A DNA stretch of 34,855 nucleotides from Candidatus Endomicrobium procryptotermitis. GTDB lineage: Bacteria > Elusimicrobiota > Endomicrobiia > Endomicrobiales > Endomicrobiaceae. Position 1 is the first letter of the stretch; the number at the start of each line of letters is the position of its first letter. The notes under the pieces were generated by a model. The model saw only the letters and a program-made list of their open reading frames with translations, searched no databases and was not told where the DNA came from. The position numbers were made by a program, and so were the translations under genes. The DNA is taken from NCBI GenBank assembly GCA_031279415.1, contig JAITIP010000023.1:1-34855 (forward strand), in the 5' to 3' direction. Shown here one piece after another: positions 1 to 34,855 of this stretch.

Positions 1-297
1 CCGGATCATATACTCATCGGCTTCCGCTTTTGTGAGCTTACAGTTTGGAACCCTTACGTCAATAACCTCATTACCGCGCCCAAGAGCCAAAAGAACGGCG
101 ATACGCTGATGACCTGCAATGATTTTGTTGTCTGTGTTTATTGCCGGTATCTCGGCAAGGTTAAACTTCTGAAGTGATTTAGTAAGCTGAGTTTTATCCT
201 CTTCGGATATTTTACGAGGATTATACGAAGTCGCTACAAGATCGCTGACCTTGCGCTTCTCTGTATGCCATGATAGTTTTGAAGTTTTTACGTGCAT
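1..297 (-). CDS. ParB-like nuclease domain protein, N-terminal part (truncated by window edge)
   Basis: I read this gene directly from the minus strand; 99 residues are visible before the sequence ends. It has the ParB/sulfiredoxin fold signature: a SYNPRKI box near residue 26 and an AGHQRIAVLLALG box near residues 61-73. Phage proteins with this domain at the N-terminus commonly continue into an N4/N6-adenine DNA methyltransferase, and a methyltransferase C-terminus is visible at the opposite end of the window. The likely role is DNA modification or DNA binding in the early or middle part of the phage programme. The ATG at 297 has no good ribosome site, and the frame stays open upstream through a hairpin, so the start is uncertain. 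It is last in the leftward early gene set. Confidence 0.8.
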   Translation of the reverse strand, partial: MHVKTSKLSWHTEKRKVSDLVATSYNPRKISEEDKTQLTKSLQKFNLAEIPAINTDNKIIAGHQRIAVLLALGRGNEVIDVRVPNCKLTKAEADEYMIR

Positions 298-311
298 AAA
301 AAAAGCCCCGC

Positions 312-330
312 AAAAAAGGACATGATGTCC
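312..330 (-). terminator. Candidate hairpin terminator upstream of the ParB-like gene
   Basis: On the minus strand a short perfect palindrome (GGACA-TCA-TGTCC, 318-330) is followed by six T (312-317). A second hairpin built on AAGCTT repeats lies just upstream (331-348). The stem is only 5 bp, so termination may be partial. It would separate the replication genes from the ParB-like gene. Confidence 0.4.
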
Positions 331-638
331 AAGCTTTGCCAAGCTTGTTATCAAAAACTTCTATTTATGCCCCAAATATATCAAACTGTATTTTCTTTGT
401 CAAGAGAAATTTAAGAGACAAAAAACTAATCTTCCTGTTTCGTAGTCGATAAAAAATAAAGTATTACACATATATACTCGGATTTAAACAAAACTACTAC
501 ATGCGGTCTGATGCCTTGAACCTTCTTTTAAACCATATTTCGAATCAATAAAGGCAAGACCATAAATAAAAAGCAATACAGTAAAAAACACACACAACAT
601 AAGAAACACCGCTTGTAAAGTATCTGACCATCTCCAAC
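331..638. other. Intergenic stretch between the ParB-like and replication genes
   Basis: This gap of about 300 bp holds the AAGCTT hairpin (331-348) and a possible tiny membrane ORF (484-600, minus). I see no tRNA, no strong promoter and no recognisable ncRNA. Base composition is very AT-rich, as expected for a phage intergenic region. Confidence 0.4.
484..600 (-). CDS. Possible 38-aa single-pass membrane protein
   Basis: Read from ATG at 600, the frame gives a hydrophobic segment (roughly residues 2-19, rich in Leu, Phe, Val and Ile) followed by a polar tail ending in CSSFV. The frame is also open upstream to near 684 without a good start codon, and no clear Shine-Dalgarno sequence precedes the ATG or a GTG at 609. 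It lies just after the replication gene on the same strand. Small membrane peptides are common in phage early regions, but this may be a chance ORF. Confidence 0.25.
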   Translation of the reverse strand: MLCVFFTVLLFIYGLAFIDSKYGLKEGSRHQTACSSFV

Positions 639-1610
639 CTACCCATTGTTCCCCCTTTTCTTTGTTAAATCGTTGTTCCGTGCGTTATATGAGGCTTCTA
701 TCTTAGGTACTTCTTTTTCATTAAACAGCCTTTCCGTTTCTTTGTAGTCTTCCGAATTGTGAAGTACGCCATCATGCCTATTTCCCTTTGAATCAGTCCA
801 GTCAAGCCCTGTGAGCTTTCTTTTTTCTTGGATAACAGAATCAAGCGTTTCTGTGCTTTCTGTCTCCTTAGCGCCGGAAGATATTTCAGTTGTAGAGTTT
901 AAATACTTCTCTTCCAAAATTTTTGTGTAGTTGTTGTCATTTTTAATAATCCAATCAAAATCGACCTTCCATTTTCTATTATTTTGTCCAAGTAAAAAAG
1001 GCTGCTTCACGATCGCTGTAAGGATATTATCAAAATTGAACTCTTTTTCTTTCAGGCGTGCCGAAAGTTTATCCTTTCTTGATGTAGTTAATTTACTCAC
1101 AGATGACAGATTATTAATCTTTGCAAACTCATTCCACTTCGTAAAAAAATCTTTTGGCGCCATGAGGGGAATCCCCTCTTTAGAATTGTCTTTAATATTG
1201 TCTTTAACAGCTATATATAGTGTGCTTGTTCTCATTTCGTTAACTTCCGATTCTCGTTTTGAGAACTCTTTGTTCTCATTTTGTGAACTTTCCGATTCTC
1301 GTTTTGAGAACTCTTTCCAACTGTCATAATCTTTATTTATCCCTGTTTTTCCGGTTCCTTTTTCATGGATCAATACATTCATTCTGATTAAATTATTAAA
1401 AGCTACGGAAACTCTACCCTTCGCAAGCTTCAGATCAGCCATTATCTTACTTTGCTTCAATGGCACAGACTTGCGATTAAACCCATAGGTTTGCCTGATC
1501 ACATATGAAACGATTTTCATTTCATTTCTCGTAAAATTGAAGAGATATACAGCCTCATATAAATCGTTTGCAATTTTAAGATATCCGTTTTCAATCTGTG
1601 GGTTCGACAT
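639..1610 (-). CDS. Phage replication initiator, O-like N-terminal domain
   Basis: A protein of about 323 aa probably initiates phage DNA replication and loads the DnaB-type helicase encoded upstream in the same operon. Residues 1-85 resemble the phage replication protein O N-terminal winged helix (GYLKIANDLYEA, then an IVSYVIRQTYGFNRKS region). A low-complexity middle repeats EFSKRESE twice. The C-terminal part holds KWKVDFDWIIKNDNNYTKILE, split here as KWKVDFDWIIK and NDNNYTKILE, a pattern seen at the ends of many phage replication proteins. The start at 1610 is chosen because GGAG lies 9 nt upstream; the ATG at 1619 directly abuts that GGAG and would have no usable site. It overlaps the preceding small gene by 20 nt, which suggests translational coupling. 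Confidence 0.75.
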   Translation of the reverse strand: MSNPQIENGYLKIANDLYEAVYLFNFTRNEMKIVSYVIRQTYGFNRKSVPLKQSKIMADLKLAKGRVSVAFNNLIRMNVLIHEKGTGKTGINKDYDSWKEFSKRESESSQNENKEFSKRESEVNEMRTSTLYIAVKDNIKDNSKEGIPLMAPKDFFTKWNEFAKINNLSSVSKLTTSRKDKLSARLKEKEFNFDNILTAIVKQPFLLGQNNRKWKVDFDWIIKNDNNYTKILEEKYLNSTTEISSGAKETESTETLDSVIQEKRKLTGLDWTDSKGNRHDGVLHNSEDYKETERLFNEKEVPKIEASYNARNNDLTKKRGNNG

Positions 1611-1842
1611 CGTTAGCATCTCCGTCTATGTCTTCTCTTTGTTTCTCAGAAATTTTTAAAAAAGCGGATGAAACTTTGCTATATTCCTCTTCAGAAAGCC
1701 ACGGCGTATCTGTGCTTAGACGGCCTTCAGTTGGATATCCCAAGTCTTTCAATAGCATTGTTATTAATAACCCTCTTTTTTTTATATCGAAACGAGAGAA
1801 TATATTTGCGTCCTCTTTATCTAAAATAATCTTGTTTGACAT
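1591..1842 (-). CDS. Small acidic protein of unknown function between helicase and initiator genes
   Basis: I do not recognise this 83-aa protein. It is charged, has no membrane segment and ends in an acidic stretch (DIDGDANDVEPTD). The start at 1842 is preferred over the ATG at 1860 because GGGGGAG sits 6 nt upstream of it and the helicase stop codon falls just before it. The gene is wedged between the helicase and initiator genes with overlaps at both ends, so it is almost certainly translated with them. A role in helicase loading or replication is a guess from position only. Confidence 0.6.
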   Translation of the reverse strand: MSNKIILDKEDANIFSRFDIKKRGLLITMLLKDLGYPTEGRLSTDTPWLSEEEYSKVSSAFLKISEKQREDIDGDANDVEPTD

Positions 1843-1843
1843 C

Positions 1844-3208
1844 TCAATCTCCCCCAACATTTAAATCTTCAAATCGACAAAATTTAAAGTTAAAAACAAG
1901 TCCTATTTCGCCTGTGTCTCCATCTCTTTGCTTTTCAATGATAAGCGTGGCAGAGTTCTTTAATTCAGGATCATCTTTTTTGTAGTACCCATCTCTATGC
2001 AAAAAGATTACCGTATCGGCATCTTGCTCAAGCGTTCCCGAATCTCTCAAATCAGAAAGCATGGGCTTTTTGTTTTCCCTTGATTCATTTTTTCTTGAAA
2101 GCTGAGAAAGAGCCAAAACTGGAACATTCAAATCTTTTGCGATTGTGCATAATCCTTGTGAAAACTCTGCCACTTCTTGCTCTCTATTTCTTTTAGAAGC
2201 GATATCGCTACCTTTTATCTTCTGTATATGGTCAATCATAACAAGCCCAATTGCCACGTTTTTAGACTTCATTTCCATTGCCCATTTTTTTGCACGCATC
2301 TGCATTTCCAAAACAGTTAGACCGGGGGTATCATCAATGTATATCGGTAATTCGGAAAGCTCTCTCGCAGCTGTGTGTAACTTTGAATATTCGCCATACA
2401 AACTGCCCTTTGATGGTTTTCTTATACGCCAGCCCTCAACATTTCCCATATTCGAAAAGAATCGATAATTTAATTTTTTGACAGACATCTCAAGAGAAAA
2501 CATTAAAACCGCTTTCTTTTCATTTTTCGCAATATTTAAACCAATGTTCAAGCCTAACATCGTTTTTCCCATGCTAGGCCTTGCGGCCAAAACTATAAAA
2601 TCACTGTTGAAAAATCCACCTGTCATTTCGTCAAGAAGTTTAAAACCTGTTTTTATGCTTAGGCTCTTGGCTTGACCTGTTATAATATCGTTAATCTCAT
2701 TCAATGTAGGTCTAACAGTATCAGCGATATGAACTATTCCATTACTGTTGTTTCGTTTCAAAATTTCAAAAAGCCTACTCTGAATATTCGATGTCAGAAC
2801 CAATGGATTATCGCTGTTTTTTAATAACTTCCCTTTGAATTCATGACAAGCATTTAAAAGCATACGGGTGTGAGAAAGTCTCAACACCTCTTCTGCGTAA
2901 TGTTCAGCATTGGCCGCAGAGCTCACAATGTCGGTTAGTTCTGTTAAATAGCTAAATCCGCCATGATCCTTAAACTGTTCGTTATTTTGAAGTCTGCTAT
3001 TAATATTTATCGTGTCGGCTTCGATATTCTTTACATAAAGGTCAATGATTGTGTTATATATAGTTCTATGCAGCTCAAAATAAAAGTCATCGGCTTTTAG
3101 AATATTGAATATCTGCGCAATTGTTTTTTGTTCGCCTGGTATCATCAGGCAACCGAGAACAGCTTTTTCGCTATTAATATCGTTTGGCGGAACTTTTGAA
3201 ATATCCAT
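1844..3208 (-). CDS. dnaB: Replicative DNA helicase, DnaB family (phage-encoded)
   Basis: A 454-aa hexameric 5'-3' helicase that unwinds DNA at the phage replication fork. The N-terminal DnaB domain spans about residues 5-110 (NSEKAVLGCLM). The RecA-like motor follows, with Walker A ARPSMGKT at 209-216, Walker B GLVMIDHIQ near 321-329, the LSQLSR sensor near 368-372 and the DLRDSGTLEQDAD block at 386-398. Length is normal for the family. The ATG overlaps the stop of the upstream 214-aa gene by one base, and the initiator gene lies downstream, so this is a phage helicase plus loader/initiator module and not the host dnaB, although that symbol is used. Confidence 0.93.
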   Translation of the reverse strand: MDISKVPPNDINSEKAVLGCLMIPGEQKTIAQIFNILKADDFYFELHRTIYNTIIDLYVKNIEADTININSRLQNNEQFKDHGGFSYLTELTDIVSSAANAEHYAEEVLRLSHTRMLLNACHEFKGKLLKNSDNPLVLTSNIQSRLFEILKRNNSNGIVHIADTVRPTLNEINDIITGQAKSLSIKTGFKLLDEMTGGFFNSDFIVLAARPSMGKTMLGLNIGLNIAKNEKKAVLMFSLEMSVKKLNYRFFSNMGNVEGWRIRKPSKGSLYGEYSKLHTAARELSELPIYIDDTPGLTVLEMQMRAKKWAMEMKSKNVAIGLVMIDHIQKIKGSDIASKRNREQEVAEFSQGLCTIAKDLNVPVLALSQLSRKNESRENKKPMLSDLRDSGTLEQDADTVIFLHRDGYYKKDDPELKNSATLIIEKQRDGDTGEIGLVFNFKFCRFEDLNVGGD

Positions 3209-3852
3209 TAATTATCAAACCATCCCGTTTCTATGTCATTTTTCTTTGCAATAAAGTAGCGCGTCATGAAAACCTTCTCGCCGAACTCAACGCCCTCAGG
3301 AACTTTCTCTATACTTTGACCTATGTCTGAACAAAGTTGAGATATTACAACGCCTATTTGTTCAAGTGATAAGAAGCTAAACATCTCAATGCTTTCTCCG
3401 TCTATCATGAATCCCTTTCTTAAAAATTGATCAGATACTATTCCGGTAGGCGCCGTTTTTTTTACATGACTGCCTTCTGTAAATTTTTTGCAGAAATTTT
3501 TTCCTGTTGAAAATTTAATGATATGAGAAGGAGTTTCTTTAACTTCTTTTATAATCTTATCTTCTTCAAATTCATATTTGACATCCCGAATATTTGTCAT
3601 TACTTTTTTAAACGTTTCTGAATCTTTATCTTTTATAAGAGTGCAGAAAAGAATAAGGGCTTTTTTGTTTACTACGCAGTTCTTCAGAAAATCCCAAAAC
3701 GCCTCATTGTCATTATGATACGAGCTTAAATAGTCGATCAGCATTTCCTCTACTCTTCTTTCTAAGCACTCCATTAATAAATGCATGTTTTTGTCTATGA
3801 TAAAACCAATACCATCTGTTGTCTGCTTTGTAACTTCATTTTTTTTGCTCAT
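3208..3852 (-). CDS. Hypothetical phage early protein (214 aa)
   Basis: I do not recognise a family. The protein is soluble, with a likely helical first half (MHLLMECLERRVEEML) and a Lys-rich middle (FSTGKNFCKKFTEGSHVKK). It is translated just ahead of the helicase with a 1-nt stop/start overlap, and follows the small helix-turn-helix gene. Position suggests an early function such as DNA metabolism or replication support. The ATG at 3852 has GGGGG plus a short spacer upstream, which supports this start. Confidence 0.6.
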   Translation of the reverse strand: MSKKNEVTKQTTDGIGFIIDKNMHLLMECLERRVEEMLIDYLSSYHNDNEAFWDFLKNCVVNKKALILFCTLIKDKDSETFKKVMTNIRDVKYEFEEDKIIKEVKETPSHIIKFSTGKNFCKKFTEGSHVKKTAPTGIVSDQFLRKGFMIDGESIEMFSFLSLEQIGVVISQLCSDIGQSIEKVPEGVEFGEKVFMTRYFIAKKNDIETGWFDN

Positions 3853-3868
3853 GCCAAGCCCCCTTGTT

Positions 3869-4099
3869 TTAAAAATCTCTCGTAAAAATATCCTTCTTTG
3901 TTTGTTTAATGCTTTTCTGCTTGTAGCTTTCTACTTCTTCAATCGGGATTCTCCATGCCGTGGTGCCATATATTTTGACAGCGTTAATCTTACCCTCCCG
4001 TATAAGAACACTTACTGTTTGTTTATGGAGATTAAAAATCTCTGCGAAATCTTTTATTCGCAAATATTTTATTTTTGAGTTGTTTTTTGTATCTTTCAT
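3869..4099 (-). CDS. Small helix-turn-helix DNA-binding protein (excisionase/MerR-like HTH_17)
   Basis: A 76-aa protein with one winged helix-turn-helix of the excisionase type: YLRIKDFAEIFNLHKQTV followed by SVLIREGKINAVKIYG and WRIPIEEVESY, ending in a basic tail. It is the first gene of the leftward early operon, directly opposite the repressor, where a Cro-like regulator or an excisionase would be expected. The family is used for both roles, so I cannot decide between them. GGGG lies 4 nt before the ATG. The preceding 230-nt leader is unusually rich in hairpins. Confidence 0.75.
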   Translation of the reverse strand: MKDTKNNSKIKYLRIKDFAEIFNLHKQTVSVLIREGKINAVKIYGTTAWRIPIEEVESYKQKSIKQTKKDIFTRDF

Positions 4100-4175
4100 T
4101 TTTCCCCGGCAACGACTATAATATTGTTGTGAAAAACATCTTAAATCTTGCTATAATTTGGGGGTATAAAAGGGC

Positions 4176-4255
4176 GAAAGGATAGCGAATAAATTCACTA
4201 TCCTTTCTATAGAGCAGACCGCTTGGCGTGAGCCTGCTTACGGGGAAATCCCCCG
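4176..4255 (-). other. Structured 5' leader of the early operon (three inverted repeats)
   Basis: Between the early promoter and the first early gene lie three inverted repeats: a 15-bp near-perfect palindrome (arms 4176-4190 and 4193-4207, one mismatch), a hairpin with AGCAG/CTGCT arms enclosing GGC/GCC (4213-4238), and CGGGG/CCCCG (4241-4255). In the minus direction the long hairpin is followed by only a short CCCTTTTA run, so it is not a textbook terminator. An attenuator, antitermination site or small immunity RNA are all possible. Confidence 0.45.
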
Positions 4256-4321
4256 ATATTATTAAAATGTTGAAAAAAAATGATTTGTTTAGCTTGCCAA
4301 GCATTCTTTCACTCACCCTTT

Positions 4322-4349
4322 TTGTTAAGTTCGCTTAACATTGTAATAT
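4322..4349 (+). promoter_or_regulatory. Candidate promoter for the repressor operon
   Basis: TTGTTA (4322-4327), a 16-bp spacer and TAATAT (4344-4349) point rightward to the repressor gene. It is weaker than the opposing early promoter and overlaps it face to face, as expected of a repressor-maintenance promoter. The GTTAAG/CTTAAC palindrome lies inside its spacer. Confidence 0.45.
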
Positions 4350-4358
4350 ATGCTTAAC
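4324..4358. promoter_or_regulatory. Putative repressor operator sites
   Basis: A perfect inverted repeat GTTAAG-TTCG-CTTAAC (4324-4339) covers the predicted start of the early transcript, and a further CTTAAC half-site (4353-4358) lies in the spacer of that promoter. Repeated dyad sites between divergent repressor and early genes are the usual layout of phage operators. Binding is inferred from position and symmetry. Confidence 0.6.
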
Positions 4359-4368
4359 ATTATGTCAA
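4340..4368 (-). promoter_or_regulatory. Strong sigma-70-type early promoter (leftward)
   Basis: On the minus strand TTGACA (4368-4363), a 17-bp spacer and TACAAT (4345-4340) give a near-consensus promoter, with a predicted start near 4333 inside a perfect palindrome. It would drive the helix-turn-helix, helicase and initiator genes and be shut off by the repressor encoded on the other strand. Confidence 0.75.
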
Positions 4369-4396
4369 CAGGGATTTTTCCCTCGGAGGTTCTCCT

Positions 4397-5026
4397 ATGA
4401 GCAAACAAAAAAGCAGCAATATTGGATTTGTAATTTCGGCGCTTTTGAAAGAAAGCAATATGACGCAAGAAGAACTGTCGTCTAAAATAGGCATTAGTCG
4501 GCCAGTAATAAGCGGATGGATAAATGCAAGATATGAGCCGACTTTCGAAAACGTAAAAAAATTAGCGAAGATTTTCGGAAGATCAATCTCTGTTTTTTCT
4601 GAAGACAATAACAGCTATATGGATGAAAAGGATATTATTCCATTAACAGATAAAAATACAATAAGAATTCCAATATACATTGACATTTCTGCCGGGGTTC
4701 CCAACTTTTTAGATGAAGATCCTTCCGGGTACGAAGATGTTCCACGCATTATTGCCTATGGCGCAAAGTTCGCAGTAAGATGCAATGGTGACAGTATGAC
4801 GCCTACAATATCAAAGGGTGACATTTGCTATATAAAACCTTCTATCGAAGCTATAGACGGAAAGATTATGTTAGTAAAGGTAGATGATGGGTTTACTTTA
4901 AAAAGAATTAAAAAAAATAAAGGCAAAATCGAACTTTTGTCCGACAATAAAAAATACTCCAAAACTAAATATAAATCCATTGAATTTATTGGCCTTGTTG
5001 TAGCTACAAAAAGAGAAATAGCATGA
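4397..5026 (+). CDS. LexA/CI-type phage repressor (HTH plus S24 peptidase)
   Basis: A 209-aa repressor that would keep the prophage silent and be inactivated by RecA-stimulated self-cleavage. The N-terminal HTH_3 domain is at residues 20-65 (MTQEELSSKIGISRPVISGW). A linker carries an Ala-Gly pair at 99-100, the expected cleavage site, and the S24 domain has the nucleophile in GDSMTP (Ser133) and the general base in FTLKR (Lys169). These spacings match LexA closely, so the protease appears intact. GGAGG lies 7 nt before the ATG. It is first in a rightward three-gene lysogeny operon (repressor, secreted protein, integrase), with a 4-nt ATGA overlap to the second gene. Confidence 0.93.
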   Translation: MSKQKSSNIGFVISALLKESNMTQEELSSKIGISRPVISGWINARYEPTFENVKKLAKIFGRSISVFSEDNNSYMDEKDIIPLTDKNTIRIPIYIDISAGVPNFLDEDPSGYEDVPRIIAYGAKFAVRCNGDSMTPTISKGDICYIKPSIEAIDGKIMLVKVDDGFTLKRIKKNKGKIELLSDNKKYSKTKYKSIEFIGLVVATKREIA

Positions 5027-5445
5027 GAAAATTTTTAATCTGTTTTCTTTTATTGCTTAGCTCGATATCGTTCGCCAAGGAATCAAGCGGCAGGCATTAC
5101 AAGGATGAATCCGAAGCCGGCATTAACATTCAACAAGTATTAAATAAGGCCGCGCATGGACAGTTCAGATATTTAGCTGAAGTCATGATTGATGGTGTAA
5201 ACAAAAAAAGAATCGCAGTTCATTATGCTGTTCTTGATAGTGAGTATAATTTAATCACAAAAGCAAATTCTGGATTAAACGGCGAACTATATGATGCTAT
5301 AAGCGACAGAGCCATTGCAAAGGGTGACATCAATATCTCGAATCAAGAAATAAAAAAAGCTAAATACGTTATGATTAATATTTTTATTATGCCTGACAAA
5401 AAAACGCCAATAAGAAAATATTTTGATTTCAAAATAGGTGACTAA
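5023..5445 (+). CDS. Secreted protein of unknown function inside the lysogeny operon
   Basis: A 140-aa protein with a clear signal peptide: MRK, then an FLICFLLLLSS core, with probable cleavage after SFA near residue 18. The mature part is a small mixed alpha/beta-looking domain with no Cys pair and no recognised motif. It starts inside the repressor stop codon (ATGA) and ends directly before the integrase ATG, so it should be made with both during lysogeny. Known phage genes in this position often alter the host envelope or exclude other phages, but nothing in the sequence proves that here. Confidence 0.7.
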   Translation: MRKFLICFLLLLSSISFAKESSGRHYKDESEAGINIQQVLNKAAHGQFRYLAEVMIDGVNKKRIAVHYAVLDSEYNLITKANSGLNGELYDAISDRAIAKGDINISNQEIKKAKYVMINIFIMPDKKTPIRKYFDFKIGD

Positions 5446-6573
5446 ATGGCATATCTATATTTAAAAAATGGACGATATTACATAAGAGATTATAAAAAAC
5501 AGCCTAAGATAGATAATAAAGGGCTACCTGTTAAGGATGCCGCAGGCAACGTTATTTATAAAAATGTTAACGTATGGATAAAATCTTCAAAAGATCATAA
5601 GCTTGCAAAAATAGAACTCGGCAAATACGAAGAAAACAAAGATCGTGGGCGTATAGGTTTAGATAAAAAGCATACTTCATGGCAAGATATAAAAGAAAGA
5701 TATATCGCTTATTCAAAAGCAAATAAGGCTCCAACAAGCGTTAATCTTGATGAACAGCTATTCAGAAATATAGAACAGTTTTATCCTTATATGACTTCTG
5801 TTGAAGATCTGAACATTTCCTTTTGTGAGAAATTTTTTGCTTGGCTGAAAAGCAGCGAGAAGAACGCAGATGCTACAGTAAAAAGAAAAGGCACGACATT
5901 AAAGAATATCGGAACAAAACTCGTTGATTGGTATATCCTTCAGATCAACCCATTGCAAAAACTTAAAATTCCAAAGGTAACTCAGGAAAAAGAAATACTA
6001 TACTGGCGTACTCCGAGTGAAACTCAAAAAGTTATTGATGAATCTGCAGGTGTGTGGAAAGACATAAATATAACTGGTTTTTGTATAGGTACACGAATAT
6101 CGGAGTGCTTAAATATGAGATGGAGTTTTATAGATTTTGAAAATAATTCCTATAAGATAGAATCCGTGGGAAACTTCAGAACCAAAAGCAGAAAATTCCG
6201 AGTAGGAAAGCTTCCGCCACCATACAAGGATCATCTTTTAAAACTTAAAGCTAAGCAAGCGAAAAACCCTAAAATCAAAACAGATAAAATCATTGTATAT
6301 GAAGATGGAACTAGTCCTACAATGAACAGCGCTTCAAGCTACCTAAAGAAATTTTACAATAGTATAGGGTTTCCGGGCTATCATTCTCATTGCCTGAGGC
6401 ACACATTCGCCGCTTTCTATTTGTTTGAATATAAAGACATCTACGGGCTTTCTAAGCTATTAGGACATCACTCTGTAGAGATAACAGAGAAATATTATGG
6501 ACATTTACTTGGTAATTATTTTGATGAATCTATGGCCGTGTTTAATCCGTTTAAATATGTGAAAAAAGATTAA
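5446..6573 (+). CDS. int: Tyrosine-family phage integrase (left segment)
   Basis: A 375-aa site-specific recombinase. An N-terminal basic, Tyr-rich arm-binding region (about 1-70) is followed by a SAM-like core-binding domain (about 75-170) and the catalytic domain. Catalytic residues visible are Arg217 (GTRISECLNMRW), His315 and Arg318 (HCLRHT), His341 (LLGHHS) and the nucleophile in TEKYYGH, probably Tyr351. Length is normal and the site looks intact. It begins right after the stop of the secreted protein with AGGTGA as ribosome site, so it belongs to the repressor operon. Its 3' end faces the 19-bp tRNA fragment at 6901, the probable attachment site. Confidence 0.93.
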   Translation: MAYLYLKNGRYYIRDYKKQPKIDNKGLPVKDAAGNVIYKNVNVWIKSSKDHKLAKIELGKYEENKDRGRIGLDKKHTSWQDIKERYIAYSKANKAPTSVNLDEQLFRNIEQFYPYMTSVEDLNISFCEKFFAWLKSSEKNADATVKRKGTTLKNIGTKLVDWYILQINPLQKLKIPKVTQEKEILYWRTPSETQKVIDESAGVWKDINITGFCIGTRISECLNMRWSFIDFENNSYKIESVGNFRTKSRKFRVGKLPPPYKDHLLKLKAKQAKNPKIKTDKIIVYEDGTSPTMNSASSYLKKFYNSIGFPGYHSHCLRHTFAAFYLFEYKDIYGLSKLLGHHSVEITEKYYGHLLGNYFDESMAVFNPFKYVKKD

Positions 6574-6590
6574 TCTTTAGTGAGTAAGGC

Positions 6591-6758
6591 TTGGCAAAAG
6601 CAAAAGGGAGCATTGGCGAATACTACAGAGAACGTATTGCGCTTTCCGGAAAGCTGATCAGGGCAAAACGCAAAGGTGACATTAAACGCCAAGTAGAAAT
6701 ATCAGCAAAAATCGAAGCATTAGAGAAAAAAATTAATGCAATCGAAAAGGGTTTTTAA
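6591..6758 (+). CDS. Possible small basic protein with TTG start, between integrase and attachment site
   Basis: Read directly: a 55-aa Lys-, Arg- and Glu-rich helical peptide (KGSIGEYYRERIALSGKL, ending in KIEALEKKINAIEKGF). A stop lies two codons upstream and the first possible start is TTG at 6591, with AAGG almost touching it, so translation would be poor. The amphipathic, charged composition looks protein-like, and it may be a remnant of a larger gene. The function is unknown. Confidence 0.4.
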   Translation: MAKAKGSIGEYYRERIALSGKLIRAKRKGDIKRQVEISAKIEALEKKINAIEKGF

Positions 6759-6828
6759 GCACTTTTATGTCTCTTAATTTTCTCTTATAAAATGTTTATT
6801 AATTGTCTATATTGTCGTAATTGCTTTT

Positions 6829-6856
6829 TTGAAAATACAACTTTCACGACTATAAA
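6829..6856 (+). promoter_or_regulatory. Candidate rightward promoter on the phage side of the attachment site
   Basis: TTGAAA (6829-6834), a 16-bp spacer and TATAAA (6851-6856) would start transcription near 6863 and read through the tRNA fragment toward the ABC-F gene. It lies in phage-side DNA, so integration would supply it. A T-rich stretch follows the tRNA fragment and could weaken read-through. Confidence 0.35.
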
Positions 6857-6900
6857 ATGAGATTTTGTTGATTTTTGAAGGAAAAAGGAGTTTATGTATA

Positions 6901-6919
6901 TCAAATCCCTCTCCTTCCG
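6901..6919 (+). repeat. tRNA 3'-end fragment, probable prophage attachment core (attR)
   Basis: TCAAATCCCTCTCCTTCCG reads as most of a tRNA T-loop, the 3' T-stem strand (CCCTC), the 3' acceptor strand (TCCTTCC) and a discriminator G, followed by a T-rich run like a tRNA terminator. The matching 5' T-stem (GAGGG) and acceptor (GGAAGGA) are not upstream, so only the 3' end is present. That is the usual scar of phage integration into a tRNA gene. G73 suggests a serine tRNA. The intact tRNA should lie at the other end of the left prophage, outside the window. Confidence 0.7.
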
Positions 6920-6959
6920 TTTTTCTTTTTTAAACAAAATAAACGGTTAAGAGGTAATT

Positions 6960-8363
6960 ATGCATAAACCAATCTTTTTAAATAATATAAGCTTATATTT
7001 CCCGAACAAAATCTGTTTTGAAAATTTTTCGGCACAAATACAATCTGGATATCATATTGCGATAATAGGAAATAATGGCAGCGGAAAATCAACGCTTTTA
7101 AAAATCATAAAAGGCGATACTGATCTCTCCGAAGGTGAAATTCAAAATAATGAAAATATTGTTTTCGGATACGTTCCCCAATTGATTTACGAATATGACA
7201 ATTTAAGCGGAGGAGAAAAGTTTAATAAAGCGCTAAGCGGCGCTTTTGCTCTTCAGCCAGATGTTTTGCTGCTTGACGAACCCACAAATCATCTGGATTT
7301 AAAAAACCGTAAATCGCTGATGACAATGCTTGAACATTACAGGGGCACTCTGATAGTTGTTTCGCATGACGTAGATCTGCTGAGAAGCTCGATTAATACA
7401 ATCTGGCATATAGATAATGGCCGCGTTAATATTTTCACGGGCAAATATGATGATTACAGGAATGCAGCAGCACAGAAAAGGCTGGGCATTGAAGACGAGT
7501 TGCGCTGCCTTAAAAAAGAGAAAAAAGAAAGTAATCAGTCCATGATGAAAGAGCAGCAGAGAGCTGCAAAAAGCAAACAGCGCGGAGAAAAACTTGTAGC
7601 GCAGAAAAGATGGCTGCCTGTCGTAGGCGGCGCCAAACAAAATACCGCATCTAAAACGACAGGAAACCGCCATGTCATGCTGACAGAGAAGCAGGAAAAT
7701 CTTAACAAACAGCTTTCTTCTTTAAGAATTTCCGAAATACTGAAACCGAAATTTTTGCTGACTGCAAAAGATATTGATTCGAGAACCGTTCTTTCATTAA
7801 GCGGCGCAAGCGTAAGTTACGCGGATAAAGTCATTGTTAAAAACATAAACTTTTCAGTATCCGCGGGAGAACGCATTGCAATAACAGGCGATAACGGTTC
7901 GGGAAAAACAACTATATTTAAAGCGGTGTTAGGATACACTGAAGTTACAAAAAAAGGCGTTTGGGATGTCCTACCTGTTGAAGATATCGGATATCTTGAC
8001 CAGTATTACGATATTCTGGAAGACAAAAAAACTGTTCTGGAAACAATTGCGGAACTTTTGCCGCAAAAGACTCATGCGGAAATAAGAGATTTTTTGAACG
8101 ATTTTCTTTTCAGAAAAAATGAAGACGTAAACAAACAGGTTTCTGTTCTTTCTGGAGGAGAAAAGGCAAGGCTAAGCCTTGCAAAGATAGCCGCAAAAAC
8201 GCCAAAGCTGCTTTTGATTGACGAGATAACAAATAATATAGATATTGAAACAAAAGAGCATGTAACCGAAGTTTTGAGGCAGTATCCCGGAGCGATGATT
8301 ATAATTTCACATGACAATACTTTTTTAAAAGATATAGGAATAGAATATTTCTATAAATTGTAA
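6960..8363 (+). CDS. ABC-F family ATPase (two ATP-binding cassettes, no membrane domain)
   Basis: A 467-aa soluble protein with two ABC cassettes, as in ribosome-acting ABC-F proteins (EttA, Uup and antibiotic-resistance types). Cassette 1: GNNGSGKST at 37-45, LSGGE at 82-86, LLLDEPTNHLD from 103. Cassette 2: GDNGSGKTT at 310-318, LSGGE at 397-401 and a variant Walker B, LLIDEITNNID, from 418. The linker (about 170-260) is basic and helical (KEQQRAAKSKQRGEKL). At 467 aa it is on the short side. AGAGG lies 5 nt before the ATG. It starts 40 bp after the tRNA fragment and ends 2 nt from the convergent U32 gene. Housekeeping translation factor or resistance protein cannot be told apart here. Confidence 0.85.
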   Translation: MHKPIFLNNISLYFPNKICFENFSAQIQSGYHIAIIGNNGSGKSTLLKIIKGDTDLSEGEIQNNENIVFGYVPQLIYEYDNLSGGEKFNKALSGAFALQPDVLLLDEPTNHLDLKNRKSLMTMLEHYRGTLIVVSHDVDLLRSSINTIWHIDNGRVNIFTGKYDDYRNAAAQKRLGIEDELRCLKKEKKESNQSMMKEQQRAAKSKQRGEKLVAQKRWLPVVGGAKQNTASKTTGNRHVMLTEKQENLNKQLSSLRISEILKPKFLLTAKDIDSRTVLSLSGASVSYADKVIVKNINFSVSAGERIAITGDNGSGKTTIFKAVLGYTEVTKKGVWDVLPVEDIGYLDQYYDILEDKKTVLETIAELLPQKTHAEIRDFLNDFLFRKNEDVNKQVSVLSGGEKARLSLAKIAAKTPKLLLIDEITNNIDIETKEHVTEVLRQYPGAMIIISHDNTFLKDIGIEYFYKL

Positions 8364-8365
8364 TA

Positions 8366-9610
8366 TCATATTTTCATTCTCAATACGGTAAGTTTTGGAA
8401 ACAGGTGGGCAAGTTCGCTCTTTATCGGTATTTTTGCAGTTTGGTTTTGTCTTCCGGGCGCAATTATATATGAGGGAGTGTTGGCAAAACCATCGTACAT
8501 TTTGTCTATGGTCATTATTTCGGGCTCAAATTTATAAGGTGAAAGAAGTTCGACAACATCTCCCTTTTTTAACTTATTTCTTATATCTATTATCAAATAA
8601 TCTCCGCCGTTTTCCTTAACATATCCTATATTGCGCCAACTGCTTTTGCTTGAAGTATCATTATAATCCTGAGCATTTTCGGAAGGAATTCCGTCAAAAA
8701 ACCCCGTTGTATACCCACGATTTTGAAGCGTTTCAAGCTCTTTAACGTAAAAATCGGCTTTCCAATCTGCCGCTTTTTTGAAATAATCGTCAATGGCTTT
8801 GCGGTAAACTCTGGCTGTTTGCGCAACATAATATTTGCTTTTATTTCTCCCCTCTATTTTAAAACTGTCAAAACCCGCCGTTAAAATTTCATTGAGTTTA
8901 GGCATAAGACATAAATCTTTTGAATTTAAAATATATGAGCCGTGTTCGTCTTCTTCCATTTCCAAATATTCGCCGGGACGAAGCTCCTCTTCCATAACAA
9001 GTCTGCTTTTATATTTCCATCTGCACGAATGTGCACATACACCTTGATTTGCACTTCTTGAGGCCATAAATGCAGACATAAGACATCTTCCGGAATAGCT
9101 TATGCACATAGCACCATGTACAAAAATTTCAAGTTTAATATCGCGGCATTGTTTTCTTATTTCGCAGGCTTCTTTAAAGCTTACTTCTCGTCCCAAAACA
9201 CATAAAGAAGCGCCCATATTTTTCCAGAAATTCACAGTAAGCCATGAGCATACATTTGCCTGCGTGGAAATATGCAGAGGCATAGACGGTATCTCTTTTT
9301 TCACATACTGAAAAATGCCTGGATCGGATACAATAACTCCGTTCGGATTTAAAATTTTAAGCGTTTTTACATAATGTTCCAGACGTTCAATATCTTTATT
9401 ATGTGGAAAAAGGTTAATCGCAAGATACACCTTTTTGCCAGCATCTTTGGCAAATTTTATTCCTTCTTCCATCTCTTCTATATAAAAATGTGATTTGGCA
9501 CGCAAAGACATTTCAGGTGTCCCAGCGTAAACAGCATCGGCACCGTACAGCAAAGCTGTTTTTAATTTTGACAATGAGCCCGCAGGCAGCAAAAGTTCAG
9601 GTTTTTTCAT
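8366..9610 (-). CDS. trhP: Peptidase U32-family protein, TrhP/YegQ-like tRNA hydroxylation enzyme
   Basis: Residues PELLLPAGSLSKLKTAL, YGADAVYAG and FVHGAMCISYSGRC are characteristic of U32 proteins; TrhP of this family helps hydroxylate U34 of tRNAs. Numbered from the start used here, four Cys (169, 176, 192, 196) form the conserved cluster expected to bind iron-sulfur. The Met at 9610 matches the usual family N-terminus; an in-frame ATG at 9670 would add 20 residues without homology, and neither start has a strong ribosome site. The product is about 414 aa, within the normal range. The gene converges on the ABC-F gene with a 2-nt gap and no visible terminator between them. Other U32 proteins (RlhA, UbiU/V) remain alternatives. 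Confidence 0.82.
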   Translation of the reverse strand: MKKPELLLPAGSLSKLKTALLYGADAVYAGTPEMSLRAKSHFYIEEMEEGIKFAKDAGKKVYLAINLFPHNKDIERLEHYVKTLKILNPNGVIVSDPGIFQYVKKEIPSMPLHISTQANVCSWLTVNFWKNMGASLCVLGREVSFKEACEIRKQCRDIKLEIFVHGAMCISYSGRCLMSAFMASRSANQGVCAHSCRWKYKSRLVMEEELRPGEYLEMEEDEHGSYILNSKDLCLMPKLNEILTAGFDSFKIEGRNKSKYYVAQTARVYRKAIDDYFKKAADWKADFYVKELETLQNRGYTTGFFDGIPSENAQDYNDTSSKSSWRNIGYVKENGGDYLIIDIRNKLKKGDVVELLSPYKFEPEIMTIDKMYDGFANTPSYIIAPGRQNQTAKIPIKSELAHLFPKLTVLRMKI

Positions 9611-9696
9611 AATGTTGAAGCGGGAAGTTTTGAAGTTTGGTAAAGGCAAGACCTTAATATCCCGATACATTGTGTATATAATTAATGCCGTTATCT

Positions 9697-9834
9697 TTAA
9701 GCATTTTTATACTCGTCTGTAATAAGAGTCCATATTTTTTGATAATCCAGAGAGGAAATCTTGTAATCATTTGTAATTTCAGCAATAGTAGTGAAGTTAT
9801 CATAGTCACGTTCATAAATATCTAAAAGAACCAT
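9697..9834 (-). CDS. Possible 45-aa small protein
   Basis: Read directly from the gap upstream of the U32 gene: MVLLDIYERDYDNF, then an alternating helical stretch ending TLITDEYKNA. It has good codon structure and AGGAGG about 13 nt before the ATG, a little far. It could be a genuine small protein or the end of a decayed regulator. I recognise no family. The rest of the 9671-9978 gap contains only the promoter of the next operon. Confidence 0.45.
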   Translation of the reverse strand: MVLLDIYERDYDNFTTIAEITNDYKISSLDYQKIWTLITDEYKNA

Positions 9835-9923
9835 TTTGTCTTCTAAGCCTCCTGTGTTTATTTAACATAATTATTAATAAACCGTCAAGAAAAGTGCTGT
9901 AAGAAGTTTGGAATGTTGGCAAA

Positions 9924-9952
9924 TTTCCAAATCAGTCGTTTTTTTATATAAT
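9924..9952 (+). promoter_or_regulatory. Candidate promoter of the creD operon
   Basis: TTTCCA (9924-9929), a 17-bp spacer and a perfect TATAAT (9947-9952) lie just upstream of the CreD gene, with the predicted start near 9959 and a GGGAG ribosome site at 9968-9972. No CreBC-type direct repeat was seen. Confidence 0.5.
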
Positions 9953-9978
9953 ATCACTAAAAAACAGGGAGTGGAAAT

Positions 9979-11391
9979 ATGTCCAAAAAATTGAATTTTT
10001 CGATTATCTGGAAAGCCATGGTGATAGGCATTTTGGTTTTGCTTATGTTGATACCTCTGGCTTTTGTGAAAGGGACGATTAAAGGCAGGCTTGAATATAA
10101 AAAGCAGGCTGAGTCAAAAATTACGGATTCATGGGGCAGCCGCATTTTAATTGCAGCACCTATACTTAATGTTCCATTTTCAAGAAAAATCACAGAAACC
10201 GATGCTAAAGGTAAAACAACCGTTTCTTATACTTCTGAATATGCAAAATTTGCTCCTAAGGATTTAAACGCAGATGTCAATCTTATTTCGCAGACGCGCT
10301 ATATAGGAATTTTTGAAGTTCCGGTTTTTACAGCAGAAATCACTATGAAAGGCAAATTCTCAAATATTGAATCAATCGTTTCATTGAAAAATGATATATC
10401 GAAAACAATTACATATTCACTAAAAAACGCTTTTGTTTCTTTGGAAATAAATGATTTAAAAGGCATATCTGTTCCAGAATTTATATGGAACGGCGAAAAA
10501 TATGATTTTGAGCCTTCTGTTCTAGGAAGACCTCTTTCACTAGATATTTCTGCAATTTACTCTTATTCTCCTGGAATCTCTTATACGAGATATTATGAAA
10601 GAAATGAAACCAAAATGCTGAAATCGCTCAGCTCATCAGTAAATTTTGACAATCAAAACGGCGATTTTGAAATAAAGTTTACCATTAAAGGCAGTGAAAG
10701 CATAACTTTTGCTCCTTTAGCAAAAGACAATTCTTTCCGCATATATTCAAAATGGACAAACCCAAACTTTTCTGGCAGCTTTCTTCCTGAAGCTAAAGAG
10801 ATAACAAAAGAAGGGTTTGATGCAACATGGAAAATAAACTATATGGCAAGCGGAATTTCACAAAGTCTTGAATCCACAAACATTTCTTCTTCATTGTTTA
10901 CAACATCGCTTTTAATTCCTGTAGACAATTACAGAAGTGCGGAAAGAGCCACAAAGTACGGCATACTTTTTATAATTTTAACTTTTCTGGCTTGTTTTGT
11001 TTTTGAAATTACAAGCAAAAAACCCATTCACCCTTTCCAATACTTGCTGGTAGGTCTTGCAATGGCAATTTTTTATATTCTGCTAATTTCCATATCGGAA
11101 TTTATTACGTTTGGACTTGCTTATTTGATAGCCTCGTCGGCAATAACCGCGATGATTACATTCTATTCCAAATTCGTCATTTCAAAAAGTCTTACTTCAA
11201 AACAGTCTGCAATTGCAGCGGCAGCTTTTGCCACATTGTATGGATATTTGTATATACTGCTTCAATTACAGGATATGGCTTTAATTTTCGGCTCAATAGG
11301 CTTGTTTATAGGACTTGCAATTGTAATGTACGCCACAAGAAATATTGCTTGGTATGACGAACAGCAGCACGAAGAAATAAACTTAAAATGA
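9979..11391 (+). CDS. creD: CreD-family inner membrane protein
   Basis: A 470-aa membrane protein matching the CreD family layout: one N-terminal membrane segment (about residues 12-30, AMVIGILVLLMLIPLAFV), a large periplasmic beta-rich domain containing GSRILIAAPILNVPF, and about five C-terminal membrane segments (about 325-455). CreD is controlled by CreBC in enterobacteria, and its biochemical role is not settled. Length is normal. GGGAG precedes the ATG and a TATAAT promoter is close upstream. The stop overlaps the start of the DUF2207 gene (ATGA), so both are one operon, probably linked to the envelope. Confidence 0.85.
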   Translation: MSKKLNFSIIWKAMVIGILVLLMLIPLAFVKGTIKGRLEYKKQAESKITDSWGSRILIAAPILNVPFSRKITETDAKGKTTVSYTSEYAKFAPKDLNADVNLISQTRYIGIFEVPVFTAEITMKGKFSNIESIVSLKNDISKTITYSLKNAFVSLEINDLKGISVPEFIWNGEKYDFEPSVLGRPLSLDISAIYSYSPGISYTRYYERNETKMLKSLSSSVNFDNQNGDFEIKFTIKGSESITFAPLAKDNSFRIYSKWTNPNFSGSFLPEAKEITKEGFDATWKINYMASGISQSLESTNISSSLFTTSLLIPVDNYRSAERATKYGILFIILTFLACFVFEITSKKPIHPFQYLLVGLAMAIFYILLISISEFITFGLAYLIASSAITAMITFYSKFVISKSLTSKQSAIAAAAFATLYGYLYILLQLQDMALIFGSIGLFIGLAIVMYATRNIAWYDEQQHEEINLK

Positions 11392-13160
11392 AAAAACTTT
11401 TTCTTTTATTATTTTCATCTGCATTTATTTTTATATGCATCAGCATTATATATGCCGAAGAAATAATATATGATTTTGCAAGTTCAATATCTGTACAAAA
11501 AGATGGTTCGGCGATAGTTCAGGAAGTAATTACGGTAAATGTTGAACATATACAAATTCGGCGCGGTTTATACAGAGATATTCCAAACTTTGCTTCGGAA
11601 CCCGTAAAATTTATAAGTTTGTATATGGATAATCAGCCTCACCCGTCTTTTACCGAACGACGCGGACATAGTCTGATAATAAATTTCGGAGACGACAGTT
11701 ACATATCTAAAGGAATTCACACTTATCAGCTGACTTATTCTATTGCCAATATTGTAAAAGGTTTTGACGATTATGATGAAGTTTATTGGAATGTTACAGG
11801 CAATGATTGGAATTTTACGATTAAACATGCTTCTTTTTATATTTCTTTTCCTGAAGAAGCAGGCATAAAAGATAATCTCATTTCAATCTACACGGGGAAA
11901 AAAGGTTCGAAAGAGTCAAATGCAGTTAAAACGGGAAAGAACTTTTTTGAAACCACAAAGCCTTTACATAAAGGAGAAGGTTTCACAATAGCTGTTCCAT
12001 TTGAAAAAGGAATTGTGCAATCGCACAAAAAAAATACTGAAATTTCTTTCTTTATTATTTCTGCGGGAATAATTTTATGTATTATTCTTATTGTTTATCT
12101 TATTCTGAGCTGGCTTGCAGTAGGAAAAGACCCCAACGACGTAATAGTAACAGAATTTTCCCCGCCAAAAAACATATCGCCGGCATTTATTCGCTGCCTT
12201 TGGAATAGGAAAACTGACAAAAAGATGTTCGCAACGGCCTTGGTAAGCCTTGCGATGAAAAATAAAATAGAAATATCCGAAGAAAAAAATTTTTTAAAAA
12301 AAACCGTGATGTTAAAACTTAAAGATAAAAATACCATAGGATTACCTGAAGAAGAAAAAGCTGTCATCCAAACATTATTTTATAAAAGCAGCGACTTCCA
12401 CATAAGCAGTTTAAACTGGCACACACTTTCAATGTGTATGAGTTATATTGAAACTAATTTTAAAAATAGAATGCAAAAATATATAGCGTCAAACCGTAAA
12501 TATATATTTCCCGCTGTAATAATACTGATTTTATTGCAATTGCTTTTTGTACTTTTGGGAGAAAATATGCCTATATTTATATTTATGAATGTGCATTATT
12601 CGATATTCATGCTTGTTTTTGTAAATCTTCCCAAAAATAAAATATTTAAAGCCATTGTTTTTATTGTAATTAATTCTGTTTATTCAGTTTTTTTCTTAAG
12701 TATAGGAAAAGACGCAGGCATAACCGCGCTGGCAGTTCAAGGCTGTTTTCTACTATCTTTTTGGGGATTGCTTATTTATGTGAATATAATAGACAATCTT
12801 ACTCCGCAAGGACGCGAGCTGTTTAAACACATAAAAGGTTTTTATCGCTACATGACGATAGCTGAAGAACACAGAGTAGCATTGTCTGTTCCTGTTGATG
12901 ATGAAAGAATTTTTGCCGATTATATGCCTTACGCTTTAGCTTTTGACATGGAAAACAAGTGGATGAAAAGATTTGAAAAAGTTTTATCTCAGGCAACAAT
13001 TGACCGTTATATGCAAAATATAGGCGGGAGAAAAGCTTTAATGAACGGGCTGATTGTTTCATCAATAAATTCTGCGGCGCCGCGAAAAAACGGAAGCGGA
13101 TCAGGTTCAGGAGGGTATTCCGGCGGTGGTGGAGGCGGCGGTGGAGGCGGCGGACGCTAA
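11388..13160 (+). CDS. DUF2207-type membrane protein with poly-Gly C-terminus
   Basis: A 590-aa protein: signal peptide (1-23, LLLFSSAFIFICISIIYA core), a periplasmic domain of about 190 residues typical of DUF2207 (VNVEHIQIRRGLYRDIP), a membrane segment near 220-245, a cytoplasmic part, two to four membrane segments (about 370-470), a cytoplasmic domain with FADYMPYALAFDMENKW, and a tail of Gly and Ser ending in eleven consecutive Gly and Arg. The Gly tail is normal for this family. It is translationally coupled to creD. The family function is unknown; an envelope-stress role is inferred from the partner. Confidence 0.8.
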   Translation: MKKLFLLLFSSAFIFICISIIYAEEIIYDFASSISVQKDGSAIVQEVITVNVEHIQIRRGLYRDIPNFASEPVKFISLYMDNQPHPSFTERRGHSLIINFGDDSYISKGIHTYQLTYSIANIVKGFDDYDEVYWNVTGNDWNFTIKHASFYISFPEEAGIKDNLISIYTGKKGSKESNAVKTGKNFFETTKPLHKGEGFTIAVPFEKGIVQSHKKNTEISFFIISAGIILCIILIVYLILSWLAVGKDPNDVIVTEFSPPKNISPAFIRCLWNRKTDKKMFATALVSLAMKNKIEISEEKNFLKKTVMLKLKDKNTIGLPEEEKAVIQTLFYKSSDFHISSLNWHTLSMCMSYIETNFKNRMQKYIASNRKYIFPAVIILILLQLLFVLLGENMPIFIFMNVHYSIFMLVFVNLPKNKIFKAIVFIVINSVYSVFFLSIGKDAGITALAVQGCFLLSFWGLLIYVNIIDNLTPQGRELFKHIKGFYRYMTIAEEHRVALSVPVDDERIFADYMPYALAFDMENKWMKRFEKVLSQATIDRYMQNIGGRKALMNGLIVSSINSAAPRKNGSGSGSGGYSGGGGGGGGGGGR

Positions 13161-13227
13161 ACGCGAATCTTTTAAAACGTTCTATTTATAGTTTCTTTTT
13201 TATTTTGGCTTCTAAATTTGTCTTGCG

Positions 13228-13256
13228 TTGAATAAAAATCAAGAATATAGTAAAAT
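13228..13256 (+). promoter_or_regulatory. Candidate promoter for tRNA-Ser
   Basis: TTGAAT (13228-13233), a 17-bp spacer and TAAAAT (13251-13256) lie upstream of the tRNA. A small inverted repeat (TACCTG/CAGGTA followed by TTTTATT, about 13257-13290) comes between and may be a weak terminator for the preceding operon. Confidence 0.45.
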
Positions 13257-13312
13257 TACCTGCTTACTTTTGTTATGACAGGTATTTTATTATAAAAAAC
13301 CAGCATACCAAA

Positions 13313-13399
13313 GGAGAGATGGCCGAGCGGTTTAAGGCGCAGTCCTGGAAAGACTGTTTATCTGAAAGGGTAACTAGGGTTCGAATCCCTATCTCTCCG
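13313..13399 (+). tRNA. tRNA-Ser(GGA)
   Basis: A complete serine tRNA: acceptor arms GGAGAGA (13313-13319) and TCTCTCC (13392-13398) with discriminator G at 13399; an anticodon stem CAGTC/GACTG around loop CTGGAAA, anticodon GGA at 13347-13349; a long variable arm; and a T-loop in GGGTTCGAATCCC. The 3' CCA is not encoded. It reads serine UCC/UCU codons. Its 3' end is similar but not identical to the tRNA fragment at 6901, so it is not that prophage's target. Confidence 0.95.
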
Positions 13400-13425
13400 T
13401 ATCCTAGTTTTTCCCTGTTTTAAAT

Positions 13426-13462
13426 ATCCCCAGACTTGGCATAACCACGACGGGGATTTTTT
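13426..13462 (+). terminator. Rho-independent terminator after tRNA-Ser
   Basis: ATCCCC (13426-13431) pairs with GGGGAT (13452-13457), followed by a run of T to 13462. It lies 27 nt after the tRNA. Between here and the nuclease stump at 13643 I see no gene, only a small dyad (CTATGC-GCT-GCATAG, about 13586-13600). Confidence 0.65.
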
Positions 13463-13642
13463 ATTTAGAGGGATGCGAGAGTGTCAAAAAAGTCACTAAT
13501 TGGCTGGCTTTTGCCGAAAATAATCAAAGCATTCTCTGTTTTGATTTAAAGGTTAGAAATTAGATAGATGTATACATGTTTCCCTATGCGCTGCATAGAG
13601 AATTTGGAAAAAGCACATAGCATGTTGTCATGTTGTGCCAAA

Positions 13643-13894
13643 TTAAATGTTAGTGTAAGGATTATGAATCTTTGCGCCATTGCAAGGCGGAGTTGGATTG
13701 TCAGCTTGCCATAAACCTTTCTTATCTGATTTTGCAATTTCTTGAAGTTGTTCCCATTTTACCCGTTCCGGAATTTTACAATACTGCGAATAAACCCAGG
13801 CATATCCGTCTTCAATCATTTTGCGATTAATATCAATATCGTCCAAATATACTCTGCCCGACCTGGACAGCTTTTTCATATATGATTTTAGCAA
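13643..13894 (-). pseudogene. Staphylococcal-nuclease-like (SNase) gene remnant, C-terminal part
   Basis: The C-terminal third of an SNase-fold nuclease is recognisable: GRVYLDDIDINRKMI, EDGYAWVYSQYC and SDKKGLWQADNPTPP. The catalytic N-terminal part (the first Asp/Arg motifs) is missing, and homology begins right at the end of the neighbouring integrase gene, so the gene appears cut by prophage insertion. There is also a frameshift: the expected ending PPWQWRKDS appears if one G is restored after the TG near 13685, where the stop would be at 13662-13664, while the actual frame reads PPCNGAK and runs on. The only start in frame is a TTG without support. Both lesions make it non-functional. 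Confidence 0.75.
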
Positions 13895-13901
13895 TTTGTT
13901 A

Positions 13902-14981
13902 TTATTTTGTTAATATGGAGCCTTGCAGCAAGTTCATATCTTCTTTTAAGTCTTCCTGAGTCAGATTAATATAAACATTGCTTGTCATTTTCACATTGGA
14001 ATGCCGAAGTATCTTTGATACTTTCAAGAGGCTAGCGCCTTTCCGGAACAATGTAGTTGCTGAATAGTGCCTAAGCGTGTAGGGTGTGATTTTTGGCAGG
14101 TTATATTTTTTTCGAATCTTATAGCAGTATACTGTAAAATTTTGCCGCGAGAGTGCCTCGCCTGTGTCATCGGCACATATAATATCGCTTTTAGCTGTTT
14201 CTTTGAGTTTTAAGAGATACTCCTTGAGCTCTGGCACTAAAGGTATGCCATTATCAGCATTCTCGGTTTTGGTGCCATTGGGATAGATCATATCGTTTTC
14301 AAAATCAATCCATGAATATCGTAAATTTACGCCTTCTTTTGGACGCATAGATGTCAGCCCTAGTATTATTAAGGCCGTCTTATGTGGATGTTCAAAACGA
14401 GATATAAAATTATTTACAACATCCGCCGATGGAACAGTGCCCCTGTACTTATATTCGCCAGTTATCTTTTGAACATATACAGATTGGTTCTTTAAATGGT
14501 AGTTTTTGAAATTTGCAAAAGTTAATAGCGCCTTTAAAAATGATAGCTCTTTATCTATTGTTGTTGGAAGTAAAGGAGTCTTTTTGAAAGGGCAGACATC
14601 TTGCCGGCGGATATACTTGTATTCGTTTACAATATCGGCATTAAAATTCTCTACATATTTAATATGAGGAAATTTGCTTAAAAACATCTTTAATATATAG
14701 CTATCTCTTTTTAAACTGTCCGGAGCTTTTTCTAAAACTTTTATTGAATGATTTTTGTACTCTTCTAAAAAGCTCTCAAACGGATAATTCTTGCGCGGCG
14801 CTCCAAATTTTTCTGCTTCAAGTCTTTCAAGTAGTTTCTTAATATACGGCTTAACCGCTTGCTGATCGGTAGATATAGGCTCTCCTACTTGAATGCCGGC
14901 ATTATTATAATAATAGACATAGTACATGCCTTTCTTACCGCGCTTCTTAACATGAAATAGAGATGAACGTTTCTTTGCCAT
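13902..14981 (-). CDS. int: Tyrosine-family integrase (right segment)
   Basis: A 359-aa recombinase, quite different in sequence from the integrase at 5446. A basic N-terminus (MAKKRSSLFHVKKRGKKG), a core-binding domain (about 65-165) and the catalytic domain are present. Visible active-site residues are Arg213 (TSMRPKEGVNLR), Arg304 (TLRHYS), His327 (LRHSN) and the probable nucleophile Tyr337 (SNVYINL). The His of the usual HxLRH box is Tyr301 here, a substitution tolerated in some members. It has its own short upstream region (AAGG 8 nt before the ATG) and is separated from the late operon by a terminator. Its 3' end lies 8 nt from the SNase remnant, the likely integration site. Confidence 0.9.
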   Translation of the reverse strand: MAKKRSSLFHVKKRGKKGMYYVYYYNNAGIQVGEPISTDQQAVKPYIKKLLERLEAEKFGAPRKNYPFESFLEEYKNHSIKVLEKAPDSLKRDSYILKMFLSKFPHIKYVENFNADIVNEYKYIRRQDVCPFKKTPLLPTTIDKELSFLKALLTFANFKNYHLKNQSVYVQKITGEYKYRGTVPSADVVNNFISRFEHPHKTALIILGLTSMRPKEGVNLRYSWIDFENDMIYPNGTKTENADNGIPLVPELKEYLLKLKETAKSDIICADDTGEALSRQNFTVYCYKIRKKYNLPKITPYTLRHYSATTLFRKGASLLKVSKILRHSNVKMTSNVYINLTQEDLKEDMNLLQGSILTK

Positions 14982-15074
14982 ACAGATACCTTTTTTATTT
15001 TATGGTATCGCATATTAGGTGCCCAACTCAATAACAAATTTTCCCACATGGATGGGAATTTTGAGCATTGACTT

Positions 15075-15126
15075 TTACAAAAACAAAAACCCGCCGAAGT
15101 GCGCTTGTATCAGAGGCGCGGCGGGT
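15075..15126 (-). terminator. Terminator of the late/lysis operon
   Basis: On the minus strand ACCCGCCG (15126-15119) pairs with CGGCGGGT (15096-15089) across a loop containing further GC pairs, followed by a T-rich run (TTTTTGTTTTTG). It lies 20 nt beyond the endolysin stop codon and ends the roughly 19.5-kb leftward late operon. Confidence 0.8.
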
Positions 15127-15145
15127 GTGCTATTTTGTTTTAAAG

Positions 15146-15535
15146 TTAAATCAGTTCAAAATGCGGCATATCAACAAAGCTTTTCCAGTCTCCACCCCAT
15201 GCGACTTTATTCTTTATCTTTCCTGAAGCAAAAAACGCATCAGATATACCAAGAATATAGCGCGCAAGTTCTGCCTGTCCTTTTTCATCATTCCAATTTA
15301 TAGGATATTTCCAGATATCCACAGCATGTGAAAAGCCATCGGCGCCTTTCAAATGCTTGGAATTCATAGTTTTTGACTTGCCTTCAGCAACAAAGTGCTT
15401 CTGGTCTTCTATTGTTCTTATTGTTGATGGCAGAATAGAAAAATCGATTGTTTTGATTGCTTCATTCATAACCATCTGCAGGTCAGGATGGCATTGTACC
15501 AGCAGACTTGCTGATGCTTGAGAAAACTTCGGCAT
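15146..15535 (-). CDS. Phage endolysin, M15-type L-Ala-D-Glu (or DD/LD) peptidase
   Basis: A 129-aa single-domain zinc peptidase that should cut peptidoglycan stem peptides during lysis. M15 motifs: SKHLKGADGFSHAVDI (His61 and Asp73 as likely zinc ligands), WGGDW at 113-117 and VDMPHFEL with His125. Size is typical of T5-endolysin-like M15 enzymes. There is no signal peptide, so export depends on a holin, and two holin-like genes lie upstream in the same operon. GGAGGC lies 5 nt before the ATG. It is the last gene of the late operon. Confidence 0.88.
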   Translation of the reverse strand: MPKFSQASASLLVQCHPDLQMVMNEAIKTIDFSILPSTIRTIEDQKHFVAEGKSKTMNSKHLKGADGFSHAVDIWKYPINWNDEKGQAELARYILGISDAFFASGKIKNKVAWGGDWKSFVDMPHFELI

Positions 15536-15545
15536 GGTTTGCCTC

Positions 15546-15941
15546 CTAAATTTTACTGACTATTAATATTGTCAATCCTACGCAAATACAAACGCCCGTT
15601 GTCGTCTTCCAAAACGTAGCGGTTCTTTCCGACTTCTTCCAAGACAGATAATATGAATCCGCTCTGCTTTCTGATGTCTTGTATTTCTGCTCCCAGAAGA
15701 TCTCCCGTTCCAGTGATAATTTTGAGGCTTCTATTTTGTCGTTCTTCATTTTCTCGACTTCTATCTGCATTAGATCTAAGAGATTCATCGAATTTTCGCT
15801 GGACTTCAGCGTCTTCTTTTCGTTCGCTACCAGTTCGTTGTATTCCGATTCCTTTACCAAAATATAAATATCCGAACCCAACGCCGGCGGCGAAAATAAA
15901 ACAAGCAATAAGAACAGCAACAAGAGCACTTTTAAGTTCAT
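15546..15941 (-). CDS. Overlapping lysis-cassette ORF A: signal peptide, coiled coil, C-terminal membrane segment
   Basis: A 131-aa product: N-terminal signal or anchor (LKVLLLLFLLLVLFSPPALG), a charged helical middle (about 28-105, repeating Glu/Lys heptad-like pattern) and a C-terminal hydrophobic segment (GVCICVGLTILIV). That layout resembles phage holin/spanin-type proteins with a periplasmic coiled coil. It lies almost wholly within ORF B (15553-15945) in another frame; its ATG is 4 nt after that of ORF B, and AAGGG is about 9-10 nt upstream. Many codons end in G, unlike most neighbours, which argues that this frame may be the younger one, or spurious. It directly follows the 3-TM holin candidate. 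Confidence 0.5.
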   Translation of the reverse strand: MNLKVLLLLFLLLVLFSPPALGSDIYILVKESEYNELVANEKKTLKSSENSMNLLDLMQIEVEKMKNDKIEASKLSLEREIFWEQKYKTSESRADSYYLSWKKSERTATFWKTTTGVCICVGLTILIVSKI

Positions 15942-15945
15942 TCAT
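15553..15945 (-). CDS. Overlapping lysis-cassette ORF B: spanin-like protein with N-terminal membrane anchor
   Basis: A 130-aa product with an N-terminal hydrophobic segment (about 7-29, including a lipobox-like LIAC at 12-15, but with more hydrophobic residues after it) and a long charged periplasmic helix (about 35-80, rich in Glu and Arg), then a small C-terminal part. This is the layout of an Rz-type inner-membrane spanin. AAGGG lies 5 nt before the ATG. Codon endings are mostly A or T, as in neighbouring genes, which favours this frame. ORF A covers nearly the same bases in another frame. The assignment to spanin rests on layout and position. Confidence 0.6.
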   Translation of the reverse strand: MNELKSALVAVLIACFIFAAGVGFGYLYFGKGIGIQRTGSERKEDAEVQRKFDESLRSNADRSRENEERQNRSLKIITGTGDLLGAEIQDIRKQSGFILSVLEEVGKNRYVLEDDNGRLYLRRIDNINSQ

Positions 15946-15946
15946 T

Positions 15947-16318
15947 TTAGCCCTTAGATATTTTATTTTTTAATGATTCCACTATAGAGTCAAATAATTC
16001 TTCAGGTATATTTACTTTTGTTTCTGTAGGCGCAAACAACTTACGCCAAGCAACCTGCATAAATGCGACACCTGGAAGCCCAAGCAAGATTCCAAACCAA
16101 ACTGAGTGATATTCATTCAACGCAAGACTTAATCCAAATCCAATACTGAAGCCTGAAATCAGCGTGATAAAGCCCAAAATAATGCCTTTTTTATCGCCAT
16201 CGCGGAAGTTTTTATATTGATTTCTTCCCCAATCCATAACGCCTGAACCTCCAATTGTAAAAAGCACTAAAAACAATACTAACAAAACAAACTGCATGAG
16301 TGAAAGTCCTAAAATCAT
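15947..16318 (-). CDS. Holin-like membrane protein (three membrane segments)
   Basis: A 123-aa protein with hydrophobic segments at about 4-25, 45-65 and 72-90 and a polar C-terminal tail (about 92-123, ending SLKNKISKG). GGGGG lies 7 nt before the ATG. It sits between another small membrane protein and the overlapping spanin-like ORFs, directly in the lysis cassette. Holins lack conserved sequence, so the call rests on size, topology and place. It would form the hole that releases the endolysin. Confidence 0.6.
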   Translation of the reverse strand: MILGLSLMQFVLLVLFLVLFTIGGSGVMDWGRNQYKNFRDGDKKGIILGFITLISGFSIGFGLSLALNEYHSVWFGILLGLPGVAFMQVAWRKLFAPTETKVNIPEELFDSIVESLKNKISKG

Positions 16319-16338
16319 AATACTACCCCCTTTAATTT

Positions 16339-16641
16339 TTACTTGCGCAAATATCGAAGAATTTCTGTAATGTTTTCTGACACTCTGTTTAAAGTCGATT
16401 CGTTTTTATCAAGCGTTTTGTCGATAGAATCGACTTTAGTTTCAATTTTTATAATTCGGCTATCCTGTTCGTTGTCTTTTGTGTTCATTATCTGAATGGC
16501 GGCATGAGCCTGATTTATTTTAAACTCGTAAAGGCTCCAGTTCATAAGATAGCTTACTGCAACAGCAATGATGGCCACGATCAAAGTGCGCCATAGCTCT
16601 TTACCCCAACTTGTCTTGCGGCGGTCAATTTTGTCTTCCAC
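16339..16641 (-). CDS. XhlA-like single-pass membrane protein with C-terminal coiled coil (holin partner)
   Basis: About 100 aa: a basic N-terminus, one membrane segment (about 22-40, TLIVAIIAVAVSYLM) and a long helix whose heptads (IIKIETKVDSIDKTLDKNE) predict a coiled coil, ending ILRYLRK. Hemolysin XhlA-type and similar holin-associated proteins share this plan. The GTG at 16641 is chosen because AAAGGAG lies 8 nt upstream; the ATG at 16668 would place that site inside the gene. The 110-bp gap upstream contains only an AT-rich dyad (TTGATAA/TTATCAA). Confidence 0.55.
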   Translation of the reverse strand: MEDKIDRRKTSWGKELWRTLIVAIIAVAVSYLMNWSLYEFKINQAHAAIQIMNTKDNEQDSRIIKIETKVDSIDKTLDKNESTLNRVSENITEILRYLRK

Positions 16642-16750
16642 TTTGATAGCTCCTTTGTGTGTAATCATATATACGCTTACATATTTGATAAAAAAATATT
16701 ATCAACGATTAAGTAGATAGTCGATTTTCAATAAAACAAACCTTATTTCG

Positions 16751-17944
16751 TTAAGCACCTATTCCAACGATCTTAAAAAGTAAACCTTTATATCTTAAGC
16801 TATAAACACCGTACTGATACTTATATATCTGCGTATATCCGGTTCCGGGTTGTCCCAACACATTGCTGTTAAAGATCATTCTATTTCCAGAAATAAATGA
16901 CGGTTTTATTGTCGCAGGAGTTCCTGTTAAGATTTCTACACCAATATTTAAATTTCCTACGAATAAAGTATCTAAGTTTATTTTAAGCCCAACATTAGAT
17001 GCATTATAGCTATGGTAGATAATGATATATTGATTCCCGGAAACATTATCATCTTTTACAACATTTATTAAAGATTTTACGATGCCGGGCTGAAAATCTC
17101 CTGTTACACTAAGGGGCAGCTTAGTGATGACACCTCCTTCTGTGATCTGTAGAGTTATTAAAGGCTCTATCTGACTTGAAAGAGTTTTAATGAATGCATA
17201 GCCATCTAGCCCGTAAATGCCGGAAAGAGTATCGTCTGTATCTTCAGTATAAACAATTTCTTCTGTCGTAGGGTTTATTACAACTATTTTACTCAAGCCT
17301 ATTACGACAACAAATCCGTTAACAGCATTCACGCACACAATATCAAAATTCATTGCAATAGTTTTTGTTCTTGTCAGATTTGCGCCATCGAAATTGAAAA
17401 TTTGCAGACTTTGATCTCCGTCATAATTTACATAATTTGAAGCGTCTATAATTTCCATTTTCTTAGGTGATGCTATACCCGTGTCGAAAGAGGCATTTAC
17501 TCCTGTAAACTTATATGTTTCCGGATCAATTCCAAGTCTATGCACGCCTGAAGTTCCACCTAATCCGCACACCAATACAAAGCTATCGTCTTTTGCCATA
17601 GTAGCTACGCTATCTATCTGATTGTTTCCTCCCATTGAAGATTGGCCGATTGCGTAATTCATATCTGAAATCAATGTCGACGTGCCATCCAGAATATTAC
17701 TTGGATCGTCATACCGTGCAATTTGTAAATAATATCTGCTTGGAGAGTTTGTCGCACCAGCTAAGATATTTAAGCTTCTGTCGGTATTGAACATAAAATT
17801 AAATATATTTGAAGTCGCATAATACCCGCGTATCTGTTCACGTAAAACTGCATAGTCATTCGTAATGTCTGTAACATCGCCCCCGCCTCCGCCGGCGTCT
17901 TCCGTCAATAAAAAGCCTGTCTTAAAATTTGTATCTCCGCTCAT
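16751..17944 (-). CDS. Putative tail adhesin/receptor-binding protein, propeller-like
   Basis: A 397-aa protein with no family I can name. After a Gly-run hinge (DAGGGGGDVTD, about 15-25) the rest consists of short beta-strand repeats such as IVVINPTTEEIVYTEDT and YLQIARYDDPSN, like a beta-propeller. It lies last among the tail genes, after the tip protein and two fibre-type genes, and just before lysis. That is the usual place for receptor-binding proteins or a virion-exposed adhesin. AAGGAG lies close before the ATG. No enzyme motif is visible. Confidence 0.5.
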   Translation of the reverse strand: MSGDTNFKTGFLLTEDAGGGGGDVTDITNDYAVLREQIRGYYATSNIFNFMFNTDRSLNILAGATNSPSRYYLQIARYDDPSNILDGTSTLISDMNYAIGQSSMGGNNQIDSVATMAKDDSFVLVCGLGGTSGVHRLGIDPETYKFTGVNASFDTGIASPKKMEIIDASNYVNYDGDQSLQIFNFDGANLTRTKTIAMNFDIVCVNAVNGFVVVIGLSKIVVINPTTEEIVYTEDTDDTLSGIYGLDGYAFIKTLSSQIEPLITLQITEGGVITKLPLSVTGDFQPGIVKSLINVVKDDNVSGNQYIIIYHSYNASNVGLKINLDTLFVGNLNIGVEILTGTPATIKPSFISGNRMIFNSNVLGQPGTGYTQIYKYQYGVYSLRYKGLLFKIVGIGA

Positions 17945-17955
17945 TGTGTACTCCT

Positions 17956-18264
17956 TTAAGAAAGTAATGCAATGATATTTTCAGTATTCGTATCATCGGG
18001 AACGATAAGCTGAATAAAATTATTCATTGCTTTTATCGCGAAGAATCCATCATTTGAAATTACCCATGGCGTCCCGTCGGCATTCGGCATAGAATCCCAA
18101 TTGTTATCTTCTGGAATTTTGCCCATGTCATTCTGCATCATAACTTGAATTGTAATACCGCCGCCGTTTTTGATTCTTAATGTTGAACCCTGTGCGCCAT
18201 CTTTCCGTTTGACAGATGCATAGTCTACTTTCCCTTCGTTTTTAACTTCAATCTGCAAAATCAT
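17956..18264 (-). CDS. Small phage structural protein of unknown function
   Basis: A 102-aa, beta-rich protein (LQIEVKNEGKVDYASVKRKD, then WVISNDGFFAIKAMNNFIQL). The start at 18264 is supported by AGGAGG a few nt upstream; the longer open frame to 18489 lies antiphase inside the neighbouring gene and is not used. It sits between two tail-fibre-type genes, so it may be a fibre accessory, chaperone or decoration protein. Confidence 0.55.
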   Translation of the reverse strand: MILQIEVKNEGKVDYASVKRKDGAQGSTLRIKNGGGITIQVMMQNDMGKIPEDNNWDSMPNADGTPWVISNDGFFAIKAMNNFIQLIVPDDTNTENIIALLS

Positions 18265-18280
18265 AGCCCCTCCTGTATTA

Positions 18281-18937
18281 TTATTGCTTGAAACCAAAAA
18301 TAAATAAGTTTGTATCTTGCTGGTATGTTTTAGCAGTTGCCGTAGAAATATCCTTGAAATATACTGTTTTGAATGACGAACTTGAATGCGGATAGCATTG
18401 CATATACATGTGTGCATTGGGATTTTCTGAATATGCGCATGATGCCCATGGAAATATTTTTGAATCATCAGTAAAGGTAAGATCTTCATCGCTTTCTAAA
18501 TGGACTGCAAAGCCTCTTCCATTACCGATAGGGTCTGTAACTTTCCCCATTAAGAAGAAAGCTTCAAAAGCTTTAATTTTGATACATAAAAAATTAATAT
18601 AAAAACTACCTTGATCTGTCAGTGGACGTTCACACCGTAAACGAACCGTGCTTAATGTTACTCCTAAATTGGCAAATAACGTAGCAAGTCCCGTACTATC
18701 TGTGGCAGCGTTACCGCCGTCTTTCTTCAAGGCGCCTAAAGCAGTAATGAAACTTTCAGCAACGATATTACTGCCGTCTTTTGCGGCTGAATTACCAGCT
18801 ATTAAGTTTGCAAGCGCAGCATACGTAATATTTTTATTTGCATAAACGCCATTGCCGATAGATTGTAAAATTGGAATTAAATCTTCGCTGCCTAAACTTG
18901 CTAACAAATCGTATAAGGATAATTTTTTATCTGCCAT
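18281..18937 (-). CDS. Putative tail fibre protein
   Basis: A 218-aa protein. The N-terminal part (about 1-95) resembles phage fibre shafts, with short alternating segments such as AAKDGSNIVAESFI and ALKKDGGNAATDSTGL. The C-terminal half is a beta-rich domain with several Cys and aromatic residues. The ATG at 18937 has GGGAG 7 nt upstream; the longer frame to 18979 has no support. It overlaps the end of the tip protein gene by 11 nt. Host recognition is likely but not proven. Confidence 0.55.
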   Translation of the reverse strand: MADKKLSLYDLLASLGSEDLIPILQSIGNGVYANKNITYAALANLIAGNSAAKDGSNIVAESFITALGALKKDGGNAATDSTGLATLFANLGVTLSTVRLRCERPLTDQGSFYINFLCIKIKAFEAFFLMGKVTDPIGNGRGFAVHLESDEDLTFTDDSKIFPWASCAYSENPNAHMYMQCYPHSSSSFKTVYFKDISTATAKTYQQDTNLFIFGFKQ

Positions 18938-21900
18938 ATTTGAGCTCCCATATCTGCCACCCGCCCTGAACGAGTGCATAATTTTTACCGTTTAAAAAAG
19001 TATCGTTAGTGACTCCGGTATAAGTAAAAACGTCATAAAGATTTATATCAAGTGGCGCCTCTTCGAATTCACCTAGATAGCGCGTTTCGGCTGCCGTGTT
19101 AAGCAATATGCGGTTATCTTCGTAGAGAGCTTTTATATCTACTTCGCTTAATGCCCATCCATATATCCTAAAAAATGCTATTTTCCCGGAAAAGCTTGAA
19201 CCGGCCATCTCATTTCCGAATAAATGAAAAGGCACACCGCGGATAGGATTTCCGTATCCTATCAGTCCTTCGGATATAAGATTATCGTCATCTTCGGATA
19301 TGAGATTATCTCCGTCTTCGGATATAAGGTTTGCAATGAGTTCATAGTTGCCGATTAATTCAAGATTCTTATATACACGTACGGCGGAATTATCAAAATC
19401 GTTAATTATCGAGATCATACATCCTTCATCAACATCAAGCGGAATGTCAGCGCCTAAATTTTGTATTTGAACGTGAAGAATACCGTTATCATAAGAGATG
19501 ATGTAAGAATTAAGCTGTGAATCATCAACGTAGCTTACAACGATGCCGGAAGCCGTGATATCTTTTATCCAAAAGACCATTGAAGAGTTTTGAAAAAGTA
19601 ATGTATCGACATCAAAAACAATACTTGAATTCGCGGTTCCCACTGCATAATTACCGTTAATATCGGGCTCTATTGAAATCGAACTAAAAATAGCATCAGC
19701 GACTTCTTTTAAAGAGCCAAGATTTAAGAGGGTGTTACCTTTTATGGCAAAATCTTGAAAATCAAAATAGACGCCGCCATCATCCTGAACAGTATTACCG
19801 TTATTAGGCTTCTCTCCGGCTTCACTTTCCGGAACCACAACTAGGCTGTAGTTGCCTTTTACGGTAGTTTTTGGGTCATATGGCGGAATCGGCTTTGACG
19901 GCGCATCGAATATTTCAGGCGCGTATGATGCAAGAGATATTTCGGCGCTTAGTTCCGGGCTTGGATTAACAAATTTCGCTTCAATTATGCAGTCTAGTGT
20001 TTCTTTTCCAGCCTCGCCGAAAGCATATATGTCTTGCGCCACAACCTCTGAAAGATCGCCAGCAACTTCTAATATATCGGTTATTCCACCGGAAACATTT
20101 ATGACCGGCAAATAGATTATATTCCCATCATTTTCCTTAAAAATCTGTATTGCGTACTGTTTTTGAGCATCCAAAGAAAGTACTTCATCAAGCTGTATTG
20201 TATTATCATCAATATAAACTGCTTTCACAAAACCGCCAGCAAGTCCAACAAGTAAAACATCATGCTGAAATAGGACGCGTTCTCCTACCGGCAAACCGAA
20301 ATGCTCAATCGAAACTGTCACATTATACTTTTCAGGACGGTTACGCGCGGCCGCAAGCATATATCTTCCGAGTTTTACGATTTGATCGTAATTCGTGACC
20401 CCCCAAACAGAAAGCTTTTCGCTGACATCTCCGTTATTCTGATCTAAGGTTTCGCCATCCAAAAGAACAAGATCATTTTTTGCGACATAATCATTCCTCT
20501 CATCGTTGTAGGTTATTTCTAATGCTTTCGGAAGTTTTGCAAAGCTTTTGTTTGCTGAGAAATCACGGCTATTTTTAGGGGTAAGGATTGCAATAGGATT
20601 TGGCTTTTCAATGTCATGTATAAGCGAATAAAGCCCGCTTTTAACGTAAAACGCGCCGCGGCATGTGGCCAGCACCTTGTTTAATATGTTCCGGAGCGTT
20701 TCGCCGTTTGAAATCACACCATCACAGCGGTAATCATTATTTTTGCACCACATATACAGCGCTTCCACAGCCGGCCAGTCAATCGATTCGACATCGACCT
20801 TTTCTGGAAGATAACTGCCGCGCAAGCAACCTAAAAATATTGCAGCCGGATTTGAAGTTTTATCAGATACTATCCAGGCAGATTCGCCGGTCCCAGACTC
20901 ATCGTATATAGGCAAAACAGAGGTAGATATGCAGTTTAACTGGTCAAGAACTCCGTTTGACGTTTCTGTCGCTTTTATGCGGAACGCAAGTAGACACATC
21001 TTTTTTAACTCGTTTTCAGAGACCGGCCTGTCATTTATGTTGCTGCGTAATGTTCCCCAGTAAACAGCATCACGAACTTTTACGACTTCCGATGGCACAG
21101 TAGTACGATATAAAGCTACTTCCCAATCTCCGTCCGGATTATCTAAAATCTCAGTTTGTGTAAAAGTATAAGAGAGTTCAAAACGCAAAGTATCCGGAGT
21201 AGCCCATCTTAAAATCTTTTCTGGGATAGTACTCCAGCCTGTTGCGCCGCGCTTACGATAGCCCATTCCAACAGTTACAGATACGGCTTCTAAGCTGCCG
21301 TTATCCTTCATCTTATAGAGACCATTCATAACGATAATGCTTGTTATTTTTAATGTCTTTTTAGGTGTAAATCTCGATTCAATCCCGTTGAGCTCGGGAA
21401 GGACGCCTCCGGGTTTGAAAAGCTCAGCATTGATTTGCTCTTCATACATCTTATACGGGTATAAAGTGGGATATTCGCCATCTTGGCGTATCTCAAGCTG
21501 TCCGGCATAGTTGCCATCAATAGTAATATTGCCGTTACGGATGTCAGCCGTATTACTGGCTAAAGGGTTAAGCCCAAGTTTAATATCTTTTAGCGAAAGC
21601 TGGCCGTAACCTATACAAAGTAGTCCGTAAAGGTACTGATCGCCGCGGCCGTTATTATCAGAAAGTTCAGTGTAGTAAGTTCCAACGAGAGGCGGCGTTA
21701 TAACGTGCGTGCCGAAAATGACAGGATACTTGCTTCCCAAAGCAATACGATTACGCGCACCTTGAAGCCCGTACTGTTCTTTGCCTTGCGGCGCGTCTTT
21801 CTGGTCGGGAACATTGTCACCGGCATAGATTTGAGCAATAGCCGTTCCTGCTATCATACCTGCACCAGCTATAATCAAAGGTACGCCCACGCCATAACCT

Positions 21901-22187
21901 ACAATTGAAAGCACAACTCCTGCAGCAACCAACACGCCGCCGAGTATATAACTTACCGTGTTTGCATCGCCTTTCGGGATTCTTTTAATTGCGATGATAG
22001 CCTCCTGCTGTGGTTTTTCGTTCGCGCACGCCGGATACTTTTTTACGATGTCGTTTTCAATGACTACAAAATACCCTTCAAGCTTTAAACGTTCAAATAT
22101 CTGCGCATATGTAAGCTTTTCAGCGCCGTCAATATTCTTTTCTTTAAACCTTTCGGAAAGCAGATTTTCATATAGATAAAATTTCAT
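18927..22187 (-). CDS. Tail tip/host-specificity protein, lambda I-J-like fusion with LamG-type domain
   Basis: A 1086-aa protein that should form the tail tip, contact the host and close the tail tube. Residues 1-75 and the following hydrophobic stretch (about 77-122, ILGGVLVAAGVVLSIVG and on) resemble lambda gpI; from about 145 (NRIALGSKYPVIFG) it continues as a gpJ-type hub protein with fibronectin-like segments. Near 860-1040 lies a concanavalin/LamG-type lectin domain (SMVFWIKD, FSGKIAFFRIYGWALSE). It contains an 8-residue tandem repeat encoded at 19268-19339. The NlpC/P60 gene overlaps its start by 20 nt; GAGG lies upstream of the ATG. Confidence 0.82.
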   Translation of the reverse strand: MKFYLYENLLSERFKEKNIDGAEKLTYAQIFERLKLEGYFVVIENDIVKKYPACANEKPQQEAIIAIKRIPKGDANTVSYILGGVLVAAGVVLSIVGYGVGVPLIIAGAGMIAGTAIAQIYAGDNVPDQKDAPQGKEQYGLQGARNRIALGSKYPVIFGTHVITPPLVGTYYTELSDNNGRGDQYLYGLLCIGYGQLSLKDIKLGLNPLASNTADIRNGNITIDGNYAGQLEIRQDGEYPTLYPYKMYEEQINAELFKPGGVLPELNGIESRFTPKKTLKITSIIVMNGLYKMKDNGSLEAVSVTVGMGYRKRGATGWSTIPEKILRWATPDTLRFELSYTFTQTEILDNPDGDWEVALYRTTVPSEVVKVRDAVYWGTLRSNINDRPVSENELKKMCLLAFRIKATETSNGVLDQLNCISTSVLPIYDESGTGESAWIVSDKTSNPAAIFLGCLRGSYLPEKVDVESIDWPAVEALYMWCKNNDYRCDGVISNGETLRNILNKVLATCRGAFYVKSGLYSLIHDIEKPNPIAILTPKNSRDFSANKSFAKLPKALEITYNDERNDYVAKNDLVLLDGETLDQNNGDVSEKLSVWGVTNYDQIVKLGRYMLAAARNRPEKYNVTVSIEHFGLPVGERVLFQHDVLLVGLAGGFVKAVYIDDNTIQLDEVLSLDAQKQYAIQIFKENDGNIIYLPVINVSGGITDILEVAGDLSEVVAQDIYAFGEAGKETLDCIIEAKFVNPSPELSAEISLASYAPEIFDAPSKPIPPYDPKTTVKGNYSLVVVPESEAGEKPNNGNTVQDDGGVYFDFQDFAIKGNTLLNLGSLKEVADAIFSSISIEPDINGNYAVGTANSSIVFDVDTLLFQNSSMVFWIKDITASGIVVSYVDDSQLNSYIISYDNGILHVQIQNLGADIPLDVDEGCMISIINDFDNSAVRVYKNLELIGNYELIANLISEDGDNLISEDDDNLISEGLIGYGNPIRGVPFHLFGNEMAGSSFSGKIAFFRIYGWALSEVDIKALYEDNRILLNTAAETRYLGEFEEAPLDINLYDVFTYTGVTNDTFLNGKNYALVQGGWQIWELKYGR
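19268..19339. repeat. 24-bp in-frame tandem repeat in the tail tip gene
   Basis: Units begin with CTTCGG at 19268, 19292 and 19316, exactly 24 bp apart, with the third copy decaying. They encode three NLISE-type octapeptides in the LamG-type region. The period is a multiple of three, so copy-number change would keep the frame. Confidence 0.9.
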
Positions 22188-22563
22188 AGAATTTCAGCCT
22201 CCCCTTTAGATGTGGCTCCATAATGTCTTCAATAATGACATTCCGCTTGTGAGAACAATGAATGATCTTATTATTTCCTATGTAAATGCCGATATGCGAA
22301 TCGACTCCGCCGCTTTCCATAACTACACCACAGCCTTCGATTGCCGCGTATATTCTTTTTGCAGGATAATTTATTAAGCTTTTTGACAAATTCTTGTTTA
22401 GATTTTGTTTTACACCACAGTCGTAGCCATTAAAATCCGGCAAGTCCTTGCCAAAAATCTCTTTTTGAATAAGCAAAAACAGGCCGTAACAATCTATAAA
22501 ACCATCTTCTCCGCGGGCATTGTCTTTATATTTGTAAAAAAGATATTTTGTGTAGTTTTTCAT
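22168..22563 (-). CDS. Tail tip assembly protein, NlpC/P60 peptidase (lambda K-like)
   Basis: A 131-aa cysteine peptidase. Cys25 in FIDCYGLFL and His90 in GGVDSHIGIYIG are the expected catalytic pair, with His102 in KIIHCS as a third polar residue. In lambda-like phages this protein acts in tail tip assembly and may help cell-wall penetration. It starts within the stop of the DUF1833-like gene (ATGA) and overlaps the tip protein gene, matching the L-K-I-J order. Confidence 0.85.
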   Translation of the reverse strand: MKNYTKYLFYKYKDNARGEDGFIDCYGLFLLIQKEIFGKDLPDFNGYDCGVKQNLNKNLSKSLINYPAKRIYAAIEGCGVVMESGGVDSHIGIYIGNNKIIHCSHKRNVIIEDIMEPHLKGRLKFYEILSI

Positions 22564-23027
22564 GCCACCCCCGGAGTAGTTATTGATGAGAATTCGCCGG
22601 ATGGAAAATCCATGTCTAAAAGGCTTTTAAAAGCAAGATCTCCGCTAAAGGTTAAAGCATTCCAGGACACATTAATAAGCTGAAAGCTAAAGCCGTCAAG
22701 CCGTGAAAAGTTACCATCTTCGTAGTATTCGGCCGCAAAACGTATCTGAAGCGGAGATGTTAAATTGCGAATAAGATTTATAAGCGTTTGATCTACCGCG
22801 CCCATAGTTATTTTTGCCAACCCCACGCTATCTTTGCTTTGTTCCGGGAACGTAAAAATAAAGGATGCCGGCTGATATGTTTCGCTCTCATATACAAGAG
22901 GCTCATTGTTATCGGTTAAGAATAAGGGATTTGAAAGCGAATCATGCGATATCTTTAACAGTATCGGAACCATCCCCGGAACGCGCTTTTTGAAAAGCTT
23001 GGCAAGCAGAGCTTTACTTATAGCCAT
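22560..23027 (-). CDS. Minor tail protein, DUF1833/lambda L-like
   Basis: A 155-aa tail tip component. The pattern PILLKISHDSLSNPLFLTDN, a YESETYQPASFIFTFPEQS stretch and LAKITMGAVDQTLINLI match the DUF1833 family found between M-like and K-like genes. It lies exactly there, with start and stop overlapping its neighbours by 1-4 nt. GGAG lies 8 nt before the ATG. Confidence 0.72.
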   Translation of the reverse strand: MAISKALLAKLFKKRVPGMVPILLKISHDSLSNPLFLTDNNEPLVYESETYQPASFIFTFPEQSKDSVGLAKITMGAVDQTLINLIRNLTSPLQIRFAAEYYEDGNFSRLDGFSFQLINVSWNALTFSGDLAFKSLLDMDFPSGEFSSITTPGVA

Positions 23028-23389
23028 TATGGTTGCTCCTCAAGATTTAGAGTAATGACCCTTTCTTCGGCCGAATCTCTGTAATTTGAAAACCAGCCAG
23101 ACTCATTTACTATTAAACGCATTTCAACAATCTGCCCGGTCTGTGGGCTAGGAAACATAAATGTTTCAGCACCGCCTTTTAAATTGAAGCGAACCCATTG
23201 CGTTAATAAATTCCATTCTGCCGGAGCAAAAGCCATATCGAAATTATGATATTTAGGTACTCCAGTAGTGCGCTGCCGAGTTTTAGGGCTTCCTATGTCA
23301 TTTTCTTCGACAATAATTGTTGAGCCTTCGCGGTATCCGCGCGGATGCATAGCATTTTGATTAACACCTGCAGGCCAATTCTGACTCAT
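23027..23389 (-). CDS. Minor tail protein (lambda M position)
   Basis: A 120-aa protein beginning MSQNWPAGVNQNAM, with a middle of RQRTTGVPKYHNFDM and a C-terminal beta-rich part. Similar proteins follow the tape measure in many lambda-like tail clusters and help connect tape measure and tip. The assignment rests on position and general pattern. It overlaps the tape-measure stop codon (ATGA). Confidence 0.6.
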   Translation of the reverse strand: MSQNWPAGVNQNAMHPRGYREGSTIIVEENDIGSPKTRQRTTGVPKYHNFDMAFAPAEWNLLTQWVRFNLKGGAETFMFPSPQTGQIVEMRLIVNESGWFSNYRDSAEERVITLNLEEQP

Positions 23390-25449
23390 TTGTTATTCAC
23401 TCCTTTTCTGCCTACGCCGTAAAGTCCGGACATTGTATTTGCACCCTGTGGGCTGGCGAGAAATTCCTGTACTTTTTGCTTGACCATGATATCTAGAGTA
23501 CGTACATTATTTACATTGCTTTGAGCTACTGATACTTCGGCATTTGCCTGATTGATTATATTAACTTCCACCGATCCGGAACTTCCACCGGATTTATTAA
23601 GTAAGGCAACGGCATTCGAAAGCATTGCACTTGCCGCCATGAGAGCTTGAGCTATATTTCCCTGCTGACCTTCATTCAATACCAGCTCACCAGAATTTGC
23701 ACGTATAAGCACATTATCACCGGATTTAGAATTACCGCCCACAAAACCGCCTGTTGCGAACTTTCCGGCCATTGCCTTAATCACACCCGCAGCTACTCTC
23801 ATTGCCGCAGCAGCAGCTATTCCTTGTCCAAATGCTGCGTAATCTTTTTTTAATAAGGCTGCAAAAGCTTCAGCTTCTAACTGTGTTGCCAGCGCTTTAA
23901 CAACATCGGCTAAAGCCAAAACACTTGTTTTTGCAAATGCTTTCATTCCATCTTCGCCACGCGCAAGAGCTTCTCCCATTGCGTCAAAACCTTCCATTGT
24001 TGAAGCCATTGCATTCTTTATAATATCGGAAGTCTTAACTGCTGAATCACTCATTTCCTGCATTGCGATTTCCCAACTTTCCGCAAATGTCGGAGCTTTA
24101 TCTTTTACTGCATCATTTGCACCTTGCATAATTGATGTGATTTGTTCAGCAGAAAATTTGCCCGTATCAATAAGTCGCTGTGCCTCATCTTTATAAAACT
24201 GTAAACGCGCCTCTCCATAGAGTTTTTCATCGGCGGCTCTTTTTTGGAGATATTCTTGAACTTGCTTTGCTTGAACATTTAAGCTTGTGCGCTCAACTTC
24301 GTTGGTTTGTTCGCCTAGCTTTTCTGCGAGTGTTTTTCTCTGTTCTGCAAGTAAGCGTTCTTGTTCATATCGAACTTTAGCCGCCGCTTCTTGTTCTCTA
24401 AGAATTGCAGCATTCCGCTGTTTTTCTATTTCCGCCAGAATCTTGGCATCCATTTTTGCTTGCGCGATAGTTTTCTCTAAACCTCCACCGACTCCCGTTG
24501 CAATAGAATCGGTAAAATTTCCAAATTTTCCTAAATCGCCGTATGTTGCTTTAATTGTTTTTGTGACAATGTCTTTAGCTGCTCCCCAGACTTCACTCCA
24601 TACTGAAGCCGTCTTTTTAGCAGTTTGCTGCTGTTCTTTATTAAGATATGTGTTTGTGATTACGACAATATCATTTAATGTTTTTAGAATGTCTGTTAAA
24701 GCGGGAGCAATAGCACCGCCAATCGTTTCTTTTAAATCTCCCCAAGCTTCACTTAGGGCTTTAGTTTTAACAAGTAAAGTGTCCGCATTCGCAGTCGCAA
24801 GCTCGCCGAAACGTTTATTTACATTACGCAAAACTTCTTCAAAATCTTTTGCTTTATCGCCTGTCTTAGCAATGCCTAAACCGTAACGACCAAGCATATC
24901 TGTGTTGCCTTCCGCAGCTTTAACAAGTAACATCATCGCACTGTTTAGATCCATGCCCAATCCTAAAGAAAGTGCATGAGCTGCCTTAACAGTATCTTTT
25001 GCCTGCTGTCCGAATAATCCGAAATTCGTAGCGAGAGCAAGCGCATTCTGAATTGTTTCATCAGATAATCCAGTAAAGTTTTGCATTTCCGTAGCAAAAT
25101 TCTGGAAGTCAACTAGAGCGGTTTTTGAAGTTATTCCGACATTATTCAATGAAGCCGAGAGTTTGTTAACAGCTTGCTGCGCTTCTCCAAATGCCTTAAC
25201 AGTACTTACGCCGAAGCGCACAATCATTGCAACGGAAAAAGCCGCCGCTACTTTCTTTGCCATATCAGAAAAAGCGTTCGCCGATTTAGTGGCTTGCGTT
25301 TGAGATTGCTTACTTAAATCGTCAAGAGATTTTGCAATCTGCTGAGTAGCAGATAACATATCTTGTCGCATCTGCTTTAAACCCTTTTCAACGCCTTTAG
25401 GGTCAAGCTCTGTGCCGATTTTTACGGACCCGTCATTATTTTCTGACAT
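23386..25449 (-). CDS. Tape measure protein
   Basis: A 687-aa protein that sets tail length and is threaded in the tail tube. Features: an N-terminal helical part, an Ala-rich region with LSDETIQNALALATNFGLFG and ALSLGLGMDLNSAMM blocks (common in short tape measures), a coiled-coil Glu/Arg/Gln-rich centre (about 330-430), a hydrophobic Ala-rich segment (about 545-600) and a Gly-Ser linker near 630. By the usual rough rule of 0.15 nm per residue the tail would be about 100 nm. The ATG at 25449 with GAGAGGG 6 nt upstream is preferred over a TTG at 25464. It overlaps the Gp15-like gene by 14 nt. Confidence 0.88.
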   Translation of the reverse strand: MSENNDGSVKIGTELDPKGVEKGLKQMRQDMLSATQQIAKSLDDLSKQSQTQATKSANAFSDMAKKVAAAFSVAMIVRFGVSTVKAFGEAQQAVNKLSASLNNVGITSKTALVDFQNFATEMQNFTGLSDETIQNALALATNFGLFGQQAKDTVKAAHALSLGLGMDLNSAMMLLVKAAEGNTDMLGRYGLGIAKTGDKAKDFEEVLRNVNKRFGELATANADTLLVKTKALSEAWGDLKETIGGAIAPALTDILKTLNDIVVITNTYLNKEQQQTAKKTASVWSEVWGAAKDIVTKTIKATYGDLGKFGNFTDSIATGVGGGLEKTIAQAKMDAKILAEIEKQRNAAILREQEAAAKVRYEQERLLAEQRKTLAEKLGEQTNEVERTSLNVQAKQVQEYLQKRAADEKLYGEARLQFYKDEAQRLIDTGKFSAEQITSIMQGANDAVKDKAPTFAESWEIAMQEMSDSAVKTSDIIKNAMASTMEGFDAMGEALARGEDGMKAFAKTSVLALADVVKALATQLEAEAFAALLKKDYAAFGQGIAAAAAMRVAAGVIKAMAGKFATGGFVGGNSKSGDNVLIRANSGELVLNEGQQGNIAQALMAASAMLSNAVALLNKSGGSSGSVEVNIINQANAEVSVAQSNVNNVRTLDIMVKQKVQEFLASPQGANTMSGLYGVGRKGVNNK

Positions 25450-26029
25450 GGCTTGCCCTCTCAATCAATTCTGCTTCAATTTCTTTTGCGCTCCTGCGCG
25501 GTCCGTGCGCCAGTGGAATCTTTAATTCTTCCAGTGCATCAGCATACTCCTGACGCATCTCTTTCGGTACATCTTTTTTACGCATCTGACGGAAATTCAC
25601 AATCTGTCTGAAAGTGGTTTGTTCGTTCAAGCCTTCAAACAAGGCCTTAAAAACATACCAATGAAGTTTTGCTTTCGTTAAATCAATTCTGTATTGCTGC
25701 CAAAAGCTCGCGTAAATCCGCGCGCTGTCGATGTCGTAGTCAAATACAATCTTTGCCGCTTTTTTTGCTTTTCTCTTTAATGCTGTATCCGCAAACGGAG
25801 AGCCGCCAAGCAAATAAGTTTTCATGATATAGATTATCGCAGCATTTAAGTTGCACGGTTCTTTTTTAAAAAACAACTTTAAAAGAAGCTCCAAACGTCC
25901 TGATGTGTCTAACTCTTCATCATCATGAGCTTTAATAAAAATCAAAACCCGACGATAATCAGTCAGAAGCTCCACTCGCTCTCCCGCTATATCAACATAT
26001 TTCGGCGGCTTATCCGTTAACAGATTCAT
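25436..26029 (-). CDS. Gp15-family tail assembly protein
   Basis: About 197 aa. The pattern VFDYDIDSARIYASFWQQY with a following LHWYVFKALFEGLNEQTTF is typical of the bacteriophage Gp15 family, mostly known from Firmicutes phages just before the tape measure. It probably serves as a tail assembly chaperone. The start at 26029 has GGAG 8 nt upstream and forms an ATGA overlap with the upstream gene; the longer frame to 26092 runs into it. No slippery heptamer is seen, so coupling seems to replace the usual frameshift. Confidence 0.8.
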   Translation of the reverse strand: MNLLTDKPPKYVDIAGERVELLTDYRRVLIFIKAHDDEELDTSGRLELLLKLFFKKEPCNLNAAIIYIMKTYLLGGSPFADTALKRKAKKAAKIVFDYDIDSARIYASFWQQYRIDLTKAKLHWYVFKALFEGLNEQTTFRQIVNFRQMRKKDVPKEMRQEYADALEELKIPLAHGPRRSAKEIEAELIERASHVRK

Positions 26030-26379
26030 TTCGCTATCTCCAGATACTTTTGAATCGTTTTCGCGCGTCTGTTCAGTATTCGGGCTTTGCACGCGTCCAT
26101 AAACTCAAGGAATGAGTAAATCGTTTCTTCAAGCTCCGATAAGTCTTTTTCAGGAAAAAGGTTTGATGCGGTTCCATCGCCCCAAATATCATCGAAAACG
26201 CGCTCGCACATATTACAGCCATCTTCAATAACTTGGGCATATGTGCGCTTCTCTTTCTTTTCGCATTCGTCCTGTGTTTTGGCAAAGTTCAAAAAAGCAT
26301 CCTCAACTTTTTTCATAAACGCAGGATTTGCGAAATTGCAGTTTAAAACTTTCTCTCCTACTTTAAATTCATCAGCCAT
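26026..26379 (-). CDS. Tail assembly chaperone-like protein
   Basis: A 117-aa, largely helical protein (MADEFKVGEKVLNCNFANP at the start, then YAQVIEDGCNMCERVFDDIWG). Small proteins of this kind lie between the tail tube and Gp15 genes and work as the first of two assembly chaperones. No catalytic motif. AAGGAG lies before the ATG; the stop overlaps the Gp15 start. Confidence 0.65.
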   Translation of the reverse strand: MADEFKVGEKVLNCNFANPAFMKKVEDAFLNFAKTQDECEKKEKRTYAQVIEDGCNMCERVFDDIWGDGTASNLFPEKDLSELEETIYSFLEFMDACKARILNRRAKTIQKYLEIAK

Positions 26380-26398
26380 TCAATTTCTCCTTATGTTG

Positions 26399-26881
26399 TT
26401 AAGCGGCAGGCGTGAATTCTTGGTCTTCCATATCCCATGTCCCTTTTACAAGGTCTCCGTCCTGAGATATCGTACCGGAGAGATTCAGGTCATCTCCGCC
26501 CGCTCCGGAACCGTCATTGTCAGGTATAACGTTATATGTGGCCATTCTCGCCGTGAATAGTCCGCTTCCGGAAGTTGTCTCATCCCACGTATCAACCGAT
26601 ACAATAGGAACTTTTATATTGAGTTTCTGATCGGCAGAGAGACCATACAACCATTTTGAAAATGGATCGTCATCATTGAGCAGCCCTGAGTAAGCATATG
26701 AGGGCTGATATGACTTTGTTTTCTCTCTTGCCGTTTTATCGGCAATATACTGTCTGGTATCCGTTTCGGGATTGAGACTGTTTGTGAAGTCTGTAATACC
26801 TTCATTAATCAAAACCCACTGCGGCGAACTCGCTGTTCCGATGTTTGCATAGTGCAGTTTTTCATACCTCATGCGTTCCAT
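26399..26881 (-). CDS. Major tail (tube) protein
   Basis: A 160-aa beta-rich protein with VLINEGITDFTNSLNPETDTRQY-like early segment (split as VLINEGITDF and TNSLNPETDT), a central LSADQKLNIKVPIVSVDTWD and a C-terminal WDMEDQEFTP. This pattern and the position before two chaperones and the tape measure fit a siphophage tube protein of the short, Firmicutes-like type. AAGGAG lies 7 nt before the ATG. It overlaps the terminator gene by 13 nt. Confidence 0.78.
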   Translation of the reverse strand: MERMRYEKLHYANIGTASSPQWVLINEGITDFTNSLNPETDTRQYIADKTAREKTKSYQPSYAYSGLLNDDDPFSKWLYGLSADQKLNIKVPIVSVDTWDETTSGSGLFTARMATYNVIPDNDGSGAGGDDLNLSGTISQDGDLVKGTWDMEDQEFTPAA

Positions 26882-27351
26882 AATATTGCTCCTTTTGCTT
26901 TGAATTTTAGATTGAATGTTGCCTGATACAAAGCCACTCCATCGCTGTCCTGCCCTGTAATATCAATCGGAGTCTGAACCAAATCAGCCGCCATTGCTTT
27001 AAAGTCATCGCCGAGATCTAAAGTGTTGATATTAGGCAAGCTCTTATAGTCTGGTTTTCTGAATATCTCCGGCAGGCTAACCTGCGACAGCCACGTTCCG
27101 ATAGCATTCAGCCAGTTAAATGCTTTCTCTTTATCGTCAGCTGAATTTGTTTTGTAAATGATAGAGAAAGAAAGCAAGAACTGTCCGCCTCCCTGTAAGT
27201 ATCTTTTAAGCGACGTGAAAGTTCCTGCTTTTAAAAGAGCTGCAGGATAGTTTGTACCGCTGTAAAACTCAAGCTCTACTTTCGGCGAAAGATTCGCAAA
27301 GTTCGAGTTTATGAATTCCTGCAATGCAACGATGAAAATTTTACCGTCCAT
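26869..27351 (-). CDS. Tail terminator/minor capsid protein (Minor_capsid_3-like)
   Basis: A 160-aa protein with the pattern GTNYPAALLKAG and LQGGGQFLLSFSIIYK, followed by a helix NWLNAIGTWL, as in the minor capsid protein 3 family, which acts as tail terminator between joining proteins and tube. AAGGA lies 8 nt before the ATG. The position is as expected. Confidence 0.68.
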   Translation of the reverse strand: MDGKIFIVALQEFINSNFANLSPKVELEFYSGTNYPAALLKAGTFTSLKRYLQGGGQFLLSFSIIYKTNSADDKEKAFNWLNAIGTWLSQVSLPEIFRKPDYKSLPNINTLDLGDDFKAMAADLVQTPIDITGQDSDGVALYQATFNLKFKAKGAILWNA

Positions 27352-27352
27352 T

Positions 27353-27703
27353 TTACTGTTCCTTCTTGCCGTAAAGAATTTCTTGCACTATCTGAATCCA
27401 TCTAGTCAGATATTGAGCTTTCGCAAACTCAAACCATAACCTCGTAGCGCGCGAATGCTTGTTTTTAGAATGATTAAACAAGCCGTAATACTGCGCTCTT
27501 GCATAAGGTGCATTGTAGACAACCAAACCAGAACCTATTGTAGTACTGAGTATGCCGCTCTTTTCCAGGTTTCCTGTTTGAAAAGGAACGAAAGGCGCAC
27601 TGTCTTTTAAGACAGCGGCATCCAGCGCGCGTTGGGACTGCCTCTTATTCGCGCCAACTTTCTGCATTACTTTCGATATGTTTATGTTCACTTTTACATT
27701 CAT
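27353..27703 (-). CDS. Head-tail joining protein (Minor_capsid_2-like)
   Basis: A 116-aa basic protein. DSAPFVPFQTGNLEKSG and VVYNAPYARAQYYGLFNHS are diagnostic of the phage minor capsid 2 / HK97 gp10-like joining group. The start overlaps the stop of the preceding gene (ATGA). It should sit in the neck under the connector. Confidence 0.78.
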   Translation of the reverse strand: MNVKVNINISKVMQKVGANKRQSQRALDAAVLKDSAPFVPFQTGNLEKSGILSTTIGSGLVVYNAPYARAQYYGLFNHSKNKHSRATRLWFEFAKAQYLTRWIQIVQEILYGKKEQ

Positions 27704-28140
27704 CTCGCTACCGCCACCAGAATTATTGGTTTGCCTTCATCAGCTCGCTTAGTAGAAAGCCCTGTTAAGCTAAATACAGGGTATTTCTGCATAAGCTCCT
27801 CTTTTGATAAGTTCAAATCTGCATCATCAACTTTGCGCGTAATGAAAAAGTCAGCTTCCGTTTTTATCGTCCAAGATGTATCTTTATCCGCGTCAGACTG
27901 GCGAGTCCAATCATCAGACTGAACATAGGCTTTGCCGCCGGAGTCGTAATCACGCAAATCAATAAGCAGCGTTGAAGTGTCCTGCGTTTCAATGCCTCTA
28001 CGTGCCAGACGCACGGCTCTGCCATCTTCAAAACGAACTCGTACAAGCGTAGTAGCCCGCCATTTCGTCTTATTTCCATCTGGAGAGCTATTAAACAGAG
28101 TTACTGTATCTGGTCGTAAAAACGCACTTACTACTTGCAT
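27700..28140 (-). CDS. Head-tail connector protein (Minor_capsid_1-like stopper)
   Basis: About 146 aa, beta-rich (DTVTLFNSSPDG, then ATTLVRVRFEDGRAV). It occupies the stopper position, between the adaptor and the joining protein. The ATG at 28140 with GGG 8 nt upstream is preferred over a GTG at 28146. Family membership is suggested by pattern and order. Confidence 0.6.
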   Translation of the reverse strand: MQVVSAFLRPDTVTLFNSSPDGNKTKWRATTLVRVRFEDGRAVRLARRGIETQDTSTLLIDLRDYDSGGKAYVQSDDWTRQSDADKDTSWTIKTEADFFITRKVDDADLNLSKEELMQKYPVFSLTGLSTKRADEGKPIILVAVAR

Positions 28141-28526
28141 GGACACATCCCGGCATACAGCAGGTTTGTCGGATATAGATAACTCCGAGCGCGGCCGTAT
28201 GCTTCAAAATTTATTTTTTGAATACTTTCTTTATCTATTGTATAGCTGTAATCCGGTACGCTTTCGGAAGTCTTTAACGCTCCGCCCGAGCCTGCCGTGA
28301 GTTTGAAATACGCGTAGCGGGCTTCGGCAAGTGCTGAAGTCGCCATTTTAATTTGAGTTTGAATGCTCGCACTGAAATTACCGAAGCCGTGACGTTCGAT
28401 ACGACCATAAGTCATAGCGTTAACATCTTCGCTTGCGCGTAAAGCTACTCGAGCAAAATCAGCGGAGGGTATAGGATTTCCCATATAGACGTTGTTATAA
28501 AAATTTTCATCAATATATGCTGCCAT
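28131..28526 (-). CDS. Head-tail adaptor (gp6-like) protein
   Basis: A 131-aa helical protein directly after the major capsid gene, with IPSADFARVALRASEDVNAMTYG near the N-terminus (split here as IPSADFARVA and LRASEDVNAMTYG) and an interrupted helical repeat (MATSALAEARYAY). This is the common layout of the adaptor ring under the portal. GAGGAGG lies 7-8 nt before the ATG. Confidence 0.68.
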   Translation of the reverse strand: MAAYIDENFYNNVYMGNPIPSADFARVALRASEDVNAMTYGRIERHGFGNFSASIQTQIKMATSALAEARYAYFKLTAGSGGALKTSESVPDYSYTIDKESIQKINFEAYGRARSYLYPTNLLYAGMCPCK

Positions 28527-28547
28527 CTTTATACCCTCCTCGATTTG

Positions 28548-29744
28548 TTAAGCTCTTTTTGCGAGCGTTATTGTCTTCGTTACAGCCGAGCTTCCGACAG
28601 TTATATCCGCTGTCTGCGTTACCTTACCCTGTTTTGTTACTCTGTAAGGATAAGTTCCGGCAGGCATATTAAATACAACCTTGCCATCCTCATCAGTCAG
28701 AAGCGCTGTGCCGTTTAACGTTACCCTTGCACCCTTAATCGCAGCTGGAGTTGAAGCATCGTCCTTAACTGTGAAAGTTACGGTCCGCGTATCGTAGGAC
28801 TGACCAGATTTCGCTTCCAAATATGCAAAAGGGAAGTTCGTTCTGTCCGGATCTAACGCAGTCGCTGGGTTCGGCAAAGCCCAACCCATCCTCAAGACGA
28901 CACGCAGTGCAACCATATCCTGCTGTGCGAGATTGTAGAGAATTTTATTCGAATCGTTCGGATCTGTAATTACACCTTCAGTCAGAAGTTTTATCGTGAT
29001 ATCCTGACGAATAGAATAAACCGCCTGTTTCCAGTCACCCACGATGAGCGGAGTTATTGAAGAATCAAATCCACCGTTTTCAGGGAAGAACATCGGTAAA
29101 CCATCCAGTGCATACTGAGTCCTTTCCTGCATTCCGTTTTTATTGAAAATAGGCTGACCGTTGGAGTCCTTAATTCCGCGCAAGTTGGCTCTCATAGTCA
29201 ATCCTGCTACCACACCGTTAGGCATATAACCGGCTTCTTCAACTTTGGAAATCACACCACCTTTTTCAAGTAAGAGATCATACATATTCGGATTGCTTGC
29301 CGGTATTTGAACATTATTGCCAGCATTGCGCGCTGATGTTATGATATCGTTGCGGAATCCTGCAGGTTTGTTTTTGCCGAAGATAATAGCTTCGTCAATT
29401 ACTCTGCCGAATGCTTCCTCAATTTTGGGCTGTATTGCGCCAAGAATGTCATAATCGGCATCAGCAAGTACGGCTTCGGAAATAGGCACGATTACCGCGA
29501 CTTCTTCAGCCTTAATCAAAACCTTATCCCATGCCGCCATTGTCGTCTGTTTCGTGCCGGTGTCGCCGTTTACCCAGTAAGCCTGCGGCAGCACATCGTC
29601 AACTCTCATCACTTCCTGCCCAGTCGTCATGTTCGGAAGTCTCGTCATCATTGAAAGAACAACTGATGCTTTGGGAACTCCGGACAAGATTCCGGGCAAA
29701 ATTACTTTTTCTAAAAGCGCTATATCTTCTCTTGTTATAAGCAT
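28548..29744 (-). CDS. Major capsid protein (HK97 fold) with C-terminal Ig-like domain
   Basis: A 398-aa shell protein. Residues about 1-312 match the HK97-like capsid family (EVAVIVPISEAVLADADYDI, AFGRVIDEAIIFGK and VALRVVLRMGWAL). The remaining part, about 320-396, is an extra Ig-like or prealbumin-like domain (TVTFTVKDDA, GARVTLNGTALLTDEDGKV, PAGTYPYRVT), expected to project from the capsid surface. No protease or delta domain is fused; a separate GP20-type scaffold is encoded upstream. AAAAGGAG precedes the ATG. Confidence 0.88.
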   Translation of the reverse strand: MLITREDIALLEKVILPGILSGVPKASVVLSMMTRLPNMTTGQEVMRVDDVLPQAYWVNGDTGTKQTTMAAWDKVLIKAEEVAVIVPISEAVLADADYDILGAIQPKIEEAFGRVIDEAIIFGKNKPAGFRNDIITSARNAGNNVQIPASNPNMYDLLLEKGGVISKVEEAGYMPNGVVAGLTMRANLRGIKDSNGQPIFNKNGMQERTQYALDGLPMFFPENGGFDSSITPLIVGDWKQAVYSIRQDITIKLLTEGVITDPNDSNKILYNLAQQDMVALRVVLRMGWALPNPATALDPDRTNFPFAYLEAKSGQSYDTRTVTFTVKDDASTPAAIKGARVTLNGTALLTDEDGKVVFNMPAGTYPYRVTKQGKVTQTADITVGSSAVTKTITLAKRA

Positions 29745-29793
29745 TTCTGTCTCCTTTTAATTCGCGGAACTCTTTACCGCTTTTCTAAATACT

Positions 29794-30348
29794 TTATTTT
29801 CCTGCTTTCCTAAATACATCATTCGCTTTTGCTCTAGCCTCTGCCACTTCGCTTTCGGCTGTTGATGCATTATTGTTATTCAGAGGAAAAGTACTCTTTT
29901 TTTCTGGCGTGACTTTGGTTTCTGTCTTCCACTCGGGATACGTTTCCAGAACACTGTCAACCGCTTTATCGAACGGCGTATCTTTTGATACGAGCTTTTC
30001 AGCCTGTGAAATTGCGGCATCCATATACTTCGATTGAATGCCTTTTCCTGAAACCGTCTTCTCGTGTTCAAAACGTGTGATTTTACTCTGATAGGAAGCG
30101 ACATCGCCTTCTAAATCATTAATGCGCTTCTTCAATTTTTCATCACCCGCTACGCTCGACTGAAGATTGGCGATTTCTCCGTCTTTCTTTTTTATCGCCT
30201 CATCGTGTTCTGCAATTATGCGCGTATGCTTATCTTTAGATACATACTCGCCTGTGGATAAATCCACCAACTTAATTCCGGTACCCTCGAGTTTCGACTT
30301 TACCTGATTAAACAACTCTTCGCCTAACTTCGCCTTTAAAAAATCCAT
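29794..30348 (-). CDS. Capsid scaffold protein (phage minor structural GP20 family)
   Basis: A 184-aa mostly helical protein: MDFLKAKLGEELFNQVKSKL, then a coiled coil (about 60-100, AIKKKDGEIANLQSSV), and a disordered Asn/Ala-rich tail ending NDVFRKAGK. GP20 family proteins scaffold capsid assembly and are absent from mature virions. AAAGGAGG lies before the ATG. After its stop codon about 20 bp resemble the last coding bases, a small duplication. Confidence 0.8.
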   Translation of the reverse strand: MDFLKAKLGEELFNQVKSKLEGTGIKLVDLSTGEYVSKDKHTRIIAEHDEAIKKKDGEIANLQSSVAGDEKLKKRINDLEGDVASYQSKITRFEHEKTVSGKGIQSKYMDAAISQAEKLVSKDTPFDKAVDSVLETYPEWKTETKVTPEKKSTFPLNNNNASTAESEVAEARAKANDVFRKAGK

Positions 30349-30418
30349 ACTTCCTCCTTTAACTACTCGCCGTTCTCAATACCTGATTGCAGCGTACCTG
30401 TATTTTATCGCCTATAGG

Positions 30419-31498
30419 TTAGGCTATTTTTTCGCGGGCATACTGTCGCGCGAGATTATTTGATTTGACGAATTCTGATTGGCGCTTCTGCCATTCTTTT
30501 ACTTTTAAAAGTTCTGCAGTATTATCTTGCCCACCGGCTTCCATAACGTCTGCTCTGCGCTTCCATCCGCGTATCATTCTTTCGTTGTATCTCTGCTCTT
30601 GGTCAAGCGCATACATTTCGGCATTTTCTTTTGATGTAAATATCTCTGCAAATGGATCTTCAACGCGTGGATCGCAAGGGTAAAAATTATGTCTGCAGTT
30701 TGCGCCGCAAAGTCCTGTGACTGTACCATAGCCGGTTGCTTCGTAGAAATTCGGATATTTAGAACTCTTTCCAGTTAAACTGAATATCCTTCCCTGCCAA
30801 GCCGCATGCTCTTCTCTTGCGCCGATATGCTCTGAAGTTTTGACGGTATCGTAATCAAGTTCTATGGTACGATTAAGAGAGATATTCGCTGTAGTTCTAT
30901 TCACTCCAGTTACAATTGCCCGGCGCGCACCAGCCTCTACTGAAATACTTCTACCGCTTGAATACTCGATTGAATAAACGCCTTCTTGTGCCAGCTTACG
31001 TACTGCACTCTCTACTGCTTTATCCGGAGTGAAAGCTCCGCTGACAACCTCAAAATGTGCTGTATCAAGAAACGCCGTGAACTTTGATATTGCAATAGAA
31101 CCTGTCGTGTTTGAAAGATTTGTCAAGGTTCCCATCGTTTGAATATATCCGGCTTCAATTATTTGCGCCCACCTATCCAAACTTGAAGTTGTGGCCGTTG
31201 CCGTTCCGGAAAGACGCAGTATCCTATTATCGTTTGTAATGCTTTTAGCCGATGCACTTTTTAAAACTGATTGAAGTTCACTGCTTGCCGATTTCAAGGA
31301 TCCGCGTACATCGCTTGATATTGCGTTATAAAATGAATTAACTTCCTTTAATTTTTCCTGCTGCCAACGCTGTGCTGAAACGCCGTAGTTTGCCCTTTTC
31401 AAACGTGCGGCAAGACTTGTTTCAATACTCGTTTGAAGCCCCGAGAAAATTGAATCAAGCCCATCGCTCATATGGTCAAGGTAAGATGCTTCAAGCAT
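30419..31498 (-). CDS. Minor capsid protein (Phage_min_cap2/MuF-like)
   Basis: A 359-aa protein following the portal gene. The motif HIGAREEHAAWQGRIFSL and GYGTVTGLCGANCRHNFYP (with the Gly-x-Asn-Cys-Arg-His core) identifies the phage minor capsid 2 family, related to SPP1 gp7/MuF, which accompanies the portal into the head. GGAGG lies 9 nt before the ATG, which overlaps the portal stop. Some MuF relatives carry C-terminal toxins; here the C-terminus is a short charged helix without one. Confidence 0.82.
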   Translation of the reverse strand: MLEASYLDHMSDGLDSIFSGLQTSIETSLAARLKRANYGVSAQRWQQEKLKEVNSFYNAISSDVRGSLKSASSELQSVLKSASAKSITNDNRILRLSGTATATTSSLDRWAQIIEAGYIQTMGTLTNLSNTTGSIAISKFTAFLDTAHFEVVSGAFTPDKAVESAVRKLAQEGVYSIEYSSGRSISVEAGARRAIVTGVNRTTANISLNRTIELDYDTVKTSEHIGAREEHAAWQGRIFSLTGKSSKYPNFYEATGYGTVTGLCGANCRHNFYPCDPRVEDPFAEIFTSKENAEMYALDQEQRYNERMIRGWKRRADVMEAGGQDNTAELLKVKEWQKRQSEFVKSNNLARQYAREKIA

Positions 31499-32931
31499 TA
31501 GCCGTTGCCTCCTCCAGCACCAGTAAAGTCAAATGTTGGATATGTTTTAGCCGGCGGCACATTCTTTTTTGCCGTCTCGGCATTTTCGCCATAGAACGCT
31601 TCTCTATATTCCCACGGAGCAGCAATGCCGGCATTTATTTCATTAATCATCTGCGCCTTTTCAGCATTAGTATCCTCAATGATACTATCGTCAAATTGGA
31701 CTGTTACTGTGACTTCCTTGCCTACAGTTAATGTCTTTAAGAATAAAATCCCTCTTGCTAAATTCTTAAGTGCTGCGGCAACAACCTTCTGATGTTTTTG
31801 CATTGTGCGGAACATATCGGAATTTTCAGAGATGACCTGCGTAGCAGTTGCCGCATTGGTACCGTCAAACTTATAAACCATATCGCCCATGCCGACTTTC
31901 TGAGAAAGAAGTATCAATTCTTTTTCAAGCGTCGTTGCGTAATCATTAGCGCGGTACGCAGGTGTGATATCTTCAATCAATGGCTTTGAATCCTTGCTTG
32001 CAAACTCTTGCGGGATATTGTAGATGACGCTATCTTGTTCATCGGTTACAGGTCGAGGATTTCCGTTAGCGTCTATCTTAACCAGAGCTTCTGATATAGC
32101 AATACGAGGGCGTCCTGTCTTCATTGAAATCGACATACCATCAAATGCGATATCGCAGTCTTTTAAGTTATCGATGGCATTAGCATAAATTGAAATACCC
32201 ATAGGGGAGTTTTCGTCTACATTGTTAGCAATAGCAGGACGGATAATAGAAAATAAAGGAGTAGCCGTATCATAACCTTTCTCATCTTCAACCTCTTCAA
32301 ACTTTACAGGAACATCAATAACCCAGCCTGTACGAACATTGATCTCATAAAATCTGTTTGCAACAACGTAGTACCATTCATCTTTAGGCTTATCGCGTTT
32401 ACGTTCATGCGCCTGAAGATACAAATACATTTTGCCTTTTTTTGCCATCACACTGCCGAAAGCACAGCTCACAATCTGACCATTTGCCCACTCCAGAGGA
32501 AAAACCATATCACCGTGGACATAATCAATGAGCGGCTCATCGCCTTCGTTTTCCTGACGTAACACCCATGCGCCCGTTCCTTCCGCAAAGGCTGATTCGA
32601 TTGATTCGTTACCGAGTACGTCAAAGTTATTAAAATCAAGAGCAGCTTGGAACGCATCCTGCAAGCCCTGTTCAGAAATTGTTACATAGGTCTTTTCGTT
32701 AAACAGCAAATTTGCCCAGTCTTCGCATACTTTTTTAGCCATACCGAGAGAGCGCATCTCAACGCAAGTACTTTGACCTTTGGCTTGGTGGATTTTGTAT
32801 GTGTGAAATTTGCTGACTTTGCCGCGATACCATAGTTTCCAATCGTGCATTAAATCGTAAAAGCCGGGGCGCACAGTGACATAGCCTGCACTGCGAATTA
32901 AAGATATAATTGAATTTCTGTTAAGATACAT
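31498..32931 (-). CDS. Portal protein (SPP1 gp6-like)
   Basis: A 477-aa ring protein through which DNA enters the head. An early segment KLWYRGKVSKFHTYKI, FAEGTGAWVLRQENEGDEP, a central NVDENSPMGISIYANAIDNL and a C-terminal TNAATATQVISENSDMF block are typical of the Phage_prot_Gp6 portal family. Its place between terminase and minor capsid genes agrees. The ATG overlaps the terminase stop by one base; the site GGTGG is weak. Confidence 0.88.
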   Translation of the reverse strand: MYLNRNSIISLIRSAGYVTVRPGFYDLMHDWKLWYRGKVSKFHTYKIHQAKGQSTCVEMRSLGMAKKVCEDWANLLFNEKTYVTISEQGLQDAFQAALDFNNFDVLGNESIESAFAEGTGAWVLRQENEGDEPLIDYVHGDMVFPLEWANGQIVSCAFGSVMAKKGKMYLYLQAHERKRDKPKDEWYYVVANRFYEINVRTGWVIDVPVKFEEVEDEKGYDTATPLFSIIRPAIANNVDENSPMGISIYANAIDNLKDCDIAFDGMSISMKTGRPRIAISEALVKIDANGNPRPVTDEQDSVIYNIPQEFASKDSKPLIEDITPAYRANDYATTLEKELILLSQKVGMGDMVYKFDGTNAATATQVISENSDMFRTMQKHQKVVAAALKNLARGILFLKTLTVGKEVTVTVQFDDSIIEDTNAEKAQMINEINAGIAAPWEYREAFYGENAETAKKNVPPAKTYPTFDFTGAGGGNG

Positions 32932-34232
32932 TAAGCCACCGCCTTATAAGAATTTAGCTGACCCACAAACGCTTCCGAACCGTACTCTTGAGAATCAAGC
33001 GGATCTATATTTGAAGTGAAGTCATCAAGCCTTTTATCTTCATCTGCCTTATCATCCCAGAGAGCTTCAGCAAATGCATCCTGTGTATATTTGCAGTGTT
33101 CCATAATCTCAAGCCGGCCCTGTGATAAAAGCAGATTGTCCATTCTGATTCTGTCAATAATGGGCAGCTTGAGCGAATTTCTCAAAAGTAAAGGAACTTT
33201 GTCTTTTTTCAGTTCAGCGGCAAGCCCGCGAATTAAAACCTGCTCGGCAGAATCGGCAAACGCATACTTTAATGCCGGATAAGTGCGGATATTTCTCTGA
33301 ACAAAAGAGCTGAATGCTGCCGCAAGAGTTGCCGGATTATCAAGCGCGCCTTTTCTGTATTCCTCATCAAGAATAATTTTTTTTGCGTAGCGCGGCGTAA
33401 ATCCAACAAGGCTAAAAGACTGCCCGGACTTATTTCCTCCAAAGTCTACGCCTACAGAACCCAGCATTATTGGCGGCGCGGTTTTAATAATAAAGTTCTT
33501 CGGATTGTTTGCAAAGAGCGGATATACTGCGCCTTCAGCTGCAATTCTTAAGCCTAGAATGTCACGTTTAAACCATATAGACTCTGTATCGTACGTTGAA
33601 AGTATCTGACGTTTTACCGCATCCGGAATGCTTGAGTTATCGGCAATCGTAAAATGTTCATAATTAAAGCCGTAATTCTTAATCTTTTTTTGCTGCTTAA
33701 AATGAAAATCCAAGACATCTGCGTAATACCAATGCTTTGGCGGCTTCGGGTTCAGATCGTGAAATATTTTTCTATCAGAGCTGGATATAGTCCTATCGAA
33801 AACTTCTTTGATAAAATCAGGATGGCACTCGTTTGACTCAGTAATCAGCGCGGTTCCGTATGAGTTGCCCTTGATAAGTTTCTCATCGCCTTTTTTACCG
33901 CCGCCGGAAATCAATATAACTTTTTGACCTTTTGGAGTATCAACATAAACACAATCGCGCCCTTCATATTTTCCAGCGCGGTATCTTCCGGCAAAATAGT
34001 AACGAACGCCCAAACCGTTTGAATCGATAATATTTAGCTTTGCGCTTGCTACCGAAACGCCGGCAGCTAAATGCAAATCGTCATCGTGATTATCAACTTC
34101 TATACACCATGCCAAAGTATTAACGATGTTCTTACTGCCTCTTTTACCGCCTTCGGCGACATTAAACCAAGAAGTCCTTGACCGCTTAATAAAAGCGACC
34201 TGTTTAGCGTTAAAAGGTTTTAATTTACTCAC
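32931..34232 (-). CDS. terL: Terminase large subunit
   Basis: About 433 aa; packages DNA using an N-terminal ATPase and a C-terminal RNase-H-like nuclease. Numbered from the GTG start, the deviant Walker A is GGKRGSKN (28-35), the acidic Walker B-like region is ITESNECH (about 130-137), the coupling region is FHDLNPKPPKHWYY, and the first nuclease Asp lies in GVDFGG (near 263). A changed P-loop is usual in this subgroup of clostridial-type terminases. The GTG at 34232 is chosen because GAGG lies 9 nt upstream; a TTG at 34247 is in frame. It overlaps the small subunit gene by 8 nt. Confidence 0.88.
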   Translation of the reverse strand: MSKLKPFNAKQVAFIKRSRTSWFNVAEGGKRGSKNIVNTLAWCIEVDNHDDDLHLAAGVSVASAKLNIIDSNGLGVRYYFAGRYRAGKYEGRDCVYVDTPKGQKVILISGGGKKGDEKLIKGNSYGTALITESNECHPDFIKEVFDRTISSSDRKIFHDLNPKPPKHWYYADVLDFHFKQQKKIKNYGFNYEHFTIADNSSIPDAVKRQILSTYDTESIWFKRDILGLRIAAEGAVYPLFANNPKNFIIKTAPPIMLGSVGVDFGGNKSGQSFSLVGFTPRYAKKIILDEEYRKGALDNPATLAAAFSSFVQRNIRTYPALKYAFADSAEQVLIRGLAAELKKDKVPLLLRNSLKLPIIDRIRMDNLLLSQGRLEIMEHCKYTQDAFAEALWDDKADEDKRLDDFTSNIDPLDSQEYGSEAFVGQLNSYKAVA

Positions 34233-34659
34233 TAGCTTTGACCTCAATCAGATTTTTAATATCCTGTGTTTTTTCAGGATTCTGCAAAGTCTTTAAAATT
34301 TCTGACAGCCGCTGCTCCGGAGTTATTGCTCCGGCAGATGGAAGTTCTATCTTTACTCCCATGAAAGACCGTCCAATTATTCTGTCAAGGATCTTGTCAA
34401 AAACTGCGTGATTGCCTTCTTTCATAGCTACGTCTATATTTTTCAAAAACCAAACTTCAAGCAAAGTTAAATTTGTTCTGTCTACCTTGTTAAAATCAGC
34501 CTCAGTCATCAAAAGATACTTTGAAAACATCTCAATAATCTTTTCGACCGACAGTCTGCGCGCTTCTTTTATTTCATCTGGAAGCTTTGGCCGCCCTTTA
34601 GGGTTTCCTGACTGGCCTTTTTTCCAATTACTACCGCCAGTCTTTTTACCTTTAGCCAT
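34225..34659 (-). CDS. terS: Terminase small subunit (DUF5681-type N-terminus)
   Basis: A 144-aa DNA-recognition subunit. The N-terminus WKKGQSGNPKGRPK is the DUF5681 signature, basic and Gly-rich, followed by helical DNA-binding and oligomerisation parts and an acidic tail. It is directly before terL with overlapping ends, and 4 nt after the methyltransferase stop. GAGG lies 8 nt before the ATG. Confidence 0.78.
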   Translation of the reverse strand: MAKGKKTGGSNWKKGQSGNPKGRPKLPDEIKEARRLSVEKIIEMFSKYLLMTEADFNKVDRTNLTLLEVWFLKNIDVAMKEGNHAVFDKILDRIIGRSFMGVKIELPSAGAITPEQRLSEILKTLQNPEKTQDIKNLIEVKASE

Positions 34660-34663
34660 ATAA

Positions 34664-34855
34664 CTAACCTCGCATTAATCTTGCTTTTTGGTTAGTAAAC
34701 AACTCCCATCTCTTTACTATTACATCGCAATATTTGGGGTCAAGCTCCATAACACGACAATGGCGGCCGAGTTGCTCACATGAAATAAGCGTAGAACCGC
34801 TGCCGCCAAAGCCATCCAGAACTATATCTTTGCTTCTTGAATTGCGCTTTAATGC
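34664..34855 (-). CDS. DNA methyltransferase, C-terminal part (truncated by window edge)
   Basis: Read directly: the last 63 residues of an N4/N6 DNA methyltransferase. The SAM-binding motif DGFGGSGST is followed by CEQLGRHCRVMELDPKYCDV and the end VKRWELF, as in beta-class enzymes where this motif lies near the C-terminus. The catalytic DPPY-type motif would be outside the window. It is probably the second half of a ParB-methyltransferase fusion, of which an N-terminal half appears at the opposite end. Role: modification of phage DNA. It is co-transcribed with terS. Confidence 0.85.
   Translation of the reverse strand, partial: ALKRNSRSKDIVLDGFGGSGSTLISCEQLGRHCRVMELDPKYCDVIVKRWELFTNQKARLMRG

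Follow-up and report, generated by a model that had tools for sequence, protein, structure and literature searches.

Can one stretch of about 390 nt encode two complete membrane proteins, read in two frames that begin and end at nearly the same positions, and could the two proteins act together in phage lysis? We asked this of a locus in Candidatus Endomicrobium procryptotermitis, whose genome (2.0 Mb, 46 contigs) includes the window analysed here, one whole contig of 34,855 nt to which all positions below refer. Two minus-strand ORFs, A and B, lie in a prophage lysis cassette with their starts offset by 4 nt (ATGAATG) and their ends by 7 nt (Table 1). The sequence-only reading had described them as overlapping almost completely on the same strand, both frames being open, and re-deriving the coordinates and frames showed this description to be correct. 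Its further claim that the two starts have one ribosome-binding region in common was likewise borne out: TAAGGG is the only Shine-Dalgarno-like element found upstream of them, and because it stands 5 nt from the ATG of B and 9 nt from the ATG of A, both starts fall within the usual range. The stretch is also open antisense, in a 106 aa, arginine/serine-rich ORF (window 15653-15973, plus strand) for which openness alone was seen. If both sense frames are used, nearly every base of these 390 nt does double duty in encoding two membrane proteins that belong to one machine, and one of them would escape any gene caller that disallows overlaps.

Table 1. Features of the window discussed in the text, in order of position.
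Feature	Position	Strand	Remarks
Phage replication protein O domain	639-1619		Left-end phage-like module
Replicative DnaB-type helicase	1844-3208		Left-end phage-like module
Tyrosine recombinase	5446-6573		Left-end phage-like module
tRNA-Ser (GGA)	13313-13399		Adjoins integrase
Integrase	13902-14981		
Endolysin, M15 D-alanyl-D-alanine carboxypeptidase type, 129 aa	15146..15535	-	phrog_465 E=1.6e-38; Peptidase_M15_4 E=2.2e-7
TAGGAGG, endolysin ribosome-binding site	15542..15548	-	First three bases are the ORF A stop TAG
ORF A, 131 aa	15546..15941	-	+1 frame relative to ORF B
ORF B, 130 aa	15553..15945	-	
Membrane protein, 123 aa	15947..16318	-	Holin candidate by position; no family match
TAAGGG, sole Shine-Dalgarno-like site upstream of both starts	15951..15956	-	
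Protein with one membrane segment and coiled coil, 109 aa	16339..16668	-	Holin-like by architecture; matches weak

The prophage extends from the tRNA-Ser/integrase region to the contig end (13.4-34.9 kb), with its late genes (terminase, portal, capsid, tail and lysis) on the minus strand. The tRNA-Ser (GGA) gene beside the integrase is likely the attachment site; its 3' end does not recur within the contig, so the other end of the prophage probably lies beyond it. At the lysis end the gene order is 109 aa membrane/coiled-coil protein, 123 aa membrane protein, ORF B, ORF A and M15-type endolysin, with the stop codon of the 123 aa gene ending 1 nt ahead of the ATG of B. Like known two-component spanin genes, which are embedded, overlapped or separated and lie close to holin and endolysin, A and B form an overlapped pair (+1 frame) immediately upstream of the endolysin, though here they are fully coextensive. 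A host protein encoded in the left part of the window finds its closest relatives, at up to 68% identity, in Endomicrobium/Endomicrobia genomes, which places the host in or near that group of Elusimicrobiota. Since most genera of the host's family retain lipopolysaccharide and outer-membrane protein genes (PMC11257099), an outer membrane presumably must be broken at lysis.

Our analysis also revealed another phage-like module, located at the left contig end (window 639-6573) and apart from the 13.4-34.9 kb prophage. Judged by its database relatives, the prophage itself is strongly mosaic: its major capsid protein (window 28548-29744) has at least 600 IMG/VR matches at about 55% identity, compared with none for the portal protein, none for tail J and two, on small contigs, for the terminase. 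Neither A nor B had a credible homologue in IMG/VR, among named phages (tblastn), in 77 genomes of the family, in 341 genomes of the phylum or in 50 phage records, single-protein searches of viral contigs being of a kind that reaches close relatives only; nor did any relative sought through portal, tail J, terminase and capsid carry either ORF. Weak matches for B, to ATP synthase subunit c and low-complexity coiled coils, were discarded, and one candidate relative (L003) turned out to be unrelated.

Whether the second frame is open by chance was assessed with a null model in which one protein is held fixed, its synonymous codons vary according to genome usage, and stops are counted in the other frame; genes from 20 stretches of the same genome provided the background. 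With protein B fixed, frame A has 0 stops where 8.05 are expected (z = -3.85). The exact probability that A is open given protein B is 1.9e-5 with host plus phage codon usage or 1.2e-4 with phage usage, and that of B being open given protein A is 9e-8 to 3e-7, values uncorrected for the large scan from which the locus was taken. In 326 real-gene windows of the same genome the null was calibrated in the +1 frame, giving z values with a mean of 0.19, an sd of 1.01 and a minimum of -2.37. The longest nested same-strand ORF among 192 genes covers 41% of its gene, compared with ~100% here, and in 550 kb of DNA of <42% GC there is no other pair of ATG ORFs (at least 100 aa each) overlapping by 98%, the next best reaching 78%. 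The stop test had no power on lambda Rz/Rz1 (P open 0.59), which we had tried as a positive control and set aside. Because the locus was chosen from a large scan, somewhere in which a one-in-ten-thousand event is possible, evidence beyond openness was sought.

This evidence came from a recoding test, in which we sampled recodings of B under which frame A stays open and, conversely, recodings with A fixed. With B fixed and frame A open, the coding score of A was matched by 0.8-1.4% of recodings, its Pro/Gly-free middle by 0.5-1% and a combined score for a hydrophobic N-terminus, a hydrophobic C-terminus and no Pro/Gly by 0.1-0.2%, for features that were picked after sight of the sequence (from the sequence-only reading and our own inspection). 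With A fixed, the coding score of B was reached in <=0.005% of recodings and its N-terminal hydrophobicity in 0.1-0.2%. As the tests gave such results both ways, each frame holds information not accounted for by the other. The coding score of A exceeds 99.8-100% of out-of-frame windows and that of B exceeds all of them, yet B scores under 97-99% of genes; both ORFs lie between single-frame coding and non-coding sequence, as dual coding predicts.

B might nonetheless be the only gene, encoding an N-anchored lysis protein (i-spanin-like or other), with A open by chance and either untranslated or a by-product. At 2e-5 to 1e-4 for an open frame A, a scan of thousands of genes could turn up one such case, and 10.7% of real-gene windows reach A's coding score given B, which is not extreme by this measure; the start of B comes first with that of A 9 nt from the ribosome-binding site, the positional composition of B is normal, and homologues were not found. 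We judge this account rather unlikely, however, since the stop statistics lead us to expect about 0.01 or fewer such cases within the window, B has unusually poor codon usage for a gene read in one frame only, and A also has a well-placed start, a Pro/Gly-free helix and matching end segments, which is more than openness gives. The converse, with A the only gene and B spurious, could appeal to the textbook signal peptide of A and its usual ribosome-binding-site spacing, but it is made very improbable by the chance of about 1e-7 that B would be open given A and by the rarity of B's coding score among recodings with A fixed. A frameshift or assembly error, the true protein being a mixture of A and B, might be suspected in a draft genome where the locus lies on a single contig with no second copy to compare; yet disruption of a gene should leave stops in each frame, whereas A and B are open end to end, and we rejected this reading, which is hardly credible, as the sliding coding score along the stretch shows no switch between the frames. 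We regard B as a gene with near certainty, and A as quite probably one too.

Codon endings had also been taken to favour B as the ancestral frame. This stood as regards positional composition, in which B (GC1/2/3 of.53/.36/.32) resembles other phage genes and A (.36/.31/.53) does not, but synonymous codon usage did not discriminate, its rank correlation with the phage being tied at 0.30 vs. 0.31 for the two frames. We weakly favour B as the older frame.

The architectures attributed to the two proteins from the sequence alone (signal peptide, coiled coil and C-terminal membrane segment for A; N-terminal anchor and charged helix for B) proved to be as stated. A begins with a predicted signal peptide, MNLKVLLLLFLLLVLFSPPALG, with a signal peptidase I site at A-L-G before S (read by eye), continues with a charged helical, putatively periplasmic part of ~85 residues that is free of Pro and Gly between residues 23 and 110, and ends in a membrane segment at ~residues 110-130 that contains both of its Cys residues (118 and 120). 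Its single-sequence structure model is helical (pLDDT 71). We found no family match for A above the Pfam cut-off and no structure match, and Foldseek comparison of the single-sequence models of A and B with viral models returned helices only and no informative match. A departs from the standard o- and u-spanins: it has neither the lipobox nor the N-terminal Cys of an outer-membrane lipoprotein, and of the two marks of a unimolecular spanin (an N-terminal lipoylation signal and a C-terminal transmembrane domain) it has the C-terminal segment without a lipobox. Kongari et al. (PMC6139136) raised the possibility of an i-spanin, missed by their own criteria, that sits in the inner membrane in type I orientation through a C-terminal segment; the predicted form of A fits this.

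Both ORFs might also be genes without A being a spanin partner, A being for example a two-segment membrane protein with an uncleaved signal anchor that serves as holin, antiholin or lysis timer. Its two hydrophobic ends and missing lipobox would suit such a role, no gene of the cassette has a clear holin family match, and lysis genes of other phages (phiX174 E, leviviral) are of overprinted origin. We consider this doubtful, however, as the signal peptidase I site is good, the long charged helical part between the hydrophobic ends is unlike most holins, and the two other membrane-protein genes of the cassette are better holin candidates.

Protein B has an N-terminal hydrophobic helix at ~residues 5-29, with the hydrophobicity peak in residues 1-30, followed by a charged helix, and so has the type II form of an i-spanin, with an N-terminal transmembrane anchor and a predicted periplasmic domain. 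Its structure model, of low confidence (pLDDT 61), places a helix at residues 2-29 (pLDDT about 80-94) and a short beta hairpin at the C-terminus; no Pfam match was found for B. Within the hydrophobic stretch, LIAC (Cys15) fits the lipobox consensus [LVI][ASTVI][GAS]C as quoted by Kongari et al. (PMC6139136), and no other lipobox-like N-terminus was found when the prophage part was scanned in six frames. The stretch continues for ~14 residues beyond Cys15, which is membrane-anchor-like rather than lipoprotein-like. B could be either a classical N-anchored i-spanin or, via the predicted lipobox, the lipoprotein partner.

On balance we lean slightly towards A and B being a coextensive two-frame, two-component spanin-like pair, expressed from one mRNA and serving the last, outer-membrane step of lysis. 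Both would be translated from this single mRNA and its single ribosome-binding site, and exported as envelope proteins that cooperate in the outer-membrane step once holin and endolysin have acted. In this scheme A would have type I topology, with its signal peptide removed, a helical periplasmic part and a C-terminal inner-membrane anchor. Were B lipidated at Cys15, A and B would bridge the inner and outer membranes, the lipoprotein option being the one in which B physically reaches the outer membrane; were B merely N-anchored, the pair would be conventional on B's side, with A's link to the outer membrane left unexplained. The more specific version, a pair of inverted design in which a type I, C-anchored i-spanin (A) and a lipoprotein (B, Cys15) are encoded in coextensive frames behind one ribosome-binding site, is a tentative and in itself unlikely proposal. 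If both frames are used, the locus would also offer a testable example of a spanin topology that was proposed in 2018 and not searched for.

Overlap as such is common among spanins, 410 of the 528 known two-component systems being overlapped or embedded (PMC6139136). Neither A nor B has a periplasmic Cys, those present (118 and 120 in A, 15 in B) lying in membrane or lipobox segments, and 507 of the 528 known two-component spanins have one. The overprinted spanin-like pair put forward in the sequence-only reading was upheld as to dual coding, by the stop statistics, the recoding tests and the context. As to spanin identity it is plausible rather than proven, given the lack of a lipobox in A and of a periplasmic Cys in the pair and the weakness of B's match to the Rz-like spanin family phrog_1403 (E = 0.047).

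Among known systems, A and B resemble the embedded Rz/Rz1 genes of lambda in that two same-strand +1 frames in one lysis-cassette stretch would specify two envelope proteins. Lambda Rz1, however, is a 60 aa lipoprotein whose gene occupies 0.48 to 0.87 of Rz, and some 70% of embedded pairs have their o-spanin start at 0.4-0.5 L (PMC6139136), whereas frames A and B coincide end to end, an overlap that, if both are used, is more extreme than the usual half-length Rz1-in-Rz. Unlike Rz1, A also has no lipobox and has a C-terminal membrane segment.

A partner frame that extends past the other's end, as that of A does, is found in P2 LysB/LysC and in four Elusimicrobiota pairs (L021, L022, L025 and L029), the latter also having host phylum and a related endolysin in common with the A/B locus; in all of these, by contrast, the frames overlap only in part, and the partner, a small lipobox protein, has further Cys. 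In the Elusimicrobiota pairs (L021:2071-2410, L022:2077-2419, L025:2071-2383 and L029:841-1159) a 64-75 aa N-anchored protein is overlapped by the small lipobox protein, a conserved motif, AC.VGFDY.D.GVN.QNARALL, is common to L021, L022 and L025, apparently a spanin family of Elusimicrobiota. Since Elusimicrobiota phages with a related endolysin carry the Rz/Rz1 pattern beside it, spanins appear to be used in the phylum. We additionally observed, downstream of a related endolysin in L013, an N-anchored 100 aa ORF (5643-5945) overlapped by a 128 aa ORF (5842-6228) that carries a signal sequence, ending in SSVC, and a membrane segment at its C-terminus; these are the same shapes as B and A with a partial overlap, a likeness of shape for which no homology is claimed.

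With its N-terminal export signal and C-terminal membrane segment, A also recalls the unimolecular spanin gp11 of T1, but it is without the defining lipoylation Cys and is modelled as helical, not beta-rich. Finally, lysis proteins encoded across another gene are known from other phages. In phiX174, gene E is overprinted in gene D. The leviviral lysis genes likewise arose by overprinting (PMC7693330). In these phages, as may be the case here, a membrane-active lysis protein is overprinted on another gene; that other gene is structural or replicative, whereas at the A/B locus both products would be lysis-cassette envelope proteins, with start and end shared.
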